DNA from: Armatimonadota bacterium | GTDB taxonomy: Bacteria > Bacillota > Desulfotomaculia > Desulfotomaculales > Nap2-2B | Assembly (NCBI GenBank): GCA_023511535.1 | Contig: JAIMBK010000005.1 | Location: 1-64,000 of the forward strand | Direction: 5' to 3' | DNA: 64,000 bases | Shown: positions 1-64,000 of the stretch, one piece after another | Numbering within the stretch: the first letter of the stretch is position 1 | Layout: each line of letters starts with the position of its first letter | Notes under the pieces: generated by a model | The model's input: only the letters and a program-made list of their open reading frames with translations | Databases searched by the model: none | What the model was told of the DNA's origin: nothing | Position numbers and translations under genes: made by a program

Positions 1-27
1 AGTAATGAAAATAATTATGTAAAAGTA

Positions 28-78
28 TTTACCCCTAATTCCTAACCCCTAATTCCTAATTCCTATTTTCTGAGGAGG
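28..78 (+). repeat. Iterated CCTAATT leader repeat ending in an RBS-like GAGGAGG
   Basis: This block has several imperfect copies of CCCTAATTCCTAA followed by CCTATTTTCTGAGGAGG. Closely similar blocks lie at about 20735-20778 and 40070-40118, each just before a gene start. Here it lies about 80 bases upstream of sat, so its GAGGAGG is not the sat ribosome binding site. Its function is unknown. Confidence 0.7.
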
Positions 79-159
79 TGAAGCCCGTTTCAGACAGTGT
101 GAGACAGCCAGACACCCGTATCTTGAGTACATTTTAGAATAAGGGAAGGGAGAAGAGAG

Positions 160-1422
160 ATGAGTAATATCGGCCACGGCGGCAAAGAGCTTGTCGAAAG
201 AGTAATGGCGCCGGAAGAGGCGGCCCGGGCAATCAAAGGCCTTACCCCGGTGCCCATCCGCGGCCAGATCGCCAGAGAGATTGTCGATATCGCGTACGGG
301 TTTTTCACCCCCCTGGAAGGTTTTATGACCAAAGCGGACGTGGACCGGGTCTGCAAGGAGATGCGCCTTGCCAACGGCGTTCTCTGGCCCATCCCGATCG
401 TTTTTGATCTGTCGGATCAGGAAATCAACGAAAAGGGAATTAAAGAAGGGGACAAGGTCCTCTTGACCTACCAGGACAGGCCGATGGCCATCCTGGAAGT
501 CGAAGAAATCTTTACCTACGACAAACAGGAAATGGCCCAAAAAGTTTACGGCACCACGGAAGAAAAGCACCCGGGAGTGGCCAGAACGTACAAATACAAG
601 GATAAGTTCCTCGGCGGGAAGGTCACCCTGGTTAATCCGCCCAAAATCAACCCTCCGTTTGACGAATTCTTCTTCACCCCCAGGCAGCTCAGGCAAAAAT
701 TCGCCGAAAAAGGCTGGCAGCGGATTGTCGCCCACCAGACCAGAAACGTGCCGCACACCGGGCACGAATGGCTGATGAAGGGTTCCTGGCTGCAGGCCCA
801 CGGGGAACTGCCGGTGGAAAAAACTCTCACGGGCGTACTCGTGAACGCCATTATCGGCGAAAAAAGAAAGGGCGACTACATCGACGAAGCCATCGTTTTG
901 TGCCACGACGTGCTGCGCAAAGCCGGTTATTTCCGGGAAGACGTCCACCTGACTTCGATCACCCTTTGGGACATGCGCTACGCCGGGCCGAAAGAGGCCG
1001 TCTTCCACGCCATCTTGAGGACGAACCTGGGCCTGACGCACCACATGTTCGGCCGGGACCACGCCGGCGTCGGCACGTACTACGATCCGTACGACGCCCA
1101 CCGGATCTTCGACCAGATTCCGGAAAGCGACCTGCGGATCAAGCCGGTGCGCGTACTCGCCTGGTGGTACTGCCCCGTTTGCGCCGAGGTAACCTATTCG
1201 GGGCTGTGCGGGCATAAGGCCCAGAGCCAGAACTTCAGCGGCACGTTGATCAGAAGCATCATTCAAGACGGAGTCAAGCCACCTCGCCTGATCTTCCGGC
1301 CCGAGGTTTTCGATCTTATCATGGAATGTGCCGAAAAATACGGTTTTGGTTCGGCTTTCGTGAACGACAAGTACCTGCAGGAAAGAAACCCCGTCTTTAC
1401 CTTGCCAGAACTGAAGGGTTAG
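160..1422 (+). CDS. sat: Sulfate adenylyltransferase (ATP sulfurylase)
   Basis: Activates sulfate with ATP to adenylylsulfate (APS) in the cytoplasm, the first step of dissimilatory sulfate reduction. The 420-residue protein has the bacterial/archaeal ATP-sulfurylase hallmarks: QTRN at residues 193-196, HTGH at 199-202, and a GRDHAGVG loop near residue 300. Several Cys/His residues near the C-terminal third (YCPVCAE, GLCGHKA) resemble the zinc-binding segment of sulfate-reducer Sat. The ATG follows a purine-rich AGGGAAGGGAGAAG stretch. It is the first gene of a co-directional run with the APS reductase and Qmo genes, which fixes its role as dissimilatory rather than assimilatory. Confidence 0.97.
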   Translation: MSNIGHGGKELVERVMAPEEAARAIKGLTPVPIRGQIAREIVDIAYGFFTPLEGFMTKADVDRVCKEMRLANGVLWPIPIVFDLSDQEINEKGIKEGDKVLLTYQDRPMAILEVEEIFTYDKQEMAQKVYGTTEEKHPGVARTYKYKDKFLGGKVTLVNPPKINPPFDEFFFTPRQLRQKFAEKGWQRIVAHQTRNVPHTGHEWLMKGSWLQAHGELPVEKTLTGVLVNAIIGEKRKGDYIDEAIVLCHDVLRKAGYFREDVHLTSITLWDMRYAGPKEAVFHAILRTNLGLTHHMFGRDHAGVGTYYDPYDAHRIFDQIPESDLRIKPVRVLAWWYCPVCAEVTYSGLCGHKAQSQNFSGTLIRSIIQDGVKPPRLIFRPEVFDLIMECAEKYGFGSAFVNDKYLQERNPVFTLPELKG

Positions 1423-1433
1423 GAGGTGGCCAA

Positions 1434-1724
1434 ATGAGTATTGTCATCAACATCTGGATTAACGAGGAAAGACTGGCCAAGCTGCAAAAAGTCGGCCTGG
1501 CCGACCTGGCCGAGGAACAGCTGGCCGGTTTAAAGGTACTGAAGGTGCCCTGCACCGAAGAACAAAAGGACAAAGTTTTAAAGGTATTTCCTACCGCCAA
1601 GTACGACTCGGCAACCACCAGGAGCATTGAGCTCTTGCCCAGGGAAGTCAAGGACAAGATCTTTGACGAGGTCGTGGAAAAAGCCAGCCTGGATGTAATG
1701 GGAGATTTCCTGAAGGGTTATTAA
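1434..1724 (+). CDS. Conserved small protein of unknown function between sat and aprB
   Basis: A 96-residue acidic, Lys-rich soluble protein starting MSIVINIWINEERLAKLQ, with no Cys, membrane segment or signal peptide. The ATG at 1434 follows AGGAGGTGG, and only 11 bases separate it from the sat stop, so it is almost certainly co-transcribed and probably coupled. A longer reading starting at 1326 would overlap sat and is not needed. From memory it may match the family labelled DUF6955 that occurs beside sat in Desulfotomaculum-type genomes, but I cannot confirm this. Its position suggests a role tied to Sat or APS reductase. No catalytic motif is visible. Confidence 0.8.
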   Translation: MSIVINIWINEERLAKLQKVGLADLAEEQLAGLKVLKVPCTEEQKDKVLKVFPTAKYDSATTRSIELLPREVKDKIFDEVVEKASLDVMGDFLKGY

Positions 1725-1827
1725 AGGCTGAATATTTTAGAAAGGGGTGAGCAAAGGGAGAGGGGGTTTGTGAACACCTTTTCAGGTCTGACGAGAAAAA
1801 TTAAAAATTATTAAGGAGGTTAGGTTT

Positions 1828-2268
1828 ATGCCCAGCTTTGTAATTGCGGAAAAATGCGACGGCTGCAAGGGACAGGATAAAACAGCCTGCATGTACATTT
1901 GCCCCAACGACTTGATGGTCCTGGACAAAGAGAGAATGAAGGCCTACAACCGGGCGCCCGAGATGTGCTGGGAGTGCCAGTGCTGCGTGAAGATTTGCCC
2001 GCAGCAGGCGATGGACGTCCGCGGCTACGCCGACTTCGTGCCGATGGGGGCCAGCTGCGTGCCTCTGCGCGGTTCCGACAACATTATGTGGACGATTAAG
2101 TTCCGGGACGGTTCCATCAAGCGCTTTAAGTTCCCCACCCGGACCACGCCGGAAGGTTCGGCCGTGCCGGACGGCGGGTTTGAGACCGGCACCGACGACT
2201 TGAAGAGCTACGTCCTGTTTACCGAGCCGGGGTCACTGGGCTGCGAAGTCCCCAGCATTAAGAAGTAA
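1828..2268 (+). CDS. aprB: Adenylylsulfate reductase, beta subunit
   Basis: Iron-sulfur subunit of APS reductase. It passes electrons to the FAD of AprA for reduction of APS to sulfite and AMP. The 146-residue protein has two [4Fe-4S] motifs at the N-terminus: CDGCKG...CMYIC followed by P, and CWECQCCVKICP. The C-terminal tail (residues about 75-146) is the segment that wraps the alpha subunit in known structures. A strong AAGGAGG lies 8 bases upstream of the ATG. aprA begins 16 bases downstream. The length matches AprB of known sulfate reducers. Confidence 0.97.
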   Translation: MPSFVIAEKCDGCKGQDKTACMYICPNDLMVLDKERMKAYNRAPEMCWECQCCVKICPQQAMDVRGYADFVPMGASCVPLRGSDNIMWTIKFRDGSIKRFKFPTRTTPEGSAVPDGGFETGTDDLKSYVLFTEPGSLGCEVPSIKK

Positions 2269-2284
2269 AAAGGAGGTCAGGGAA

Positions 2285-4168
2285 ATGGCGAATTTTGAAA
2301 CCGTAGAAGTCAGCACTGATCTTTTGATCGTCGGCGGCGGGATGTCCGCCTGCGGCGCGGCCGTGGAAGCCGCCTACTGGGCCAAGAAACACGGCTTGAA
2401 AGTCGTCCTGGTCGACAAAGCGGCCATGGACCGCAGCGGCGCCGTGGCCATGGGCCTCTCCGCCATCAACCAGTATATCGGGCAGGCGGCCGGAGACAAC
2501 ACGGTCGAGGATTACGTCCGCTACGTCCGGCAGGACCTGATGGGCATCACCAGAGAGGACCTGGTTTACAGCATCGCCCGGCACGTGGACTCCACCGTGC
2601 ACCTGTTTGAAAAGTGGGGCCTGCCGATCTGGAAAGACGAAAACGGCAAGTACGTCCACGAAGGCCGCTGGCAGATCATGATCAACGGCGAGTCCTACAA
2701 GATCGTCGTGGCCGAGGCCGCCAAGAACGCTTTGAAAACCCTCGGCGACGACTGCATTTACGAGCGCGTCTTCATCGTGGAGCCCCTGGTGGACGGCGAT
2801 AAAATCGTCGGCGCGGTCGGCTTCTCCACCCGGGAGAATAAATTCTACGTCTTCAAGGCAAAGGCCGTGCTGGTCGGCATGGGCGGCGCCGTGCACGTCT
2901 TCCGGCCCCGTTCCACGGGCGAGGGCCTGGGCCGCTCCTGGTACCCGCCGTTCAACACCGGTTCCTCCGCCTACTTCACCATCCGGGCCGGCGCCGAGAT
3001 GACCTGCCAGGAAGTGCGCTTCATCCCGGTGCGGTTCAAGGACGCCTACGGCCCCGTCGGCGCGTGGTTCCTGCTCTTCAAGTCCATCGCCACCAACGCC
3101 TTCGGGGAAGACTACATGGTCACCCACCCGGACGTCCTGGCGGAGTTCGCCCCCTACGGGCTGACCAAGCCGATTCCGGCCAACCTGCGCAACCACCTGG
3201 GCTTGATTGACGAAAGAGCCGGCAAGGGCCCGATTTACATGCAGACCGCGGACGCCATCCGGAGACTGGCGGATGCCTACCCGGACGAGAAGCAGCGCAA
3301 GAAAAAGCTCAAGGAGCTGGAGGCCGAGGCCTGGGAAGACTTCCTCGACATGACCATTTCGCAGGCCCTGCTGTGGGCGGCCACGAACATTTACCCCGAA
3401 GAGAAACCGTCGGAAATCGCCGCCTGCGAGCCTTACTTCATCGGTTCCCACTCCGGTGCGTCCGGCGCCTGGGTCAGCGGCCCGGCGGACCTCGCCCCGG
3501 CGGAATACTTCTGGGGCTACGGCAACATGGCCACGGTGAAGGGTCTGTTCTGTGCCGGCGACGCTTCGGGCGCTTCCAGCCACAAGTTCTCCTCCGGCTC
3601 GTTCACGGAAGGCAGGATCGCCGCCAAGGAAGCCATCCGCTTCATCGTGGAAAACAACGTGGAGCCGAAGGTGGACATGGGCAAAGTGGAAGAGCTCAAA
3701 GCCGCCATCTTAAAGCCGCTGGACACCTTTGAGCAATACAAGGGAATGACCACCGATCCGAACGTCAACCCGAATTACATCCGGCCGATGCAGTTCATGT
3801 TCCGGCTGCAGAAGATCATGGACGAGTACGCCGGCGGCGTGTCCAAGTCCTTCACCACCAACAAGCACCTGCTGGAGAGAGGCATGGAGCTGCTCACCAT
3901 GCTGAAAGAGGACTCGGCGAAGCTGGCCGCGGAAAACCTCCACGAGCTGATGCGGTGCTGGGAGAACGTCCACCGCATGTGGCAGGCCGAGGCGCATATC
4001 CGGAGCGTCATGTTCCGCGAAGAAACCCGGTGGCCCGGCTACTACATCCGCGCGGACTTCCCGAAGATGGACGAAGAGAACTGGAAGTGCTTCGTCAACT
4101 GCAAGTGGGATCCGAACACCGGTCAATGGGACGTCTTCAAACGGCCGATTATCTCCATCGTTGACTGA
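2285..4168 (+). CDS. aprA: Adenylylsulfate reductase, alpha subunit
   Basis: Catalytic FAD subunit of APS reductase (APS + 2 e- to sulfite + AMP), cytoplasmic, acting with AprB. The 627-residue protein begins with a dinucleotide-binding fold (LLIVGGGMSACGAAVEA, residues about 14-30) and belongs to the fumarate reductase/succinate dehydrogenase flavoprotein superfamily. Length and composition are typical of AprA. AAAAGGAGGTCAGGGAA precedes the ATG. It follows aprB closely and is separated from qmoA by about 130 bases containing a stable hairpin, so apr and qmo message levels may differ. Confidence 0.97.
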   Translation: MANFETVEVSTDLLIVGGGMSACGAAVEAAYWAKKHGLKVVLVDKAAMDRSGAVAMGLSAINQYIGQAAGDNTVEDYVRYVRQDLMGITREDLVYSIARHVDSTVHLFEKWGLPIWKDENGKYVHEGRWQIMINGESYKIVVAEAAKNALKTLGDDCIYERVFIVEPLVDGDKIVGAVGFSTRENKFYVFKAKAVLVGMGGAVHVFRPRSTGEGLGRSWYPPFNTGSSAYFTIRAGAEMTCQEVRFIPVRFKDAYGPVGAWFLLFKSIATNAFGEDYMVTHPDVLAEFAPYGLTKPIPANLRNHLGLIDERAGKGPIYMQTADAIRRLADAYPDEKQRKKKLKELEAEAWEDFLDMTISQALLWAATNIYPEEKPSEIAACEPYFIGSHSGASGAWVSGPADLAPAEYFWGYGNMATVKGLFCAGDASGASSHKFSSGSFTEGRIAAKEAIRFIVENNVEPKVDMGKVEELKAAILKPLDTFEQYKGMTTDPNVNPNYIRPMQFMFRLQKIMDEYAGGVSKSFTTNKHLLERGMELLTMLKEDSAKLAAENLHELMRCWENVHRMWQAEAHIRSVMFREETRWPGYYIRADFPKMDEENWKCFVNCKWDPNTGQWDVFKRPIISIVD

Positions 4169-4232
4169 CGAAACTGTCGGCTGGAAGACAGACAGATTCC
4201 GGATCCGGCAGTAAAATGCTCCCCGGGGGAAG

Positions 4233-4258
4233 AGCCGTGGCTGTTCGCGGCCACGGCT
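4233..4258 (+). promoter_or_regulatory. Hairpin between aprA and qmoA (attenuator or processing site)
   Basis: AGCCGTGGC (4233-4241) and GCCACGGCT (4250-4258) form a perfect 9-bp stem with an 8-base loop. TACCCGTGTTTTTA follows, with the T run 8 bases from the stem. It sits in the only sizeable gap of the sat-apr-qmo run. It could be a leaky terminator or an mRNA-stabilising structure setting the apr:qmo ratio. Confidence 0.6.
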
Positions 4259-4299
4259 TACCCGTGTTTTTAAAAACTAACTGTGACGGTGATGAAAAA

Positions 4300-5553
4300 A
4301 TGGGTAATCGCAGCATTCTGGTGGTCGGCGGGGGAATCAGCGGGTTGACGGCGGCCGTCGAGGCTTCCGAAGCGGGCGCCGAGGTTTTTCTCGTGGAGAA
4401 AAATCCTTACCTGGGCGGCCGGGTGGCCCAGCTGAACCAGTATTTCCCCAAACTGTGCCCGCCCAACTGCGGGCTGGAAATTAATTTTAAGAGGATTAAG
4501 CAAAATCCAAAAATACGTGTTATGACCATGGCTGAAGTGGCCGAAATTACGGGCCGGGAAGGCAATTTTGAGGTAAAAGTAAAAATCAACCCCCGTTACG
4601 TAAACGATAACTGCACCGCCTGCGGAAAATGCACGGAGGTCTGCCCGGTGGAAAGGCCGAACGATTTTAATTACGGGCTGGACAAGACCAAAGCGATTTA
4701 CCTGCCGCACATCTTTGCTTTTCCTTTAAAATACGCCATTGACGGGCAGGTCTGCCCGAAAGGCGACTGCGGCAAGTGCGTGGAGGCATGTCCGTATAAC
4801 GCCGTTGACCTGAAGATGGAGCCTAAAACCGTAACTTTGCAGGTCGGTTCCATCATCTGGGCCGCCGGGTGGAAGCCCTATGACGCGGCAAAAATCGGTT
4901 ATTACGGTTTCGGCCAATACCAAAACGTCATTACCAACGTCATGATGGAAAGGCTGGCGGCGCCCAACGGGCCCACCCAGGGCAAAATTTTGCGGCCCTC
5001 CGACGGCAAGCCGGTGGAAAAAGTGGCTTTCGTCCAGTGCGCCGGCTCCCGGGACGAAAACCACCTGCCCTATTGCTCCGGGGTATGCTGCCTGGCTTCT
5101 TTAAAGCAGGCCACCTACATAACGGAACAAAACCCGAATGCGCAGGTATCGATTTTCTTCATCGACATCCGCGCGCTGGGCAAGTTCGAGGACTTTTACG
5201 CGAAAGTGAAAGAAATCAAAAATATCACCCTGGTCAAAGGAAAAGCCGGCGAGATCACAGAAGATCCCGAAACGAAAGATTTAATCGTGGTGGCCGAAGA
5301 CCAGGTTTCGCTGAAGGTAATGAAGGAAAGGTTCGATCTGGTCGTCCTGGCCACCGGCATGGCGCCGGCGACAAGAGAAGAAAAAGCGCCTGTTGAGCTG
5401 GTTTATGATGCGAATGGCTTTGTGGTTACCGGGCAGAATGTGCCGGGCATTTACGGCGCCGGCTGCGTGAGCCGGCCGATGGACGTGGCGGCCTGTGTTC
5501 AGGATGCTACGGCGGCTGCGCTGAAAGCCATTCAATCTACGGTGGGGAGGTAA
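4300..5553 (+). CDS. qmoA: Quinone-interacting oxidoreductase subunit QmoA (HdrA-like flavoprotein)
   Basis: FAD/iron-sulfur subunit of the Qmo complex, which links the quinone pool to APS reductase. From the ATG at 4300 it has 417 residues: an N-terminal FAD motif (ILVVGGGISGLTAAVEA), the LCPPNCGLE segment, and two ferredoxin-type clusters, CTACGKCTEVCP and CPKGDCGKCVEACP. The reading frame is open back to 4216, but the ATG at 4300 gives the normal QmoA N-terminus (MGNRSILVVGGG), so the longer reading is not used. The ribosome binding site is weak (GGTGATG). qmoB begins 5 bases after its stop. Confidence 0.94.
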   Translation: MGNRSILVVGGGISGLTAAVEASEAGAEVFLVEKNPYLGGRVAQLNQYFPKLCPPNCGLEINFKRIKQNPKIRVMTMAEVAEITGREGNFEVKVKINPRYVNDNCTACGKCTEVCPVERPNDFNYGLDKTKAIYLPHIFAFPLKYAIDGQVCPKGDCGKCVEACPYNAVDLKMEPKTVTLQVGSIIWAAGWKPYDAAKIGYYGFGQYQNVITNVMMERLAAPNGPTQGKILRPSDGKPVEKVAFVQCAGSRDENHLPYCSGVCCLASLKQATYITEQNPNAQVSIFFIDIRALGKFEDFYAKVKEIKNITLVKGKAGEITEDPETKDLIVVAEDQVSLKVMKERFDLVVLATGMAPATREEKAPVELVYDANGFVVTGQNVPGIYGAGCVSRPMDVAACVQDATAAALKAIQSTVGR

Positions 5554-5558
5554 TTGCG

Positions 5559-7775
5559 GTGGAGAAAAAGATGGGCGTATACATTTGCACAGGTTGTGAC
5601 ATAGGGGAATCTTTAGACCTGGAAGCACTTTCGAAAGTGGCTGCGAGCGAGTACAAAGTGCCGGTCTGCAAGACCCATCCCTTCCTCTGCAGCGCCGAAG
5701 GCGCCGGCCTGATCAAGCAGGACATCGCGGGGGAAGGCGTGAACGCCATCGTGATTGCCGCCTGTTCGCCGCGCGTCAACACCGATGTTTTTGATTTCCC
5801 GGACGTTTTTGTCGAGCGGGTAAACTTGCGTGAGCAGGTCGTCTGGTGCCACCCGGCCAACGACGAAGATACGCAAATGCTGGCCGAAGACAGCCTGCGC
5901 ATGGGGATCGTGAAGGCCCAGCAGGCCGAGTTGCCGGTGCCTTTCCAGGCCGAGGACATCTCCAAAACCATCCTGGTGGTGGGCGGCGGCCTGGCGGGAC
6001 TCACCGCCGCCGCGGAAACAGCCAAAGCAGGGTACCGGGCGGTTCTGGTGGAGAAAAAGGAAACCCTGGGCGGCTGGGCGGCCGGTTTAAAGAACGTGGT
6101 TGGTTTGCAACCCCCGTATACCGAACTGGAAGACCTTAACCTGGCCGATCGAGTCAGGGAAGTTGAAGAAAACGAGAAGATCACCGTTTATAAAAACGCC
6201 CAGATTGAAAAAATTGCCGGCGCTCCCGGGATGTTTGACGTGCAGATCAGGCAAAACGACAACTTATACAGCGAGCGCGTGGGCGCCATCGTGCTGGCCG
6301 CCGGCGCTGTTGCCTACGATGCGACAAAGCTGGAAAACCTGGGGTTCGGCAAATACACCAACGTAATCACCGGGGAGCAACTGGAAGAAATGGCCGGGCA
6401 GGGAGCGATCAAGCGCCCCTCCGACGGCAAGCCGGTGGAAAGCGTGGCCTTTATCCTGTGCGCCGGTTCCCGGGATAAGGAGCATCTCCCCTATTGTTCG
6501 GCCATCTGCTGCACGGAATCGCTGAAGCAGGCGCTTTACGTGAAACAGCAGAACCCGGAAGCCAGCGTCTACATTTTCTACAAGGACATGCGGGCGACGG
6601 GGAACTACGAGTTCCTCTACCAGCGGGTGCAGAAGGAAGGAGCCCTTTTCTTTCGGGGAGACGTCCTGGGGGTCGCCGAAGTGGCGGACGGCCAGCTGGT
6701 GATTGCGGCGGAAGACGTCCTGGTGGGCGAAGGGATTAAAACGGAGCCCGTCGACCTGGTCGTGCTGGCCACCGGCATGGTCCCCGTCACCGCCATCGGG
6801 GAAAAGCTGGTCATCAAAGCCGAGGACGATAAAGGGGCCCAGGAAGAAGCGCCGGCCGACGAAATTATCCGCTCCAATATCTTAAACCTGGAATACCGGC
6901 AGGGGCCGGAAGTGCCGCCCTTGAAATACGGTTTTGCCGATTCCCACTTTATCTGCTTCCCCTACGAAACGCGCCGGACGGGTATCTACGCCGCCGGCAG
7001 CGTCCGGGCGCCAATGGACATTCCCGCCACGATCAGAGACGCCACCGGAGCAGCTTTAAAGGCCATCCAGTGCGTGGAGCTGACGGCCGCCGGTTCGGCG
7101 GTGCACCCGCGGGTGTGGGACTTGTCCTTCCCGGAATTCTTTATGCAACGGTGCACCCAGTGCAAGCGCTGCACGGTGGAATGTCCGTTCGGAGCCATTA
7201 ACGAAGATGAAAAGTTCAACCCGCTGCCCAACCCGACGCGCTGCCGGCGGTGCGGCACGTGCATGGGCTCCTGCCCGGAGCGGATCATTTCCTTTAAGAA
7301 TTATTCCGTGCCGATTATCGGGAGCATGCTGAAAGCGATCGAAGTACCCGAAGAGGACGAAGAAAAACCGCGCATCCTCGTCTTTGCCTGCGAAAACGAC
7401 GCCTATCCGGCGCTGGACATGGCCGGCCTCAACCGCCTGAGCATCAGCCCGTGGGTGCGGGTTATCCCGGTGCGCTGCCTGGGTTCCATGAACCTGGTCT
7501 GGATCGCCGACGCCCTCTCCAAGGGCATTGACGGCATCCTCCTGCTGGGCTGCAAGCACGGCGACGATTACCAGTGCCACTTCATCAAGGGCAGCGAACT
7601 GGCCAATTACCGGCTGTCCAAGATCTCCGAAACGTTGAACCGGCTGGCCCTGGAAGCCGACCGGGTGCGCATGGTGCAGGTCAGCATCATGGACTACGAT
7701 AAGCTCCCGGGCATTATCGAAGAATTTGCCGGCAGGCTGGAGGAAGTCGGCCCCAACCCGTATAAAGGGTTCTAG
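5559..7775 (+). CDS. qmoB: Quinone-interacting oxidoreductase subunit QmoB (HdrA/MvhD fusion)
   Basis: Second soluble Qmo subunit, 738 residues, starting with GTG 8 bases after GGGGAGG. It has an HdrA-like N-terminal part (YICTGCDIG, ACSPRVN), an FAD fold around residue 137 (ILVVGGGLAGLTAAAE), two [4Fe-4S] motifs near residue 530 (CTQCKRCTVECP, CRRCGTCMGSCP), and an MvhD/FlpD-type C-terminal domain starting RILVFACENDAYPA. This domain order is characteristic of QmoB. It is expected to bind QmoA and accept electrons from the membrane/HdrD module encoded just downstream. Confidence 0.94.
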   Translation: MEKKMGVYICTGCDIGESLDLEALSKVAASEYKVPVCKTHPFLCSAEGAGLIKQDIAGEGVNAIVIAACSPRVNTDVFDFPDVFVERVNLREQVVWCHPANDEDTQMLAEDSLRMGIVKAQQAELPVPFQAEDISKTILVVGGGLAGLTAAAETAKAGYRAVLVEKKETLGGWAAGLKNVVGLQPPYTELEDLNLADRVREVEENEKITVYKNAQIEKIAGAPGMFDVQIRQNDNLYSERVGAIVLAAGAVAYDATKLENLGFGKYTNVITGEQLEEMAGQGAIKRPSDGKPVESVAFILCAGSRDKEHLPYCSAICCTESLKQALYVKQQNPEASVYIFYKDMRATGNYEFLYQRVQKEGALFFRGDVLGVAEVADGQLVIAAEDVLVGEGIKTEPVDLVVLATGMVPVTAIGEKLVIKAEDDKGAQEEAPADEIIRSNILNLEYRQGPEVPPLKYGFADSHFICFPYETRRTGIYAAGSVRAPMDIPATIRDATGAALKAIQCVELTAAGSAVHPRVWDLSFPEFFMQRCTQCKRCTVECPFGAINEDEKFNPLPNPTRCRRCGTCMGSCPERIISFKNYSVPIIGSMLKAIEVPEEDEEKPRILVFACENDAYPALDMAGLNRLSISPWVRVIPVRCLGSMNLVWIADALSKGIDGILLLGCKHGDDYQCHFIKGSELANYRLSKISETLNRLALEADRVRMVQVSIMDYDKLPGIIEEFAGRLEEVGPNPYKGF

Positions 7776-7780
7776 TTAAA

Positions 7781-7860
7781 AAGGCACAAAGGCAAAAGAG
7801 GCACAAAGGCACACAGGGAAAAACCTTGTGCTTTTGTGCCGGCGGCTTTTTGCCTTAAAA
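7781..7860. repeat. GGCACAAAG iterated hairpin element, copy A
   Basis: The left half carries repeated GGCACAAAGG units. The right half carries the inverted CCTTGTGC, TTTTGTGCC and TTTTGCCTT units, so the whole folds into one long imperfect hairpin. It fills the gap between qmoB and the HdrD-like gene. Relatives lie at 9057-9235, 13151-13330 and 25738-25830, with half-copies at 23601-23620 and 39950-39978. Confidence 0.75.
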
Positions 7861-7880
7861 AACGCCGAAGGAGTATTGCA

Positions 7881-9044
7881 ATGATGGAAGCAAAAGAACT
7901 TTCTATGGAAATGAAAGAATACATTGCCGCGGCCGGGGCCGAAACCCTCGACTGGTGCATGCAGTGCGGGCTCTGCTCCGCGCTTTGTCCGTGGCGCCTG
8001 GTTTCCGGTCAGATCAGCGAAGCGTTTTCCATCCGGAAGATGCAGCGCCTGGGGCAGCTGGGGCTGGAAGGCTTCGACACGGAGGAAGTTCTCTTTGCCT
8101 GCACTACCTGCGGCATGTGCCAGGTAAATTGCCCGCGGCAGGTGAAGATTATCGACAACGTCCGTTCCATGCGGAGCACCACAGTGGAAGCGGGCTTCGT
8201 CCCAACCAACCTGCGCTCCATCGTGGGCAGCCTGCACGCCAACGGGAACCCCTGGTCGGGAGCGCGGGAGGACCGTCTGAACTGGCAGAAGGGCCTGGAA
8301 GTGCCGCTCTTTACTCCGGAAACCGAATATTTTCTGTTTGTCTGCTGCACTTCCTGCTATGACCCCCGCAGCCAGAAAATCGCCCGAAGCATTGTCGAAG
8401 TGCTGAAGAAGGCGGGGGTAAGCTTCGGTGTCATCGGGGCGGAGGAAAGCTGTTGCGGGGAAACGGTGCGCAAGATCGGCGACGAGGAGCTGTTTAAGAA
8501 GCTGGCCCGGGGAAATATTGAGCTGTTTAAGAGCAAGGGCGTGCGCAAAATCATCACCACCTCGCCGCACTGCCTGTACACCTTCAAAAATGAATATCCC
8601 GAACTGGGCGGCGAATTTGAAGTGGTGCATTACACCGAACTGCTGGCCGGGCTGCTCCGGGAAGGAAAGTTCAATTTAAACGGTTCGCTGGGTAAAAAAG
8701 TCGCCTATCACGACCCGTGCTACCTGGGCCGCCATAACGGGATCTTCGACGCCCCCCGGACCCTGCTGGGCGCCCTTCCGGAGGCGGAAATAATCGAATT
8801 GAGCCGTTCGCGGGAAAGAAGCCTTTGCTGCGCCGGCGGCGGCGGCCGGCTGTGGGCGGAAGTGCCCCGGGGAGAGCGGTTTGGGGAACTCAGAGTGCTG
8901 GATGCGGAGGCAAAAGGGGCGGATATTCTGGCGACGGCCTGCCCTTACTGTATGATTATGCTGGAAGCGGACTGTCTGGCTTTAGATAAACAGGAAAAGG
9001 TAAAGATCATGGAAATTTCCGAACTCCTCAATGCCTGTTCGTAA
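7881..9044 (+). CDS. HdrD-like iron-sulfur protein (two CCG domains) in the Qmo operon
   Basis: A 387-residue soluble protein with two N-terminal [4Fe-4S] motifs (CMQCGLCSALCP, CTTCGMCQVNCP) followed by two cysteine-rich CCG domains (CCTSCYD...SCCGE...SPHC and DPCYLG...CCAGGGG...CPYC). This is the HdrC+HdrB fusion layout of HdrD and related GlpC-type proteins. CCG domains bind a noncubane cluster in heterodisulfide reductase. Its place between qmoB and the qmoC-like gene suggests it is part of, or an adapter for, the Qmo complex, perhaps handling a thiol/disulfide partner. ATG 7881 follows AAGGAG by 7 bases. The family call is firm; the partner is inference. Confidence 0.88.
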   Translation: MMEAKELSMEMKEYIAAAGAETLDWCMQCGLCSALCPWRLVSGQISEAFSIRKMQRLGQLGLEGFDTEEVLFACTTCGMCQVNCPRQVKIIDNVRSMRSTTVEAGFVPTNLRSIVGSLHANGNPWSGAREDRLNWQKGLEVPLFTPETEYFLFVCCTSCYDPRSQKIARSIVEVLKKAGVSFGVIGAEESCCGETVRKIGDEELFKKLARGNIELFKSKGVRKIITTSPHCLYTFKNEYPELGGEFEVVHYTELLAGLLREGKFNLNGSLGKKVAYHDPCYLGRHNGIFDAPRTLLGALPEAEIIELSRSRERSLCCAGGGGRLWAEVPRGERFGELRVLDAEAKGADILATACPYCMIMLEADCLALDKQEKVKIMEISELLNACS

Positions 9045-9056
9045 GATAAGCCGGAC

Positions 9057-9235
9057 AGGCACAGAGGCACAAAGGAAAAGAGGCGCAAAGGGATAAAGGC
9101 ACAAAGGTACAGAGGGAGAAGCAGCAGGTGAAGCGATAAACGCTTTATATCCTGGTGCCGGTAAAAATTAATAATTCTTCAACTTTGTGCCTTTGTGCCG
9201 GTGAACTTTGTGCCTTTTAAAAAACTTTGCGCTTA
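9057..9235. repeat. GGCACAAAG iterated hairpin element, copy B
   Basis: The left arm (about 9057-9110) has GGCACAGAGGCACAAAGG-like units. The right arm (about 9181-9235) has their inverted form, TTTGTGCCTTTGTGCC and TTTGCGC. An AT-rich spacer lies between. It occupies the gap between the HdrD-like gene and the qmoC-like gene. Confidence 0.7.
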
Positions 9236-9258
9236 ATCTGTTCTTGGAGGGAGACTAA

Positions 9259-10413
9259 TTGGTCACCGTTAATCCGCGCTTTGCTGAGAAACTGAAAAAG
9301 TTCGGAGCCAAAACCTCCACCGAATGTTTTAACTGCGGAACCTGTACGGCCGTCTGCCCCCTGGTGGAAGAGGAAAACCTTTTTCCGCGCAAAATGATCC
9401 GCTATATTCAACTGGGAGCGGAGGAGAAAGTAAAACATTCGGTCGAGCCGTGGCTTTGCTATTACTGCGGGGAGTGCCAGCAATACTGCCCCCGGCAGGC
9501 CAACCCGGGCGAACTGATGATGGCCTTGCGGCGCTACCTGACCTCGGTCTACGATTGGACCGGTTTGTCCCGGAAGCTGTATACCTCCAAAGCCTGGGAA
9601 GTGCTCTCGATCATCGTTCTCTTTTTCGCCACCCTGGGGGTAGTCGCCCTTTTGCACGGCCCCATCGTCACCACCCATACGGAGCTGGAGACCTTCGCCC
9701 CCCGGCACATCGTCGACCCGGCCGGCTGGCTTTTTGGCGGAGTTCTCTCCATCATTTTGCTCATCAACATCTACCGCATGTACCGGCTGGTAATGACCAG
9801 CGGGGAACAGGTGAAAATTCCCTGGTCGCTTTACGTTAAAGAGATTTTCACCCTGGCGCTGCACTTCTTCACCCAGCGGCGGTTTTTGGATTGCAAGAGC
9901 AGGCGCACAAACAGGTGGCTTAAGCACTGGCTTTTAATGACCGGGTATGCGGTAGCTTTTATTTTAGTAAACGCTTTGTCGAAATGGTTCTTGACCAACG
10001 AGTTTCTATCCGTCTTCCATCCGGCCAGGTTACTGGGGTACTACGCAACCATCGCCATGTTGTACGTGACCACGGACGCCATCATCGGCAGGTTGCGAAA
10101 AGTCGAGCCGGTTCACCAATATTCCCACTCTACGGACTGGATGTTCCTGATTTTACTTTGGCTGACGGTCTTTACGGGATTGCTCGTCCACGTGTTTAAG
10201 TACCTGGATCTGCCTCTGCCGACCTATTATACGTTTGCCCTCCACCTTGCTTTTACGGTACCCTTGCTGGGTCTGGAAGTGCCCTTTACGAAATGGTCGC
10301 ACCTGGCCTACCGGCCTTTTGCCCTCTATTTTATGCGGCTGAAGGAGAGCGCCCTGCAGGCCCGGGCCCGGCGTCCCCAGACCGGGGTGACCGCCTCCGA
10401 AATAGGCGGTTAA
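9259..10413 (+). CDS. qmoC: QmoC-like membrane iron-sulfur/heme b protein
   Basis: Membrane subunit expected to oxidise menaquinol and feed the soluble Qmo subunits. The 384-residue protein has an N-terminal HdrC-like domain with CFNCGTCTAVCP and CYYCGECQQYCP. Several hydrophobic helices follow (about residues 118-140, 155-176, 228-250, 258-280, 295-317, 325-345), with histidines suited to heme b, as in HdrE/NarI-type domains. HdrC-NarI fusion is the QmoC architecture. The start is TTG, 7 bases after GGAGGG. Gram-positive sulfate reducers are usually described as lacking qmoC and having hdrBC instead, so a QmoC-type protein plus an HdrD here is notable. Confidence 0.85.
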   Translation: MVTVNPRFAEKLKKFGAKTSTECFNCGTCTAVCPLVEEENLFPRKMIRYIQLGAEEKVKHSVEPWLCYYCGECQQYCPRQANPGELMMALRRYLTSVYDWTGLSRKLYTSKAWEVLSIIVLFFATLGVVALLHGPIVTTHTELETFAPRHIVDPAGWLFGGVLSIILLINIYRMYRLVMTSGEQVKIPWSLYVKEIFTLALHFFTQRRFLDCKSRRTNRWLKHWLLMTGYAVAFILVNALSKWFLTNEFLSVFHPARLLGYYATIAMLYVTTDAIIGRLRKVEPVHQYSHSTDWMFLILLWLTVFTGLLVHVFKYLDLPLPTYYTFALHLAFTVPLLGLEVPFTKWSHLAYRPFALYFMRLKESALQARARRPQTGVTASEIGG

Positions 10414-10438
10414 AGGCCGGCCGTGACTCTGGAATTAT

Positions 10439-10483
10439 GGGGGGAGATTCCGTTTCCTGACCGGGACGGGATTCCCCCCTTTT
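10439..10483 (+). terminator. Terminator of the sulfate-reduction operon
   Basis: GGGGGGAGATTCC (10439-10451) pairs with GGGATTCCCCCC (10468-10479) with a small bulge and is followed by TTTT. It lies 25 bases after the qmoC-like stop. Confidence 0.8.
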
Positions 10484-10516
10484 CCTTGGTTTTACTTTCT
10501 TAACTTTTTTCAGGGG

Positions 10517-10546
10517 TTGTCAAACAGGGGCGGCGTGGTTTAAAAT
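10517..10546 (+). promoter_or_regulatory. SigA-type promoter of the DUF1646 gene
   Basis: TTGTCA (10517-10522), an 18-base spacer and TAAAAT (10541-10546) stand about 50 bases upstream of the start at 10597. Confidence 0.5.
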
Positions 10547-10596
10547 ATACTGAGTTGCAAGTCCTCATTTTTGAATTGGGGGAGGATTCTGATTTT

Positions 10597-11760
10597 ATGA
10601 TTGTTGGTTTGATCATTATTCTGGTTCTGGTTTTGGCTCTGCCCTTTCTGATCAGGCAGGTCGAGCACAATCTGGAACCTTTTCTTTTTATCATGGGCCT
10701 GGCGGCGACCATTGTCTCCGGTGTGCTGGGCAAGGAACTGATCATCGAAATCCTGGAGAACCATTTCATGTATATGATTACCGCGGCCGTTCTGATTGCC
10801 GGGCTCCTCTTTAAATTCCTGAAGGAAAAAGTTCAAGACGCCGTCGGGGCAATCTTAAAATACATCCCTCTCAAAGTCTTTATTTTTTTAGTCACGGTCC
10901 TCCTGGGCCTGGTGTCCAGTATCATCACGGCCATTATCGCCTCCCTGGTGCTGGTGGAAATTATCAGCGTGCTGCAGCTTTCCCGCAAAGAAAAGGTCAA
11001 TCTGGACATCATCGCCTGTTTTTCCATCGGCCTGGGAGCGGCGCTGACGCCCATCGGAGAACCCCTTTCCACCATTACCGTTTCAAAATTAAACGCCGGT
11101 TTCTGGTATCTTTTAGAGGAGGTTGGGATCTTTATCATCCCCGGCGTTCTGGTTACGGGGCTGTTTGGGGCCTACTACGCCGGGCGCGGCCGGGCGGTTG
11201 AAGGCGGGGTTGCGGCCTGTTCCGCGGAACCGGAACGGGCGGGAGGTTTGCAGCCGGAGGCAGAGGGAAGCAATCTGGCAGGAACCGCCGCCTTGCTGGC
11301 CGGGGAGGCAGCGGCGGGAGAGGAGGAAACGGCGGCCACCCGGGAAGTGGAAGAAGTAATTGAAGAAGAATCTTATCGCGGAGTGTTTATCCGGGCGGCC
11401 AAAATTTTTGTTTTCGTTATGGCTTTGGAGCTGCTGGGCGCCGGTTTTAAACCGGTCATCGATACTTATGTAATTTATTTCGACAGCCGTCTGCTTTACT
11501 GGGTTAACATGATTTCCGCCGTATTGGACAACGCTACCCTGGCGGCGGCGGAAATCAGCGCGAAAATGACTTCCCAGCAAATCCAGGCAATCCTGATGGG
11601 ACTGTTAATCAGCGGCGGAATGCTCATTCCCGGCAACATTCCAAACATCGTATCCGCCGGCAAACTGAAAATCGGCAGTCGCGAATGGGCCAGGCTGGGG
11701 GTTCCTTTCGGACTTGTCCTGATGATCATCTATTTTATTGTTCTCTTTGTGATTTTTTAA
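10597..11760 (+). CDS. DUF1646 family membrane transporter
   Basis: A 387-residue integral membrane protein with about ten hydrophobic helices, matching the general look of the DUF1646 putative cation transporters of the ion-transporter superfamily. The conserved-looking segment GAALTPIGEPLSTI in the middle resembles the helix-break motifs of that superfamily. A hydrophilic Ala/Glu-rich insert lies at about residues 208-265. ATG 10597 lies 10 bases after GGGGGAGGA. An earlier in-frame TTG at 10555 has no ribosome binding site. It stands alone with its own promoter. The substrate is unknown. Confidence 0.75.
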   Translation: MIVGLIIILVLVLALPFLIRQVEHNLEPFLFIMGLAATIVSGVLGKELIIEILENHFMYMITAAVLIAGLLFKFLKEKVQDAVGAILKYIPLKVFIFLVTVLLGLVSSIITAIIASLVLVEIISVLQLSRKEKVNLDIIACFSIGLGAALTPIGEPLSTITVSKLNAGFWYLLEEVGIFIIPGVLVTGLFGAYYAGRGRAVEGGVAACSAEPERAGGLQPEAEGSNLAGTAALLAGEAAAGEEETAATREVEEVIEEESYRGVFIRAAKIFVFVMALELLGAGFKPVIDTYVIYFDSRLLYWVNMISAVLDNATLAAAEISAKMTSQQIQAILMGLLISGGMLIPGNIPNIVSAGKLKIGSREWARLGVPFGLVLMIIYFIVLFVIF

Positions 11761-11873
11761 CGGAAAAAAGATTTTCCCAAAAAAACGTTTTTTCTTCGCT
11801 TGCTTCCCTGGAAAAGCGGGTCATTTTTTGTTAAAATTAAAGATAAAAAGACAATCTGGGTGGTGAAAATATT

Positions 11874-13043
11874 TTGCTTATTAATTTTCGGCGCACTTTG
11901 CTTTTTGTGGCTTTGGCCGCCTTTGTCGCGGGAGTGATGTTTGCCGGCGGCTGCCTGCTGGTCAACGACCTTGGTCCCCGGCTGGGTCAGGCGCCGGGCT
12001 CCGCAAGGGGTCAGGTGGCCAGCGCGGCCGACGGACTGCCGGGGGTGGGGCCCGATACGGTGGCCAATATAGTCAATCAGGCCGGCCCCGCCGTGGTCAA
12101 AATCGATACCGTTTCGGTGCGGGGCGGCCGGGTGGCGGATCCCTTCTTCAACGACCCCTTCTTCCGGCAATTTTTCGGCAGTCCCTTCGGCTTCCAGGTT
12201 CCTCCCCGGGAAGAGCGCGGTTTGGGTTCCGGTTTCATTATTTCCGCGGAAGGATATATTTTAACCAACGAACACGTCATTAATGGAGCGTCAAAGATTA
12301 CGGTTACCATCCAGGGCTTTGCCGACCCGCTTCCCGCTCAGGTGGTCGGCGCGGACTACGACCTGGACCTGGCGGTGCTCAAGGTGGATGCCGGGAAGGC
12401 CTTGCCGGCGCTAAAACTGGGCAACTCCGATCAGATCAAGGTCGGCAACTGGGTAATCGCCATCGGCAATCCCTTCGGTTTGGACCACACCGTGACCGTC
12501 GGCGTGATCAGCGCAAAGGGCCGGCCGGTGCAGGTGGAGAACCGTAGCTACAAGAACCTGCTGCAGACGGACGCTTCGATCAATCCCGGCAACAGCGGCG
12601 GGCCGCTGTTAAACCTGGCCGGCGAGGTCGTGGGGATTAACACGGCGGTGGCCCAGGCGCAGGGGATCGGCTTTGCCATTCCCGCCAACACGGTTAAAGA
12701 GGTGCTGGACGAGTTAATCAATAAAGGCAAGGTGGTCCGTCCCTGGCTGGGTGTGCAATTGTATCCCTTGAACAGGGAGCTGGCCGAATACCTGGGCTTA
12801 AAGAGCACCGAAGGAGCGCTGGTGGTGGGCGTGGTGCCGGGAAGCCCGGCGGAGCGGGCCGGTTTGGAGCAGGGGGACGTGATCGTGCAGTGGGACGGCA
12901 AGAAGGTTGCCACGGTGGACGACTTGCTTGAGCAGATCCGGCAGACCAGTATCGGTCAGAAAGTAACCGTCGTTCTTTACCGCGCCGGCAAGCTCCATTC
13001 GGTATCCATCGTGGTGACGGAGAAACCGGGACAGTTAAGATAG
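11874..13043 (+). CDS. htrA: HtrA/DegP-type serine protease
   Basis: Envelope quality-control protease, 389 residues. The N-terminal hydrophobic helix (residues about 8-25) anchors or exports it. A trypsin-like domain carries the triad His134 (TNEHVIN), Asp165 (DLAVLKVD) and Ser241 (GNSGGPLL). One C-terminal PDZ domain runs from about residue 285 to 385. The segment GGRVADPFFNDPFF resembles the LA loop region of HtrA proteins. The start is TTG, about 8 bases after GGGTGGTG. It is a single gene followed by a repeat-rich intergenic stretch. Confidence 0.95.
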   Translation: MLINFRRTLLFVALAAFVAGVMFAGGCLLVNDLGPRLGQAPGSARGQVASAADGLPGVGPDTVANIVNQAGPAVVKIDTVSVRGGRVADPFFNDPFFRQFFGSPFGFQVPPREERGLGSGFIISAEGYILTNEHVINGASKITVTIQGFADPLPAQVVGADYDLDLAVLKVDAGKALPALKLGNSDQIKVGNWVIAIGNPFGLDHTVTVGVISAKGRPVQVENRSYKNLLQTDASINPGNSGGPLLNLAGEVVGINTAVAQAQGIGFAIPANTVKEVLDELINKGKVVRPWLGVQLYPLNRELAEYLGLKSTEGALVVGVVPGSPAERAGLEQGDVIVQWDGKKVATVDDLLEQIRQTSIGQKVTVVLYRAGKLHSVSIVVTEKPGQLR

Positions 13044-13150
13044 GGAATAGGGAATAGGAGTTGGAGGCGAGAATCAAACCTTCCTCCCGCTTTTGCGGCA
13101 CTGGCAGAGAATGTAAAACAGGCGAGGGTGTTTTCCGGGCAAGATAGAAA

Positions 13151-13330
13151 CGGGCACAAAGGCACAAAGACCCAAAGGGATCTGGATAACAAGAAATATT
13201 TACTTTGTCCCCTGGTGTCTGAAAAACGTTTGGGTTAATCTTTTCTGGGGGGGGTATAAGAGGATCTACCCACTCCCTAACCCCCTGTTTTCTACATTGC
13301 GCCTTTGTGCCTTTCTTCCTTTGTGCCTTG
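13151..13330. repeat. GGCACAAAG iterated hairpin element, copy C
   Basis: The left arm GGGCACAAAGGCACAAAG lies at about 13152-13169. The inverted arm GCGCCTTTGTGCC and TTTGTGCC lies at about 13300-13328 and abuts the end of the leftward acyl-CoA synthetase gene. Just before it, 13043-13064 holds a complement-orientation TAGGGAATAGGGAATAGGA block related to the CCTAATT leader family. No gene is seen between 13044 and 13332. The element separates convergent genes and could terminate both. Confidence 0.6.
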
Positions 13331-13332
13331 CT

Positions 13333-14862
13333 TTACGCGTTTTCCATCAAGTGCTTCAGTTCATACTTTAGCAGCTTGCCGGAAGAAGTCTTGGGGATTT
13401 CTTCCACGAAGTGGATGTAGCGCGGGATCTTATATTTCGCCAGCTTATCCCGGCAATATTCCCGCAGTTCCTCGGCGTCCATTTTTTCCCCTTCCCGGAG
13501 CAGAACGATGGCCATCACTTCTTCTCCCCAAACCGGGTCGGGCATCCCGACCACCGCCACGTCAAAAACCTTGGGATGGGCGTAAAGCACATCTTCCACT
13601 TCCCGCGGGTGGACATTTAAGCCGCCCCGGATAATCAGGTCCTTTTTGCGGTCGATGATAAAAACGTAGCCGTCTGAGTCCATGTAGGCCAGGTCGTCGG
13701 TGTGAAACCACCCGTTGCGCATCACCCAGCTGGTTTCTTCGGGGCGGTTGTAGTACCCTTTCATCACGTTCGGACCCCGGACCACAATTTCCCCTACCTG
13801 ACCGACGGGCACTTCCCGGTCCTCGTAATCGACAATCTTGACCTCCACACCGGGGATGGGCGGCCCTACCGAACCCACTTTCTTTAAGCCCTCTACGGGG
13901 TTTGAGCAGACCACCGGCGACGTTTCCGTCAGGCCGTACCCCTCCGTAATTTGCAAACCAAACTTTTCCTCGAATTCGGCAAAGATTTCCGGCGACAGGG
14001 GAGCCGCCCCCGTATAGGCCACGCGCCAGGAGCCGGTGTTGTACCGTTCCCGCTCCGGGTAGTTGATCAGCAGGGCATACATGGTGGGAGGGCCGTAGAA
14101 AAAGGTGATTTGATCTTCCTGAATGGAGCGCAAAACGGCTTCCGGGCCCTTCCAGCCGTCGTGGACCACCAGGGTGGCGCCGGCCATCAGGGAGGCGTTC
14201 ATCACGCAGGTTTGGGCGGCCGCGTGGTAAACCGGGGCTACCAGCAGGGAGCGGTCGTCCGGGGTCAACCGGCAGAGCCCGGCAAAGGCAACGGCGTTGC
14301 TATATAAATTGTTGTTGGTTAACATGGCCCCTTTCGGGGTGGCGGAGATGCTTCCGGGGGTGTAAAGCAGTTCTACTACTTCGTCCCTTCCGTAATGTTC
14401 CGTAAAATTAAAGACGGGTTCGCCGCCGGCGAGAATGGCTGCAAAGGAATGAAAACCCGGCTCCGGTTCCGGTGAACGGATCACGATGATTTCTTTCGGG
14501 AGGCCTGTCTTTTCTTTGATCCGGGCAAAAACAGGGGCGACCGCCGGATCGGTGATGACGGCTGCCGGCGCAGCATCTTTCACGATGACGCTGAACTCAT
14601 GAAGGGTATACTGGGGGTTGACGGGGACCAGCACGCCCTTGATCTGCATCAGAGCAAAATAGGAAATAATGAACTCCGGGCAATTGCCCAGGGCAATCAG
14701 GACTCGCTCCCCTTGCCCAATTCCGAATTTCCGCAACCCGTTGGCGAACTGGTTGATCTGCCTGAGCAGCCGGCTGTATGTGAGCCGTTGATCGTGATAC
14801 CGGACGGCTTCGTGGTCGGGATGGAGACGGCCAATTTCAGCAAGTCGCAAGGCCAGATTCAT
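13333..14862 (-). CDS. AMP-dependent acyl-CoA synthetase (FadD-like), altered P-loop
   Basis: Adenylate-forming enzyme that would activate a fatty or other organic acid to its CoA thioester. 509 residues, full length for the family, with ITEGYGLTETSP, the GWFHTDDLAYMD motif, DRKKDLIIRGGLNVHPREVE and the C-terminal catalytic lysine segment PKTSSGKLLKYEL. The usual phosphate loop YTSGTTGxPKG reads YTPGSISATPKG (about residues 166-177), one residue longer and lacking TSGTTG, so activity is uncertain. ATG with AGGAGG seven bases upstream. It follows the deacetylase gene by 109 bases on the same strand. The substrate cannot be told from sequence. Confidence 0.9.
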   Translation of the reverse strand: MNLALRLAEIGRLHPDHEAVRYHDQRLTYSRLLRQINQFANGLRKFGIGQGERVLIALGNCPEFIISYFALMQIKGVLVPVNPQYTLHEFSVIVKDAAPAAVITDPAVAPVFARIKEKTGLPKEIIVIRSPEPEPGFHSFAAILAGGEPVFNFTEHYGRDEVVELLYTPGSISATPKGAMLTNNNLYSNAVAFAGLCRLTPDDRSLLVAPVYHAAAQTCVMNASLMAGATLVVHDGWKGPEAVLRSIQEDQITFFYGPPTMYALLINYPERERYNTGSWRVAYTGAAPLSPEIFAEFEEKFGLQITEGYGLTETSPVVCSNPVEGLKKVGSVGPPIPGVEVKIVDYEDREVPVGQVGEIVVRGPNVMKGYYNRPEETSWVMRNGWFHTDDLAYMDSDGYVFIIDRKKDLIIRGGLNVHPREVEDVLYAHPKVFDVAVVGMPDPVWGEEVMAIVLLREGEKMDAEELREYCRDKLAKYKIPRYIHFVEEIPKTSSGKLLKYELKHLMENA

Positions 14863-14971
14863 TTTTTAACCTCCTTGATCTGCCCGGGGTGTTGTGTTTT
14901 AATATTTGTTTTATTAAGGAATTCTCTACGTTTTAACAAATTCCTTCTTGACGCCTGCTTTTCCAAAATAA

Positions 14972-16267
14972 TTAGTGCCCTTTCTTCAGATCCAGATAGC
15001 GCCGGAATAATTCTTCCTTGCTCATCACCAGCAGCCGGGGAGTTAACTTTTTCCGGTGCCTGCTTACCCGGTCTCTGCCCGCCGGGTGAAAGATCGCCAG
15101 GAGCAGGTTTTCGTACCACCCGACCAGGCGGGACGTCAGCGGGGAAACCGCAAAGGCGCTGAAACCGGCCAGCCGGCTGCCGCGGTGGAGGATGCTCACC
15201 CCGGCCACCGCTTTTACGTTTTGGTAGCGGGGGTCTTCGGCCAGCTTCCCGGCCAGCGCCGCCAGCGCCTGCAGCGTCGCCTTTTTGGCCGTGAAGGCCA
15301 TTTGGGCCGGATCGTTGCCGGCGCCGGCGTTAATCTCCCGCAGCATTTCGTTGTGCATGTGCAATTCGCCGATCAGGTCCCCGCGGCGCAAGACCGTCCC
15401 GTCCGGGAGCGGCAGCGTTTTTCCCCGGTACTTGCGCAAAGCCACGCGGAACATGGTGGGCTTGCCGCCGTCGAAAACGTCTTCGATCCGGAACAGAAAA
15501 AGGAAAAGCTTTTCCCATTGATGCCACAGTCTCGCGAATAAACTTTTCCCGGGTGCAGCCGCGCCGAAAAGTTCTGTTAGTGGTGTTATTTCCAGATTGC
15601 GTTCTTTTAATTCAGCGAGAATGGCGGGCAGGGCGCTGAGCATTTTCCCGGGTGCGCCCGGCGCCGCAAAAGGAACGTCGTCGCTGTCGTGAAAAACGAG
15701 GATCGCCCCGTCCTTGACGCGGGACAGCACCCTTTGGGCAATCGAATCCGGGGTGGAACGCCGGCCCCAGTCCCAGCTCATGAAAGACCACAAAACCACC
15801 TGCTGCCTGTGCAGGCGGCCCAAAAAAAGCGAATAAAGGTTGAACAGTCCCCAGGGGGGCCGGAAAAGCCGGGGGGGCCGGCCGGTTATTTCCTCGATCA
15901 CGGAAGCCGCCCTTTGCACTTCCCGCCTGATCCCCCGCGGCCCCAGCAGCCAGGAAAGATGGTGGTTGTAGCCGTGGCTGGCCACCTCGTGCCCTTCCTG
16001 GTGGATCCGGGCGACCAGTTCGGGATGGGCCTGTGCCTTTCTGCCCAGCACAAAAAAGCAGGCCTTCACCTGATATTCTTTCAGGATATTTAAAACCTGG
16101 GGGGTGTAGCGGGGGTCGGGGCCGTCGTCGAAAGTCAGCGCCACCCGGCCGGCGCCGGCGGGAACGCGGCTTTTCACTCCGAAGTGAAAGAGCCTGGCCA
16201 GGGCCGTGGGGAGCAGGGCATAGATGCTTAAGAAAAAGGCGAGCGTCTTAAACACTGTTTCGGCCAT
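14972..16267 (-). CDS. Polysaccharide deacetylase with C-terminal YkoP-like domain
   Basis: Carbohydrate esterase 4 type protein, 431 residues. An N-terminal hydrophobic segment is followed by the NodB domain with TFDDGPD (metal-binding Asp), SHGYNHH (metal-binding His pair), RPPWG and LVFHDSDD. It probably acts outside the membrane on peptidoglycan or another N-acetylated glycan. Residues from about 265 to the end form a second domain resembling YkoP, a domain found fused to or beside deacetylases in Firmicutes. AAGGAGGAAACC precedes the ATG. The gene begins 12 bases after the MFS gene stop, so the two form an operon. Confidence 0.88.
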   Translation of the reverse strand: MAETVFKTLAFFLSIYALLPTALARLFHFGVKSRVPAGAGRVALTFDDGPDPRYTPQVLNILKEYQVKACFFVLGRKAQAHPELVARIHQEGHEVASHGYNHHLSWLLGPRGIRREVQRAASVIEEITGRPPRLFRPPWGLFNLYSLFLGRLHRQQVVLWSFMSWDWGRRSTPDSIAQRVLSRVKDGAILVFHDSDDVPFAAPGAPGKMLSALPAILAELKERNLEITPLTELFGAAAPGKSLFARLWHQWEKLFLFLFRIEDVFDGGKPTMFRVALRKYRGKTLPLPDGTVLRRGDLIGELHMHNEMLREINAGAGNDPAQMAFTAKKATLQALAALAGKLAEDPRYQNVKAVAGVSILHRGSRLAGFSAFAVSPLTSRLVGWYENLLLAIFHPAGRDRVSRHRKKLTPRLLVMSKEELFRRYLDLKKGH

Positions 16268-16279
16268 CCGGTTTCCTCC

Positions 16280-17479
16280 TTACTCCCTCGTGAGCACTTT
16301 TTCCAGGGGGTAGAGAAGGTAAAAGAAGGAGGCAATGAGCAGGACGCCCGTGGTGGTCAAGAGCGTTGCCGGCATACCGATCAGCCGGGCCACCACGCTG
16401 CCCAGGGCCGGCCCGACGGTGATGCCCAGACCCTCGATGGTGGCAAAGACGCCCCATCCCATGGCCTGGTTTTCCGGCGGGATGATTTTGGCCAGCAGGG
16501 AATTCCAGGCCGGCAGGATCATGGCGTAGGAAAAACCCAAACAGACGGCCAGCAGAAATGCTTCCGCCGCTCCGCTGCTGGAGGCGAGGTAAGCCAGCAG
16601 CAGGCTGCTCAAGCCGAAACCGGCGCCCAGCAGAAATTTCAGCGCCACCCGGTCGGCGAGGTATCCCATCGGCAGCAAAGAAAGCACCGCTGCCGCCCCC
16701 CCGGCGATCAGCAGCAGGCCGTACTGGTTGTGGTTCAGATGCAGGTGGTGCTGGACGAACAAGGGCAAAACGGGAAGCAATAGGCCGGCCGCCAGGGTTT
16801 GCAGAAACATCCCGGGGAACAGGATATTGATCGTTATTTTGTTGGTCGCCATGTATTTTAAGGTTTTCAGAATGCTGCCGGGGCCCGGGCCGGCCGCCCC
16901 ATTTCCGGGCGCGGTCAACAGCCGGCGGTGATCTGTCGAGAGCCAGGCGATGATCAGGGCCAGGACCCATAAGGCAATCACCAGCCAGAAAACAGGATCA
17001 TAGTTTTTCGCCATAATAAAATTGACGCTGACCATTCCGCCGCCCGCTCCGGCCAGCCAGACGGCGAAAACCAGGCTGATGCGGGTGGCCCGCCGCGGCG
17101 TTCCGACCGGCGCCACCAGGCTGATCACGCCCGGCCACAGAGGGGAGAAGCCCAGGCCGAACAGCCCCGCCGCCGCAATTATGACCGGCGGAACCGGCCA
17201 CCATTTAATCAGCAGGAGGGAAAGAAAAGATAAAACCAGGCCGCCGGCCAGGACCGGCCTGCCCAGGCGGTCGAATTCCCAGCCGGCGATCGTTTTAAAG
17301 AGGGTTTCCGTCAGGTACTGGGCGGAGATGGCGAAACCCACGATCGTAATGGAAAAGCCTAAATAATTAACAATCCAAAACGGTAAAAAAGTAAAGAAAA
17401 AGGCTCCTCGGGCAAATTCTGCGGTGAAAAGAAGCGATAACAAACCCCATTCCCTGCGTCCCAAAATCAGAAACGGCAA
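16280..17479 (-). CDS. Major facilitator superfamily transporter
   Basis: A 399-residue membrane protein with about twelve hydrophobic helices and the MFS loop-2 motif version WEFDRLGRPVLAGG after the second helix. The start is TTG (MPFLILGRREWG), with GGAGG about 12 bases upstream. It is the first gene of a leftward run with the polysaccharide deacetylase and, after a gap, the acyl-CoA synthetase. The substrate is unknown. Context next to a cell-wall deacetylase hints at export of an envelope-related or toxic compound, but that is a guess. Confidence 0.85.
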   Translation of the reverse strand: MPFLILGRREWGLLSLLFTAEFARGAFFFTFLPFWIVNYLGFSITIVGFAISAQYLTETLFKTIAGWEFDRLGRPVLAGGLVLSFLSLLLIKWWPVPPVIIAAAGLFGLGFSPLWPGVISLVAPVGTPRRATRISLVFAVWLAGAGGGMVSVNFIMAKNYDPVFWLVIALWVLALIIAWLSTDHRRLLTAPGNGAAGPGPGSILKTLKYMATNKITINILFPGMFLQTLAAGLLLPVLPLFVQHHLHLNHNQYGLLLIAGGAAAVLSLLPMGYLADRVALKFLLGAGFGLSSLLLAYLASSSGAAEAFLLAVCLGFSYAMILPAWNSLLAKIIPPENQAMGWGVFATIEGLGITVGPALGSVVARLIGMPATLLTTTGVLLIASFFYLLYPLEKVLTRE

Positions 17480-17513
17480 CTAAAGGCCAGCCTCCAACCT
17501 TCTTTTGCTTAAT

Positions 17514-17542
17514 ATTATACTGCAACCTGGCAAAATTGGAAA
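17514..17542 (-). promoter_or_regulatory. Promoter of the leftward MFS-deacetylase operon
   Basis: Reading leftward, TTTCCA (17537-17542), a 17-base spacer and a perfect TATAAT (17514-17519) place the transcription start about 30 bases before the TTG start of the MFS gene. Between here and 17779 I see no gene; the stretch is G-rich with no clear structure. Confidence 0.65.
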
Positions 17543-17778
17543 GTTTGGCGGGAGATATTGTGTCCAGGTAGGTGGGCGCGGCCGGGGCCGGAGAAGGGGG
17601 AGGGGAGAGGGGGGCACAGCCACGTCCGGCGCCCGCCCTTTTGGTTTTCGCGTTCGCTTAATTTTTTGCGCCGGAGGGGACCCCGGTTCGCTTTTGCGCG
17701 GAGCGCTTCCCAAAAAGGGTTTTGCAGCGGCTTTTGCCGGACCATCCTGTGCCCCGGCGGCAAACTTAAACGGCCGGG

Positions 17779-17907
17779 TTAATCTTTGCGTTTCACGGCC
17801 AGCAGGTAAATTTCTTCCCCTAAATTTTTTTCCGCCTCTTTTAACCGCGCAAGCTGGGTGTCGGTCAAGCGGGCCAGCTCAAATTTTTGATTATTGATTT
17901 CCAGCAC
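17779..17907 (-). CDS. Small conserved-looking protein, 42 residues
   Basis: A short leftward reading frame starts with GTG at 17907 behind a good AAGGAGG (10 bases away) and encodes MLEINNQKFELARLTDTQLA followed by a charged helix and EIYLLAVKR. The acidic/basic heptad pattern, the ribosome binding site and the clean protein-like composition suggest a real gene. It is divergent from dacF and shares the upstream AT-rich region. The function is unknown. It is too short to place in a family with confidence. Confidence 0.55.
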   Translation of the reverse strand: MLEINNQKFELARLTDTQLARLKEAEKNLGEEIYLLAVKRKD

Positions 17908-17965
17908 CTTAAAACAGCCTCCTTTTTATTTTATTTTCCCCGTTCAAAGAAAAATTACACCGTTC

Positions 17966-17995
17966 TTGATTGGCCGGTTAAAGTTAAGATATAAT
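17966..17995 (+). promoter_or_regulatory. SigA-type promoter of dacF
   Basis: TTGATT (17966-17971), an 18-base spacer and perfect TATAAT (17990-17995) lie 40 bases before the dacF start. Confidence 0.75.
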
Positions 17996-18035
17996 CTTTT
18001 AGGACTTTGAAAATATACCCGGCAAAGGAGTAATT

Positions 18036-19274
18036 ATGACCAAAAGAGGGACAAGCCTGCCTTTTTTGTTCTTTTCTCTTTTCTTTTTTCTTTTTCCTGC
18101 ACGGGTGCCGGCCGGGGAATCCGCTCCCTCCCCGGCGGGCGAAGCGGCGGTGTTGATGGACGCTCGCAACGGCCAGGTGCTCTACGCGAAAAATATGCAT
18201 AAGCGGATGTATCCGGCCAGCACGACCAAAATTTTGACGGCGCTGCTAGCGCTGGAGAAGGGGAACCTCGATGAACTGGTTACCGTCCCCGAAGAAGCCT
18301 GCCGGACAGACGGTTCGGCCATCGGTTTGCAGGCAGGGGAGCGGCTGACACTCCGCGATTTGCTGTACGCTTTGCTGCTGGCTTCGGCGAACGATGCCGC
18401 CGTGGTTATTGCCGATCACCTGGCCGGATCAGTAGAAAATTTTGCCGGGCTGATGAACGAAAAAGCAAGTTCGCTCGGGGCCGCGGACAGCCATTTCACC
18501 AACCCCCACGGCCTGCCGGACCCCGGCCATTATACCAGCGCCTACGACCTGGCCCTGATTGCACGCTGCGCGATGCAAAACCCTACGTTCCGGGAAATGG
18601 TAAAAACCCGCTTAAAGGTAATCAGCCGCCCGGAGGCGGACCGCTCCAAGGGCCCTCCGCAGGAGCACCTGTGGAACCACAACCGGCTGCTGGAACGCTA
18701 CCAGGACGCCACCGGGATCAAAACGGGCTACACCGTCCAGGCCGGCCAATGCCTGGTGGCTTCTGCGCAAAGAGAGCAAAGGGAATTAATTGCGGTGGTT
18801 TTAAACTGCCAGGGGGAAGCGGTTTTTGAAGCGGCCAGGCAACTTTTAGATTACGGGTTCAATAACTTTTTTCCCGCCCGGGTGGTTAAAAAAGGGGAAA
18901 AGGTTGCCTCGGTGGAAGTTGCCGGCGGGGAGCCGGGGGAGGTTGATCTTTTGACCGGCAGCGATTTCTGGTACAACTTTCCCCAGGGGAGCACCCCGAA
19001 TTTGACCCGCCGCCTGCAGATCGCCCAAAAAGTCCAGGCTCCTTTGCCGGCGGGGCAAAAAGCGGGGCAGCTGCTTATTTATGACGGGGAGCAAAAGGTG
19101 GGGACGGTTGATCTCGTTGCCGCCCGCGCCGTGGAAAGGGCGCCCGGCAGATCGTGGCTGTTCTGGCTGGCGGGAGCGGCCCTTTTGGTTTTTTACCTGC
19201 GGACAAGGACGGTCAACCGGCGCAAACAGTACATACAGCGGCGCCTCGGCAGGAGAATCGGGCTCAGGGATTAG
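18036..19274 (+). CDS. dacF: D-alanyl-D-alanine carboxypeptidase (DacF type)
   Basis: Low-molecular-weight penicillin-binding protein that trims the terminal D-Ala of peptidoglycan stem peptides outside the membrane. The 412-residue protein has a signal peptide (LPFLFFSLFFFLFPARVPAG) and the three active-site motifs Ser62-T-T-Lys65, Ser117-A-Asn119 and Lys229-T-Gly231. A C-terminal PBP5-type beta domain ends in a membrane helix (WLFWLAGAALLVFYL) and a basic tail. ATG with CAAAGGAG upstream. dacF-type genes often take part in sporulation, but no sporulation promoter is visible here. The promoter looks SigA-type. Confidence 0.93.
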   Translation: MTKRGTSLPFLFFSLFFFLFPARVPAGESAPSPAGEAAVLMDARNGQVLYAKNMHKRMYPASTTKILTALLALEKGNLDELVTVPEEACRTDGSAIGLQAGERLTLRDLLYALLLASANDAAVVIADHLAGSVENFAGLMNEKASSLGAADSHFTNPHGLPDPGHYTSAYDLALIARCAMQNPTFREMVKTRLKVISRPEADRSKGPPQEHLWNHNRLLERYQDATGIKTGYTVQAGQCLVASAQREQRELIAVVLNCQGEAVFEAARQLLDYGFNNFFPARVVKKGEKVASVEVAGGEPGEVDLLTGSDFWYNFPQGSTPNLTRRLQIAQKVQAPLPAGQKAGQLLIYDGEQKVGTVDLVAARAVERAPGRSWLFWLAGAALLVFYLRTRTVNRRKQYIQRRLGRRIGLRD

Positions 19275-19299
19275 GTCGATTTTTCTCTCTCTCCCTGGA

Positions 19300-19328
19300 T
19301 TGCATCCCCCGCGGAGTTGGTTTATAAT
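19300..19328 (+). promoter_or_regulatory. SigA-type promoter of the fur-family gene
   Basis: TTGCAT (19300-19305), a 17-base spacer and TATAAT (19323-19328) lie about 75 bases upstream of the start at 19405. Confidence 0.7.
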
Positions 19329-19404
19329 GAACTAAAGAAGGATTTACCCGTCCGCTGAACCGGCTCCGGGGTTCTTCAATAAAAAAAGTGCGGGTGCCGC
19401 CAGG

Positions 19405-19848
19405 ATGCGAAAAGTAATCAGCGATGTCGAAGAAAAACTGCGGACAAAAGACTATAAATTGACTTCCCGCCGCGAAAATATTTTACAGGTGCTCATCGAG
19501 AACCAGGATAAACACTTGAGCGCGGAAGAAATTTATTACCTGGTTAAACAAAGAACTCCGGACGTCGGTCTGGCCACCGTTTACCGCACTCTGGAGCTGT
19601 TTTCCGATTTTGCGATCATCCATAGCATCGATTTTGGCGATGGACGCAAGCGGTACGAATTGATCCAGGCGGAAGGAGAGGGGCATCACCACCACCATTT
19701 AATCTGTCTGCGCTGTGGAAAAATTCAGGAAGTAACTGAAGATTTGCTGGAGGATCTGGAAAGGCGGGTCACCCAGACCTATAATTTCACGATCACCAAC
19801 CACCAGTTGAAAATTTTTGGTTACTGCAAAGCCTGCGGCGAAAAATAA
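19405..19848 (+). CDS. fur: Fur family transcriptional regulator
   Basis: Metal-responsive dimeric repressor of 147 residues. The N-terminal winged helix includes LTSRRENILQVL and the recognition helix VGLATVYRTLELF. The C-terminal half has the metal site HHHHHLICLRCGKI and a second CxxC pair in YCKACGEK, the structural zinc site. Whether it senses Fe (Fur), peroxide (PerR) or Zn (Zur) cannot be settled by eye. The ribosome binding site is weak (GCCAGG). It is monocistronic, with its own promoter. Confidence 0.9.
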   Translation: MRKVISDVEEKLRTKDYKLTSRRENILQVLIENQDKHLSAEEIYYLVKQRTPDVGLATVYRTLELFSDFAIIHSIDFGDGRKRYELIQAEGEGHHHHHLICLRCGKIQEVTEDLLEDLERRVTQTYNFTITNHQLKIFGYCKACGEK

Positions 19849-19892
19849 GTCCTTACTTCAGCCCAAAAACCCTTCCTTTCTCCTCCAAAATG

Positions 19893-19901
19893 TGGTATAA
19901 T
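19893..19901 (+). promoter_or_regulatory. Extended -10 promoter
   Basis: TGGTATAAT is a TGnTATAAT extended -10 element, followed after 30 bases by a possible small gene at 19933. No good -35 is seen. Confidence 0.5.
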
Positions 19902-19932
19902 TATAATGAAAATAGGGCGAGGGAAGAAGATC

Positions 19933-20031
19933 ATGATCAGCCGGGAAACGGGCGGCAAAATAAACAAGCTCCTCTTCAGAGGGTTGAAAAGACCTTCAGA
20001 AAACGGTTATTTAGCCGGCAACAGTTTTTGA
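19933..20031 (+). CDS. Possible small protein, 32 residues
   Basis: ATG at 19933 follows GAGGGAAGAAG at a good distance and an extended -10 promoter. The frame (MISRETGGKINKLLFRGLKR followed by PSENGYLAGNSF) is basic and amphipathic. It lies in the 330-base gap between fur and the DUF4912 gene, where nothing else stands out. It could equally be an untranslated leader. Confidence 0.35.
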   Translation: MISRETGGKINKLLFRGLKRPSENGYLAGNSF

Positions 20032-20178
20032 CATAATTTTTTATCTAAACTGTTTGTGAAAATAATTACAAGTTGCCATTACTGAATAGAGGATCCTGGA
20101 AGGGCGGTGATTGACCGGAAAAGAAGAGGAAGGAAGAGCCGGCAGGGATCGTGTTTTCAAGGGGAAGGGGGAAAACCG

Positions 20179-20652
20179 ATGCCGATTGGGGAAGCGGAAC
20201 TGCCCGCGGTCTACCACGAGAACGTTTTATGCCTGATGGTGCAGGCGCCGGACGTCGTTTTTGCGTACTGGGATCTTTCTTGGGGGCACATTCAGTCAAT
20301 TGGCAGCGAAAAGGAACTCGTTTTATGTTTATACAAAGAAAGTCTACTAACTCACAAAGTAACCTTACCTCCCTTTACCAACAACTGGTATTTCCGCAAT
20401 GTTGAACCGGGCTTTCTATATTATTGTGAATTAGGGTTTCAAGGAGCCGGTGGGACGTTTTTTCCCTTGCTGCGTTCCAACCGGGTGAATACGCCGGGCC
20501 CCGGTCCGGCGGCGGAAGCAGAGGCCAAAGAAGGCGCGGCGGCCGGACCGGACTTCGCCGCGCTATTAACCGGGCCGGCCCAAAGCTACAAAAAGGACGA
20601 TCTCTTTAAAGAGATGGCTTTTTACATGGGTTTCCCCCGGTCAGCTGAATAA
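20179..20652 (+). CDS. DUF4912 domain protein
   Basis: A 157-residue protein with the DUF4912 pattern: VLMVQAPDVVFAYWDLS-like opening, a beta-rich middle with NWYFRNVEPGFLYYCELGF, and a C-terminal low-complexity Ala/Pro linker before a helical tail. DUF4912 resembles a small carbohydrate-binding-like beta sandwich and is commonly found beside GH57 and glycosyltransferase genes, as here. ATG 20179 has AAGGGGGAAAACC upstream. The frame stays open to 20107 but adds a basic, unlike segment. It is likely co-functional with the GH57-GT4 gene for alpha-glucan synthesis. Confidence 0.82.
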   Translation: MPIGEAELPAVYHENVLCLMVQAPDVVFAYWDLSWGHIQSIGSEKELVLCLYKESLLTHKVTLPPFTNNWYFRNVEPGFLYYCELGFQGAGGTFFPLLRSNRVNTPGPGPAAEAEAKEGAAAGPDFAALLTGPAQSYKKDDLFKEMAFYMGFPRSAE

Positions 20653-20734
20653 CCCGCGAAGAGGGAGTTTCCCATGACGAACGCCCGTTCCCTTCGTTAA
20701 TGATGATTTTTTCTGGGTGGACAATACATCTGTC

Positions 20735-20778
20735 CCTAACTCCTGATTCCCAATCCCGAATTCCTATTTTCTGAGGGG
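20735..20778 (+). repeat. CCTAATT leader repeat, copy 2
   Basis: Diverged CCTAACTCC, TGATTCCCAATCCCGAATT units precede CCTATTTTCTGAGGGGGG, where the terminal purine run is the ribosome binding site of the GH57-GT4 gene. Confidence 0.7.
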
Positions 20779-20787
20779 GGATCCCTG

Positions 20788-23598
20788 GTGGCGTACGGCT
20801 GCCTGGCCATTGTCCTGCACGCCCACCTGCCTTACCTCCGCCATCCGGAGGGAAAAGAACACCTGGAGGAGCGCTGGCTTTTTGAATCCATGACCGAATG
20901 TTACATTCCCCTTTTAAAAGCACTTGAAAATTTATGCCGCGACGGTGTAAATTTCCGGTTGACCATTTCGCTGTCTCCCCCCTTGATGGCCATGCTGTCT
21001 GATTCTTTATTGATGCGCCGTTACGCAGCCTACCTCGATGCTTTGCGGGATCTCGGGCGGAAGGAGTTGCGCCGCACCGCCGCCCAACCGGAATTCCAGG
21101 CCCTGGCCGCCTTTTACCTGGAGAATCTGGTCCAAACCAAAAAGGCCTTCGAGGAAGATTACGAGCGGAACATTTTAAACGGTTTTAAGTTTTTGCACGC
21201 TTCCGGAAAAGTAGAGTTGATTACCACCGGGGCCACGCACGGCTATTTGCCCTTGATGGGCACGGAAGAGGCCCGGCGCGCGCAGATCGGGGTGGCGGTG
21301 GAGGCGTTTGCCGAATCTTTCGGGTTCTCCCCCAAAGGGTTCTGGCTGCCGGAATGCGGCTACGTTCCCGGCGTGGAAGATTTGCTGGCCGAAAGAAACC
21401 TGGCCTATTTCTTTGTGGACGCCCACTGTTTTTCCCACGCGCGGCCGAAGGCCCGCTACGGGGTGTACGCCCCCGCGGCCTGCCGGAATAAAGTGGCCGC
21501 CTTCGCCCGGGACCCCCAGAGTTCCCGCCAGGTGTGGGACAGGCACACCGGCTACCCGGGGGACGAGCTTTACCGGGAGTTTTACCGGGACATCGGCTAC
21601 GACCTGGATCTGGATTACCTGGCCCCCTATTTGCCTGCCGGCCGGATCCGGGTGGATACCGGCTTTAAATATTACCGGATTACCGGCCGGGGCCCCCTGG
21701 AGGAAAAAGAGCCCTACGCGCCGGAAGCAGCCCGCCGCAGGGCCGCCGAACACGCTGCCCATTTTCTTTACCACCGGCAGCAGCAGGTCGCCCGGCTGAA
21801 AAAGCACATGCCTTTGCCGCCCCTGGTGGTGGCTCCGTACGATGCAGAGCTTTTCGGCCACTGGTGGTACGAAGGCCCCCGGTGGCTGGAGGTACTGTGC
21901 CGGAAAATCCAGGAGCAGGATGTTTTAAAACTGGTCACGCCCACGGAGTACCTGGCGGCCTGTCCGGAGCTGCAAACCCTGGACCTTTCGGCGGGGAGCT
22001 GGGGCGAAGGGGGGTATCACCTGGTCTGGCTCAACGAAGCCAACGACTGGGTCTACCGCCACCTGCACCGGGCGGAAAATAAAATGAGCGAACTGGCCGA
22101 TCTTTCGGCGGAAGCCGGCGGGCTGGAGAAAAGGGCTTTAAACCAGGCGGCCCGGGAGCTTTTGCTGGCGCAAAGCAGCGACTGGGCCTTCATTATGCAC
22201 GCCGGCACCGCCGTCGGGTATGCCGGGCAGAGGTTTAAAAACCACCTGGCAAATTTTAATCTGCTGGTCGACCAGGTAGAAAAAAAGCAGGTGGAAGAAG
22301 AATTGCTGATCCGGCTGGAGCAGGCCGCCGGCATTTTCCCCGTCCTGGACTACCGTATTTACAGCCGGCACGCCCGGACGGGGTTAAAGAATGGGGCAGG
22401 GGACGGGCTGCCGGGGGCTGCAAAGCGCTACCGGGTAATGATCCTCTCCTGGGAATATCCCCCGGTAACCGTCGGCGGACTGGCCCGCCACGTTCACGAC
22501 CTGGCCCACGCCCTGGTGGGGCAGGGGGACGAAGTACACGTCCTTACCTGCCCGGCGGCAGGGCTGACTACGGAATATTTCGACCGGGGCGTCCATATCC
22601 ACCGGGTAGACCGGAAGGCGATTACCGCGGATGACTTTTTCGCCTGGGTGGAACAGTTGAATGAAGCCCTGCTCGGGTTAGGCATCCAGGTGGCCGCCCG
22701 GTACGGGCCCTTCGACCTGATCCACGGGCACGACTGGCTGATTGAATACGCCGCCCGGAAACTCCGGGAGCGTTTGCAGACCCCCCTGCTGGTCACCATC
22801 CACGCCACCGAACATGGGCGCAACCAGGGCATTTACACCGATTTGCAGCGCCGGATCCACCTCCGGGAAGGGCAGCTGGCCAACGAAGCGGACCTGGTGA
22901 TTACCTGCAGCAATTACATGGCGGAAGAGGTTAAAAATCTTTTTGGCGTCCCGCGGGACCGGGTGCGCGTCATTCCCAACGGGGTGGACCCGGAAAACCT
23001 GGCCCAAAAAAGGGACGGCCGGATGGATTGCCGCTTGAAAAGAAAAAAATGGACGCAGCCCGTGGTCTTGTTCTTCGGGCGGCTGGTGCCGGAAAAAGGG
23101 GTGCAGGTCCTGCTGGAGGCGCTGCCCGCCGTCGCCGGGCGCGTTCCCGGCGTGCGGCTGACGATCGCCGGGAAGGGGCCCTACGAGGGCTACCTGCGTA
23201 ACCTGGCCGGCCGGCTGGGCGTCCTGGGCCGGGTCGATTTTGTCGGCTACGTGGACGACCAGGGGCGCAACCGGCTGCTGGAGCAGGGCTGGGCGGCCGC
23301 CTTCCCCAGCCTTTACGAGCCCTTCGGCATCGTTGCCCTGGAAGCCATGGCGGCCGGCGTGCCGGTAGTCGTTTCCGACACGGGGGGCTTGAGCGATATC
23401 ATTACGCACGGGGTGGACGGCTACAAAGCGCCGCCGGGCCGGGAGGATCTGCTGGCTTACTATTTAAGTGAACTGCTGGTTAACGACCTGCTGGCGGACG
23501 AACTCTGCCGCCGGGCCTGGCGCAAGGTGCTCACCCTGTACGACTGGCGCTCCATCGCCGCCGCCACCCGGGAAGTATACGGAGAGTTGGTGCATTGA
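20788..23598 (+). CDS. GH57 1,4-alpha-glucan branching enzyme fused to GT4 glycogen synthase-like glycosyltransferase
   Basis: A 936-residue two-domain enzyme. Residues 1 to about 530 form a GH57/DUF1957 branching enzyme (start HAHLPYLRHPE) with nucleophile Glu189 in LPECGY and acid Asp352 in PYDAELFGHWWYEGP. From residue 548 (YRVMILSWEYPPVTVGGLARH) a GT4/GT5-like glycosyltransferase follows, with FFGRLVPEKGVQ and the C-terminal YEPFGIVALEAMAAG nucleotide-sugar motif. Chain elongation and branching would therefore sit in one polypeptide. GTG start with GAGGGGGGA upstream. The DUF4912 gene lies before it and the GH15 glucoamylase after it, which points to glycogen or a similar alpha-glucan. 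Confidence 0.9.
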   Translation: MAYGCLAIVLHAHLPYLRHPEGKEHLEERWLFESMTECYIPLLKALENLCRDGVNFRLTISLSPPLMAMLSDSLLMRRYAAYLDALRDLGRKELRRTAAQPEFQALAAFYLENLVQTKKAFEEDYERNILNGFKFLHASGKVELITTGATHGYLPLMGTEEARRAQIGVAVEAFAESFGFSPKGFWLPECGYVPGVEDLLAERNLAYFFVDAHCFSHARPKARYGVYAPAACRNKVAAFARDPQSSRQVWDRHTGYPGDELYREFYRDIGYDLDLDYLAPYLPAGRIRVDTGFKYYRITGRGPLEEKEPYAPEAARRRAAEHAAHFLYHRQQQVARLKKHMPLPPLVVAPYDAELFGHWWYEGPRWLEVLCRKIQEQDVLKLVTPTEYLAACPELQTLDLSAGSWGEGGYHLVWLNEANDWVYRHLHRAENKMSELADLSAEAGGLEKRALNQAARELLLAQSSDWAFIMHAGTAVGYAGQRFKNHLANFNLLVDQVEKKQVEEELLIRLEQAAGIFPVLDYRIYSRHARTGLKNGAGDGLPGAAKRYRVMILSWEYPPVTVGGLARHVHDLAHALVGQGDEVHVLTCPAAGLTTEYFDRGVHIHRVDRKAITADDFFAWVEQLNEALLGLGIQVAARYGPFDLIHGHDWLIEYAARKLRERLQTPLLVTIHATEHGRNQGIYTDLQRRIHLREGQLANEADLVITCSNYMAEEVKNLFGVPRDRVRVIPNGVDPENLAQKRDGRMDCRLKRKKWTQPVVLFFGRLVPEKGVQVLLEALPAVAGRVPGVRLTIAGKGPYEGYLRNLAGRLGVLGRVDFVGYVDDQGRNRLLEQGWAAAFPSLYEPFGIVALEAMAAGVPVVVSDTGGLSDIITHGVDGYKAPPGREDLLAYYLSELLVNDLLADELCRRAWRKVLTLYDWRSIAAATREVYGELVH

Positions 23599-23600
23599 AG

Positions 23601-23697
23601 AAAGGCACAAAGGCACAAAGAAATTAGAGGTCGACCCGGAGCTCTTAAGCGAGCCGGACAATTCCAGCCCGGTAGGGAATAATGGTAGAAGCCATTT
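23601..23697 (+). repeat. Short composite repeat (half GGCACAAAG copy plus palindrome-arm segment)
   Basis: AAAGGCACAAAGGCACAAAG, then AAATTAGAGGTCGACCCGGAG, then a segment with GAGCCGGACAATTCCAGCCC and GGGAATAATGGTAGAAGC. The same pieces occur in the same order, but far apart, in 25738-26148, so this looks like a version of that element with its middle deleted. It lies between the GH57-GT4 and GH15 genes. Confidence 0.7.
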
Positions 23698-23712
23698 TAA
23701 GGGAGTAAACAT

Positions 23713-25731
23713 ATGCCACGGCCTATAGTGTTAGGAAACGGTGCCATCCTCGTCGCCTTTGACCATAACCTGGTCATGCGTGATTTTTATTACCCGTACG
23801 TCGGCCAGTGGAACCACATCATGGGCCACAAGAACAACCTCGGCTTCTGGACGGAAGGCCGGTTCGCCTGGATCGACGACGCCGGCTGGGAGCGCGCCTT
23901 GAGCTACCGGCAAGACTCGCTGGTAGCCGCTTCCCGGGCGGTCCACCAGGAGTTTTCCCTGGCCGTCGAAAGCACCGACGCCGTCCACTACCGGGACAAC
24001 ATCTACTTAAAGCGTTTGCGGGTGAAAAACCTTTCTTCCCGGGAAAGGGAGGTACGGGTATTCTTCACCCAGGATTTTTCCATCGACGAAACCGAAGTGG
24101 GCGACACGGCCCTTTACGACCCGCAGCTGCGTACCATCTACCACTATAAAAAGAATCGCTATTTTATGATCGGCGGTTTTTGCGGCCCGGAACGCTTTTA
24201 CCAGTACGCCGCCGGCACCAAGCGCTTCGGCGGGGCGGAAGGGACCTGGCGGGACGCGGAAGACGGTGTTTTAAGCGGCAACCCCATCGCCCAGGGCTCG
24301 GTGGACAGCGTGATTTCTTTCCGGTGCCTGCTGGGTGCCGGCGGGGAGCAAACCATTTATTACTGGATCGTGGCGGGGCGGAACTTCCAGGAAGTGCGGG
24401 CGCTGGACAACTACATCTGGAACAAAGGCGCCCAGCAGATCCTCGACAAGATCCAGGTTTACTGGTGCCACTGGCTGGAGCAGGGAACGCCCCGGAGCTT
24501 TGCCGATCTGCCGGAAAAGGTGGCGGAAATCTACCGGTTAAGCCTTCTGCTCATGAGGGTCCACCTGGACCGGCACGGGGCGGTGATTGCCGCCGCCGAC
24601 AGCGACATCATGCAGACCAACCGGGATCATTACTGTTACCTGTGGCCCAGGGACGGCGCCCTGATTATCCACGCCTTCATCAGGGCGGGCTATCCCGAAC
24701 TGGCCGAAAAATTCTTTGCCTTTTGCGCCAATGCCTTGACCGAAGGCGGCTACTTACTGCATAAATATAACCCCGACGGGACCCTGGGCTCCAGCTGGCA
24801 CCCCTGGATCAGCGCCAGGCAGCTGCCCATTCAGGAAGATGAAACCGCCCTCGTCCTGTATGCCTTCTGGCAATACTACGCGCATTGCAAAGATATCGAA
24901 ACGGCCAACGAGTATTTCCGGACCCTGGTGCGGCCGGCGGCAAATTTTCTGGCGAATTATTTTGATCCGGAACTGGAACTGCCCCGGGAAAGTTACGATC
25001 TCTGGGAAGAAAGGCGCGGCATTTTCACCTTCACGGCGGCGGCGGTCCGGGCCGGTTTGCAGGCCGCCGCCCGCCTGGCCGACTTATTTGCGGAAAAAGA
25101 GAGCGCCCGGCTTTACCGGGAAAGGGCCGAACAAATCCAAAGCGGCATCGCCAATCACCTGTATGATCCCGTTTTGGGCAGGTTTATCCGGGGCCTGGTG
25201 GAGGACGGAGAAGGCGGTTTCCGGAAAGAAACCACCCTGGAAAGCAGTCTCATGGGCTTATTTTTGTTCGATGCCTGGCCGGTGGAGGACGCCCGTTTAA
25301 TCAATACGATGAAGGCAATTGAGGAGGGGCTTTGGGTTAAAACCAGCGTCGGCGGAGTGGCCCGCTATCCGGACGATTATTATTTTCAGCAGTCGCGGGA
25401 TATCCGGAAAATTCCGGGGAACCCCTGGTTTATCTGCACGCTCTGGCTGGCCCGGTGGCATATCGCCCGGGCGCGCGACCTGGCCGGGCTCGTTCCGGCG
25501 AAAGCGCTTTTGCATTGGGCGGCGGTTTACACACTGGAGACAGGCGTAATGGCCGAACAGCTGCACCCCGAAACCGGGGATCCCCTGTCCGTCGCTCCGC
25601 TGACCTGGTCCCACGCCACCTTTGTCCTGGCCGTGCTGGATTACCTGGAAAAATACGCGGAATTAACCGGCGAACCCTGCCTCCTTCGGTCGTCGGTCGC
25701 CGGACATCAATCGCCGGAAACGGAACACTAA
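23713..25731 (+). CDS. GH15 glucoamylase-family protein
   Basis: A 672-residue glycoside hydrolase 15 protein that releases glucose from alpha-glucan ends or acts on a related disaccharide. The N-terminal beta-sandwich domain starts GNGAILVAFDHNLVMRDFYY, with the typical VGQWNHIMG segment. The (alpha/alpha)6 catalytic domain begins around residue 275 and contains DHYCYLWPRDGAL near residue 310 and YDLWEERRGIFTFT near residue 425, the usual catalytic-region Glu. No signal peptide, so it is intracellular. AAGGGAG lies upstream of the ATG. It probably mobilises the polymer made by the GH57-GT4 enzyme. Confidence 0.9.
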   Translation: MPRPIVLGNGAILVAFDHNLVMRDFYYPYVGQWNHIMGHKNNLGFWTEGRFAWIDDAGWERALSYRQDSLVAASRAVHQEFSLAVESTDAVHYRDNIYLKRLRVKNLSSREREVRVFFTQDFSIDETEVGDTALYDPQLRTIYHYKKNRYFMIGGFCGPERFYQYAAGTKRFGGAEGTWRDAEDGVLSGNPIAQGSVDSVISFRCLLGAGGEQTIYYWIVAGRNFQEVRALDNYIWNKGAQQILDKIQVYWCHWLEQGTPRSFADLPEKVAEIYRLSLLLMRVHLDRHGAVIAAADSDIMQTNRDHYCYLWPRDGALIIHAFIRAGYPELAEKFFAFCANALTEGGYLLHKYNPDGTLGSSWHPWISARQLPIQEDETALVLYAFWQYYAHCKDIETANEYFRTLVRPAANFLANYFDPELELPRESYDLWEERRGIFTFTAAAVRAGLQAAARLADLFAEKESARLYRERAEQIQSGIANHLYDPVLGRFIRGLVEDGEGGFRKETTLESSLMGLFLFDAWPVEDARLINTMKAIEEGLWVKTSVGGVARYPDDYYFQQSRDIRKIPGNPWFICTLWLARWHIARARDLAGLVPAKALLHWAAVYTLETGVMAEQLHPETGDPLSVAPLTWSHATFVLAVLDYLEKYAELTGEPCLLRSSVAGHQSPETEH

Positions 25732-25737
25732 AGGAGA

Positions 25738-25830
25738 AGGCACTAAGGCACAGAGGCAAAAGAAATTAGAGGTATAGACGACCGGGAGTATTTTTCCTTT
25801 GTGCCTGTTGCCTCTGTGCCTCTATTTTCA
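25738..25830. repeat. GGCACAAAG iterated hairpin element, copy E
   Basis: GGCACTAAGGCACAGAGGC at the left pairs with CTTTGTGCCTGTTGCCTCTG and GTGCCTCT at the right, around a 35-base centre. It immediately follows the GH15 stop and may act as its terminator. Confidence 0.65.
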
Positions 25831-25849
25831 GGGTCATTAAAACGAATGA

Positions 25850-26148
25850 AGGCTGGAATTTGTCCGGGCGAGCGACATGTGCGGAGGGTCGGGAACCAGA
25901 CACAGCGCAGCCGCGGCAAGCGAACCGGCAGCGCGAAACGCGCAGATAACACTTTGCAAAAATACTAACAGTGATCGCTTGTTAGATCGGTAAAGGTAAA
26001 AAACTAATATATCGCGCGCATTTTGCAGCGCTGCCTGGTTCGCTCCGCGGCAAGCTGATGTCTGGTCGACCCGGAGCATCGGAGCGAGCCGGACAATTCC
26101 AGCCCGATGGAATAATGCCCGATGGGGAATAATGGTAGAAGCTATTTT
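25850..26148. repeat. Long imperfect palindromic element of about 300 bases
   Basis: The left arm from GGCTGGAATTTGTCCGG (25850) through CCGCGGCAAGCGAACCGGCA pairs with a right arm containing TGCCTGGTTCGCTCCGCGG and CCGGACAATTCCAGCCC (ending about 26107). The two arms run through each other for roughly 110 bases with small gaps. The centre holds a small inner hairpin, CTAACA...TGTTAG, at about 25963. It contains no credible gene. The tail GGGAATAATGGTAGAAGC also occurs at 23679-23697. It resembles a MITE-like or structured-RNA element. No transposase is nearby. Confidence 0.7.
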
Positions 26149-26180
26149 CTGAAGAGGAGTTCCCCCCGAAACATCCTATT

Positions 26181-26567
26181 TTATATCTGTCCCCCATGCT
26201 TTTTCAAAATTTCTACGGCCCGGTCAATATCTTTCTCGCCGGCAACCACGGTGACCAGGAAGGCCCGTCCCCAGGCCACCCCGTAGTTGGTGTCTCCGTA
26301 GCCGCTGGCCGAAGGGTCGGCGGCCAGCAGAACGCGTTCGTCGCCCACGTCTGTTCCCGAAGAATAAAGGGTCAGTCCGCTCAGGTTGGTCGCCCGCCCG
26401 CCCACAGCGTAATTAATTTCCGCATCATTTTCCACCCCGAAACGGGAGATCCGGTCCACGGAAACAGTTTCGAAACCGGCGTCTTTCAGTTCCGAGGCCG
26501 CCCGCTGGGCGCTGGCGGTGGTGGGAAAGTAGGCCAGAGCGGAACGTTCGCCGGGTGACAGCTGCAT
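26181..26567 (-). CDS. Uncharacterised protein, possibly general-stress-protein-17M-like fold
   Basis: A 128-residue soluble protein. The opening ALAYFPTTASAQRAASELKD has the beta-alpha pattern seen in YflT/GSP17M domains (a strand, then a helix with paired AA and EL). A Gly/Asp-rich middle (TDVGDERVLLAADPSASGYG) and a second strand-helix unit (AFLVTVVAGEKDIDRAVEIL) follow. Two ferredoxin-like half folds are therefore likely. AAGGGGGGTAAAC precedes the ATG. It is transcribed towards the palindromic element and has no functional neighbours. The family link is a guess. Confidence 0.7.
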   Translation of the reverse strand: MQLSPGERSALAYFPTTASAQRAASELKDAGFETVSVDRISRFGVENDAEINYAVGGRATNLSGLTLYSSGTDVGDERVLLAADPSASGYGDTNYGVAWGRAFLVTVVAGEKDIDRAVEILKKHGGQI

Positions 26568-26764
26568 TGGTTTTGTTTACCCCCCTTCCAGGTTTATTCG
26601 CAAAGCCGCCAGAGGCGGAAAAATCCGGAAAGATATAAGTTTATTTTTCCCCAAACGACTTTATTAAATTCAGGCAGATAAAACCAGGTTTATCATAATA
26701 TACCAAAACAAAAAGAAGAATATTTCCAGCGGAAAGGAGCAATATGGTTTCCCTTTGACCTTTA

Positions 26765-26773
26765 TGTTATAAT
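26765..26773 (+). promoter_or_regulatory. Extended -10 promoter of guaB
   Basis: TGTTATAAT at 26765-26773 lies about 33 bases before the guaB start. A TTGACC at 26755 is too close to act as its -35. Confidence 0.5.
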
Positions 26774-26775
26774 AA

Positions 26776-28940
<2,165 letters not shown>

Positions 28941-29011
28941 TATTAACCCACTCCTCCACCACTTAGGCTGTCTATTTTCCATTGGGGGTTAAAAATCTAC
29001 CATTCACCAAT

Positions 29012-29040
29012 ATTATAGCGGGTACTTAAATTTTTTACAA
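29012..29040 (-). promoter_or_regulatory. SigA-type promoter of acuA
   Basis: Reading leftward, TTGTAA (29035-29040), a 17-base spacer and perfect TATAAT (29012-29017) lie about 70 bases before the acuA ATG. Confidence 0.75.
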
Positions 29041-29217
29041 GCCCTCCCAGGCAAAAATTTTTTAATCCGTAAAATTTTTTGATAAATACGAAGAATGTAG
29101 GAAAAAAGTGGAAAATTATTTAAGAAATAAAAAGGGATGCAGCTATTCCCAGGGAATTATATTTAATAATACCCCCAATTTAAATCATTATTACGCAAGG
29201 AAGGTGGGTTTTTTCTT

Positions 29218-30624
29218 ATGCACGGGAAGCTGCACTCCCTTACCGACGTTTTAAAGAAAACACTGTTTTTTTTCGAAACTTTAACTCCCGCGGAGCTGGC
29301 GCCGTACGTCCAGCAAAAAATGCTGCAGGATTACAGCCCGGCTAAAGTAGAAGAAAAGATCTCTTTCTGCCTGCAGCAAAACCCTTGTTTTGTTCAAGAT
29401 AAAAACGGTTCGTGGCGGCTTAACCTGGAGGGCCGGCGGGAGAACGACGCTTTTTACGCCCTCCTGTTGAAGCGTCAGCAGCCCCTGAGCCTGAAAGAAG
29501 TGATCCGGGAAGCCGGCGGAAAACATAAAGAGAAGAAATTTAAACGGCTCATTGCCGAGGAAGCCGGCCTGATCTCCGACGGCCGGTTTATTCAACTGGA
29601 AAACGGTTTTTGGGGACTGACCGAGTGGGAGGTGGAAGCGGAGCAGTACGCCCTCAAACACCTGGTGATTAAGGCACTGAAAATGCACCCGGCCGGGCTC
29701 ACCGCCCAGCAGGTTTTTGACGTGGTCCGCGTCTGGCGGCAGACTGCCCTGCCGGAGGTGGAAAATCTACTGGAAAAATTCCCGTACTTTGAAAGGATCG
29801 GAAACGGGGTCTGGGTTTACAACCCGGTTGCCCAGGTGGCTTACGAAAACCTGCTGAAGCGGTTTTTAAACGTCCTGGGCAAGCAAAAGGCACGCTGGCA
29901 GCAGGATCGCGAGCGCTGGCAAAAAAGGATTTTGGTTCTGGAGGAGCGCTTAAAAGAAGCAACCACCGCCCACCAGGAGGCGGCCGCGGCCCTGGCGCAG
30001 CGTGTGGAGGAAATCGGCCGGCACGAGCAGCTGGTGACCCAAATGGCCGAGAAAGACCTGCTTCTTTCCCTGCGCAAAAAAGAAATCTTCCGCTACCGGG
30101 AGCACATCAACAAGCTGGAAGCCAAGGCCAACAGTATCCTGCACCAGTGCCGCCTCTGGGTGAAAAGGGCCCGCGAAAAAGAGGCGGAAAACCAGCAGCT
30201 GCGGGAGATGATCAGCAAAAACCAGGATTCCCTGGAGGCCCTCTTCACCAAACTGCAGCAATATAAGGAGCGCGACCGGGAAAACAAGGCTAAAATTACG
30301 GAATTAAAGGAGCGCCACGCGACGAAGGTGGCGGAATTGCAAATGGAGATTGTGGAGCTGCGCCAGAAGCTGGAGAAGAGCAAGAACCTGGCCGGTCAGG
30401 AAGAGCGCCGGTTGAAAGAGGAAGTAGCCGCCCTCAGCGGCGATCTGCGCAACGCTTTAAAGCGGGAAGAGGAACTGGAACGCTCCCTGCGTTTTCTCCA
30501 ACAGGACCTGACCCGCTGCCGGGAAGAGTACCGGCGGCTGGAAGCAGTGCTCAAAAACCCCCTGGTGAAACTGACCGCGAAGGTCTGCTCCCTTTTCAGC
30601 GGCGGGTTAAAGCGGGCATTTTAA
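29218..30624 (+). CDS. Triple winged-helix-like modules plus long coiled coil, unknown function
   Basis: A 468-residue soluble protein. The first 205 residues contain three similar units of about 60 residues, each ending in a Gly-x-Trp motif (DKNGSWRLN, ENGFWGLT, GNGVWVYN) and preceded by a helix-rich segment. This is the pattern of HARE-HTH/RpoE-delta-type winged helices. Residues about 215-450 are an almost uninterrupted heptad-rich coiled coil (QLVTQMAEKDLLLSLRKKE, VAELQMEIVELRQKLEKS). The C-terminus is KLTAKVCSLFSGGLKRAF. AAGGAAGGTGGG precedes the ATG. It is a single gene. It might be a DNA-binding structural or chromosome-associated protein. I do not recognise a named family. Confidence 0.85.
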   Translation: MHGKLHSLTDVLKKTLFFFETLTPAELAPYVQQKMLQDYSPAKVEEKISFCLQQNPCFVQDKNGSWRLNLEGRRENDAFYALLLKRQQPLSLKEVIREAGGKHKEKKFKRLIAEEAGLISDGRFIQLENGFWGLTEWEVEAEQYALKHLVIKALKMHPAGLTAQQVFDVVRVWRQTALPEVENLLEKFPYFERIGNGVWVYNPVAQVAYENLLKRFLNVLGKQKARWQQDRERWQKRILVLEERLKEATTAHQEAAAALAQRVEEIGRHEQLVTQMAEKDLLLSLRKKEIFRYREHINKLEAKANSILHQCRLWVKRAREKEAENQQLREMISKNQDSLEALFTKLQQYKERDRENKAKITELKERHATKVAELQMEIVELRQKLEKSKNLAGQEERRLKEEVAALSGDLRNALKREEELERSLRFLQQDLTRCREEYRRLEAVLKNPLVKLTAKVCSLFSGGLKRAF

Positions 30625-30647
30625 AGGCGGGGCGGCTCATTTTTTCT

Positions 30648-30677
30648 TTGCCGTATTTTGCAAAAATGTGTTATAAT
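30648..30677 (+). promoter_or_regulatory. Promoter of the TumE-type toxin-antitoxin pair
   Basis: TTGCCG (30648-30653), an 18-base spacer, and TATAAT (30672-30677) preceded by TGT, forming an extended -10. It lies 35 bases before the antitoxin start. Confidence 0.65.
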
Positions 30678-30711
30678 TCTAGGAAAAGGACGAAAGAAGG
30701 GACGAAAAGTC

Positions 30712-31029
30712 GTGCAGAAAAATAATCTCCTTTCAATAAAATACCTGGACGAGATAATTAGAAAGAACCTTTATGATGATTACTTGATAAAATCTCTCAA
30801 GAAGATTATTGCTTATGAGACTAGAAAAACCAGGAAAGAGCTTGAATCACTGAAAGGAGAATTAAGAGCTTACGAAACAAAATATAATATGACTTCGGAA
30901 GATTTTTATAACAAATTTACGAACGGTTTGCTGGGTGATGAGGCAGATTATTTCGAGTGGTCGGCAATATACAAAATGTATTTAAGATCTCTAGAGAGGT
31001 TGAGCATACTCGAAGGAGAGTATGCTTAG
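30712..31029 (+). CDS. Putative antitoxin of a TumE-type pair
   Basis: A 105-residue charged, helical protein (SLKKIIAYETRKTRKELESL, then YNMTSEDFYNKFTNGLLGDE and YKMYLRSLERLSILEGEYA). GTG start at 30712 with AAGGGA nine bases upstream. It overlaps the next gene by 8 bases, the usual antitoxin-first layout. Base composition is clearly more AT-rich than the neighbours on either side, suggesting horizontal gain. No DNA-binding domain is obvious. Confidence 0.75.
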   Translation: MQKNNLLSIKYLDEIIRKNLYDDYLIKSLKKIIAYETRKTRKELESLKGELRAYETKYNMTSEDFYNKFTNGLLGDEADYFEWSAIYKMYLRSLERLSILEGEYA

Positions 31030-31423
31030 GATGATCAATAAATACTTTGATGGTATTATTACAGAACTGATAACTTCAGAAATAGTAGATGATTTTACAG
31101 TTTTAAAGAGGAAGGTAACAATTGCAGACGGTTACTTGCGGATAAGGGTTGATTTAATAAAAAATCATTTCCTTGAAATAAGTATCTATTGCCGGAGTAA
31201 ACGATCAGGCGTAGAAATTGTGGATTATAGATTTCATTGGCAAGATAAACATGGTAAGTTAATTAAAAGGTGGGATAACGCCAGGCACCACCCACAACTC
31301 AGCTCTTACCCGGATCATGTTCATGTCGAACAAGATGAAAACGTATTCAGTTCGGAGAAAATGGATTTTCAAAAGTTAATGGGGTCCTTAACAAGTCTCT
31401 TTTGTGAAAGGATGTTTTGGTGA
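31022..31423 (+). CDS. TumE-family (DUF6516) toxin-like protein
   Basis: 133 residues with the TumE/DUF6516 signature VDYRFHWQDKHGKLIKRWDNA and then HHPQLSSYPDHVHV, plus the preceding beta strands LRIRVDLIKNHFLEISIYCR. Members are small toxins paired with an upstream antitoxin. The mechanism is not visible from sequence. AAGGAG is only 3 bases from the ATG at 31022. The in-frame ATG at 31031 (MINKYFDG) has more normal spacing and may be the true start. Its TGA stop overlaps the GTG start of the response-regulator gene, so it is physically coupled to the two-component system. Confidence 0.8.
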   Translation: MLRMINKYFDGIITELITSEIVDDFTVLKRKVTIADGYLRIRVDLIKNHFLEISIYCRSKRSGVEIVDYRFHWQDKHGKLIKRWDNARHHPQLSSYPDHVHVEQDENVFSSEKMDFQKLMGSLTSLFCERMFW

Positions 31424-32121
31424 CGCAGGCAAAAATTCTCGTTGCCGACGACGAAGCGAAAATCCGGGACCTGGTGCGGATGTATTTGCAGGCCGAGGGC
31501 TTTGCGGTTACGGAGGCGAAGGACGGCCGGCAGACCCTGGAATTTTTCCGGCGGACCCCCTTTGATCTGGTTATTCTGGACATTATGATGCCCGGTGTGG
31601 ACGGCCGGGAAGTTTGCCGGGAAATTCGCCGGAAATCAAATGTGCCGATAATTATGCTCACCGCCCGCGGGGAGGAAGTGGACCGCATTTTGGGGCTGGA
31701 GCTGGGGGCCGACGACTACGTGGTCAAGCCCTTTTCTCCGCGGGAACTGGCTGCCCGGGTCAAGGCGGTGCTGCGCCGCGCCCGTCCGCTGCAGGAACCG
31801 CCGGAGCTGCCGGAAGAGGCGCTGGAGTTTCCCGGCCTGATCATCAAGCCCGCCTCCCGCGAAGTTTTTCTCCTCGGCGAACCCCTTTCCTTAACCCCCA
31901 AGGAATATGAGATCCTCCATTTACTGGCCCGGTCGGCGGGGCGGGTGTTTACCCGCGAGCAGATTCTGGAAAAGGTCTGGGGGTACGACTTTTTCGGGGA
32001 AGCCCGGACGGTCGACACCCACATCACCCGCCTGCGGGAAAAGATGGCCAGAATCCCCGCCGCCCCCCAGTACATCACCACGGTGTGGGGCGTGGGGTAT
32101 AAATTTGAGGCGCCGAAATGA
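31420..32121 (+). CDS. OmpR/PhoB-family response regulator
   Basis: A 233-residue DNA-binding response regulator. The receiver domain has the acidic pair DDE near the N-terminus, phosphoacceptor Asp54 (LDIMMPGVDG), Thr in TARGEEVD and Lys in VVKPFSP. The C-terminal winged helix includes LTPKEYEILHLLARSAGRVFTREQ and ARTVDTHITRLREKM. GTG 31420 lies 7 bases after AAAGGA, and its GTGA overlaps the upstream toxin stop. The histidine kinase gene overlaps its own stop by ATGA. It pairs with that kinase. The signal is unknown. Confidence 0.93.
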   Translation: MTQAKILVADDEAKIRDLVRMYLQAEGFAVTEAKDGRQTLEFFRRTPFDLVILDIMMPGVDGREVCREIRRKSNVPIIMLTARGEEVDRILGLELGADDYVVKPFSPRELAARVKAVLRRARPLQEPPELPEEALEFPGLIIKPASREVFLLGEPLSLTPKEYEILHLLARSAGRVFTREQILEKVWGYDFFGEARTVDTHITRLREKMARIPAAPQYITTVWGVGYKFEAPK

Positions 32122-33683
32122 AGATGCGTTGGCCCTTGATCCGTTCCATCCGCAGCAAGCTCTGGCTGGCCATGCTGGCCCTGGTCGTCATTGTGCTGGG
32201 GCTGGCCGCCCTGATCCAGGCCGGGGCCATGGAAACGATATATTACCGGCAACAGGAAAACTCCCTTTTGCGGGAGGGGGAAAAACTCGCCGAGGCGCTG
32301 GTGCACGAGGAAGATCCGCTGGTGATCGGCCGGCAACTTCTCCTGCTTTCCCGGCTGATGAACGCCAGCGTCATGATTGTCGACCGCCAGGGGCGCATTT
32401 TGCACTGGCAGAGCGCGGGCCTGGGCATGGGCATGGGGATGGGTCCGGGTCCGGGCCACTACGGAATGATGAACCGGGAACGGGGGGTGCCGGGGGGCAG
32501 GGGTGCTCCGCCCTGGAGCACGGATCTGACCGGCGGCTCCGCTTCCGCATTACTGACTCCCCGCAGCGTGGAAAAGGTCTTTCAGGGGGAGCGGGTGGTC
32601 GGCAGGGAGCATAACCCTTTTTTCGAGACGGAGGTAATCGTGGCGGGCATCCCGCTGCAAAGGGACGGGCAGGTTGCCGGCGCCCTCTTTATTCACGCGC
32701 CGGTCGCCCCCCTGGCGGCCAACCTGAAGGCCCTTCAGCAGGTGGCCCTGTACGCCCTGCTGGCCGGCATCGCGGCGGCCAGCCTGCTGGCTTTTCTTTT
32801 CTCCCGCCGGCTGACCGGTCCGTTGCTGGAGATGAACCGGGTCGCCCGGGCCATGGCGGCGGGGGATTTCGGCCGGCGGATCACCCTGCGTTCGGAAGAC
32901 GAGTTGACCATGCTGGCCGCCTCGCTGAACACCCTTTCCGAAAAGCTCCAGGAGAAAATCGCCGCCCTGGAAAGGGTGGACCGGAACCGGCGGGAGTTCG
33001 TGGCCAACGTTTCCCACGAACTGCGCACCCCGCTGACCATTATCCAGGGGTACGCCGAAGCCATCCAGGACGGCCTGGCCCGCCGGGAAGGACGGGAAGA
33101 GGAATACCTGGCCAACATTTTGGAAGAAGTGCAGCGCCTGCGCCGGCTGGTGGACGATTTGCTGGACCTGCGGCAGATGGAGGCGGGGCAGATCAAAATG
33201 AAAAAGGAGCCGGTGGACCTGGCCGCCTTAGTCCGGCGGGTGGCGGACCGGCTGGCGCCCGCGGCCGGGGAAAAGGGGATCGTCTTGCACTGCACCGTTG
33301 CGGAAGACCTGCCCCCGGCTGCCGGCGACGCGGACCGCCTGGAGCAGGTGCTGATCAATCTTGTCGACAACGCCGTCCACTACACGCCCCCGGAGGGGAA
33401 AATCGAAGTAAGCGCCCGGTACGAGCGGGAGCCCGTTCCGGGGCGCCTCCTGATCACGGTCAGTGATACGGGGCCCGGCATCCCGGAGGATGAACTTCCC
33501 CTGATCTGGGAAAGATTTTATAAAGCGGACAAAGCCCGGCGGCGGGCAGGCGCCGGCAGCGGCCTGGGGCTGGCCATTGCGAAGCAGATCATGGAGCTGC
33601 ACGGGGGGACGATTGACGTAATGAGCCGTCCGGGGGAAGGGACCAGCTTCACGTTCAGTCTGCCCGTTTTTGTAAAAGGATGA
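32118..33683 (+). CDS. Membrane sensor histidine kinase
   Basis: 521 residues. The first membrane helix (LAMLALVVIVLGLAALIQAG) is followed by an extracellular sensor of about 170 residues with a Gly/Met-rich tract (GLGMGMGMGPGPGHYGMM, about residues 102-120). A second helix (VALYALLAGIAAASLLAFLF) leads to a HAMP domain (RRLTGPLLEMNRVARAMAAG), HisKA with phospho-His300 (VSHELRTPLTIIQGYAE), and HATPase with the N box (LINLVDNAVHYTP), DTGPGIP and GSGLGLAIAKQI. It is co-translated with the response regulator. The Met/His-rich tract could bind a metal, but that is speculation. Confidence 0.94.
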   Translation: MKMRWPLIRSIRSKLWLAMLALVVIVLGLAALIQAGAMETIYYRQQENSLLREGEKLAEALVHEEDPLVIGRQLLLLSRLMNASVMIVDRQGRILHWQSAGLGMGMGMGPGPGHYGMMNRERGVPGGRGAPPWSTDLTGGSASALLTPRSVEKVFQGERVVGREHNPFFETEVIVAGIPLQRDGQVAGALFIHAPVAPLAANLKALQQVALYALLAGIAAASLLAFLFSRRLTGPLLEMNRVARAMAAGDFGRRITLRSEDELTMLAASLNTLSEKLQEKIAALERVDRNRREFVANVSHELRTPLTIIQGYAEAIQDGLARREGREEEYLANILEEVQRLRRLVDDLLDLRQMEAGQIKMKKEPVDLAALVRRVADRLAPAAGEKGIVLHCTVAEDLPPAAGDADRLEQVLINLVDNAVHYTPPEGKIEVSARYEREPVPGRLLITVSDTGPGIPEDELPLIWERFYKADKARRRAGAGSGLGLAIAKQIMELHGGTIDVMSRPGEGTSFTFSLPVFVKG

Positions 33684-33689
33684 ACCGGG

Positions 33690-33784
33690 AACGCAAAGGG
33701 TTAAAGAGGTTTAAAAAGGAAGGGCGATTCGTTTTGCTCGTTTTTTTAATATCCTTTAACTCTTTAAGCCTTGCGTCTTGGCGG
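33690..33784. repeat. Imperfect inverted repeat after the histidine kinase gene
   Basis: AACGCAAAGGGTTAAAGAGG near 33690 is the approximate reverse complement of CCTTTAACTCTTTAAGCCTT followed by GCGT near 33755-33778. The design matches the GGCACAAAG hairpins but with different unit sequence. It may terminate the two-component operon. Confidence 0.55.
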
Positions 33785-33826
33785 TGAATTTTAATTAAAA
33801 AACGAATTTTTGCAGGAGATGGTCGG

Positions 33827-34204
33827 TTGTTTTCCCGCCTTTTGCTCATTTTTATCCTCGTTCCGTTCAGCGAAGTGATGATCCTCATCCAGGTGGGGAA
33901 ATACCTGGGTTTCTGGCCCACCCTGTTTTTGCTGTTCGGCCTGGGCACGCTCGGTTTTCTGCTGGTCAAGTCCCAGGGACTCTCCGTAATCCGGCGCATC
34001 AGGGAGGAAGTCCGGGCCGGGCGCCCGCCGGGGGACGCCCTGCTGGAAGCCCTGCTGATTTTTTCCGCCGGGCTGCTGTTGATTACCCCCGGCCTGCTCA
34101 CCGACGCCGCCGGGCTGCTGCTGATGCTGCCGCCGGTGCGGGACCGGGCGCGCCGCTGGCTTTACCTCTGGATCTGGCACCGCATAAGAACACGCGTCTG
34201 GTAA
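33827..34204 (+). CDS. fxsA: FxsA family membrane protein
   Basis: A 125-residue inner-membrane protein with the FxsA layout: first helix LLLIFILVPFSEVMILIQVG, second helix FWPTLFLLFGLGTLGFLLVK, a soluble loop, then LLIFSAGLLLITPGLLTDAAG (the conserved PGxLTD motif) and a basic tail. In E. coli the protein influences phage F exclusion when overproduced. Its normal role is unclear. The TTG start lies 8 bases after AGGAG. It stands as a single gene. Confidence 0.9.
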   Translation: MFSRLLLIFILVPFSEVMILIQVGKYLGFWPTLFLLFGLGTLGFLLVKSQGLSVIRRIREEVRAGRPPGDALLEALLIFSAGLLLITPGLLTDAAGLLLMLPPVRDRARRWLYLWIWHRIRTRVW

Positions 34205-34304
34205 CAGGCCTGCCCCCCGATCAGGTTAAGTTATCAAGGGCGAGGTTTGTTAAACTATACTACAAATATTTTATCCTGTGCATTGTGCCCGGTGAGTATT
34301 TTTC

Positions 34305-34313
34305 TGGTATAAT
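34305..34313 (+). promoter_or_regulatory. Extended -10 promoter before the MNT gene
   Basis: TGGTATAAT at 34305-34313, followed by a small inverted repeat, ACCTG...CAGGT, at 34316-34333. It lies 80 bases upstream of the nucleotidyltransferase start, and the inverted repeat could be an operator. Confidence 0.5.
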
Positions 34314-34395
34314 ATACCTGGGTAACAACAGGTATCAAACGTGAAGATGCTCGAGTCAAGGCCGGTTCAGGTGTTTAAGAAAGAAGGCGGTTTTA

Positions 34396-34710
34396 TTGAA
34401 CATTAGAGAAATACTAAGTGAATTTAGAGAAGAAATTACGAAATTATATGGGAAAAGGTTGCAAGGGATTATTCTTTATGGCTCCTGGGCAAGAGGAGAA
34501 GCAACAGAAGATTCGGATATTGATTTGCTGATCATCCTGGAAGGAAAAGTTATTCCTGGAAAAGAAATTGACCGGATGATCGATATAATTACAGCAATCA
34601 ATTTAAAATATGGAGCTTTGGTTTCGGTTTTTCCCGTTTCAAGTAAAGATTATGCCACGGTAAAAAGCCCTCTTTTAATAAATGCGAGAAGAGAGGGAAT
34701 CCCTGCATGA
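34396..34710 (+). CDS. MNT-type nucleotidyltransferase (HEPN/MNT module)
   Basis: A 104-residue minimal nucleotidyltransferase with the polymerase-beta motif GSWARGEATEDSDIDLLIIL, i.e. GS followed by DxD metal ligands. Such proteins are the antitoxin half of HEPN/MNT modules, where they AMPylate and silence the HEPN RNase. The TTG start has AAGGCGG upstream. Its TGA overlaps the ATG of the adjacent HEPN gene, which is broken, so the antitoxin now appears orphaned. Composition is AT-rich compared with the flanking genes. Confidence 0.85.
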   Translation: MNIREILSEFREEITKLYGKRLQGIILYGSWARGEATEDSDIDLLIILEGKVIPGKEIDRMIDIITAINLKYGALVSVFPVSSKDYATVKSPLLINARREGIPA

Positions 34711-34940
34711 AGGAAATCGAGTCCCTTCTTCAAAGGGCAAAGAAGTATCACGGCCGGGATCAGGAAGTGGAGTTCGGCCTTCGAGATTGCCGGTCATGTT
34801 CAGGGCTTCATGTCTGGGGCTTGCAGGATATCCCATTTAATGTTAAAATTATGGCACATAAAAGTATTTATTTGCGGAGGGTTTTATATGCCGGCGAAAG
34901 TAGATATGTTACTCAAAGAGATAGATGGTCTCACGGATGA
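34707..34940 (+). pseudogene. HEPN-domain toxin remnant
   Basis: The frame opens like a HEPN protein (MKEIESLLQRAKKY) and then jumps to DQEVEFGL, which resembles a stretch near the end of such domains. The central helices with the RxxxxH catalytic motif are missing, and the rest reads as unrelated sequence running into the next gene. An internal deletion of the central part best explains this. It overlaps the MNT stop by ATGA, the normal layout of the intact pair. Confidence 0.6.
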
Positions 34941-35064
34941 AGAAATGCGCGACTTTTTGAACAAAATAGCTGATCGACTCGAACTTCTGGGGTGGCTGAG
35001 GGTGGCTGAACCAGCTTTCTCCGATTGGGATAACGAGGAGGATGCCATTTATGACAACGTATGA
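34888..35064 (+). CDS. Antitoxin of a MazF/PemK-type pair
   Basis: A 58-residue acidic protein (MPAKVDMLLKEIDGLTDEEM, then a helical stretch and DWDNEEDAIYDNV) starting 6-8 bases after GCGGAGG. It overlaps the toxin gene downstream by 14 bases. The small helical form and position before a MazF-type gene identify it as the likely antitoxin, though no DNA-binding fold is evident. It overlaps the tail of the HEPN remnant frame. Confidence 0.75.
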   Translation: MPAKVDMLLKEIDGLTDEEMRDFLNKIADRLELLGWLRVAEPAFSDWDNEEDAIYDNV

Positions 35065-35392
35065 ACAGGGAGAAGTAATTTTAGTGCCCTTTCCTTTCAG
35101 TGACTTAAGCGGGATAAAGCGGCGTCCCGCTTTAGTTTTGGCTATGATTGAAAAACGTCAGGAGTTATTATGCTTGATGCTGACATCGGGAATAACCGTA
35201 AAAACGACGTTTGATCAGCAGGTGAAATCCTGGAAAGAAGCTGGTTTGCTAAAACCTACTGCTGCAAAATTAAACCGACTTTTTACAGTTAGTTATCCAA
35301 TTGTACTCAAAAAGCTTGGTCAAATCGAGAGCAAGGAGTTTAAGGAAATATTAAGCAAAGTTGTAGCAATTTTAATAAAAGGCAATAACTGA
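35051..35392 (+). CDS. MazF/PemK-type mRNA interferase
   Basis: A 113-residue toxin with the family opening GEVILVPFPFSDLSGIKRRPALVLA, whose residues form the dimer and RNA-binding surface. A SH3-like barrel continues in LLCLMLTSGI, and a C-terminal helix follows (FKEILSKVVAILIKG). It cleaves mRNA in growth control. ATG 35051 lies 10 bases after GAGGAG and inside the antitoxin gene. The in-frame ATG at 35042 is too close to the ribosome binding site. It is AT-rich compared with the surroundings. Confidence 0.88.
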   Translation: MTTYEQGEVILVPFPFSDLSGIKRRPALVLAMIEKRQELLCLMLTSGITVKTTFDQQVKSWKEAGLLKPTAAKLNRLFTVSYPIVLKKLGQIESKEFKEILSKVVAILIKGNN

Positions 35393-35454
35393 ATCTGGCA
35401 GGCACAGTCTGCTATGTTCATAATTTTGCAGGAACGGGTTTTCCAGGAAAAAAT

Positions 35455-35494
35455 GTGCCGAGTCTGGTGTACTTGACCCGGCACCTGGCTTTTT
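35455..35494 (+). terminator. Terminator after the MazF-type gene
   Basis: GTGCCGAGTC (35455-35464) pairs with GACCCGGCAC (35475-35484), with one G-T wobble and a 10-base loop, then CTGGCTTTTT. The remaining gap to 35614 shows nothing else. Confidence 0.7.
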
Positions 35495-35614
35495 GAAAAT
35501 TCACTTGTTCCTCCTGTGCAGATGTTAGTGTTATTTCCCTGCGCCAGGTATTTCAGGTTTCCCCGTTTGTTTGCCTAACTCACCGCCCAAATGCGGTTAT
35601 TTAAAGCCCCGCTA

Positions 35615-36070
35615 TTAGCTTCCCGTGGCCGCGCTCTGGCCGGTGCCGGGGTAACCCCAGCCGCAGGGGCCGAGGCCGGGACCCATGCCGCCGCCGGCGC
35701 CGCCCCGCGGACCTTTACCGCCCCGGCCCATCCGCTGCCCGTAGTATGGGCAGTTGCCCGGACCGAACGCGCCGGGATTTTCCTCGAGGTACTGCTGCCG
35801 GGCGTTGATCCGCTCTTTAATCTGCTGCCCCTGCTCGGGAGTCAGGCGGCCGTACTCCACAAACTTATCCACCATTTGTTTTCTCAAATCCAGCATTTGC
35901 TTGTGGATGGCGGTGATTTCTTTGGCCTGCTCCGGGGTTAACGGATTGACCGCCGGATTATTGGGATTTGCCGCCGGATTACCGGAGTTGCCGGCGGTGG
36001 CGGCAAGGGCCGGAACGGCCAGGGCCAGGATCAAAAGGGCCGCCAGGGCAAAGATGAGCTTCTTTTGCAT
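35615..36070 (-). CDS. Secreted DUF2680 family protein
   Basis: 151 residues with a clear signal peptide (KKLIFALAALLILALAVPALAA), an Asn/Pro-rich linker, and the DUF2680 helical core (LTPEQAKEITAIHKQMLDLR, then FVEYGRLTPEQGQQIKERI). A Gly/Met-rich tail follows with two Cys (GNCPYYGQRMGRGG, MGPGLGPCGWGYP). The core resembles Spy-like periplasmic helices, which bind unfolded protein or metal. GGAGGTGAAAC lies upstream of the ATG. It is divergent from the Ca2+ ATPase gene. The Gly/Met tail echoes the tract in the nearby sensor kinase. Confidence 0.85.
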   Translation of the reverse strand: MQKKLIFALAALLILALAVPALAATAGNSGNPAANPNNPAVNPLTPEQAKEITAIHKQMLDLRKQMVDKFVEYGRLTPEQGQQIKERINARQQYLEENPGAFGPGNCPYYGQRMGRGGKGPRGGAGGGMGPGLGPCGWGYPGTGQSAATGS

Positions 36071-36247
36071 TTTTGTTTCACCTCCTTGTGTTTAATTTAC
36101 CCGTTTTTTGTGGCAAAACTTTTTCGGGAAGGTTACAATTTTGTTACGATTCATAAGTTCCGCCGCCCCGGAATATTTATTAAAGGACAAACCTGCAAAG
36201 GACAACCACGTCCGGGAAAACCACGTCAATTGAGGGGTGAGGCGGAA

Positions 36248-39040
36248 TTGGCAGACTGGCACGCCTTAACGGGCGAAGAAGTGCTGGCGGTGTTGCAGAC
36301 AAACGCGGTGAAGGGTTTGCCTGATCAGGAGGCCGCCCAAAGGCTGGCCCGCTTTGGTCCCAACCAGCTGGCCGGGACCCGGCGGGCATCCCTGCTGGCC
36401 ACGTTTGGCGGGCAGTTCCGGGACTTCATGGTGATTCTGTTGCTGGCCGCCACGGCGGTTTCCCTCTTTTTGGGCGAATATGTGGACGCACTGGCCATCC
36501 TGGCCATCGTGACGATCAACGCGGTGCTCGGCTGCGTCCACGAGTACAGGGCGGAACAGTCCCTGGAAGCTTTAAAGCGGCTTGTCGCCCCCGAAGCCAG
36601 GGTGCTGCGGGGCGGTCTGGAAAAAAAGATTCCGGCGGCCGAACTGGTGCCGGGGGACCTGGTTTTTCTGGAGGCCGGCGACCGCGTCCCGGCGGACCTC
36701 CGCCTGCTGCACGCCGCGAACCTGGAAACGAACGAAGCGGCTTTGACCGGCGAGTCGGTACCGGTGAAAAAGGACCCGGCCCCCCTCGCCCATTCCCCCG
36801 GCCTGGGTGAAATGCGCAATATGGCCTACCTGGGGACGGTGGTGACCCGCGGCCGCGCGCAAGGGGTGGTGGTGGCTACGGGAATGGCCACGGAGATGGG
36901 CCGCATCGCCGGTCTGATCCAGGAGGCGCAGGACGACCGGACCCCCCTGCAGCGCCGGCTGGCCCACCTGGGCAAGGTGCTGGTCGGTTTGTGCCTGCTT
37001 ATCTGCGCGCTGGTGGTGGTGCTGGGGATTTACCGCGGCGAGGAAATTTACCAGATGTTTTTAGCCGGCGTCAGCCTGGCCGTGGCGGCCATTCCGGAGG
37101 GGCTGCCGGCCATCGTCACCGTGGCGCTGGCCACCGGCGTCCAGCGGATGGCCCGCCGGCAGGCGATCATCCGGAAGCTCTCCGCGGTGGAAACCCTGGG
37201 CTGTGCCACGGTGATTTGCGCGGATAAAACCGGCACGCTGACGCAAAACCAGATGACCGTGAGGAAGATCCTGATCGGCTCCAAAGCGGCGGAAGTAACC
37301 GGGGAAGGGTACGATCCCAAAGGGGACTTTGCCGGCCTGAACACCCGCGATGCCGCCCTCCGGCAGTTCTTGAAAATCGCCGCCCTGTGCAATAACGCCG
37401 TGCTGACCAGGGGGGAGATCTCGATTGGCGGCATGCTGCGCGGCCTCCTGAAAGGGCAGCCCGGCCCCGCCTGGGGGGTGCACGGCGACCCCACGGAAGG
37501 GGCGCTCCTGGTGATGGCGGCGAAAGGCGGGGTCTGGCGGGAAGCAATTGAAAAAGAGGAGCAGCGGGTGGCCGAATTTCCCTTTGATTCCGACCGCAAA
37601 AGGATGACCGTGGTCTACCGGCAGCCCGGCGGGAGGCTGCACGCTTACGTAAAGGGGGCGCCCGACGTGGTGCTGGAGCTGTGCACCCACTACCTGGACG
37701 CCGACAACCGGGTTCTCCCGCTCTCCGGGCGGAAAAAAGAGGAGTTTTTGCGGATCAACGGCGACCTGGCCGCCCGCGCCCTGCGGGTGCTGGCCCTGGC
37801 CTACCGGGAGCTTCCCGCCGCCTCTGTTTCTGTTGCCGCCTCTGCCGATTCTAATGCTGCCAATGCCCCCGCCGATGCTTTCAACGGGCAGGACGTGGAA
37901 AGGGGCCTGGTTTTCGCCGGGCTGGCGGGAATGATCGACCCGCCCCGCCCGGCGGCTTACGCGGCGGTGGAAAAATGCCGCCGGGCGGGGATCAAAGTGG
38001 TGATGATTACCGGCGACCACCGCCTGACCGCCGGCGCCGTCGCCGGTGAGCTGGGCCTGCTGGGGCGGGAAAGCGCCATTATCACCGGCCCGGAGCTGGA
38101 CGCCCTGGACGACGGGCAACTGCGCGCGCAGGTAAAGCGGGTGAGCGTGTTCGCCCGCGTGGCGCCGCGGCACAAGCTGCGCATCGTGCGGGCGTTCAAG
38201 CAAAACGGCCACGTGGTGGCTATGACCGGCGACGGCGTCAACGACGCCCCCGCCGTCAAGGAAGCGGACATCGGGATCGCCATGGGGATGACGGGCACCG
38301 ACGTCACCAGGGAAGCGGCGGCGATGGTCCTGGCCGACGATAATTTCAACACCATTGTGGCGGCGGTGGAAGAAGGCCGGGGCATTTACGAAAACATCCG
38401 GAAAACCATCCGCTACCTCCTTTCCTGCAACATCGGCGAGGTGCTGGTGATGTTCCTGGCGGTGCTGGCCGGCCTGCCCCTGCCTCTTTTGCCCGTCCAG
38501 ATTTTGTGGATGAACCTGGTCACCGACGGCCTGCCGGCCGTGGCCCTGGGGCTGGAGCCGGCGGCCCGGGACATTATGTACCGGCGGCCCCGGGACCCGC
38601 GGGAAAGCATCTTCGCCCAGGGTTTGGGCCGGCGGATTTTGACCGGCGGGCTGGTGATCGGCCTGGGCACGCTGCTTTTGTTTGCCGCCGTCTACCGCGG
38701 GGAGCCGGCCCGGGTGGCCGAATCCCGGACTGTCGCCTTTAATACGCTGGTTTTCCTGCAGTTATTTTACGTTTTGGTCTGCCGCTCGGAGCGGGAATCC
38801 GTCCTGGAACAGGGCTTTTTCACCAACCCCCGCCTCCTGCTGGCGGTGCTTTTCTCGGCGGCTCTGCAGGTGGCCGTAACCCAGCTCCCGCCCTTGCAGG
38901 TGATTTTCCGGACCGTTTCCCTGAACTGGGAGCAGTGGGGAATGGTCCTGGGGGTGGCCGCCCTCCCACTTTTAGGGAATATCTTTTATTCGCGCATAAA
39001 ATTCCGGGCCAAAGAGAAAATTGTTTATCTTAAAGTATAA
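36248..39040 (+). CDS. P-type Ca2+-transporting ATPase (type IIA)
   Basis: A 930-residue cation pump exporting Ca2+ (possibly Mn2+) from the cytoplasm. It has the actuator motif [10 protein letters not shown], the helix-4 ion site [12 protein letters not shown], phosphorylation Asp326 in [14 protein letters not shown], a [11 protein letters not shown] nucleotide-domain loop, [10 protein letters not shown] and [22 protein letters not shown]. The C-terminal six helices carry [12 protein letters not shown]. An Ala/Ser/Asn-rich insert lies at about residues 525-548. The TTG at 36248 ([13 protein letters not shown]) follows GAGGGGTGAGG; the frame is open upstream but without family similarity. The PEGLPA/NLVTDG pair indicates the SERCA/PMR1 group. 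Confidence 0.93.
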
Positions 39041-39101
39041 CGAGCAGGAAATAATAAAAAAAGGTAGAATAACGGTAAAAAGATGGGGTGTGGATGGATC
39101 G

Positions 39102-39947
39102 ATGGATTTCTTAAAAGTTCACGGCCTGGGCAACGACTTTGTGCTGATCGACGCTTTGCAGCAGCGCCCGGACATTCCCGGGCACCTTGATTGGGGAGAA
39201 CTGGCCAAAAAAGCCTGCCACCGCCAGCTGGGCATCGGGGCGGACGGCCTGGTCATCCTCCTGCCGGGCAAAAATGCCGACGTCCGGATGCGCATTTTTA
39301 ATTCCGACGGCAGTGAGGCGCAGATGTGCGGCAACGCCATCCGCTGCGCGGCCAAATACCTTTACGAGCGCCGCCTGGTGTCCGAAGAAGTCATCCGGGT
39401 GGAAACCCTGGCGGGAATCATGCGGCCGCAGGTTATCCTGGAAGGCGGCCGGGTTGCCGGGGTGCGGGTCGACATGGGCGAACCCCGCCTGGAAAGATCC
39501 CAAATCCCGATGGCGGGGCCGCCCGGGTGGGTGATCGGCGAGCCCCTTTTGGCCGGCGACCGCGTGTTCAACGTGACGGCGGTTTCCATGGGCAACCCCC
39601 ATTGCGTGATTTTCGTGCCGGATGTGGAGCAGGTTCCCCTGGCGGAAGCGGGGCCGCTCATCGAGCACCACCCGGCTTTTCCCGAGCGCACCAACGTGGA
39701 GTTCGTCCAGGTTTTCAACCCGGAGGAAATAAAAATGCGCGTCTGGGAGCGGGGCGCCGGACCCACTCTGGCCTGCGGCACGGGGGCCTGCGCCGCCGCC
39801 GTGGCCGGCGCTTTGAACGGGTTGACGGAGAGGGCGGTAAAGGTGCACCTGCCCCTGGGCGCCCTGCAGATCGAATGGGCCGGCGACAACCACCTCTACA
39901 TGACCGGCCCGGCCGAAGAAGTTTTCACCGGGAGCTATCCGGTGTGA
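39102..39947 (+). CDS. dapF: Diaminopimelate epimerase
   Basis: Converts LL- to meso-diaminopimelate for lysine and peptidoglycan. The 281-residue protein has the two catalytic cysteines Cys76 ([11 protein letters not shown]) and Cys225 (ACGTGACAAA) and the opening [17 protein letters not shown]. The ATG at 39102 gives the standard N-terminus; the frame stays open upstream into the end of the ATPase gene. Together with dapL downstream it provides the DAP-aminotransferase route of lysine synthesis. Confidence 0.96.
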
Positions 39948-39949
39948 AA

Positions 39950-39978
39950 GAAAGGCACAAAGGCACAGAGGCACTGAG
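39950..39978 (+). repeat. GGCACAAAG half element, copy F
   Basis: AAAGGCACAAAGGCACAGAGGC lies just after dapF, with no matching inverted arm nearby. Confidence 0.6.
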
Positions 39979-39985
39979 GCCGGTA

Positions 39986-40016
39986 AATAAGTTAAGTGCC
40001 AGGCACTTAACTTATT
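39986..40016. repeat. Perfect 31-base palindrome
   Basis: AATAAGTTAAGTGCC and GGCACTTAACTTATT are exact reverse complements around a single central A. It lies between dapF and dapL. It has no downstream T run on either strand beyond its own AT-rich arms, so it may be a bidirectional terminator, a protein-binding site or a REP-like mobile palindrome. Confidence 0.8.
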
Positions 40017-40069
40017 CGTTCGTCCTCTCCATAAAGAATGAAAATAATCGTACCAGGGAAGAGGGCCAG

Positions 40070-40118
40070 ACCCCTAATTCCCAACCCCTAATTCCTGATT
40101 CCTATTTTCTGAGGAGGT
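40070..40118 (+). repeat. CCTAATT leader repeat, copy 3
   Basis: CCCCTAATTCCCAACCCCTA and ATTCCTGATTCCTATTTTCT, then GAGGAGG, which is the ribosome binding site of dapL 7 bases on. It closely matches 28-78. Confidence 0.75.
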
Positions 40119-40124
40119 CTTGCT

Positions 40125-41303
40125 TTGCAGTTTCCCGAAGCGCAGCGCATCAAAAACTTGCCCCCTTATCTCTTCGCCCGTATTGAACGGCTGATCGAGC
40201 AAAAGAAAGAGGAGGGGGTGGATATCATCAGCCTGGGAATCGGCGACCCCGACCTGCCCACGCCGGGGCACATTGTGGAGGAAATGGCCAGAGAAATCAG
40301 GAACCCCGCCAACCACCAGTATCCTTCCTCGGCAGGGCTGCCGGAATACCGGCAGGCCGTGGCCGGCTGGTATCGGCGCCGTTTCGGCGTCGAACTGGAC
40401 CCGCGGGCGGAAGTGGTTGCCCTGATTGGCTCCAAAGATGGTCTCGCCCACCTTCCCTGGTGCTGCCTGGATCCGGGAGATACCGTCCTGGTGCCCGATC
40501 CCGGCTACCCCGTTTACGCCGGAAGTTCCATTTTGGCGGGGGCGGTTCCCTATTACGTCCGCCTGAAGCCGGAGAAAGGCTTCCTGCCCGACTTTGCGGA
40601 TATCCCGGTAGAAACCGCCAAAAAGGCCAAACTCATGTTTTTAAACTACCCCAACAACCCGACGGGAGCGGTGGCCGGGGAATCCTTTTTTGCCGAAGCG
40701 ATTGCCTTTGCGAAGGAGTTTGAAATTCTCCTCGCCCACGACGCGGCCTACGCCGAGGTGGCCTTCGACGGCTACCGGCCCCCGTCCTTTTTACAGGTCC
40801 CCGGCGCCAAAGAAGCAGGCATTGAATTCGGCTCCCTGTCCAAAACCTTTAACATGACCGGCTGGCGCATCGGCTGGGCCGCCGGCCACGCCGGGGCCGT
40901 GGAGGCGCTGGGCCGCCTGAAGTCAAACGTGGACTCCGGACAGTTTAACGCCGTGCAGAAAGCGGCCATCGCCGGCTTAACCGGCCCGCTGGACAATTTA
41001 AATGAAGTGAACGAAATTTACCGCCAGCGGCGGGACATCCTCGTCGACGGCCTGAACTCCCTGGGCTGGCGCCTGGAAAAGCCGAAAGCCACCTTTTACA
41101 TCTGGGCGCCCGTACCGGCCGGGTACACTTCCGCCTCGTTCGCCGAAACACTGCTGGAAAAAGCCGGCGTGGTGATCACCCCCGGCACCGGCTACGGGGC
41201 CGCCGGCGAAGGCTACTTCCGCCTGTCGCTGACCGTTCCTACCGGCCGCCTCAAGGAAGCCATCGAGCGGATCAAGCGGAACGTGGGACAGGTAAATTTT
41301 TAA
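40125..41303 (+). CDS. dapL: LL-diaminopimelate aminotransferase
   Basis: PLP enzyme converting tetrahydrodipicolinate to LL-diaminopimelate in one step, 392 residues. Fold-type I aminotransferase motifs: [12 protein letters not shown] near the N-terminus, [12 protein letters not shown], and Schiff-base Lys240 in [15 protein letters not shown]. The start [20 protein letters not shown] and length fit the DapL2 type of anaerobes. Adjacency to dapF supports this over a generic aminotransferase. The TTG start lies 7 bases after GAGGAGG of the leader repeat. Confidence 0.92.
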
Positions 41304-41329
41304 AAATAGTATGTAATATGAGGATATAC

Positions 41330-41635
41330 ATGGTTAATTCAAAGTATGGCATTCCCATTCGTTTTCCGCAAGAAAGATGGTTCCATATTACCGAAGAACA
41401 TTCGGAAATGGCGGGTTATTATTTTGAAGTTCTGGAAACTGTGGAAGATCCGGATGTAATTTTTGAAGGGAAAACGGGGGAATTTCTGGCCGTAAAAAAG
41501 CTGGAAAGAAGCAAGTATATCGTGGTAGTTTATAAGGAGATAGATGAGAATGACGGCTTTATAATTACCGCCTTTTTGACCAAAAAGATCAAAAAGCTTG
41601 AAAGGAGGCGGAAAGTATGGGAACGGCAGAAGTGA
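41330..41635 (+). CDS. Small toxin-like protein paired with DUF2283
   Basis: 101 residues from ATG 41330 (GAGGA five bases upstream; an ATG at 41318 lacks a ribosome binding site). The protein opens with IPIRFPQERWFHITEEHSEM and has VIFEGKTGEFLAVKKL and YIVVVYKEI followed by DGFIITAFLT, the beta pattern of small RelE/barnase-like (PBECR or DUF4258-type) nucleases with conserved His and aromatic residues. It overlaps the DUF2283 gene by 19 bases. A toxin-antitoxin pair is likely, but the nuclease assignment is from pattern only. More AT-rich than dapL and aspC. Confidence 0.72.
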   Translation: MVNSKYGIPIRFPQERWFHITEEHSEMAGYYFEVLETVEDPDVIFEGKTGEFLAVKKLERSKYIVVVYKEIDENDGFIITAFLTKKIKKLERRRKVWERQK

Positions 41636-41874
41636 AGAAGGTATTGGCGATTGTACCGGAATTGCTGGAAGTGCCCTACCCGAGGGTTTGGACAACGTAC
41701 GATAAAGAGGCCGATGTCCTTTACATTAATTTTAAGAAGCCCAGCCGGGCCGATGATTCCGAATTGACTGGCGACGACCTGATCATTCGCTATGAAAAAG
41801 GGGAAGTAGTGGGAATTACCGTCCTGAACGCAAGCAAAAGGAAAAGAGTTTCGCAAAGGAGGAAAAAATCGTGA
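41617..41874 (+). CDS. DUF2283 family protein, probable antitoxin
   Basis: 85 residues with the DUF2283 core VWTTYDKEADVLYINFKKPS, then a DDSELTGDDLIIRYEKGEVVGITVLNA run. DUF2283 proteins commonly sit beside small nuclease-like genes. AAAGGAGG lies upstream of the ATG. The stop overlaps the GTG start of aspC, so the pair is wedged between dapL and aspC without a gap. Confidence 0.88.
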   Translation: MGTAEVKKVLAIVPELLEVPYPRVWTTYDKEADVLYINFKKPSRADDSELTGDDLIIRYEKGEVVGITVLNASKRKRVSQRRKKS

Positions 41875-43064
41875 AGCTGGCCGCCAGGGCCAAAGAGATC
41901 AGCCCTTCACCCACCTTAAGTATCGACGCCCGGGCCAAAAAAATGATTGCTGCGGGCGAAAAGGTAATTAACTTCGGGGCGGGCGAACCCGATTTCGACA
42001 CCCCGGAGCACATCAAGCAGGCCGCCGTCGAAGCGCTGCACAAAGGGATGACCAAATACACCCCCGTCGGCGGGACGCCCGCCTTGAAGGAGGCCATCGT
42101 CCGAAAACTGAAAGCGGACAACAACCTGGACTATGCGCCGGAGCAAATCGTTGTCTCCTGCGGAGCCAAACATTCCCTGTACAACGCCATCCAGGCGCTC
42201 TGCGACCCCGGCGACGAAATCATTTTGCCGGCGCCGTACTGGGTGAGCTACCTGGAGCAGATCAAGCTGGCCGGGGGCCGGCCGGTGATTGTGCAGACCA
42301 GGGCGGAAAACGGCTTCAAGCTTACCGTGGAAGAACTGGAGGCGGTGGTCAGCCCGCGCACCCGGATGATCATTCTCAACAGCCCGGGCAACCCCACCGG
42401 CGCGGTGTACACCCGGGAGGAACTGGCCGCCCTGGGCGAAGTGCTGCTGCAAAAAAAGGTTACCATTATTTCCGACGAGATTTACGAAAAATTGATTTAC
42501 GACGGCCTGGAGCACGTCAGCATCGCTTCGCTCAATCCGGGCCTAAAGGAGCTGACCGTGGTCATCAACGGCGTTTCCAAAGCTTACTCCATGACCGGGT
42601 GGCGTATCGGCTACGCGGCCGCTCCCGCTCCCGCGGCCAAGGCCATGACCGATTTGCAGAGCCATTCCACTTCCAACCCAACGTCCATCGCCCAGGCGGC
42701 CAGTGTGGCCGCGCTGACGGGGACGCAGGAACCGCTAAGGCAGATGGTGGCGGAATTCAACCGGCGGCGCGATTACATGCTGGAGCGCCTGTCGGCCATT
42801 CCGGGAGTTTCCTGCTTTAAGCCCAGCGGGGCCTTTTACCTGTTCCCCAGCATTGCAGGAATCATCGGGCGGGCCTACAAGGGAAAAACCATCGGCAGCG
42901 CCAGCGACCTGGCCGCCATCCTGCTCACGGAGGCAAAGGTGGCCGTAGTGCCGGGCGTGGCCTTCGGTGACGACCGCTGCTTCCGCCTCTCTTACGCCAC
43001 CTCCCTGGAAAACATCAAAGAGGGGTTGGACCGGATCGGGGAGGTACTGACTTCCGTAAAATAG
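41871..43064 (+). CDS. aspC: Aspartate aminotransferase
   Basis: PLP enzyme exchanging amino groups between aspartate and 2-oxoglutarate, 397 residues. It has VINFGAGEPDFDTPEHIK, LNSPGNPTGAVY and Schiff-base Lys237 in SKAYSMTGWRIGYA, and ends with FRLSYATSLENIKEGLDRI, typical of the I-gamma (thermophile/Bacillus) type. The GTG start lies 8 bases after AAAGGAGG and overlaps the DUF2283 stop. It supplies aspartate to the lysine pathway next door. Confidence 0.93.
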   Translation: MKLAARAKEISPSPTLSIDARAKKMIAAGEKVINFGAGEPDFDTPEHIKQAAVEALHKGMTKYTPVGGTPALKEAIVRKLKADNNLDYAPEQIVVSCGAKHSLYNAIQALCDPGDEIILPAPYWVSYLEQIKLAGGRPVIVQTRAENGFKLTVEELEAVVSPRTRMIILNSPGNPTGAVYTREELAALGEVLLQKKVTIISDEIYEKLIYDGLEHVSIASLNPGLKELTVVINGVSKAYSMTGWRIGYAAAPAPAAKAMTDLQSHSTSNPTSIAQAASVAALTGTQEPLRQMVAEFNRRRDYMLERLSAIPGVSCFKPSGAFYLFPSIAGIIGRAYKGKTIGSASDLAAILLTEAKVAVVPGVAFGDDRCFRLSYATSLENIKEGLDRIGEVLTSVK

Positions 43065-43161
43065 CAGCGCGAATCGTATTATATGGGTGGCGAGGGGCGA
43101 TTGCCCGGTAAGCCGGCCGGCGGCTTGCGCAAAGCCCCGCCGCCAAGGAAAGGAGAATTCC

Positions 43162-44040
43162 TTGCTCAAAAGCATGACGGGTTACGGCCGCGCCAGCGCG
43201 GCCGGTGCGGGAAAAAAAATTACCGTCGAACTCAAGTCGGTTAATCATCGTTTTTCGGAAGTGGTTATCCGGCTGCCGAAAAATATGCTGCCGCTGGAAG
43301 AAAGAATCAGGGGGAGGATCCTGGAGTGCATTTCCCGGGGGCGCGTCGACTGCTACCTGACCGTTGAAGAAGCCGGTCCAAAAAATATTGCGGTGAAAGT
43401 TGACAAAAACCTCGCGGCGGCGTATTATAAGGCATTGAAAGAAATGTTGCAGGAACTGGAAATGCCGCCGGACGTAAAATTAGAGCACTTTTTGACCCTG
43501 CCGGGGGTATTGTCCGTCGAGGAGCCGGAAGAAAACCTCGAAGAACTCTGGCCGGCCGTTGAACAGGCCCTGGCCGGGGCGCTGGCGGCCCTGCTGGAGA
43601 TGCGGCAAACCGAGGGCGCCCGGCTGGAAAGCGACATTCAAAGCCGGATCGACCGCATCGAGCAGTTGAATCAAGAAATCGAGAGCAGAGCGCCCCTGGT
43701 GGTGGAAGAATACCGCGAGCGCCTGCGGCAGCGGGTGCAGGAGCTGGTTCCCGGCGACGCCGTCGAACCGGCCCGCCTGGCGGCGGAGGTCGCTTTATTT
43801 GCCGAGCGTTCCAGCATTGCCGAAGAAGTCGTGCGCATCTCCAGCCACCTCAACCAGCTGCGGCTTGCCGGCGAGGAAGGCGGGCCGGTGGGCAGAAAAC
43901 TGGATTTTCTGATTCAGGAATTAAACCGGGAAATCAACACCATCGCCCAGAAGGCCGGCGATTTGCGGATCAGCCAGCTCGTGGTGGAAGTAAAAAGCGA
44001 GCTGGAAAAAATCAGGGAACAGGTGCAAAACGTGGAGTAG
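43162..44040 (+). CDS. yicC: YicC/YloC family endoribonuclease
   Basis: 292 residues with the family N-terminus SMTGYGRAS and [18 protein letters not shown] helical middle and the DUF1732 C-terminal domain follow, ending [49 protein letters not shown]. The TTG at 43162 lies 6 bases after AAGGAG. The position ahead of remA-gmk-rpoZ is conserved in clostridia. Members are reported as RNases in E. coli. Confidence 0.94.
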
Positions 44041-44060
44041 ATAATCCAGGAGGGAAAAAA

Positions 44061-44351
44061 GTGGATATCAAATTAATTAACATCGGTTTTGGCAACATTG
44101 TTTCGGCCAACCGCATCATCGCCATCGTAAGCCCGGAATCCGCCCCCATCAAGCGGATCATCAACGAAGCGCGGGACCGCGGGATGCTGATCGACGCCAC
44201 CTACGGGCGGCGCACCCGGGCGGTCATCATTACGGACAGTGATCACGTCATCCTGTCGGCCGTCCAGCCGGAGACGGTGGCGAACCGCCTGGGGAACCTG
44301 GGCGGCAAAGAAGCCCCTCCTCCCGTCGTCGCGGAGGAAATTGCCAATTAG
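44061..44351 (+). CDS. remA: RemA family regulator (DUF370)
   Basis: 96 residues starting [20 protein letters not shown], with the DNA-binding basic segment [20 protein letters not shown] and [19 protein letters not shown]. RemA activates biofilm matrix genes in Bacillus. The GTG start has AGGAGGGAAAAAA upstream. It lies between yicC and gmk as in most Firmicutes. Confidence 0.95.
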
Positions 44352-44353
44352 CA

Positions 44354-44947
44354 ATGGTTGAAAAGGGCATCCTGGTTGTGTTGTCCGGGCCTTCCGGAGT
44401 GGGGAAAGGCACGGTGAGCCAGGCTTTGCTCCAGGCCGAGCCCAATCTGGCGGTCTCGGTCTCCGCTACCACCAGGCCGCCCCGGAACGGCGAAACGGAC
44501 GGGGTCAGCTATTATTTTGTTTCGCGCGAAAAGTTTTCGCTGATGATCGAGGGCGATGAATTTTTAGAATGGGCCAGGGTGTACGATAATTTCTACGGCA
44601 CCCCCCGCCTGCCGGTGGAAGAGACCTTGGCCCGGGGGAAAGACGTTTTGCTGGAGATCGACGTTCAGGGAGGGCTGCAGGTCAAGAATAAATTACCGGA
44701 GGCGGTTTTAATTTTTCTCCTCCCCCCGTCCTGGAAGGAGCTGGAGGCCCGGCTGGCGGGGCGGGGCAGCGAATCGGCGGAGGAGGTGCAAAAACGGCTG
44801 CAGTGGGCGAAGCGTGAGCTGCAGTCGCTTTCCCTTTACGATTACGCGGTAGTCAATGAACGGGTGGAAAAGGCGGTCGAACAAATCCGCTCCATTATTA
44901 CGGCGGAAAAGTGCCGGACGGTGCGTTTTCGAGACCTTAAAATTTAG
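44354..44947 (+). CDS. gmk: Guanylate kinase
   Basis: Phosphorylates GMP to GDP, 197 residues. P-loop SGPSGVGKGTV, GMP-binding TTRPPRNGETDGVSYYF, EWARVYDNFYGTP, and the lid segment before LYDYAVVNERVEKAVEQIRSI. It starts 2 bases after the remA stop with only AGGAAAT-like ribosome binding, suggesting translational coupling. Confidence 0.97.
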   Translation: MVEKGILVVLSGPSGVGKGTVSQALLQAEPNLAVSVSATTRPPRNGETDGVSYYFVSREKFSLMIEGDEFLEWARVYDNFYGTPRLPVEETLARGKDVLLEIDVQGGLQVKNKLPEAVLIFLLPPSWKELEARLAGRGSESAEEVQKRLQWAKRELQSLSLYDYAVVNERVEKAVEQIRSIITAEKCRTVRFRDLKI

Positions 44948-44961
44948 CGCGGGGGATTGCG

Positions 44962-45162
44962 ATGAAGCAACCATCTCTGGACGAATTAATGAAAAGGGTC
45001 GACAGTCGCTATACGCTGGTTGTAATGGCTGCCAAACGCGCAAGGCTGCTAACGGAAGCAGTGGAAAACGAAGCAAACGGGAGCAAGCCGGTGACGAAGG
45101 CGCTGGAGGAGATCGCCAGCGGAAAAATAAAATTCCGGCACACTAAACAGGGGAGGAAATAA
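44962..45162 (+). CDS. rpoZ: RNA polymerase omega subunit
   Basis: A 66-residue omega subunit: PSLDELMKRVDSRYTLVVMA, then AAKRARLL, and the C-terminal PVTKALEEIASGKIKF. GCGGGGGATTGCG precedes the ATG. It lies 14 bases after gmk, the usual clostridial order. Confidence 0.95.
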   Translation: MKQPSLDELMKRVDSRYTLVVMAAKRARLLTEAVENEANGSKPVTKALEEIASGKIKFRHTKQGRK

Positions 45163-45273
45163 GGACGGTCGTCAGCCGTCGGGACTGAGAGGTAAGCTGT
45201 CAGCCGCTGAATACCGAAAGATCGAAGCAGACCGGACTTTTATCTGACGACGTTGACAGACCGTTCCACGGAA

Positions 45274-46485
45274 ATGCTGAAAGGCAAGTTAATTACGCTG
45301 GGCGTGACGGGAAGCATTGCCGCCTACAAAGCGGCGGAACTGGCCAGCCTGTTGAGCAAGGCGGGGGCGGACGTGCACGTGATCATGACGGCCGGTGCGC
45401 AAAAGTTTGTGGCGCCGGCCACCTTCGCGGCCCTCACCGGGAACCCCGTGCAGACGGATCTGTTTGCCGGTACGGACGGCCCGGGCGGCGCGGGCGGTCC
45501 CCTGCTGCCCCACATCGAACTGGCGAAGGCGGATTTGTTGGTGGTAGCTCCGGCTACCGCTAATATTTTGGCCAAGGCGGCGCACGGTCTGGCGGACGAC
45601 CTGCTGAGCGCCGCGATCCTGGCCGCCCCGGGGCCCGTTTTATTCTGCCCGGCAATGAACGTTCACATGTACAGGAACCCGGCCACCCAGGCCAATCTCG
45701 CCGCCCTTAAAAAATACGGCCGCCACGTCCTGGAGCCGGGGAAGGGCCGGCTGGCCTGCGGGGAGACAGGCGAAGGCCGGCTTCCCGAGCCGCCGGAAAT
45801 CGTGGCGGAAATCGCCCGCCTGCTGGGCCCGGCGAAAGACCTGCAGGGGCTTTTTGTGCTGGTCACCGCCGGCGGCACCCGCGAGCCCCTCGATCCGGTC
45901 CGTTTTCTTTCCAACCGCAGCTCGGGGAAAATGGGCTACGCTCTGGCTGCGGCCGCCGCGGCGCGGGGGGCGGACGTCACGCTGGTGACCGCCCCCACCG
46001 CGCTGCCCGTGCCGGCGGGGGTCAAAGCGGTCCTCGTGGAGACTGCGCAACAGATGCTTGAGGCCGTCCGGGAGCATTTCCCCCGGGCGGACGTCGTGAT
46101 CAAGGCGGCGGCGGTGGCCGACTACCGGCCCGCCCGGGCGGCGGAGCAGAAAATCAAAAAGGAAGGAGAAACCCTGGTCATCGAGCTGGTCAAAAACCCG
46201 GACATTCTCGCCGAACTCGGCCGGCATAAAAAACCCGGCCAGGTCCTGGTGGGCTTCGCTGCAGAAACGGAAAACCTGCTGGCCAACGCCCGCCGGAAAT
46301 TGGAGGAAAAAAATGTGGACCTGCTCGTGGCCAACGACGTCACCCGGCCGGGAGCCGGCTTCGGCGCGGACACCAACCTCGTCAAACTCATTTACCGCGA
46401 CGGCAGAGTCGTCGACCTGCCCCTGATGAAAAAAACAGAACTGGCCCACCGCATCCTGGACGCGGCCCACGCCCTGCGCGGGTGA
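45274..46485 (+). CDS. coaBC: Bifunctional phosphopantothenoylcysteine decarboxylase/phosphopantothenate-cysteine ligase
   Basis: Two consecutive steps of coenzyme A synthesis in one 403-residue protein. The CoaC flavin domain starts LITLGVTGSIAAYKAAEL, with catalytic His in LLPHIELAKADLLVVAPATANILAK and the FCPAMNVHMY clamp. The CoaB domain from about residue 190 has VLVTAGGTREPLDPVRFLSN and AVADYRPA. ATG 45274 gives the normal N-terminus; an upstream TTG at 45253 has no ribosome binding site. The 110-base gap after rpoZ shows no other feature. Confidence 0.95.
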   Translation: MLKGKLITLGVTGSIAAYKAAELASLLSKAGADVHVIMTAGAQKFVAPATFAALTGNPVQTDLFAGTDGPGGAGGPLLPHIELAKADLLVVAPATANILAKAAHGLADDLLSAAILAAPGPVLFCPAMNVHMYRNPATQANLAALKKYGRHVLEPGKGRLACGETGEGRLPEPPEIVAEIARLLGPAKDLQGLFVLVTAGGTREPLDPVRFLSNRSSGKMGYALAAAAAARGADVTLVTAPTALPVPAGVKAVLVETAQQMLEAVREHFPRADVVIKAAAVADYRPARAAEQKIKKEGETLVIELVKNPDILAELGRHKKPGQVLVGFAAETENLLANARRKLEEKNVDLLVANDVTRPGAGFGADTNLVKLIYRDGRVVDLPLMKKTELAHRILDAAHALRG

Positions 46486-46510
46486 AGCAAGGTTAACTGT
46501 AATTAAACCT

Positions 46511-46539
46511 TTTACAGAAACCTAAACAAGAATTATAAT
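46511..46539 (+). promoter_or_regulatory. Promoter of the PIN toxin-antitoxin pair
   Basis: TTTACA (46511-46516), a 17-base spacer and TATAAT (46534-46539) lie 35 bases before the antitoxin ATG. Confidence 0.75.
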
Positions 46540-46573
46540 TAGAATAAAAAGAAAGGCGGGGCGGTGAGCTTTC

Positions 46574-46786
46574 ATGGCGGTCAACAAGGTAAATAGAATT
46601 TACGAATTGATCAAAGAATTACCTCCGCATCTCCAGAAAGAATTGTATGAACGTTTGGGAGCAGAAATAAAGGGAAGAAGAAAGGAAAAAGTGTTGGATG
46701 AATTAATCGGGATAGCAGGCGGTCCAAAAAATAAAGGGTCACGTACATACAAGGAGGACTTGTACGGTGGACCAGGGCCGCTCTAA
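46574..46786 (+). CDS. Putative antitoxin upstream of a PIN-domain gene
   Basis: A 70-residue protein (NRIYELIKELPPHLQKELYE, then LGAEIKGRRKEKVLDELIGI) with the LPxxLxxEL pattern often seen in small DUF2281-like antitoxins, and a flexible C-terminal tail. It overlaps the PIN gene by 20 bases. It has its own promoter, low GC, and lies inside an otherwise conserved housekeeping cluster. Confidence 0.78.
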   Translation: MAVNKVNRIYELIKELPPHLQKELYERLGAEIKGRRKEKVLDELIGIAGGPKNKGSRTYKEDLYGGPGPL

Positions 46787-47192
46787 AATTTTCATTGATT
46801 CAGGTGGTTTCATAGCTTTAACGTATAAGGACGATCAAGAGCACAAAAAAGCAGTACAGTATTACACATCAATTAAGGACGGAGCAATATTCTACACGAC
46901 GAATCTAGTGGTCGCCGAGACTTATACATGGTTAAGATATCATACTTCTCATTCGGCGGCGGTTAAGTTTCTGGATGTAATTAAGGAATCTACCGAGTGT
47001 AAAGAATTAGTGGTTGTCCAGGTAAGTGTAGCGATTGAAGAAAAAGCAAGGGAGCTCCTTCGAAAATACGCTGATCAGGTTTTTTCTTATACAGATGCGA
47101 CGAGTTTTATCGTGCTTGACTTGCTCTGTATAGAGGATGTTTTTGGCTTTGATTCACATTTTTTTATTTTTGGGAAAAATCTTCATCCTTGA
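46767..47192 (+). CDS. PIN-domain (VapC-like) RNase toxin
   Basis: 141 residues with the PIN acidic residues: IFIDSGGFIALTYKDDQEH (first Asp), LVVAETYTWLRYH (Glu), FSYTDATSFIVLDLL (Asp) and VFGFDSHFFIFG (last Asp). It is expected to be a Mg2+-dependent RNase. The GTG start lies 9 bases after AAGGAGG. It is AT-rich and located between coaBC and priA, so the pair was probably inserted into the ancestral coaBC-priA junction. Confidence 0.88.
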   Translation: MDQGRSKIFIDSGGFIALTYKDDQEHKKAVQYYTSIKDGAIFYTTNLVVAETYTWLRYHTSHSAAVKFLDVIKESTECKELVVVQVSVAIEEKARELLRKYADQVFSYTDATSFIVLDLLCIEDVFGFDSHFFIFGKNLHP

Positions 47193-47204
47193 TAGGGGCT
47201 CCAA

Positions 47205-47229
47205 AAGCCTGGTGGGGCTTATTTTTTAG
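47205..47229 (+). terminator. Terminator after the PIN toxin gene
   Basis: AAGCC and GGCTT form a short stem around TGGTGG, followed by ATTTTTTAG, 10 bases after the toxin stop. The AT-rich remainder to 47408 contains no gene. Confidence 0.5.
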
Positions 47230-47408
47230 TGAAATTTTCGAAAAAGGTTGGAAAAGTTTATCCAGGTACATCACGTCTTAAACCATAATAATATGGTAAT
47301 GGGTGAAATTTGGATAGCATTGGATCAAGAACTAAAAAATAACTGATAATTGGTTGCTGACCTGATTTGTGCCCGGTTTATATTATTGTAAGTTAGCGGG
47401 GGGTTCCT

Positions 47409-48230
47409 ATGCCGCCGTTTGGCTACGGTCCGCCGCTGCGGCCCTGCCGGCCGTTTTACCAGCAGGTTGACGAGTCGGAAATCCGGCTGGACAGCGTTTC
47501 GCTCAAGTTGAATAGATCCAACACCCTGCGCCTGCCCTTCGAAGTGTCCCTGATCATTCCCCGGGCGGAGATCCGCCGCCGCTGGTACCAGGGAGGACAA
47601 CTCTTCCAGGAGGAAGAATACAAGCTGAGCGGGATTACCCTCGTTCACTCCCCCCGCTACCCGTATCGCCCCGGTTTGTTTCCGGGAGGAAGACCCGGCG
47701 GGCCCGCTTTCCCGGAGCCGGGTCCAGCTCCGGCTCCGACCCAGGTGGCCGTTCCCCCATCCCCGCTGCCGGCACCGCCTGAACAGCAGCGTGCTTCCGA
47801 AGAGGGGCAGGCGGGGCAGGACTGGCCGGTCCCGCCTGCCAAACCAGCCCGGCCGGTTCAACCGGCACGACCGGACACGCCAACCCGGAGCAGGCAACCG
47901 GCCTGTCCGGCACCGGAACAAAATCCAGATGCCGAAGCAGTTCCCGCTGTCCGCCCCTTCACCCGGCCCAATCCCGCTTTGCCGGCCGGGTTCGCTTCGC
48001 CGCCCGCGCCGCCCGCGCCGCCGGGGTCCCCGGGGAGCTGCGTGCGGTCCCTCCCCCCGGCGCCCCCCGGACCCCCCGGGCCGCCAGGTCCGGCCGCACC
48101 ACCACCGCCGCCGCCCGTGCCTCCCGGGTCCTTATCCCCGCAAGGCCGCACCCCCCGGGTAACAATCGTCACCCGGCGGGGAAAAGAGCAGGCGGAAGAA
48201 AAAATTAATTGCCAGGAGAAACAGGGATAA
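47409..48230 (+). CDS. Proline-rich protein with unrecognised N-terminal domain
   Basis: 273 residues. The first 80 form a compact-looking domain (DESEIRLDSVSLKLNRSNTL, then LPFEVSLIIPRAEIRRRWYQ and EEEYKLSGITLVHSPRYPY). The rest is extremely Pro/Ala/Gly-rich, with a collagen-like run PPAPPGPPGPPGPAA and a charged end. The ATG follows AGCGGGGGG at good spacing. No signal peptide, so it is cytoplasmic or perhaps a spore-coat-type structural protein, which is a guess. Open frames on the opposite strand arise from the C-rich composition. It sits just before priA. I do not recognise a family. Confidence 0.7.
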   Translation: MPPFGYGPPLRPCRPFYQQVDESEIRLDSVSLKLNRSNTLRLPFEVSLIIPRAEIRRRWYQGGQLFQEEEYKLSGITLVHSPRYPYRPGLFPGGRPGGPAFPEPGPAPAPTQVAVPPSPLPAPPEQQRASEEGQAGQDWPVPPAKPARPVQPARPDTPTRSRQPACPAPEQNPDAEAVPAVRPFTRPNPALPAGFASPPAPPAPPGSPGSCVRSLPPAPPGPPGPPGPAAPPPPPPVPPGSLSPQGRTPRVTIVTRRGKEQAEEKINCQEKQG

Positions 48231-48257
48231 GTTAAAATTAAATGGGGGGAAGCGGGA

Positions 48258-50465
48258 TTGTACGCCGAAGTTCTGGTCGATCTGCCGGCGCGCCAGGTGG
48301 ACAGGGTGTTTCACTACCTGGTGCCTTTGCACTTAAAAGATCAGGTCACGGTGGGCAGCCGGGTGCAGGTGCCTTTCCGCCGGCAAAAGCTTACCGGCTA
48401 CGTGCTCGGTTTTTCCGCCCCCCCTGAACTTGACCGGGTCAAAGAAATCAGCGCCGTTTTGGAGCCGGGGCCGGTTTTTGACGACCGGCAGCTGGCCCTG
48501 GCCCGCTGGCTGGCCGCCCATTACCTGTGCCCCACGGTGAGCGCCCTGCAGACGGTGATCGGGCCGCGCCTGGCCGGCGCGCCCAGGCGGGTGCAGGGTC
48601 TCTGGCCTGCTGCGCAGGCGCCCGGCCCGCCCGATTTTTCCCGGGCGCCGGCCCAGGAAAAGGCCTGGCGGACCGCCCTGGCCCGGCCCGGCCTTACTCG
48701 CCGGGAGCTGGCCGCCGCTGCCGGCGTCTCCGCCGGGACGGTGGAGGCGCTGATCGCGAAAAATATTTTGTCCGTCCGGGAGTATATTAAAAACCGCTCC
48801 CCCTTTCCAGAGGAGAACAGGGAGGAGCATCCGCCGCCCCCGCCGCTGACTCCCCAGCAGGACCGGGCCGTCCGGGAGATCCGGGCCGCCCTGCAGGCGG
48901 GGGAGCACCGGATTTTCTTATTGTACGGCGTCACCGGCAGCGGAAAAACCGAAGTTTACTGCCAGAGCGCCGCCCGGGCGCTGGCCCTGGGGCGCGGGGC
49001 AATCGTGCTGGTTCCCGAAATCGCCCTCACCCCGCAAATGATTGCCGCTTTCCAGTCCCGCTTCGGCCGGCGGGTGGCCGTCCTGCACAGCCGCCTTTCC
49101 GACGGGGAAAGATACGGCGAATGGATGCGCATCGCGGAAGGCGAGGCCGGCGTCGTTCTGGGGGCGCGCTCGGCCCTGTTCGCCCCGCTGGCCGACCCCG
49201 GTTTGATCATCATTGACGAGGAGCACGAACCTTCCTATAAACAGGAGGAAAACCCCCGCTACCACGCCCGCACGGTGGCCCTGCACGTGGCGCGCGAGCG
49301 CGGCGCGGCGGTCGTTCTGGGCAGCGCCACCCCTGCGCTGGAGTCCTTTTTCGCCGCCGGCCGGGGGGAGTACCGGCTGCTCCGGATGGACGAGCGCATC
49401 GAGAGCCGCCCCCTGCCCCGGGTGCAGGTGGTGGACCTGCGCGCGGAGCTGCGCCGGGGCAACCGGGGCTTTTTCAGCCGGCCGCTGCTGCTGGCCGTCC
49501 GGGAGAGGCTGGCCCGCCGCGAGCAGGTGATTTTGTTTCTCAACCGGCGCGGGTTTTCCACCATCGTCGTCTGCCGGGAGTGCGGCCTGGTGGTCAAGTG
49601 CCCGCACTGCGACGTGTCGCTGACCTACCACGCCAACGGCCGCCTGCTCTGCCACTACTGCAACCACACGGCCCCGGCGCCCGCCGTTTGCCCGGACTGC
49701 GGCGGCAAACAGATCGGCTACTTCGGCGCGGGCACCCAAAAGATCGAGCAGGAAGTAAAGCGCCTCTTCCCGCGGGCCAGAGTCCTGCGCCTGGACAGCG
49801 ACACCGCCGCCCGCAAAGGCTCCCACCGGGAGATCCTCGGCGCCTTCCGGCAGGGCGGGGCGGACATCCTGATCGGCACGCAGATGATCGCCAAGGGACT
49901 GGACATCCCTTCCGTGACGCTGGTGGGGGTGGTGAACGCGGACGTCAGCCTGCACATGCCGGACTTCCGGGCCGGCGAGCGGACCTTCCAGCTGCTTACC
50001 CAGGTGGCGGGCCGGGCCGGCCGCGGCGACCTGGGCGGGGAAGCGATCATTCAGACCTACCAGCCGGAGCACTACGCCGTTTGCGCCGCCCGCGACCACG
50101 ATTACGAAGGGTTTTACCGGCAAGAAATCGAATACCGCCGGTCGCTGGATTACCCCCCCTTCAGCCGCCTGGCCCGGCTCCTGGTCACGGGCCCGCGCGC
50201 CGCCGAAGTGGAAGGGGCGATCAACATTTTATACAGCAAACTAAAGGAATTCGCCGGCCGGGGGGAGGAGGAAATCCGCTTTCTGGGCCCCGCTCCGGCG
50301 CCCCTGAGCCGGATCAAGGATTACTACCGCTGGCACCTGGTGCTCAAGTCCCCCCGGGAGGACCTGCTGCGCGCGGCCGCCGCGGCGGGGCTGAAGGAAG
50401 CCGATCATTTTACATCCCGGCGTCTGCGGGTTATTATAGATATAGAGCCGCAGCATTTAATCTAA
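48258..50465 (+). CDS. priA: Primosomal replication protein N' (PriA helicase)
   Basis: Replication-restart helicase, 735 residues. The N-terminal 3'-end-binding domain starts YAEVLVDLPARQVDRVFHYL. Helicase motifs are Walker A GVTGSGKTEVY, DEEH box IIDEEHEPSYKQ, GSATPALES and QVAGRAGRG. The zinc-binding insert has paired cysteines (CRECGLVVKCPHC, CHYC, CPDCGG). The TTG start lies after GGGGGGAAG. It is followed by def and fmt as in most Firmicutes. Confidence 0.96.
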   Translation: MYAEVLVDLPARQVDRVFHYLVPLHLKDQVTVGSRVQVPFRRQKLTGYVLGFSAPPELDRVKEISAVLEPGPVFDDRQLALARWLAAHYLCPTVSALQTVIGPRLAGAPRRVQGLWPAAQAPGPPDFSRAPAQEKAWRTALARPGLTRRELAAAAGVSAGTVEALIAKNILSVREYIKNRSPFPEENREEHPPPPPLTPQQDRAVREIRAALQAGEHRIFLLYGVTGSGKTEVYCQSAARALALGRGAIVLVPEIALTPQMIAAFQSRFGRRVAVLHSRLSDGERYGEWMRIAEGEAGVVLGARSALFAPLADPGLIIIDEEHEPSYKQEENPRYHARTVALHVARERGAAVVLGSATPALESFFAAGRGEYRLLRMDERIESRPLPRVQVVDLRAELRRGNRGFFSRPLLLAVRERLARREQVILFLNRRGFSTIVVCRECGLVVKCPHCDVSLTYHANGRLLCHYCNHTAPAPAVCPDCGGKQIGYFGAGTQKIEQEVKRLFPRARVLRLDSDTAARKGSHREILGAFRQGGADILIGTQMIAKGLDIPSVTLVGVVNADVSLHMPDFRAGERTFQLLTQVAGRAGRGDLGGEAIIQTYQPEHYAVCAARDHDYEGFYRQEIEYRRSLDYPPFSRLARLLVTGPRAAEVEGAINILYSKLKEFAGRGEEEIRFLGPAPAPLSRIKDYYRWHLVLKSPREDLLRAAAAAGLKEADHFTSRRLRVIIDIEPQHLI

Positions 50466-50564
50466 GCAGATCGATTCCAAATTTCCATTGCAATGGCCAA
50501 TGCCTGCGCAGCGGAACAATGGAATCTTCCCCGTTAATTTCTTTTTTTGAAAGGGTTGGTCCAG

Positions 50565-51035
50565 TTGGCCGTTTATCGCATTGTCCTTTACGGAGAAGAC
50601 GACGTCCTCAGGGAAAAGGCAAAGCCAATCGCGAAGATCAACGAGAGCGTCCATAAATTGCTGGACGACCTGCGCGATACGATGTACAGCAATAAGGGAG
50701 TGGGACTGGCCGCCCCCCAGATCGGCGTATTGAAGCGGGCCATCGTGGTGGACGCGGGGGAAGGTTTGATCGAGCTGGTTAATCCGGAGATCCTGGAGGC
50801 TTCCGGAAAAGAAACGGACCTGGAAGGGTGCCTGAGCATCCCCGGCGTACTGGGGGAGGTGGAGCGGGCGGCCGGCGTGGTGGTGCAGGGCCTGGACCGG
50901 GAAGGCCGGGAAATCAAGGTGCAGGCCAACGGCTTTTGCGCCCGCGCCCTGCAGCACGAAATCGATCACCTGGACGGCATCTTGTTTATCGACCGGGCCG
51001 TGAAAATTCGCAAGGCCGAAAGCGGGCGGGGGTAA
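50565..51035 (+). CDS. def: Peptide deformylase
   Basis: Removes the formyl group from nascent proteins, 156 residues. Metal and active-site motifs [18 protein letters not shown] (metal Cys) and QHEIDHLDG (metal His pair and catalytic Glu). The TTG at 50565 ([16 protein letters not shown]) lies 9 bases after AAAGGG and gives the usual start; the frame remains open for six codons upstream. It acts just after Fmt, encoded 4 bases downstream. Confidence 0.96.
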
Positions 51036-51039
51036 TTTC

Positions 51040-52008
51040 ATGCGGGTCGTTTTCATGGGCACGCCGCAGTTTGCGGTGCCCGTTTTGGAGGCAATTGTGG
51101 ACGCCGGCTACCGGGTGGTGGGGGTGGTTACCCGGCCCGACCGGCCAAAGGGGCGGGGCGGTAAAATCCAGCCTTCGCCGGTGAAGGAGGCCGCCGTCGG
51201 GCGCGGCCTGGCCGTCTGGCAGCCGCAGCGGCTGAGCGAACCGGAATTTCTGACCGCTCTGGAGGATCTGCTTCCCGACGTGATTGTGGTGGCGGCTTTC
51301 GGCCAGATCCTGCCCCCCGCCGTTTTAAAGATGCCGAAATACGGGTGCATCAACGTGCACGCCTCGCTGCTGCCTAAATACCGCGGGGCGGCGCCCATCC
51401 ACCGGGCGATCATCAACGGCGAGCGGGAAACGGGGATCACCACCATGTTCATGGACGAGGGGCTGGACACGGGCGACATCCTTTTGCAGGAAGCGCTGCC
51501 GATCACGGACGAAGACACCGCCGGCACCCTCCACGACCGCCTGGCGCAGCTGGGAGCGCAGGTGCTGGTGAAAACGCTGGCGGAGCTTTCGGCGGGCAGG
51601 CTGGTGCGCCGGCCGCAGGACCACGCCCGGGCCACCTACGCTCCGCCGCTGACCCGCGCCGACGAGCTGATCGCCTGGGACGCCTCCGCCCGCTCCGTCT
51701 TTAACCGGGTGCGGGGCTTAAACCCCTGGCCCGGCGCCGCCACCCTGTGGCAGGGGCGCGTCTTGAAAATCTGGCGGGTGGAGGTGGCGCGGGAGGAACC
51801 CCTTTTGGCGGGGACGCTGCCGGGGCAGGTGCGGGCGGCACACCCCGGAGAAGGCCTGCTGGTCCAGGCCAACCCCGGCCTGGTGCGCGTGGTCGAGCTG
51901 CAGCTCCAGGGCGGCCGGCGCCTGAACGCGGAAGACTTCCTGCGCGGCCACCCCATCGCCGCAGGGACGATTTTTGAATCCTATTTTTCAAGGGAGAACA
52001 CCATGTGA
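51040..52008 (+). CDS. fmt: Methionyl-tRNA formyltransferase
   Basis: Formylates initiator Met-tRNA, 322 residues. The N-terminal Rossmann domain begins RVVFMGTPQFAVPVLEAI. The catalytic segment INVHASLLPKYRGAAPIHRA has the His and the loop that binds tRNA, with METGDILL-like GLDTGDILLQEALPI. A C-terminal OB-fold domain starts near residue 210. It starts 4 bases after def and overlaps the DUF116 gene at its stop. Confidence 0.97.
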   Translation: MRVVFMGTPQFAVPVLEAIVDAGYRVVGVVTRPDRPKGRGGKIQPSPVKEAAVGRGLAVWQPQRLSEPEFLTALEDLLPDVIVVAAFGQILPPAVLKMPKYGCINVHASLLPKYRGAAPIHRAIINGERETGITTMFMDEGLDTGDILLQEALPITDEDTAGTLHDRLAQLGAQVLVKTLAELSAGRLVRRPQDHARATYAPPLTRADELIAWDASARSVFNRVRGLNPWPGAATLWQGRVLKIWRVEVAREEPLLAGTLPGQVRAAHPGEGLLVQANPGLVRVVELQLQGGRRLNAEDFLRGHPIAAGTIFESYFSRENTM

Positions 52009-52778
52009 AGTCACCGGTCGTAATCTCACCACAGGTGCATAAGCGCCTTTTCCTGGGCCTGCTGGGAGGAAGCCTGGTTGGAATCCTGCTTTTTATTTCC
52101 GGCCTCTGGTACCTCTTTTTCCACCCCGGCGATTCCACCTTTTACCAGACCATTTTTTTGATTATTCTGCTGACTGTGGCCGGGGGAATCCTGCTGGCGA
52201 TTTTTGGCATCATCGGGATCGTTTTAACCATTCTGGCCGCCAGGAACTTTCCCTTTTTGCAGGCCCCCATTCAGCTGGCCATCCACCTGTTTTACCCGGC
52301 GGCGCTGGCTTTAGGCCGCCTGTTACACATTGACAAGGACCGTATCCGCAGTTCCTTCGTGGAAGTAAACAATCAACTGGTCAGAGCGCGCCGGATCAAG
52401 GTAAAAGCGGAGCAAATCCTGGTCCTGGTGCCGCACTGCCTGCAGTGGACCGGCTGCCCGCACAAGATTACGGTCAATGTGGACAACTGCCGGCGCTGCG
52501 GTAACTGCCCCATCAATGAACTGCTCGCCCTGCGGGACAGGTTCGGCGTCAAGATGGGGGTGGCCACCGGCGGCACCCTGGCCCGCAAGTACGTCGAGGA
52601 ATACCGGCCGAAAGCCATCGTGGCCATTGCCTGTGAACGGGACTTAAGCAGCGGGATTCAGGACGTGGGGCGTCTGCCCGTCCTGGGCGTAACCAACCAG
52701 CGCCCCCACGGTCCCTGCCGCGACACCTGCATCGACATCGCGCGCGTGGAGGAAGCAATTCGCCACTTTATCGGATAA
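52005..52778 (+). CDS. DUF116 family membrane/cysteine-rich protein
   Basis: 257 residues. Two N-terminal membrane helices (LFLGLLGGSLVGILLFISGL and FLIILLTVAGGILLAIFGII) are followed by a cytoplasmic DUF116 domain with HCLQWTGCPHKI, CRRCGNCPINE, ACERDLSSGIQDV and RPHGPCRDTC. The cysteine pattern suggests a metal or Fe-S site, but the function is unknown. The GTG start overlaps the fmt TGA. It follows fmt in many clostridia. Confidence 0.9.
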   Translation: MKSPVVISPQVHKRLFLGLLGGSLVGILLFISGLWYLFFHPGDSTFYQTIFLIILLTVAGGILLAIFGIIGIVLTILAARNFPFLQAPIQLAIHLFYPAALALGRLLHIDKDRIRSSFVEVNNQLVRARRIKVKAEQILVLVPHCLQWTGCPHKITVNVDNCRRCGNCPINELLALRDRFGVKMGVATGGTLARKYVEEYRPKAIVAIACERDLSSGIQDVGRLPVLGVTNQRPHGPCRDTCIDIARVEEAIRHFIG

Positions 52779-52801
52779 GCGACCCGGCCATCAGTTTCGG
52801 C

Positions 52802-52830
52802 TGGACAACGAAGAACCGGCAGTTTATAAA
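52802..52830 (+). promoter_or_regulatory. SigA-type promoter of the efflux MFS gene
   Basis: TGGACA (52802-52807), a 17-base spacer and TATAAA (52825-52830), with transcription expected to start about 52837, inside the palindrome that follows. Confidence 0.7.
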
Positions 52831-52834
52831 TTTG

Positions 52835-52854
52835 ATCTCGAACGCTTTCGAGAT
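52835..52854. promoter_or_regulatory. Palindromic operator at the MFS promoter
   Basis: ATCTCGAACGCTTTCGAGAT is a near-perfect inverted repeat (ATCTCGAA/TTCGAGAT around CGCT) placed over the predicted transcription start and just before the ribosome binding site. This is the position expected for a TetR- or MarR-type repressor site. No regulator gene is adjacent. Confidence 0.6.
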
Positions 52855-52869
52855 TCGGGAGGTTTGAAG

Positions 52870-54321
52870 ATGAGTCAAGATGACGCACTAAAACGTTATA
52901 CTTTGATGGTGGCTGCCACCGCTTCTTTTCTCACGCCGTTCATGGGCAGTTCCATCAACCTGGCCATTCCATCCATCGGCAGGCAGTTCGGGGCCGACGC
53001 TTACCTGTTAAGCTGGGTTGCCACCAGTTATATCCTGGCGTCGGCGACTTTTTTGCTGCCCTTTGGCCGGCTGGCGGATATAGTGGGCAGAAAAAAAATA
53101 TTTCTTACAGGCATGGTTTCCTTCGGGCTGTCTTCGCTGCTCTGCGGCCTGGCCTGGTCCATTGAGACGCTGATCGCGTTCCGGGTGCTGCAGGGTATCG
53201 GCAGCGCCATGATTTTCGGTACCGGGATGGCCATTTTGACCTCGGTGTTTCCGCCGCAAGAAAGGGGCAAAGTGCTGGGGATTAACGTGGCTGCTGTATA
53301 CGTCGGCCTCTCCTTGGGCCCGGTGCTGGGCGGGGCCATGAACCACAACCTGGGATGGCAGTCTATCTTTTACCTCACCGCGCTATTGGCCGTCTTTGTT
53401 TTGGCCCTCACTTTAGCCCGGCTGAAAGGCGAATGGGCCGGAGCGAGGGGAGAAAAATACGATTATCCCGGTGCAGTTCTATATGTAGCCGGCCTGGTGT
53501 TCCTGATGTACGGTTTTACATCCGTGGAATCGTCGGTGTGGGGCAAGTACCTTTTATTGCTGGGGGTACTGGTGCTGCTGGCCTTTTTCCGGCACGAAAC
53601 GACCTTCCGGCAACCTTTGATGGACCTGCGGCTGTTCAGCCGCAACATCGCCTTTGCCTTTTCCAACCTGGCGGCCCTGATCAACTACAGCGCCACCTTT
53701 GCGGTGGGCTTCCTGCTTTCCCTGCATCTCCAGGTGGTACTGGACTATGACTCCCAGACGGCGGGCTTGATCCTGCTGTCCCAGCCGGTGCTCATGGCGA
53801 TCCTATCGCCTTTCGCCGGGCGGCTTTCCGACCGGGTGGAACCGCGGGTGGTGGCATCGTGGGGGATGAGCCTCACCACTTTGGGATTGCTTGTGTTCTG
53901 TTTTATATCCCGAAGCACCCCCTTGTGGCTGCTGGTGATTAACCTGGCCTTGCTGGGCGTTGGTTTTGCCCTGTTTTCTTCGCCGAACAGCAACGCGGTG
54001 ATGAGCTCGGTGGAGAAAAGGTTTTACGGAGTTGCCTCATCCACCCTGGGCACCATGCGGTTGGTGGGCCAGGCTTCCAGCATGGCCATCGTAACCCTGA
54101 TTATGGCCCTGTACGTGGGCAGGTCGGAACTGTCCGCCGCCAGCGCCGGCCAGTTCCTGGACGCCGCCAGGGTATCGTTTATCGTCCTCACCGTGATTTG
54201 CTGCGGGGGGATTTTCGCGTCCCTGGCGCGAGGCAACGTAAGGCCCGCTGAAAGCAGGAGCGGGCCCGTGCCGGGCGGCCCGCCGCAGCCGGGCGGAGAG
54301 GAAAGAAATCCCGGGGATTAG
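52870..54321 (+). CDS. MFS drug-efflux transporter, DHA2 (EmrB/QacA) type
   Basis: 483 residues with about 14 hydrophobic helices. The N-terminus is ASFLTPFMGSSINLAIPSIG, the MFS motif A is GRLADIVGRKKIFL after helix 2, and the motif C-like stretch is GLSLGPVLGGAM in helix 5. It is typical of 14-TM drug/H+ antiporters. ATG 52870 lies 7 bases after GGGAGG. Promoter and palindrome just upstream indicate inducible expression. The hydrophilic tail is Pro/Gly-rich. It interrupts the usual fmt-DUF116 neighbourhood. Confidence 0.9.
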   Translation: MSQDDALKRYTLMVAATASFLTPFMGSSINLAIPSIGRQFGADAYLLSWVATSYILASATFLLPFGRLADIVGRKKIFLTGMVSFGLSSLLCGLAWSIETLIAFRVLQGIGSAMIFGTGMAILTSVFPPQERGKVLGINVAAVYVGLSLGPVLGGAMNHNLGWQSIFYLTALLAVFVLALTLARLKGEWAGARGEKYDYPGAVLYVAGLVFLMYGFTSVESSVWGKYLLLLGVLVLLAFFRHETTFRQPLMDLRLFSRNIAFAFSNLAALINYSATFAVGFLLSLHLQVVLDYDSQTAGLILLSQPVLMAILSPFAGRLSDRVEPRVVASWGMSLTTLGLLVFCFISRSTPLWLLVINLALLGVGFALFSSPNSNAVMSSVEKRFYGVASSTLGTMRLVGQASSMAIVTLIMALYVGRSELSAASAGQFLDAARVSFIVLTVICCGGIFASLARGNVRPAESRSGPVPGGPPQPGGEERNPGD

Positions 54322-54345
54322 GCCCCCTGCCGCTGTTGGGTGCGC

Positions 54346-54399
54346 CTCTACCCCAATCCCCGTCCCCCCCCCCACCTTTCCATGGACGAAGCCGAGTGA
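54346..54399 (+). pseudogene. 3' fragment of a retropepsin-like gene
   Basis: Eighteen codons reading LYPNPRPPPHLSMDEAE and a stop match the last codons of the complete gene at 54584-54997 (LYPNPRSPHLPMAEAE). A long C run marks the difference. The rest of this copy is gone. It lies 25 bases after the MFS stop. Confidence 0.7.
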
Positions 54400-54410
54400 A
54401 AAGGTGAAAC

Positions 54411-54470
54411 ACGATGATAAACAATTAGCGATATAAAAGGTGAAGATGCAGGCGAAAAAGATTTTCGATT
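54411..54470 (+). repeat. Dispersed repeat R, copy 1
   Basis: GATGATAAACAATTAGCGAT, then ATAAAAGGTGAAGATGCAGG and an AT-rich tail. It matches copies at 60591-60680 and 62451-62530, which share GATAAACAGT, GCGATATGAAGGGTGAAGAT. Confidence 0.65.
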
Positions 54471-54493
54471 GTTTTTGACCGGATCGCAAACAG

Positions 54494-54521
54494 GCAGGAA
54501 TTATGTAGAATGATGGAGAAT
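54494..54521 (+). promoter_or_regulatory. SigH-like promoter, copy 1
   Basis: GCAGGAATT at 54494 and GAGAAT ending 54521 resemble the -35 AGGAATT and -10 GAAT of sigma-H promoters. Nearly identical elements are at 57500-57528 and 62334-62361. It lies 60 bases before the retropepsin start. Confidence 0.5.
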
Positions 54522-54551
54522 AAGTTATTGATGCAATTAAAATATGCCTCA

Positions 54552-55020
54552 CAGGCAGGAAGGAAAGCCGGGGGTAAATATAAATGGGTGAAATTGGGGT
54601 GAGCAGCAAAATGGGCGTATTTTACGAAACGGTCAAGATCAGGAACGTAATCGGCGGGGGCGAACCCCTCGAACTTACGGTAAAGGTAGATACGGGAGCA
54701 ACCATGTTAGTGCTCCCCGGCTGGGTGCAGAATGAACTAAAATTTCCCGTGATTCGTAAACAAGTGGTACGCTGCGCCAACGACGAAGAGACTGCCGGGC
54801 GGGAGGTGGTCTACGGGGTGGAGCTGACCGTTGGCGACCGCCCCGGAGTGTTCGAGGCCATTATTGAACCCCGGAAAAACTACGGTTTGCTGGGGGCCAT
54901 CGTCATGGAGGCTCTGGATCTGATCGCCGACCCGCGCTCCCAAAGGCTCTACCCCAATCCCCGTTCCCCCCACCTTCCCATGGCCGAAGCCGAGTGAAAA
55001 GGCGACAGCAAATCAGGCAC
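54552..55020 (+). repeat. Duplicated segment, copy 1 (about 470 bases)
   Basis: From CAGGCAGGAAGGAAAGCCGG onward this segment is almost identical to 60793-61260, covering the retropepsin gene and its leader. Similarity fades about 20 bases after the stop. Copy 1 is intact. Confidence 0.9.
54584..54997 (+). CDS. Retropepsin-like clan AA aspartic protease
   Basis: A 137-residue single-lobe aspartic protease-like protein. The active-site motif is VDTGATMLVLP (Asp36), followed by the flap-side strands and the second hydrophobic-Gly motif YGLLGAIVMEALDLIAD (ILG-type psi loop). It ends LYPNPRSPHLP. Such small bacterial proteins probably work as homodimers like viral retropepsins; substrates are unknown. 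The start at 54584 lies 9 bases after CCGGGGG, with a second possible ATG at 54611. Complete here; three damaged relatives lie nearby. Confidence 0.85.
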   Translation: MGEIGVSSKMGVFYETVKIRNVIGGGEPLELTVKVDTGATMLVLPGWVQNELKFPVIRKQVVRCANDEETAGREVVYGVELTVGDRPGVFEAIIEPRKNYGLLGAIVMEALDLIADPRSQRLYPNPRSPHLPMAEAE

Positions 55021-55070
55021 GGTTAGTGGGGTGTGCTGGAGGCAGTTGAGAGTTGAGGGGGGTGCCCGAA

Positions 55071-55343
55071 ATGGGTGAAGTAAGGTAGCGATTGGGTCTG
55101 GCCCTGCGCGGCCGGCGGGTTGCCGAATGTGCCGACAGACGGAAGGAAGCGGTAGGGGTGACGGAGCCGCTGATCATCGAAATAGAAGGCAGAGATACCC
55201 TGGAAGAAGCGCTGGTGCTGGGGGACGAGGTGATCATCGGCCAAACCGTGTTGGAAAAGCTGGATCTTTTTGTCGATTGCGTGAATCAACGTCTTATTCC
55301 CAACCCTGCCCATCCGGATCAGCCCGTATCGAAAGTAAAATAG
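55071..55343 (+). pseudogene. Second retropepsin-like gene, deleted through its active site
   Basis: ATGGGTGAAGTAAGG then an in-frame TAG is followed directly, in the same frame, by RLGLALRGRRVAECADRRKE and on to VIIGQTVLEKLDLFVDCVNQ, then RLIPNPAHPDQP. The latter is a clear retropepsin-family C-terminal half, distinct in sequence from the 54584 gene. The segment expected to hold the DTGA active site is missing. An internal deletion with a junction stop explains it. A 5' start within the remaining part is possible but would lack the catalytic Asp. Confidence 0.72.
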
Positions 55344-55353
55344 CTTTAAAAAG

Positions 55354-55998
55354 ATGAAACTGCCCGCGAAAGCCGCCATCATCGAAGTCCTGCTCCGGGA
55401 CGGCCTCCAAACGAGGCCCGGCCGGTCCCCCTGCCCCCTCATTCCCAATCTCCGCGGCTACCGCGCCGGCCGGGAAGCGGGCCTTGCGCACCTGAACTTC
55501 GTTTTTTCCACCAGCGAAAAACACAACCTGAACAACGTGAACAAAACCATCCGGGAGTCCCTGACCGAACTCCGCGCCATCGCCGCGCAGGCCGAGCGCG
55601 ACGGGATCGGGCTCCGCATCAGCATCGCCACCGCCTTTGGCTGCCCCCTGGAAGGCGAGGTCCCCCCGGCCAGGGTTTTGGAGTTGATCGGGGAAGTTCT
55701 GGCCTGCCCCGCCATCGAAGAGATCGTTCTGGCCGATACGGCCGGCCTGGGCAGCCCTCCCCAGGTTTTTGAGCTGAAGGAGTTGGAAAACCAGGCCGGC
55801 AGGCCCCTGGTAGGATACCGTAGCGTTTATGTAGATAACAGGTCGCTCCGGATTATATGGAAGGTTACAGAACTGCAGGTAATCGAGGTCGCCATCATAG
55901 CTGGCATAGCCGAACGCGAAGGAATGTTTGCTTATAAACTGGTTTCCAGGCGCAGGGGAGAATTGGAGAAGTTTATCAAGGAACTCGTTAAGCAATAA
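55354..55998 (+). pseudogene. HMG-CoA lyase remnant fused to a RelE-like tail
   Basis: An open frame of 214 codons made of two unrelated parts. Residues 1 to about 150 resemble HMG-CoA lyase: AAIIEVLLRDGLQT at the start, LIPNLRGYRAGREAGLAHLN, FVFSTSEKHNLNNVNKTIRE and SIATAFGCPLEGEVPPARVL, but with strands 1-2 deleted after RDGLQ and the C-terminal metal-binding part missing. From about residue 152, GYRSVYVDNRSLRIIWKVTE and the following helix resemble the C-terminal half of a RelE/ParE toxin. The fusion point is near 55808. Neither part is likely to be functional. No ribosome binding site is clear. Confidence 0.65.
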
Positions 55999-56149
55999 AG
56001 GTATCAAATACGCCTGGACGCCCTGCTGGCGGCGGTCTGCTGAAGAAGGTTAACATTGCCGGAAATTTTGCATTTGACGTAACAACTTAACAAAACCCGA
56101 AATCCGTTATATAATTATTTTAGAAATTTTTGCAAGGGAGCCTTTCGAG

Positions 56150-56230
56150 ATGCAGAGCGCCAAACAAGAAATAATTAATTTGCTTGCCCAGGGGAATGTC
56201 TATGATGTTCTCATAGTCTTGTCTGTATAA
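56150..56230 (+). CDS. Possible 26-residue peptide upstream of the RusA-like gene
   Basis: MQSAKQEIINLLAQGNVYDV and six more residues, starting 8 bases after CAAGGGAG. It resembles the opening of the antitoxin at 56754 (MDTVKKEALKLISELPE) and may be a truncated antitoxin. Its TAA overlaps the ATG of the next frame (TAATG). Confidence 0.35.
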   Translation: MQSAKQEIINLLAQGNVYDVLIVLSV

Positions 56231-56544
56231 TGTTTGATAAGTCTCAAAAGATAGCTTGTGCGATTTATTACTTTCATAGAAAGAAAACAGAGATAGATGC
56301 AGATAATATGGGCAAGTCATTACTTGATGCACTAAAAGGAGTTTTTTTTGAGGATGACTCTCAGGTGATTTGGAGGCTGGCGGTGAGGATTAATGCTCTC
56401 GAAGATTATGTGATTGAAAATAAAGGGATGGACTTAGATAAGTTTGACGAGCTAATCGATTTCATCAGTACCAGAGACCATGTTGTGTACATAGAATTAA
56501 AGAGAGTAGAAAGTCTTTTACTGACTGTAGGCCAGAAATTTTAG
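56230..56544 (+). pseudogene. RusA-like Holliday junction resolvase, N-terminally shortened
   Basis: The central RusA signature is clear: KTEIDADNMGKSLLDALKGV, then FFEDDSQVIWRLAVRI, containing the D-x-DN and DDSQV acidic residues. In RusA proteins this motif lies about 60-75 residues in, but here it is at residue 24, so the N-terminal strand region is missing. 104 residues. The DNA is AT-rich and phage-like in character. It may be a leftover of a prophage or plasmid. Confidence 0.6.
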
Positions 56545-56563
56545 CGCCAGGGAGGTACGGGAG

Positions 56564-56683
56564 ATGAGCATACCTTTAACATTTCCCTTTAAATTTCAAG
56601 TCCTGTTAAATCACCAACTCGAGCTCATTGAATGTGCAAAGATTGAGATAGATGTATCATCTTTTTACAATAATTTTAAATAA
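56564..56683 (+). CDS. Possible small protein, 39 residues
   Basis: ATG follows AGGGAGGTACGGGAG. The frame reads MSIPLTFPFKFQVLLNHQLE, then LIECAKIEIDVSSFYNNFK. It lies in the gap between the RusA-like frame and the next toxin-antitoxin pair. The good ribosome binding site argues for translation; nothing else supports a function. Confidence 0.35.
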   Translation: MSIPLTFPFKFQVLLNHQLELIECAKIEIDVSSFYNNFK

Positions 56684-56687
56684 TTTA

Positions 56688-56696
56688 TGTTATAAT
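56688..56696 (+). promoter_or_regulatory. Extended -10 promoter of the RelE/ParE-type pair
   Basis: TGTTATAAT at 56688-56696, 58 bases before the antitoxin start. Confidence 0.5.
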
Positions 56697-56753
56697 GGTT
56701 GTATCTCCGTAATCGGGAAAGATCTGTCATCTAATTTAAGGAGGTGTTTGCCA

Positions 56754-56933
56754 ATGGATACAGTAAAAAAGGAAGCGTTGAAATTAATATCGGAATTACC
56801 GGAGCAGGTTGGCTGGGATGACATTATATATAAACTTTACGTAAGGAAAAAAATAGCTACCGGTATTAAAGCTGCTGAAGAAGGTCGCGTAATTTCTCAG
56901 GAAGAAGTCAAAAAGAGGTTTTTAGGCCAGTGA
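56754..56933 (+). CDS. Antitoxin of a RelE/ParE-type pair
   Basis: 59 residues: MDTVKKEALKLISELPEQVG, WDDIIYKLYVRKKIATGIKA and AAEEGRVISQEEVKKRFLGQ. The final ISxEEVKKRF pattern is typical of the toxin-binding end of small antitoxins paired with ParE/RelE proteins. AAGGAGG lies 9 bases upstream. It overlaps the toxin GTG by 4 bases. Confidence 0.85.
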   Translation: MDTVKKEALKLISELPEQVGWDDIIYKLYVRKKIATGIKAAEEGRVISQEEVKKRFLGQ

Positions 56934-57238
56934 GAATTGAATGGACAGAGCCTGCAGTTTTGGATTTAGAAAGCATCCAGGAGTATATTAGAAAAGGTTC
57001 GGAGCTATACGCAAATATCTTCATTGAGAAGCTGATTAACGCACTTGACAATTTGAGTAATTTTCCTTTTATGGGTCACAGCGTTCCAGAAGCCAGGAGG
57101 AAAAACATCCGGGAAATTATTTTTCATACTTACCGGATTATTTATCGTGTAGAAAAGGAACGTATTTTAATATTGGCTATTATCCACTGTTCTAGAAATC
57201 TTCGACGAAAGAAACCGAAGCCCTGGGAAATTACTTAA
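56930..57238 (+). CDS. RelE/ParE family toxin
   Basis: 102 residues with the family pattern: MRIEWTEPAVLDLESIQEYI at the start, FPFMGHSVPEARRKNIREII in the middle and YRIIYRVEKERILILAIIHC near the end. ParE types poison gyrase and RelE types cleave mRNA. The two cannot be told apart here. GTG start overlapping the antitoxin stop (GTGA). Low GC. Confidence 0.87.
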   Translation: MRIEWTEPAVLDLESIQEYIRKGSELYANIFIEKLINALDNLSNFPFMGHSVPEARRKNIREIIFHTYRIIYRVEKERILILAIIHCSRNLRRKKPKPWEIT

Positions 57239-57499
57239 GCTAACTTTTTCATTTGCCAATGACAACAAACTTCCTTGGCTTTAGAAAACCCCCTTCGGAA
57301 AAAGGGGGGCCATGTTTGTCCGAATGTGTGGCCACTGCGGAATAGCTAGGGCAGCGGGCCGCTTCCCCTGGCCGAGCACGAAACGGCTTGCGGGAAATCG
57401 AAATCGGCGCCTTCGTTGACCCCCGCCGGGTTCCCCAAATGGCCGGCACCCTCGAGCTCTCTTTATCGTTGCCGCCGAAACCTTTTCTCACTTCGGCAG
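57239..57499. other. Intergenic stretch with a hairpin, no gene
   Basis: CCCCCTT and AAGGGGG around 57288-57308 form a G/C stem after the RelE/ParE gene, possibly its terminator. The rest up to the SigH-like element has open frames on both strands, but none has a start with ribosome binding site or a recognisable motif. Confidence 0.5.
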
Positions 57500-57528
57500 G
57501 CAGGAATTTTGTAAAAGCGTGGAGAAAT
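57500..57528 (+). promoter_or_regulatory. SigH-like promoter, copy 2
   Basis: GCAGGAATTTTGTAAAAGCG then TGGAGAAAT. It is upstream of the O-antigen ligase-type gene by about 100 bases and shares CTTCGGCAGGCAGGAATTTT with 62326-62345. Confidence 0.5.
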
Positions 57529-57628
57529 AAGAAACGTTAATTTTGGTTTCCAGCCGGTGGAAAACGTTGCTGTTGTTTTCTTTACACTGATTTGATGAGC
57601 AGAAATTGACTGGCGAGGGTGGATAAAA

Positions 57629-60256
57629 ATGCCGAAAGCAACGGCCCAGGCAAAGGGAGCGAGGCTGACCAAAATCACAGCTGCGGCCGGGCACGCCGCC
57701 GCGCAAAGGTCCTGGGCGGACCAGGCGGCCTTCTGGGGCGTGGCGCTGCTCCTTTTCTTCCCGCCCTTTTTCCGGGGGCTTTTCTTCGCCACCGAGCAGT
57801 GCCGGGCGCTTGTTCTGGCGGCGGTCCTGTTCTGGCTGGCCTGGTGGGGGAAGCACAGCCGCCGCGATTACGCTTTTCTCTCCCATCCCCTGGACTACTT
57901 TATCCTGGCGCTGCCGCTGGTCTACCTGGCGGCCGCCGCGGGCGCCGTGAACTACGGCCTGGCGGTGGCCGAAATCGTCAAGAACGTCCTCTATTTCCTC
58001 GTTTACTGGCTGGTCGTCCAGCTGGTCCGGGAGGAAGCCGATCTTTCCCGCTTTTTGCACGTCATTTACTTCGCCGCCGTCGGGGTGGCCCTGGCCGGGC
58101 TGGCCACCGCCACGGGCCTCGTGAACATCAAGGACGGCTTTTTGAACGGCCGGATCTACTCCAGCTTCCAGTACCCCAACGCCCTGGCCAGCTACCTGGC
58201 CCTGGCTGCTTTTCTGGGTCTGTGCTTCTGGCAGAAAAACGGGCCGCTTTCCCTGGCCGCCGCCATCACCGACCGGACGCTGCAAAAAGTGCTGCCGGAC
58301 CGGCTGCTCAACCTGCGGCCTTTCGGCTACCTCTACATCCTGGCCGACTTTCTCCTGCTGGCCGTGCTCTTCGGCACTAAATCCCGCGGCGGCCTGCTCA
58401 TTACCGGCGCGGTGTTTGTGCTGTACATCGCCGGCCTGCCCTGGCCAAGGCGCCTGCCGGTGCTGCTGCACGTGCTGCTTGCCGGCGGCCTCGGCTACGT
58501 TTTTATTCACCTGTTTATCAGCAGGGCCGTGGCCAAACAAATGGGGGTAGCCTGGCTCTGGATCGGCGCGGGCCTGGCGGCGGCTATCCTGGCCCAGGCG
58601 GCTTACAACTTTTTCTCTTCCCGCCGCCCGCCGGCCTGGCTGAACGAAAGAAAAAGTGCCGGCCGGGTTTTGGCCGGTCTGCTCGGCTGCTTTGCCGTTG
58701 CCGGCGGGGTGTTCACCGCCTTCCGGCCGGAACTGCTCCAGAAGATAATTTCCTTCAACTACCTGCGCAACGCCTTTGAGCGCACTTACTTCATCAAAGA
58801 CGCCCTGGCCATGCTGAAAACCCGCCCCGTTTTGGGGTGGGGCGGCGGCGGCTGGGAAGAAGCCTACCGCTCCTTCCAGGGTTACCTGTACAACTCCAAC
58901 GAAGTACACAGCTACTACTTCCAGGTGGCCGTAGAAACCGGCGTCCCGGGACTGCTGGTGGTGCTGGGGATCTGGGCGGCCTTCTTCTGGGCGGCGCACC
59001 GGGCCTACCGGGCCGCTTCCGCCGGGGTGGAGCGCAAAACCCTCGTCTGGACGCTCTTTGCCGCCGCCCTGGCCGTGGGCGGCCACGCCGCGATCGACTT
59101 CGACCTCTCCCTTTCCGCCCTGACCATCGCCCTGTGGACGGTCTTTGCCGGGGTGCGGGTGCTGGGGGGATTGCCGGGGGAAACGGTGGAAACCTTAGGG
59201 GCGGCCGGAGGACCCGGCAAGGAGCAAAAGAAAGCGGCCGGCGGGCCGGGGGTGCCTGGCCAAACCGTCACCGCCACCGACCGCACCGCCGGCAGCGGGA
59301 ACCCTGGGAAAAAGGGGAAGCGGGCCGCCGGAAAAGGGTCCGCCACTACCTCGGGCGCCCCGGGTGCCCCGGCCGCGCGCCGGGAAAAAACTTCCGCCGG
59401 CAAACGGCGGGCCGCCCGCCCGCCCGCCCAACCGGTTTTGCTGGCCGTCTACTCCTTCATCACTATCCTGATCCTGTTCCTGGGCATTACGTTCACCGCG
59501 GCCAACGCCTGCGCCCGCAGCGCCTCGGAATCCCTGCAGGCGGGCAAGGTGCAGGAAGGGCTGGCCTACCTGCAGAAAGCCGCTGCGTATGACCCGTTCA
59601 ACGCCGAATACCACGCCAACCTGATGCGCGTTTACCTGGCCGCCGGCAAACCGGAGCCGGCCCTGGCCGAAGCTAAACAGGCCGCGTCCTTAAGCCAATA
59701 CAGCGCCGCCCGGCAGGCGGACCTGGCCTCCGCCCACCTGGCCGCGGGCGACCCCGCCGCTGCCGTGGCCGCCGCCCGCCGCGCCGTAGAGCTGGCTCCC
59801 TACCAGATCGTCTGGTACGAAACGCTGGCCGAGGTCTGCTCCCTGGCCGGGCAAAAGGAACTGGCCGCCGGCAATAAAGAGGCGGCCCGGCAGCACTTAG
59901 AAGAGACCTTGCAAATTCCCGCGCTCATCACAAGCCGCGTGGCCGCCCTGGGGGAAGAAGAAAAGCGCCTGTGGAAAGACGCCCCCATGCTCGCCCCCAC
60001 CCCCCGGGTGCAGCTATCCACCGGCCAGGCGCACTACCTGCTGGGCCAACTCACCGCGGCGGAAAAAGACCTGCAAAGCGCCTCCGCCGCCGCCGGCGAC
60101 CAGCAGCTCAAAGGCGAGGCCCTCGTCTGGCTGTCCCTGGTCAAGGAGAAGCAGGGGAAAAAGCAAGAGGCGCAAGAACTGGTGAAACAGGCTTCCGCTC
60201 TAAACAAAGCCTATGAGAATGCCTTCGAGCAGTTGAAGGCGTTGCCGGTTTTATAA
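57629..60256 (+). CDS. O-antigen ligase/polymerase-type membrane protein with TPR domain
   Basis: An 875-residue protein. About a dozen membrane helices span residues 33-515, with the Wzy_C/O-antigen ligase region including RIYSSFQYPNALASYLALAA, GTKSRGGLLITGAVFVLYIA and WGGGGWEEAYRSFQGYLYNS, followed by EVHSYYFQVAVETG. An Ala/Gly/Lys-rich linker (about 525-600) leads to another helix and a C-terminal TPR-like array (LQAGKVQEGLAYLQKAAAYD, AKQAASLSQYSAARQADLAS, SAAAGDQQLKGEALVWLSLV). It transfers or polymerises surface glycans. The ATG has GCGAGGGTGG upstream. It fits with the glycan ABC exporter downstream. Confidence 0.88.
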   Translation: MPKATAQAKGARLTKITAAAGHAAAQRSWADQAAFWGVALLLFFPPFFRGLFFATEQCRALVLAAVLFWLAWWGKHSRRDYAFLSHPLDYFILALPLVYLAAAAGAVNYGLAVAEIVKNVLYFLVYWLVVQLVREEADLSRFLHVIYFAAVGVALAGLATATGLVNIKDGFLNGRIYSSFQYPNALASYLALAAFLGLCFWQKNGPLSLAAAITDRTLQKVLPDRLLNLRPFGYLYILADFLLLAVLFGTKSRGGLLITGAVFVLYIAGLPWPRRLPVLLHVLLAGGLGYVFIHLFISRAVAKQMGVAWLWIGAGLAAAILAQAAYNFFSSRRPPAWLNERKSAGRVLAGLLGCFAVAGGVFTAFRPELLQKIISFNYLRNAFERTYFIKDALAMLKTRPVLGWGGGGWEEAYRSFQGYLYNSNEVHSYYFQVAVETGVPGLLVVLGIWAAFFWAAHRAYRAASAGVERKTLVWTLFAAALAVGGHAAIDFDLSLSALTIALWTVFAGVRVLGGLPGETVETLGAAGGPGKEQKKAAGGPGVPGQTVTATDRTAGSGNPGKKGKRAAGKGSATTSGAPGAPAARREKTSAGKRRAARPPAQPVLLAVYSFITILILFLGITFTAANACARSASESLQAGKVQEGLAYLQKAAAYDPFNAEYHANLMRVYLAAGKPEPALAEAKQAASLSQYSAARQADLASAHLAAGDPAAAVAAARRAVELAPYQIVWYETLAEVCSLAGQKELAAGNKEAARQHLEETLQIPALITSRVAALGEEEKRLWKDAPMLAPTPRVQLSTGQAHYLLGQLTAAEKDLQSASAAAGDQQLKGEALVWLSLVKEKQGKKQEAQELVKQASALNKAYENAFEQLKALPVL

Positions 60257-60334
60257 GCCCAAAAATAATTCTGGTGGATGGATGATGCAAGAAATTGAAT
60301 ATGTTCTACCTTGCTTTTGCGGAGAGTGAGCTTG

Positions 60335-60640
60335 ATGAGTAAAGAAAAAGAAATGATCGAAAAAAATATTGAATTGAGCACGGAGTTTAGCAGATATTTA
60401 TTTGAACATCCAGAACTGGAAGAAAAGATCCCGGCAGGGGCGGAAATTGTCCTATTGCCTGAGTTTGATGCGGAATTAAGGGATTTTAATTTGCAAATAG
60501 GAAAAAAAATTGAAGCAGAAGGGAATAAAGTAATTTACATAAGAATTGCCAGCTTAAAACCGAAAATATTTTCGCGCCTGGAAGGTGTGAGTTTGACGCT
60601 AACCAGCAGGGAACATGGTGATAAACAGTTGGCGATATGA
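60335..60640 (+). CDS. DUF5647 family protein
   Basis: 101 residues starting MSKEKEMIEKNIELSTEFSR, with YLFEHPELEEKIPAGAEIVL and FDAELRDFNLQIGKKIEAEG, matching the small DUF5647 proteins often found near toxin-antitoxin or mobile genes. The ATG lies about 8 bases after GGAGAG. The last 17 codons (GVSLTLTSREHGDKQLAI) overlap dispersed repeat R, so the true C-terminus may have been altered by it. Function unknown. Confidence 0.75.
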   Translation: MSKEKEMIEKNIELSTEFSRYLFEHPELEEKIPAGAEIVLLPEFDAELRDFNLQIGKKIEAEGNKVIYIRIASLKPKIFSRLEGVSLTLTSREHGDKQLAI

Positions 60641-60680
60641 AGGGTGAAGATACCAGGCCAAAAAATCCTCGATTTTTGAT
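60591..60680 (+). repeat. Dispersed repeat R, copy 2
   Basis: GTTTGACGCTAACCAGCAGG, GAACATGGTGATAAACAGTT and GGCGATATGAAGGGTGAAGA. It matches 62451-62530 nearly base for base and 54411-54470 in its second half. Confidence 0.75.
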
Positions 60681-60699
60681 ATGGACGGAGGGTCCGGGG

Positions 60700-60783
60700 T
60701 TGCGCATTCTCGTCACCGGCGGAGCGGGCTTTATCGGCAGCAATTTGATCAAATACGTTTTAGAAAATACCCCTACCAACTGA
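60700..60783 (+). pseudogene. rfbB: 5' fragment of rfbB (dTDP-glucose 4,6-dehydratase)
   Basis: A TTG start behind GGACGGAGGG encodes 27 residues, MRILVTGGAGFIGSNLIKYV and LENTPTN, then TGA. GGAGFIGSN is the NAD-binding Gly motif of the RmlB/GalE family, and the rest reads like the RfbB N-terminus. The gene is cut where the duplicated segment begins (60793), so most of rfbB is missing. Confidence 0.75.
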
Positions 60784-60792
60784 TTTTACCTC

Positions 60793-61260
60793 CAGGCAGG
60801 AAGGAAAGCCGGGGGTAAATATAAATGGGTGAAATTGGGGTGAGCAGCAAAAGGGCATATTTTACGAAACGGTCAAGATCAGGAACGTAATCGGCGGGGG
60901 CGAACCCCTCGAACTTACGGTAAAGGTAGATACGGGAGCAACCATGTTAGTGCTCCCCGGCTGGGTGCAGAATGAACTAAAATTTCCCGTGATTCGTAAA
61001 CAAGTGGTACGCTGCGCCAACGACGAAGAGACTGCCGGGCGGGAGGTGGTCTACGGGGTGGAGCTGACCGTTGGCGACCGCCCCGGAGTGTTCGAGGCCA
61101 TTATTGAACCCCGGAAAAACTACGGTTTGCTGGGGGCCATCGTCATGGAGGCTCTGGATCTGATCGCCGACCCGCGCTCCCAAAGGCTCTACCCCAATCC
61201 CCGTTCCCCCCACCTTCCCATGGCCGAAGCCGAGTGAGCGGGCGACAATAAATCAGGGAC
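60793..61260 (+). repeat. Duplicated segment, copy 2 (about 470 bases)
   Basis: Almost identical to 54552-55020. Differences include a single-base deletion near 60852 and a few substitutions at the right end. Copy 2 truncates rfbB. Confidence 0.9.
60825..61237 (+). pseudogene. Frameshifted retropepsin-like gene, copy 2
   Basis: Same sequence as the 54584 gene except AGCAAAATGGGCGTATT reads AGCAAAAGGGCATATT, losing one base. The frame from ATG 60825 is therefore broken after about nine codons. The second ATG used as an alternative start in copy 1 is also destroyed. The remaining frame from the internal ATG at 60944 begins just after the catalytic DTGA and would be inactive. Confidence 0.85.
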
Positions 61261-61393
61261 TAAAGGCGATCAAAAGGAGATGATCTTTTTTTCGATATGC
61301 AAGATATAAGGAGATAGAAAAGGATATAATGTCGGAAAGATTGATTTGGAAAAAGAGTAAAATATTTTATAATTTTACTAAGCCGCTATCCTT

Positions 61394-61654
61394 TTGCTGA
61401 TAGCCGTCGCCGTATTCGCCTTTATCGAAAGCCGAAAAGAAGGTACTGGAAAGGGAAGTCAGGCGGCTCCGCGCCCTTCCCTGTTCGCCTCTAAACTGAG
61501 GAAGTTAGCGCTGGCACTCGAAAAAGAAGAGGCGGAAGGGGCAGAGCTTGCTTCCCAGATGGACATCAAAGACTATTACCTGGAGGCCCAGCGGTGGATT
61601 GGCCTGTTTCAAAGGTACGAGAGGTATGCAAAAGACGCGCTGATTACCTTTTAA
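61394..61654 (+). CDS. Unrecognised open frame, probably a remnant
   Basis: 86 codons: a hydrophobic start MLIAVAVFAFIESRKEG, then a charged helical part (LRKLALALEKEEAEGAELAS, YYLEAQRWIGLFQRYERYAK). No ribosome binding site is clear. It ends where the PIN fragment in another frame begins, so it may be part of a broken or fused gene. Confidence 0.3.
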   Translation: MLIAVAVFAFIESRKEGTGKGSQAAPRPSLFASKLRKLALALEKEEAEGAELASQMDIKDYYLEAQRWIGLFQRYERYAKDALITF

Positions 61655-61779
61655 CGTGGAACTGCAAACACCTTGCTCACGGTGAAGTACGCAAAAAATT
61701 AAAACGTTATAACGACGCCGTTGGGCTGGATACTCCGGAAATTGTAACCCCAGATGAACTGATGAGGAGGGATGAGTAG
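61633..61779 (+). pseudogene. C-terminal fragment of a PIN-domain toxin gene
   Basis: RRADYLLTWNCKHLAHGEVR followed by TPEIVTPDELMRRDE is the typical end of one VapC-like PIN family (DYLLTWNCKH, then PxIVTPEEL). The N-terminal two thirds with the first catalytic acids are missing. Its TAG overlaps the GTG of the next gene. Confidence 0.72.
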
Positions 61780-61964
61780 TGGATGATCCAATTGTTAATG
61801 AGGTCAGGAAATTACGTGAAGCCATATTAGAAAAATTCGGAGGAGATTTGAATAAGTTTTTTAAGTATATCCGGGAAGAAGAAAATAAAAATCCTAAAAA
61901 ATTAGCTGCGCGCAGGTTGCTTGTCAGCTACTCTTTAAATGCTTTGATAATTATGCTAGCGTGA
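61779..61964 (+). CDS. Partner protein of the broken PIN toxin
   Basis: 61 residues: MDDPIVNEVRKLREAILEKF, then GGDLNKFFKYIREEENKNPK. Proteins of this MDDPIV/REEI form are found overlapping PIN genes of this type and are presumed antitoxins. GAGGAGGGA precedes the GTG. The C-terminal 15 residues (LLVSYSLNALIIMLA) look unrelated and may come from a rearrangement. Confidence 0.65.
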   Translation: MDDPIVNEVRKLREAILEKFGGDLNKFFKYIREEENKNPKKLAARRLLVSYSLNALIIMLA

Positions 61965-62004
61965 CGACCGCGTCCGGCCCGACGAAAAGCGAGATCCCTG
62001 AATA

Positions 62005-62208
62005 TTGATTTACAGGGTTTTTGCTTTATATAGTGCATTTAGAAATAACTGTTTAACCGTTGCCCTCGATAGGCTTATCACGCACAATATCATCGGGCTG
62101 GACGACTTTACTACGGCCCTCGATTTGGCTCAGTTGCCCCGTGAAGCAACCCTGCTGCGGCAGACTGCTTATGATTTCCTTATCCACCCTGAAGGCAGGA
62201 AACAATAG
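62005..62208 (+). pseudogene. Unrecognised open frame, probable gene remnant
   Basis: 67 codons containing VALDRLITHNIIGLDDFTTA and LDLAQLPREATLLRQTAYDF. The helical style resembles the end of a transposase or other mobile-element protein, but I cannot name it. No ribosome binding site. Confidence 0.3.
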
Positions 62209-62333
62209 AGGAATTCGGCCGGCGGCTGAAGAATTTGCTGAAAAGCCAGTGGTAATCAAACGTAAACGAGGGCCGGCTCCGCCAAAAGGAGCACGGTGGC
62301 TGACATCAATTACCACTTTCTTTACTTCGGCAG
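62209..62333. other. Non-coding stretch
   Basis: A basic, proline-rich reading (VVIKRKRGPAPPKGARWL) continues the remnant character in one frame without a start. Nothing else is seen before the SigH-like element. Confidence 0.4.
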
Positions 62334-62361
62334 GCAGGAATTTTGTAGAAGCGTGGAGAAT
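62334..62361 (+). promoter_or_regulatory. SigH-like promoter, copy 3
   Basis: GCAGGAATTTTGTAGAAGCG then TGGAGAAT, with the same spacing as copy 1. It lies about 225 bases upstream of the ABC exporter genes, with repeat R between. Confidence 0.5.
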
Positions 62362-62450
62362 TAGGAGTGATAAGTTTGTAGATACCGGTCGTCTTTACCT
62401 GCATTATAAAATAAATGGCATTCTGTGGTAAGATATGATCCGGCACACGG

Positions 62451-62530
62451 GTTTGACGCCAACCAGCGGGTAACATGGCGATAAACAGTGAGCGATATGA
62501 AGGGTGAAGATACAGGCAAAAGAAGATTCG
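62451..62530 (+). repeat. Dispersed repeat R, copy 3
   Basis: GTTTGACGCCAACCAGCGGG, TAACATGGCGATAAACAGTG and AGCGATATGAAGGGTGAAGA, matching 60591-60680. It ends about 55 bases before the permease start. Confidence 0.75.
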
Positions 62531-62585
62531 GCGCCTTAAATTAAAATTTAAGAAAGCAGATAAAACATTTGCAAGGTGTTAATCT

Positions 62586-63362
62586 ATGTGGCAGCAAATT
62601 AAGGAAATATATGCTTACCGCGAGATGCTCAAAAACCTGGTAGCGAAAGAACTGCGGGCACGTTACAAGGGTTCGGTACTGGGGTTTTTGTGGACTTTTT
62701 TTAACCCTTTGCTGGTGCTGGTGGTATACAGCGTAGTTTTTTCTTTCGTGATGCGCGTGCAGCTTGAGCATTATTCCATGTTTTTGTTTGTCGGTCTGTT
62801 GCCCTGGAATTACCTGGCGACCTCGGCCCAGATGGGGGTGGCCAGTATTGTGGCCGGCGGCGGGCTGGTCAAAAAGACCTATTTCCCCAGAGAGATCTTG
62901 CCGTTATCAATAGTTCTGGCCAATCTCGTTAATTATCTATTGAGTTTATTTATTCTCCTCCCGGCTCTCCTGATTGTGCAAATTCCGTTGACCATCGCCT
63001 TGCTGGCTTTTCCAGTTGTGCTGGTGGCGCAGACATTGCTGGTGACGGGATTGACTCTTCTCCTGGCGGCAGCCAACGTTTATTTTCGCGACCTGGAGCA
63101 TATCACCGGCGTGGTGATGATGGCCTGGTTTTTCTTTACGCCAATTTTATACCCGTTGGAGATGGTGCCCCCGGAGCTAAAAGGTTTATTTCTCTTCAAT
63201 CCGGTGGTGCCGGTAATTAAAGCCTACCAGGATATCTTTTTCTACGGGCAATTTCCGGATTGGGCGAGCCTGGGTAGCTTCGCCGGCGGGGCAATGATCT
63301 TCCTTGTGCTCAGTTTAACTGTTTTCAACCGTCTGCAAAGGAACTTTGCCGAAGTCATTTAA
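62586..63362 (+). CDS. ABC-2 type polysaccharide export permease (Wzm/TagG-like)
   Basis: 258 residues. The short amphipathic N-terminus MWQQIKEIYAYREMLKNLVA leads to the family motif KELRARYKGSVLGFLWTFFN, then six membrane helices with YFPREILPLSIVLANL in the first loop and FFTPILYPLEMVP near the end. This is the membrane half of exporters for O-antigen or teichoic-acid-like polymers. GCAAGGTG precedes the ATG. The ATPase gene starts 14 bases downstream. Confidence 0.93.
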   Translation: MWQQIKEIYAYREMLKNLVAKELRARYKGSVLGFLWTFFNPLLVLVVYSVVFSFVMRVQLEHYSMFLFVGLLPWNYLATSAQMGVASIVAGGGLVKKTYFPREILPLSIVLANLVNYLLSLFILLPALLIVQIPLTIALLAFPVVLVAQTLLVTGLTLLLAAANVYFRDLEHITGVVMMAWFFFTPILYPLEMVPPELKGLFLFNPVVPVIKAYQDIFFYGQFPDWASLGSFAGGAMIFLVLSLTVFNRLQRNFAEVI

Positions 63363-63376
63363 AAGCGGGGTAGCGA

Positions 63377-64000
63377 ATGTCCATAGCTGTAAATGTAATC
63401 AACCTGTCGAAGAAATTTTACCTTTATCAGGACCGGGCGCAAACCCTGAAAGAGAGAATTATTTTCTGGAACCGCCAGAAAACCGAAGAATTCTGGGCTC
63501 TGCGGGACATCAACCTGACCGTTCCCAAAGGGGCCACCATTGGTTTAATCGGCCGCAACGGCAGCGGGAAAAGTACTCTTTTGAAAATTATCAGCAGGAT
63601 TCTCTACCCAACTGCGGGAGAAGTGCGGATAAACGGCCGGGTTTCCACCCTGCTCGAGCTGGGCGCCGGTTTCCACCCGGATTTTACGGGGCGGGAAAAT
63701 ATTTTTTTAAACGCTTCCATTCTAGGTTTGAGCCGCAAAGAAACCGAACGCTATTTAAACGAGATCATTGAGTTTGCCGAGTTGGCCGAGTTTATCGATC
63801 ATCCGGTGCGCAATTACTCTTCAGGAATGTACGTGCGGCTGGGTTTTTCCGTAGCCGTGCACGTGGACCCGGACATCTTGCTGGTGGACGAGGTCATGGC
63901 CGTCGGCGACCTGGCCTTTCAAAAAAAGTGCCTGGAAAAAATCAATGAGTTTCGCCGGAAAGGGAAGACAATAATCTTCGTTACCCATGATATGTCCCTG
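63377..64000 (+). CDS. ABC transporter ATP-binding protein for polysaccharide export (Wzt/TagH-like), partial
   Basis: The first 208 codons of the ATPase partner; the gene runs off the window. Walker A GLIGRNGSGKSTLL, Q-loop region LLELGAGFHPDFTGRENIFL, signature NYSSGMYVRLGFSVAVHVDP (SSGM variant typical of Wzt/TagH), Walker B ILLVDEVMAVGD and the switch His in IIFVTHDMSL are all present. ATG 63377 has GCGGGGTAGCGA upstream. It forms one operon with the permease. Confidence 0.93.
   Translation, partial: MSIAVNVINLSKKFYLYQDRAQTLKERIIFWNRQKTEEFWALRDINLTVPKGATIGLIGRNGSGKSTLLKIISRILYPTAGEVRINGRVSTLLELGAGFHPDFTGRENIFLNASILGLSRKETERYLNEIIEFAELAEFIDHPVRNYSSGMYVRLGFSVAVHVDPDILLVDEVMAVGDLAFQKKCLEKINEFRRKGKTIIFVTHDMSL

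Follow-up and report, generated by a model that had tools for sequence, protein, structure and literature searches.

Four retropepsin-like pieces, one whole gene and three broken ones, occupy positions 54346-61240 of the 64,000-nucleotide stretch that we analysed (the window), on the margin of a polysaccharide gene cluster. We consider it likely that this segment is a hotspot of accessory-gene turnover, where proteases gained sideways decay quickly. Small stand-alone retropepsin-fold proteases would have reached the site at least twice, from different lineages; one of them would have been duplicated over 6.2 kb, followed by homogenisation or recombination, and small indels or deletions would have broken down three of the four pieces. 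The genes may have entered gene-poor gaps through recombination or illegitimate joining, with no transposon of their own, and selection for their retention would be weak or conditional. We count as established the pieces, the two lineages, the patchy cross-phylum spread, the differing addresses of sister genes, the frequent breakage and one clear insertion of a cassette. Most work on the bacterial relatives of HIV protease has treated them as fixed enzymes with housekeeping or virulence roles. Here such proteases behave like expendable accessory genes, frequently broken and frequently beside older broken copies, and the informative part lies in the dynamics, with sideways gain, movement of the gene alone, rapid decay and remnants that stack up.

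Protease pieces and their surroundings in the window

The four loci, one whole and three broken, that the initial annotation had listed were all recovered in place. On the forward strand lie all four pieces, both copies of the duplicated block, the repeat copy at 54408-54463 and the genes and debris of 55354-60785 and 62586-63362. Directly behind an MFS transporter gene lies a 3' remnant of a 54584-type protease gene (54346-54399) consisting of the last ~18 codons and the stop, and the segment 54346-54407 matches 54947-55005 with 89% identity over 62 nt (E 8e-15). The complete gene (54584-54997) encodes 137 aa with DTGA and LLG motifs. The third piece (55071-55343) belongs to a second lineage and has lost codon ~5 to ~50, about 50 codons with DTGA among them: its ORF opens with ATGGGTGAAGTAAGG, next comes a TAG stop and then an 83-aa C-terminal part. 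These 83 residues are 92% identical at the protein level to the C-terminal 83 of an intact 137-aa homolog in another genus (G007, Peptococcaceae SCADC1_2_3), the DNA likeness between the two stops exactly at the stop codon, and NCBIfam TIGR03698 is matched at profile positions 49-106 only. The fourth piece (60825-61237) is a second copy of the 54584 gene, frameshifted by a 1-nt deletion after codon 9, the rest of the coding sequence being all but identical. DTGA is thus absent from 55071, and in 60825 it is out of frame with the start.

The 54584 protein scored 29.3 bits with Pfam Asp_protease_2 (PF13650), above the gathering cut-off of 24.3, and 26.3 bits with TIGR03698 (clan_AA_DTGF), below the curated cut-off of 57.35, which in its own genome is passed by the copy on contig C99 only. 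The catalytic DTGA corresponds to residues 36-39, with D36 invariant, and the second hydrophobic-hydrophobic-Gly motif to LLG at 102-104, with G104 invariant. An AlphaFold2 model (pLDDT 81) has a single-domain retropepsin beta fold, which Foldseek matched to the proteases of HIV (E about 3e-5) and HTLV and to APRc of Rickettsia, the E values ranging from 3e-5 to 6e-5 and target-normalised TM from 0.57 to 0.78; a sequence search of the PDB gave nothing meaningful. No signal peptide or membrane segment was seen by eye. The modelled product is likely to be a soluble, homodimeric cytoplasmic aspartic protease.

The surrounding segment carries further debris. Behind the second-lineage piece lie a truncated HMG-CoA-lyase-like ORF whose C-terminal portion is unrelated (55354-55998; Pfam HMGL-like, profile 71-176 of 260) and an ORF that retains the C-terminal portion of a RusA resolvase (56230-56544; Pfam RusA, profile 76-111 of 124), followed at 56754-57238 by a RelB/ParD-like antitoxin (56754-56933, weak match) and a ParE toxin (56930-57238). 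An O-antigen ligase/TPR gene (57629-60256), homologs of which are split by a protease cassette in two genomes, a DUF5647 gene (60338-60640) and the 5' remnant of a dTDP-glucose dehydratase/epimerase gene (60700-60785) come next. The epimerase remnant is 78% identical over 82 nt to a similar remnant beside a protease in genome G002. The polysaccharide ABC exporter permease (62586-63362) adjoins the O-antigen ligase gene in the relatives G008 and G010, where the gap between them is ~40 nt or less versus 2.3 kb in the window; the window gap holds debris including the frameshifted protease copy and the truncated sugar epimerase gene. For the window copies, no exact empty site was found at the DNA level. 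Between the frameshifted copy and the permease, 61594-61964 contains remains resembling the C-terminus of a PIN-type toxin and then a small ORF, with no Pfam match above cut-off.

Two kinds of short intergenic sequence recur in this segment. A 56-75 nt repeat at 54408-54463, 60591-60665 and 62451-62524 is confined to these 8 kb, with no copy elsewhere in the genome, and stands upstream of a protease, the truncated epimerase gene and the ABC exporter permease; we rejected it as an RNA family, there being no Rfam match and no consistent fold. A CAGGCAGGAATTTTGTAGAA-type box, possibly promoter-related, is present ~60-225 nt upstream of genes at 54491-54524, 57497-57530 and 62331-62364.

Gain, movement and decay of the proteases

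The genome holds at least seven copies (six profile-search matches and one remnant) in five lineages, three of them intact and four broken. Three further members lie outside the window, on contigs C99 (intact), C32 (intact) and C35 (internal stop). The five lineages fall at five places in the tree, where long branches leave the deep forks unsure; the strongly supported branches alone require three separate origins. If five lineages were placed at random in 3.18 Mb, the chance of two different ones lying within 800 bp of each other would be ~0.005. The C99 copy (7603-7960) lies in a 770-nt gap between clpX and lonB, two genes that in most relatives are close together, 120-265 nt apart; in the same genus the gap is 456 nt, without clear homology to the protease gene.

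In a survey of the class, a protease copy was present in 13 of 113 genomes and lacking from the other genome of the same genus; with a wider cut-off, 11 of 60 relatives had one. Homologs of the 55071 subfamily at 59-89% identity were found in five phyla (Bacillota, Bipolaricaulota, Acidobacteriota, Planctomycetota and Chloroflexota), one Bacillota gene branching among Bipolaricaulota (support 94/84). The genes of G005, G002 and G008 share 86-90% DNA identity over ~375 nt, which covers the gene and ribosome-binding stretch only, at unrelated addresses. In G007, G009 and G002, three genomes among the nearest relatives to carry the 55071 lineage, that gene likewise lies close to the same exporter pair. 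In Acidobacteriota and Bipolaricaulota the gene has constant neighbours across genomes, so that stable inheritance can occur as well. The best match of the 54584 lineage outside its own genome reaches only ~40%; since it has no close relative there, its movement is inferred from its cousins. As a separate observation, a ~100-nt dispersed intergenic repeat is present in dozens of copies in genus g2 (L048:9427-9561 in G005; many in G002, G007 and G009), and its ~34-nt core is repeated in the window's own genome.

The clearest insertion was found in genus g12, where a cassette of ~680 bp made of a DUF5678-like gene and a DTGF protease splits the ligase/TPR (wzy) gene of G058 and G018 and is absent from G032, which is 94% identical to G058 in the flank and has the ligase/TPR gene whole. 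The gene is also unsplit in other families, and insertion is therefore the simpler direction. Comparison of the loci (L051:7763-8360, that is G058:C1 ~1759.8-1760.4 kb; L117:9750-10010; L118:8053-10482) gave 98.2% identity between the G058 and G018 cassettes versus 84.6% between their flanks, so the cassette made its move not long ago. In G018 the C-terminal half of the protease is already gone.

Breakage is common, as 10 of the 26 copies classified in the class were broken, a count in which some breaks in draft metagenomes could be sequencing errors. A remnant adjoins another member in the window, on G005 C12, on G013 C20 and on one Chloroflexota contig. In Synechocystis, where a protease gene lies antisense between cmr4 and cmr3 of the Cmr operon, the copy on pSYSA of PCC 6803 (L070:6004-6384) has its catalytic DSG changed to DSE. 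PCC 6714 was rejected as an ancestral empty site; it retains the first ~7 codons of the gene and nothing more of it, which indicates a deletion. The repeated gain and loss proposed in the initial annotation, and a recombination-prone site, are borne out by the five lineages, the presence in a minority of the class, the differing sister addresses, the insertion recognised by comparison with an unsplit homolog and the many broken copies.

Toxin-antitoxin genes and the DUF5678-like/protease pair

Alternatively, the proteases could belong to toxin-antitoxin-like or defence modules whose presence changes as islands are gained and lost, a reading compatible with the turnover hotspot and, as an explanation of the window, rather unlikely. 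In its favour, a survey of small ORFs up to 3 kb from 17 copies, which fall into 16 distinct neighbourhoods, showed toxin-antitoxin families in four of these neighbourhoods and in none of 17 control stretches (among the best 25 of the 48 control families; Fisher p ~0.04 by locus), although the controls were drawn from large contigs. The families encountered included ParE, PIN, MazE, BrnT, HEPN/nucleotidyltransferase, UPF0175 and DUF3368. The DTGA subfamilies of the window, however, have no toxin or antitoxin gene as constant neighbour, nor any other constant partner. The link to toxin-antitoxin genes suggested earlier is weak and amounts to co-residence in accessory regions.

Two overlapping small genes kept together are found in the DTGF subfamily and not at the window copies. 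On plasmids of Nostoc, Tolypothrix and Trichormus (L196, L198-L201), a DUF5678-like gene and the DTGF protease overlap by 4 nt, and among the plasmid records with a protease the DUF5678-like gene is directly upstream in 8 of 10. A close pair is also present on C35 of the window's own genome (L046:12643-13250) and in G058. In Nostoc sp. MS1 the pair lies antisense within a BREX locus, with pglZ and pglX on either side; elsewhere it was found once beside ParDE and once beside RelE and Uma2 genes. This conserved pair, like the solo gene inside the Cmr operon, speaks for the module reading. We found no account of it in the open literature, and its occurrence on plasmids and in defence loci makes it a candidate protease-based addiction or defence module. 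Tentatively, small retropepsins might in general be transposon-less mobile genes, of which the DTGF unit would be an addiction- or defence-like module with its 4-nt overlap and the solo DTGA genes partner-less derivatives subject to the same gain and decay.

Origin of the cluster and comparison with known systems

The duplication of ~470 bases including a leader, noted in the initial annotation, measures 474 nt at 98.1% identity: copy 1 (54547-55020) comprises the leader, the gene and a 24-nt tail, and copy 2 (60789-61260) begins where the epimerase remnant ends. The 380 nt up to and including the stop codon are identical, and 6 of the 24 nt after it differ, a clustering with P ~1e-7 if mismatches were uniform. 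The copies thus either were joined to different tails or were homogenised by gene conversion, and did not arise by simple copying of one block; the pattern indicates gene conversion, or else recombination onto a remnant already in place.

That a single ancestral gene simply duplicated in tandem on the spot and decayed, with no transfer involved, is an improbable account of the whole cluster. It remains true for 54584 and 60825, which are clearly duplicates. The 54584 and 55071 lineages, however, are only 28% identical, so the cluster is not one tandem duplication; moreover, 55071 has its close match in a gene of another genus, and the genome contains five lineages. A single ancestral tandem duplication common to all relatives is excluded.

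It is less probable still that a defined mobile element, with the duplicated leader forming part of its ends, carries the proteases as cargo. The leader does lie within the duplicated block, and an Rpn-like PD-(D/E)XK gene adjoins two homologs. The leader is nevertheless confined to the two duplicate copies, being absent upstream of the genome's other members and of relatives, so the leader repeat is not always attached to the gene and we rejected it as an element end. Homologs have only the gene in common. Neither terminal repeats nor target-site duplications were found, and no integrase or transposase was seen beside the window copies. Phage records and viral contigs yielded no sequence relative of the proteases, on which ground a phage origin was rejected, fold-level matches to phage proteins showing a shared fold only. 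The mobile unit suggested earlier is accordingly not supported as a defined element. An assembly artefact, through collapsed repeats or a strain mixture in the metagenome assembly, is the least credible alternative: the genome is a 136-contig draft and one break is a single-base indel, but both copies, with different flanks, are on a single 72-kb contig, many bases differ in the 55071 deletion and in the block tails, and similar remnants occur in unrelated assemblies.

A turnover hotspot that receives proteases sideways is hence the reading that we prefer, and its genes belong to a known kind. The window proteins are COG5550-like prokaryotic retropepsins of clan AA, and they share with the prokaryotic single-domain peptidases of that clan (Llorens 2009, PMC2642776) and with TIGR03698 a length of ~120 residues, one D-T/S-G, a hydrophobic-hydrophobic-Gly motif and the retropepsin fold. 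They differ in that 54584 stays well under the TIGR03698 cut-off (26 versus 57 bits). A search of the open literature turned up no study of how genes of this group move, break or are flanked. Rickettsia APRc (5c9f) and Pseudomonas RloA (9g58), which match the 54584 fold, are membrane-anchored or periplasmic, whereas the window protein would be a bare soluble domain. Uma2/DUF820 genes offer a parallel in behaviour, being dispersed solo genes in cyanobacterial plasmids, of which one shares the Cmr operon with a protease gene and another adjoins a DUF5678-like/protease pair; they have a PD-(D/E)XK nuclease fold, unrelated to that of the proteases. The survey of type II toxin-antitoxin and mobile stress modules by Makarova (2009, PMC2701414) includes a Zn-protease/Xre pair, and the word 'aspartyl' is absent from its main text. 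The proteases resemble such modules as small, patchy, plasmid-borne, decaying genes in accessory islands, and the DUF5678-like/protease pair further resembles type II modules in its 4-nt overlap.
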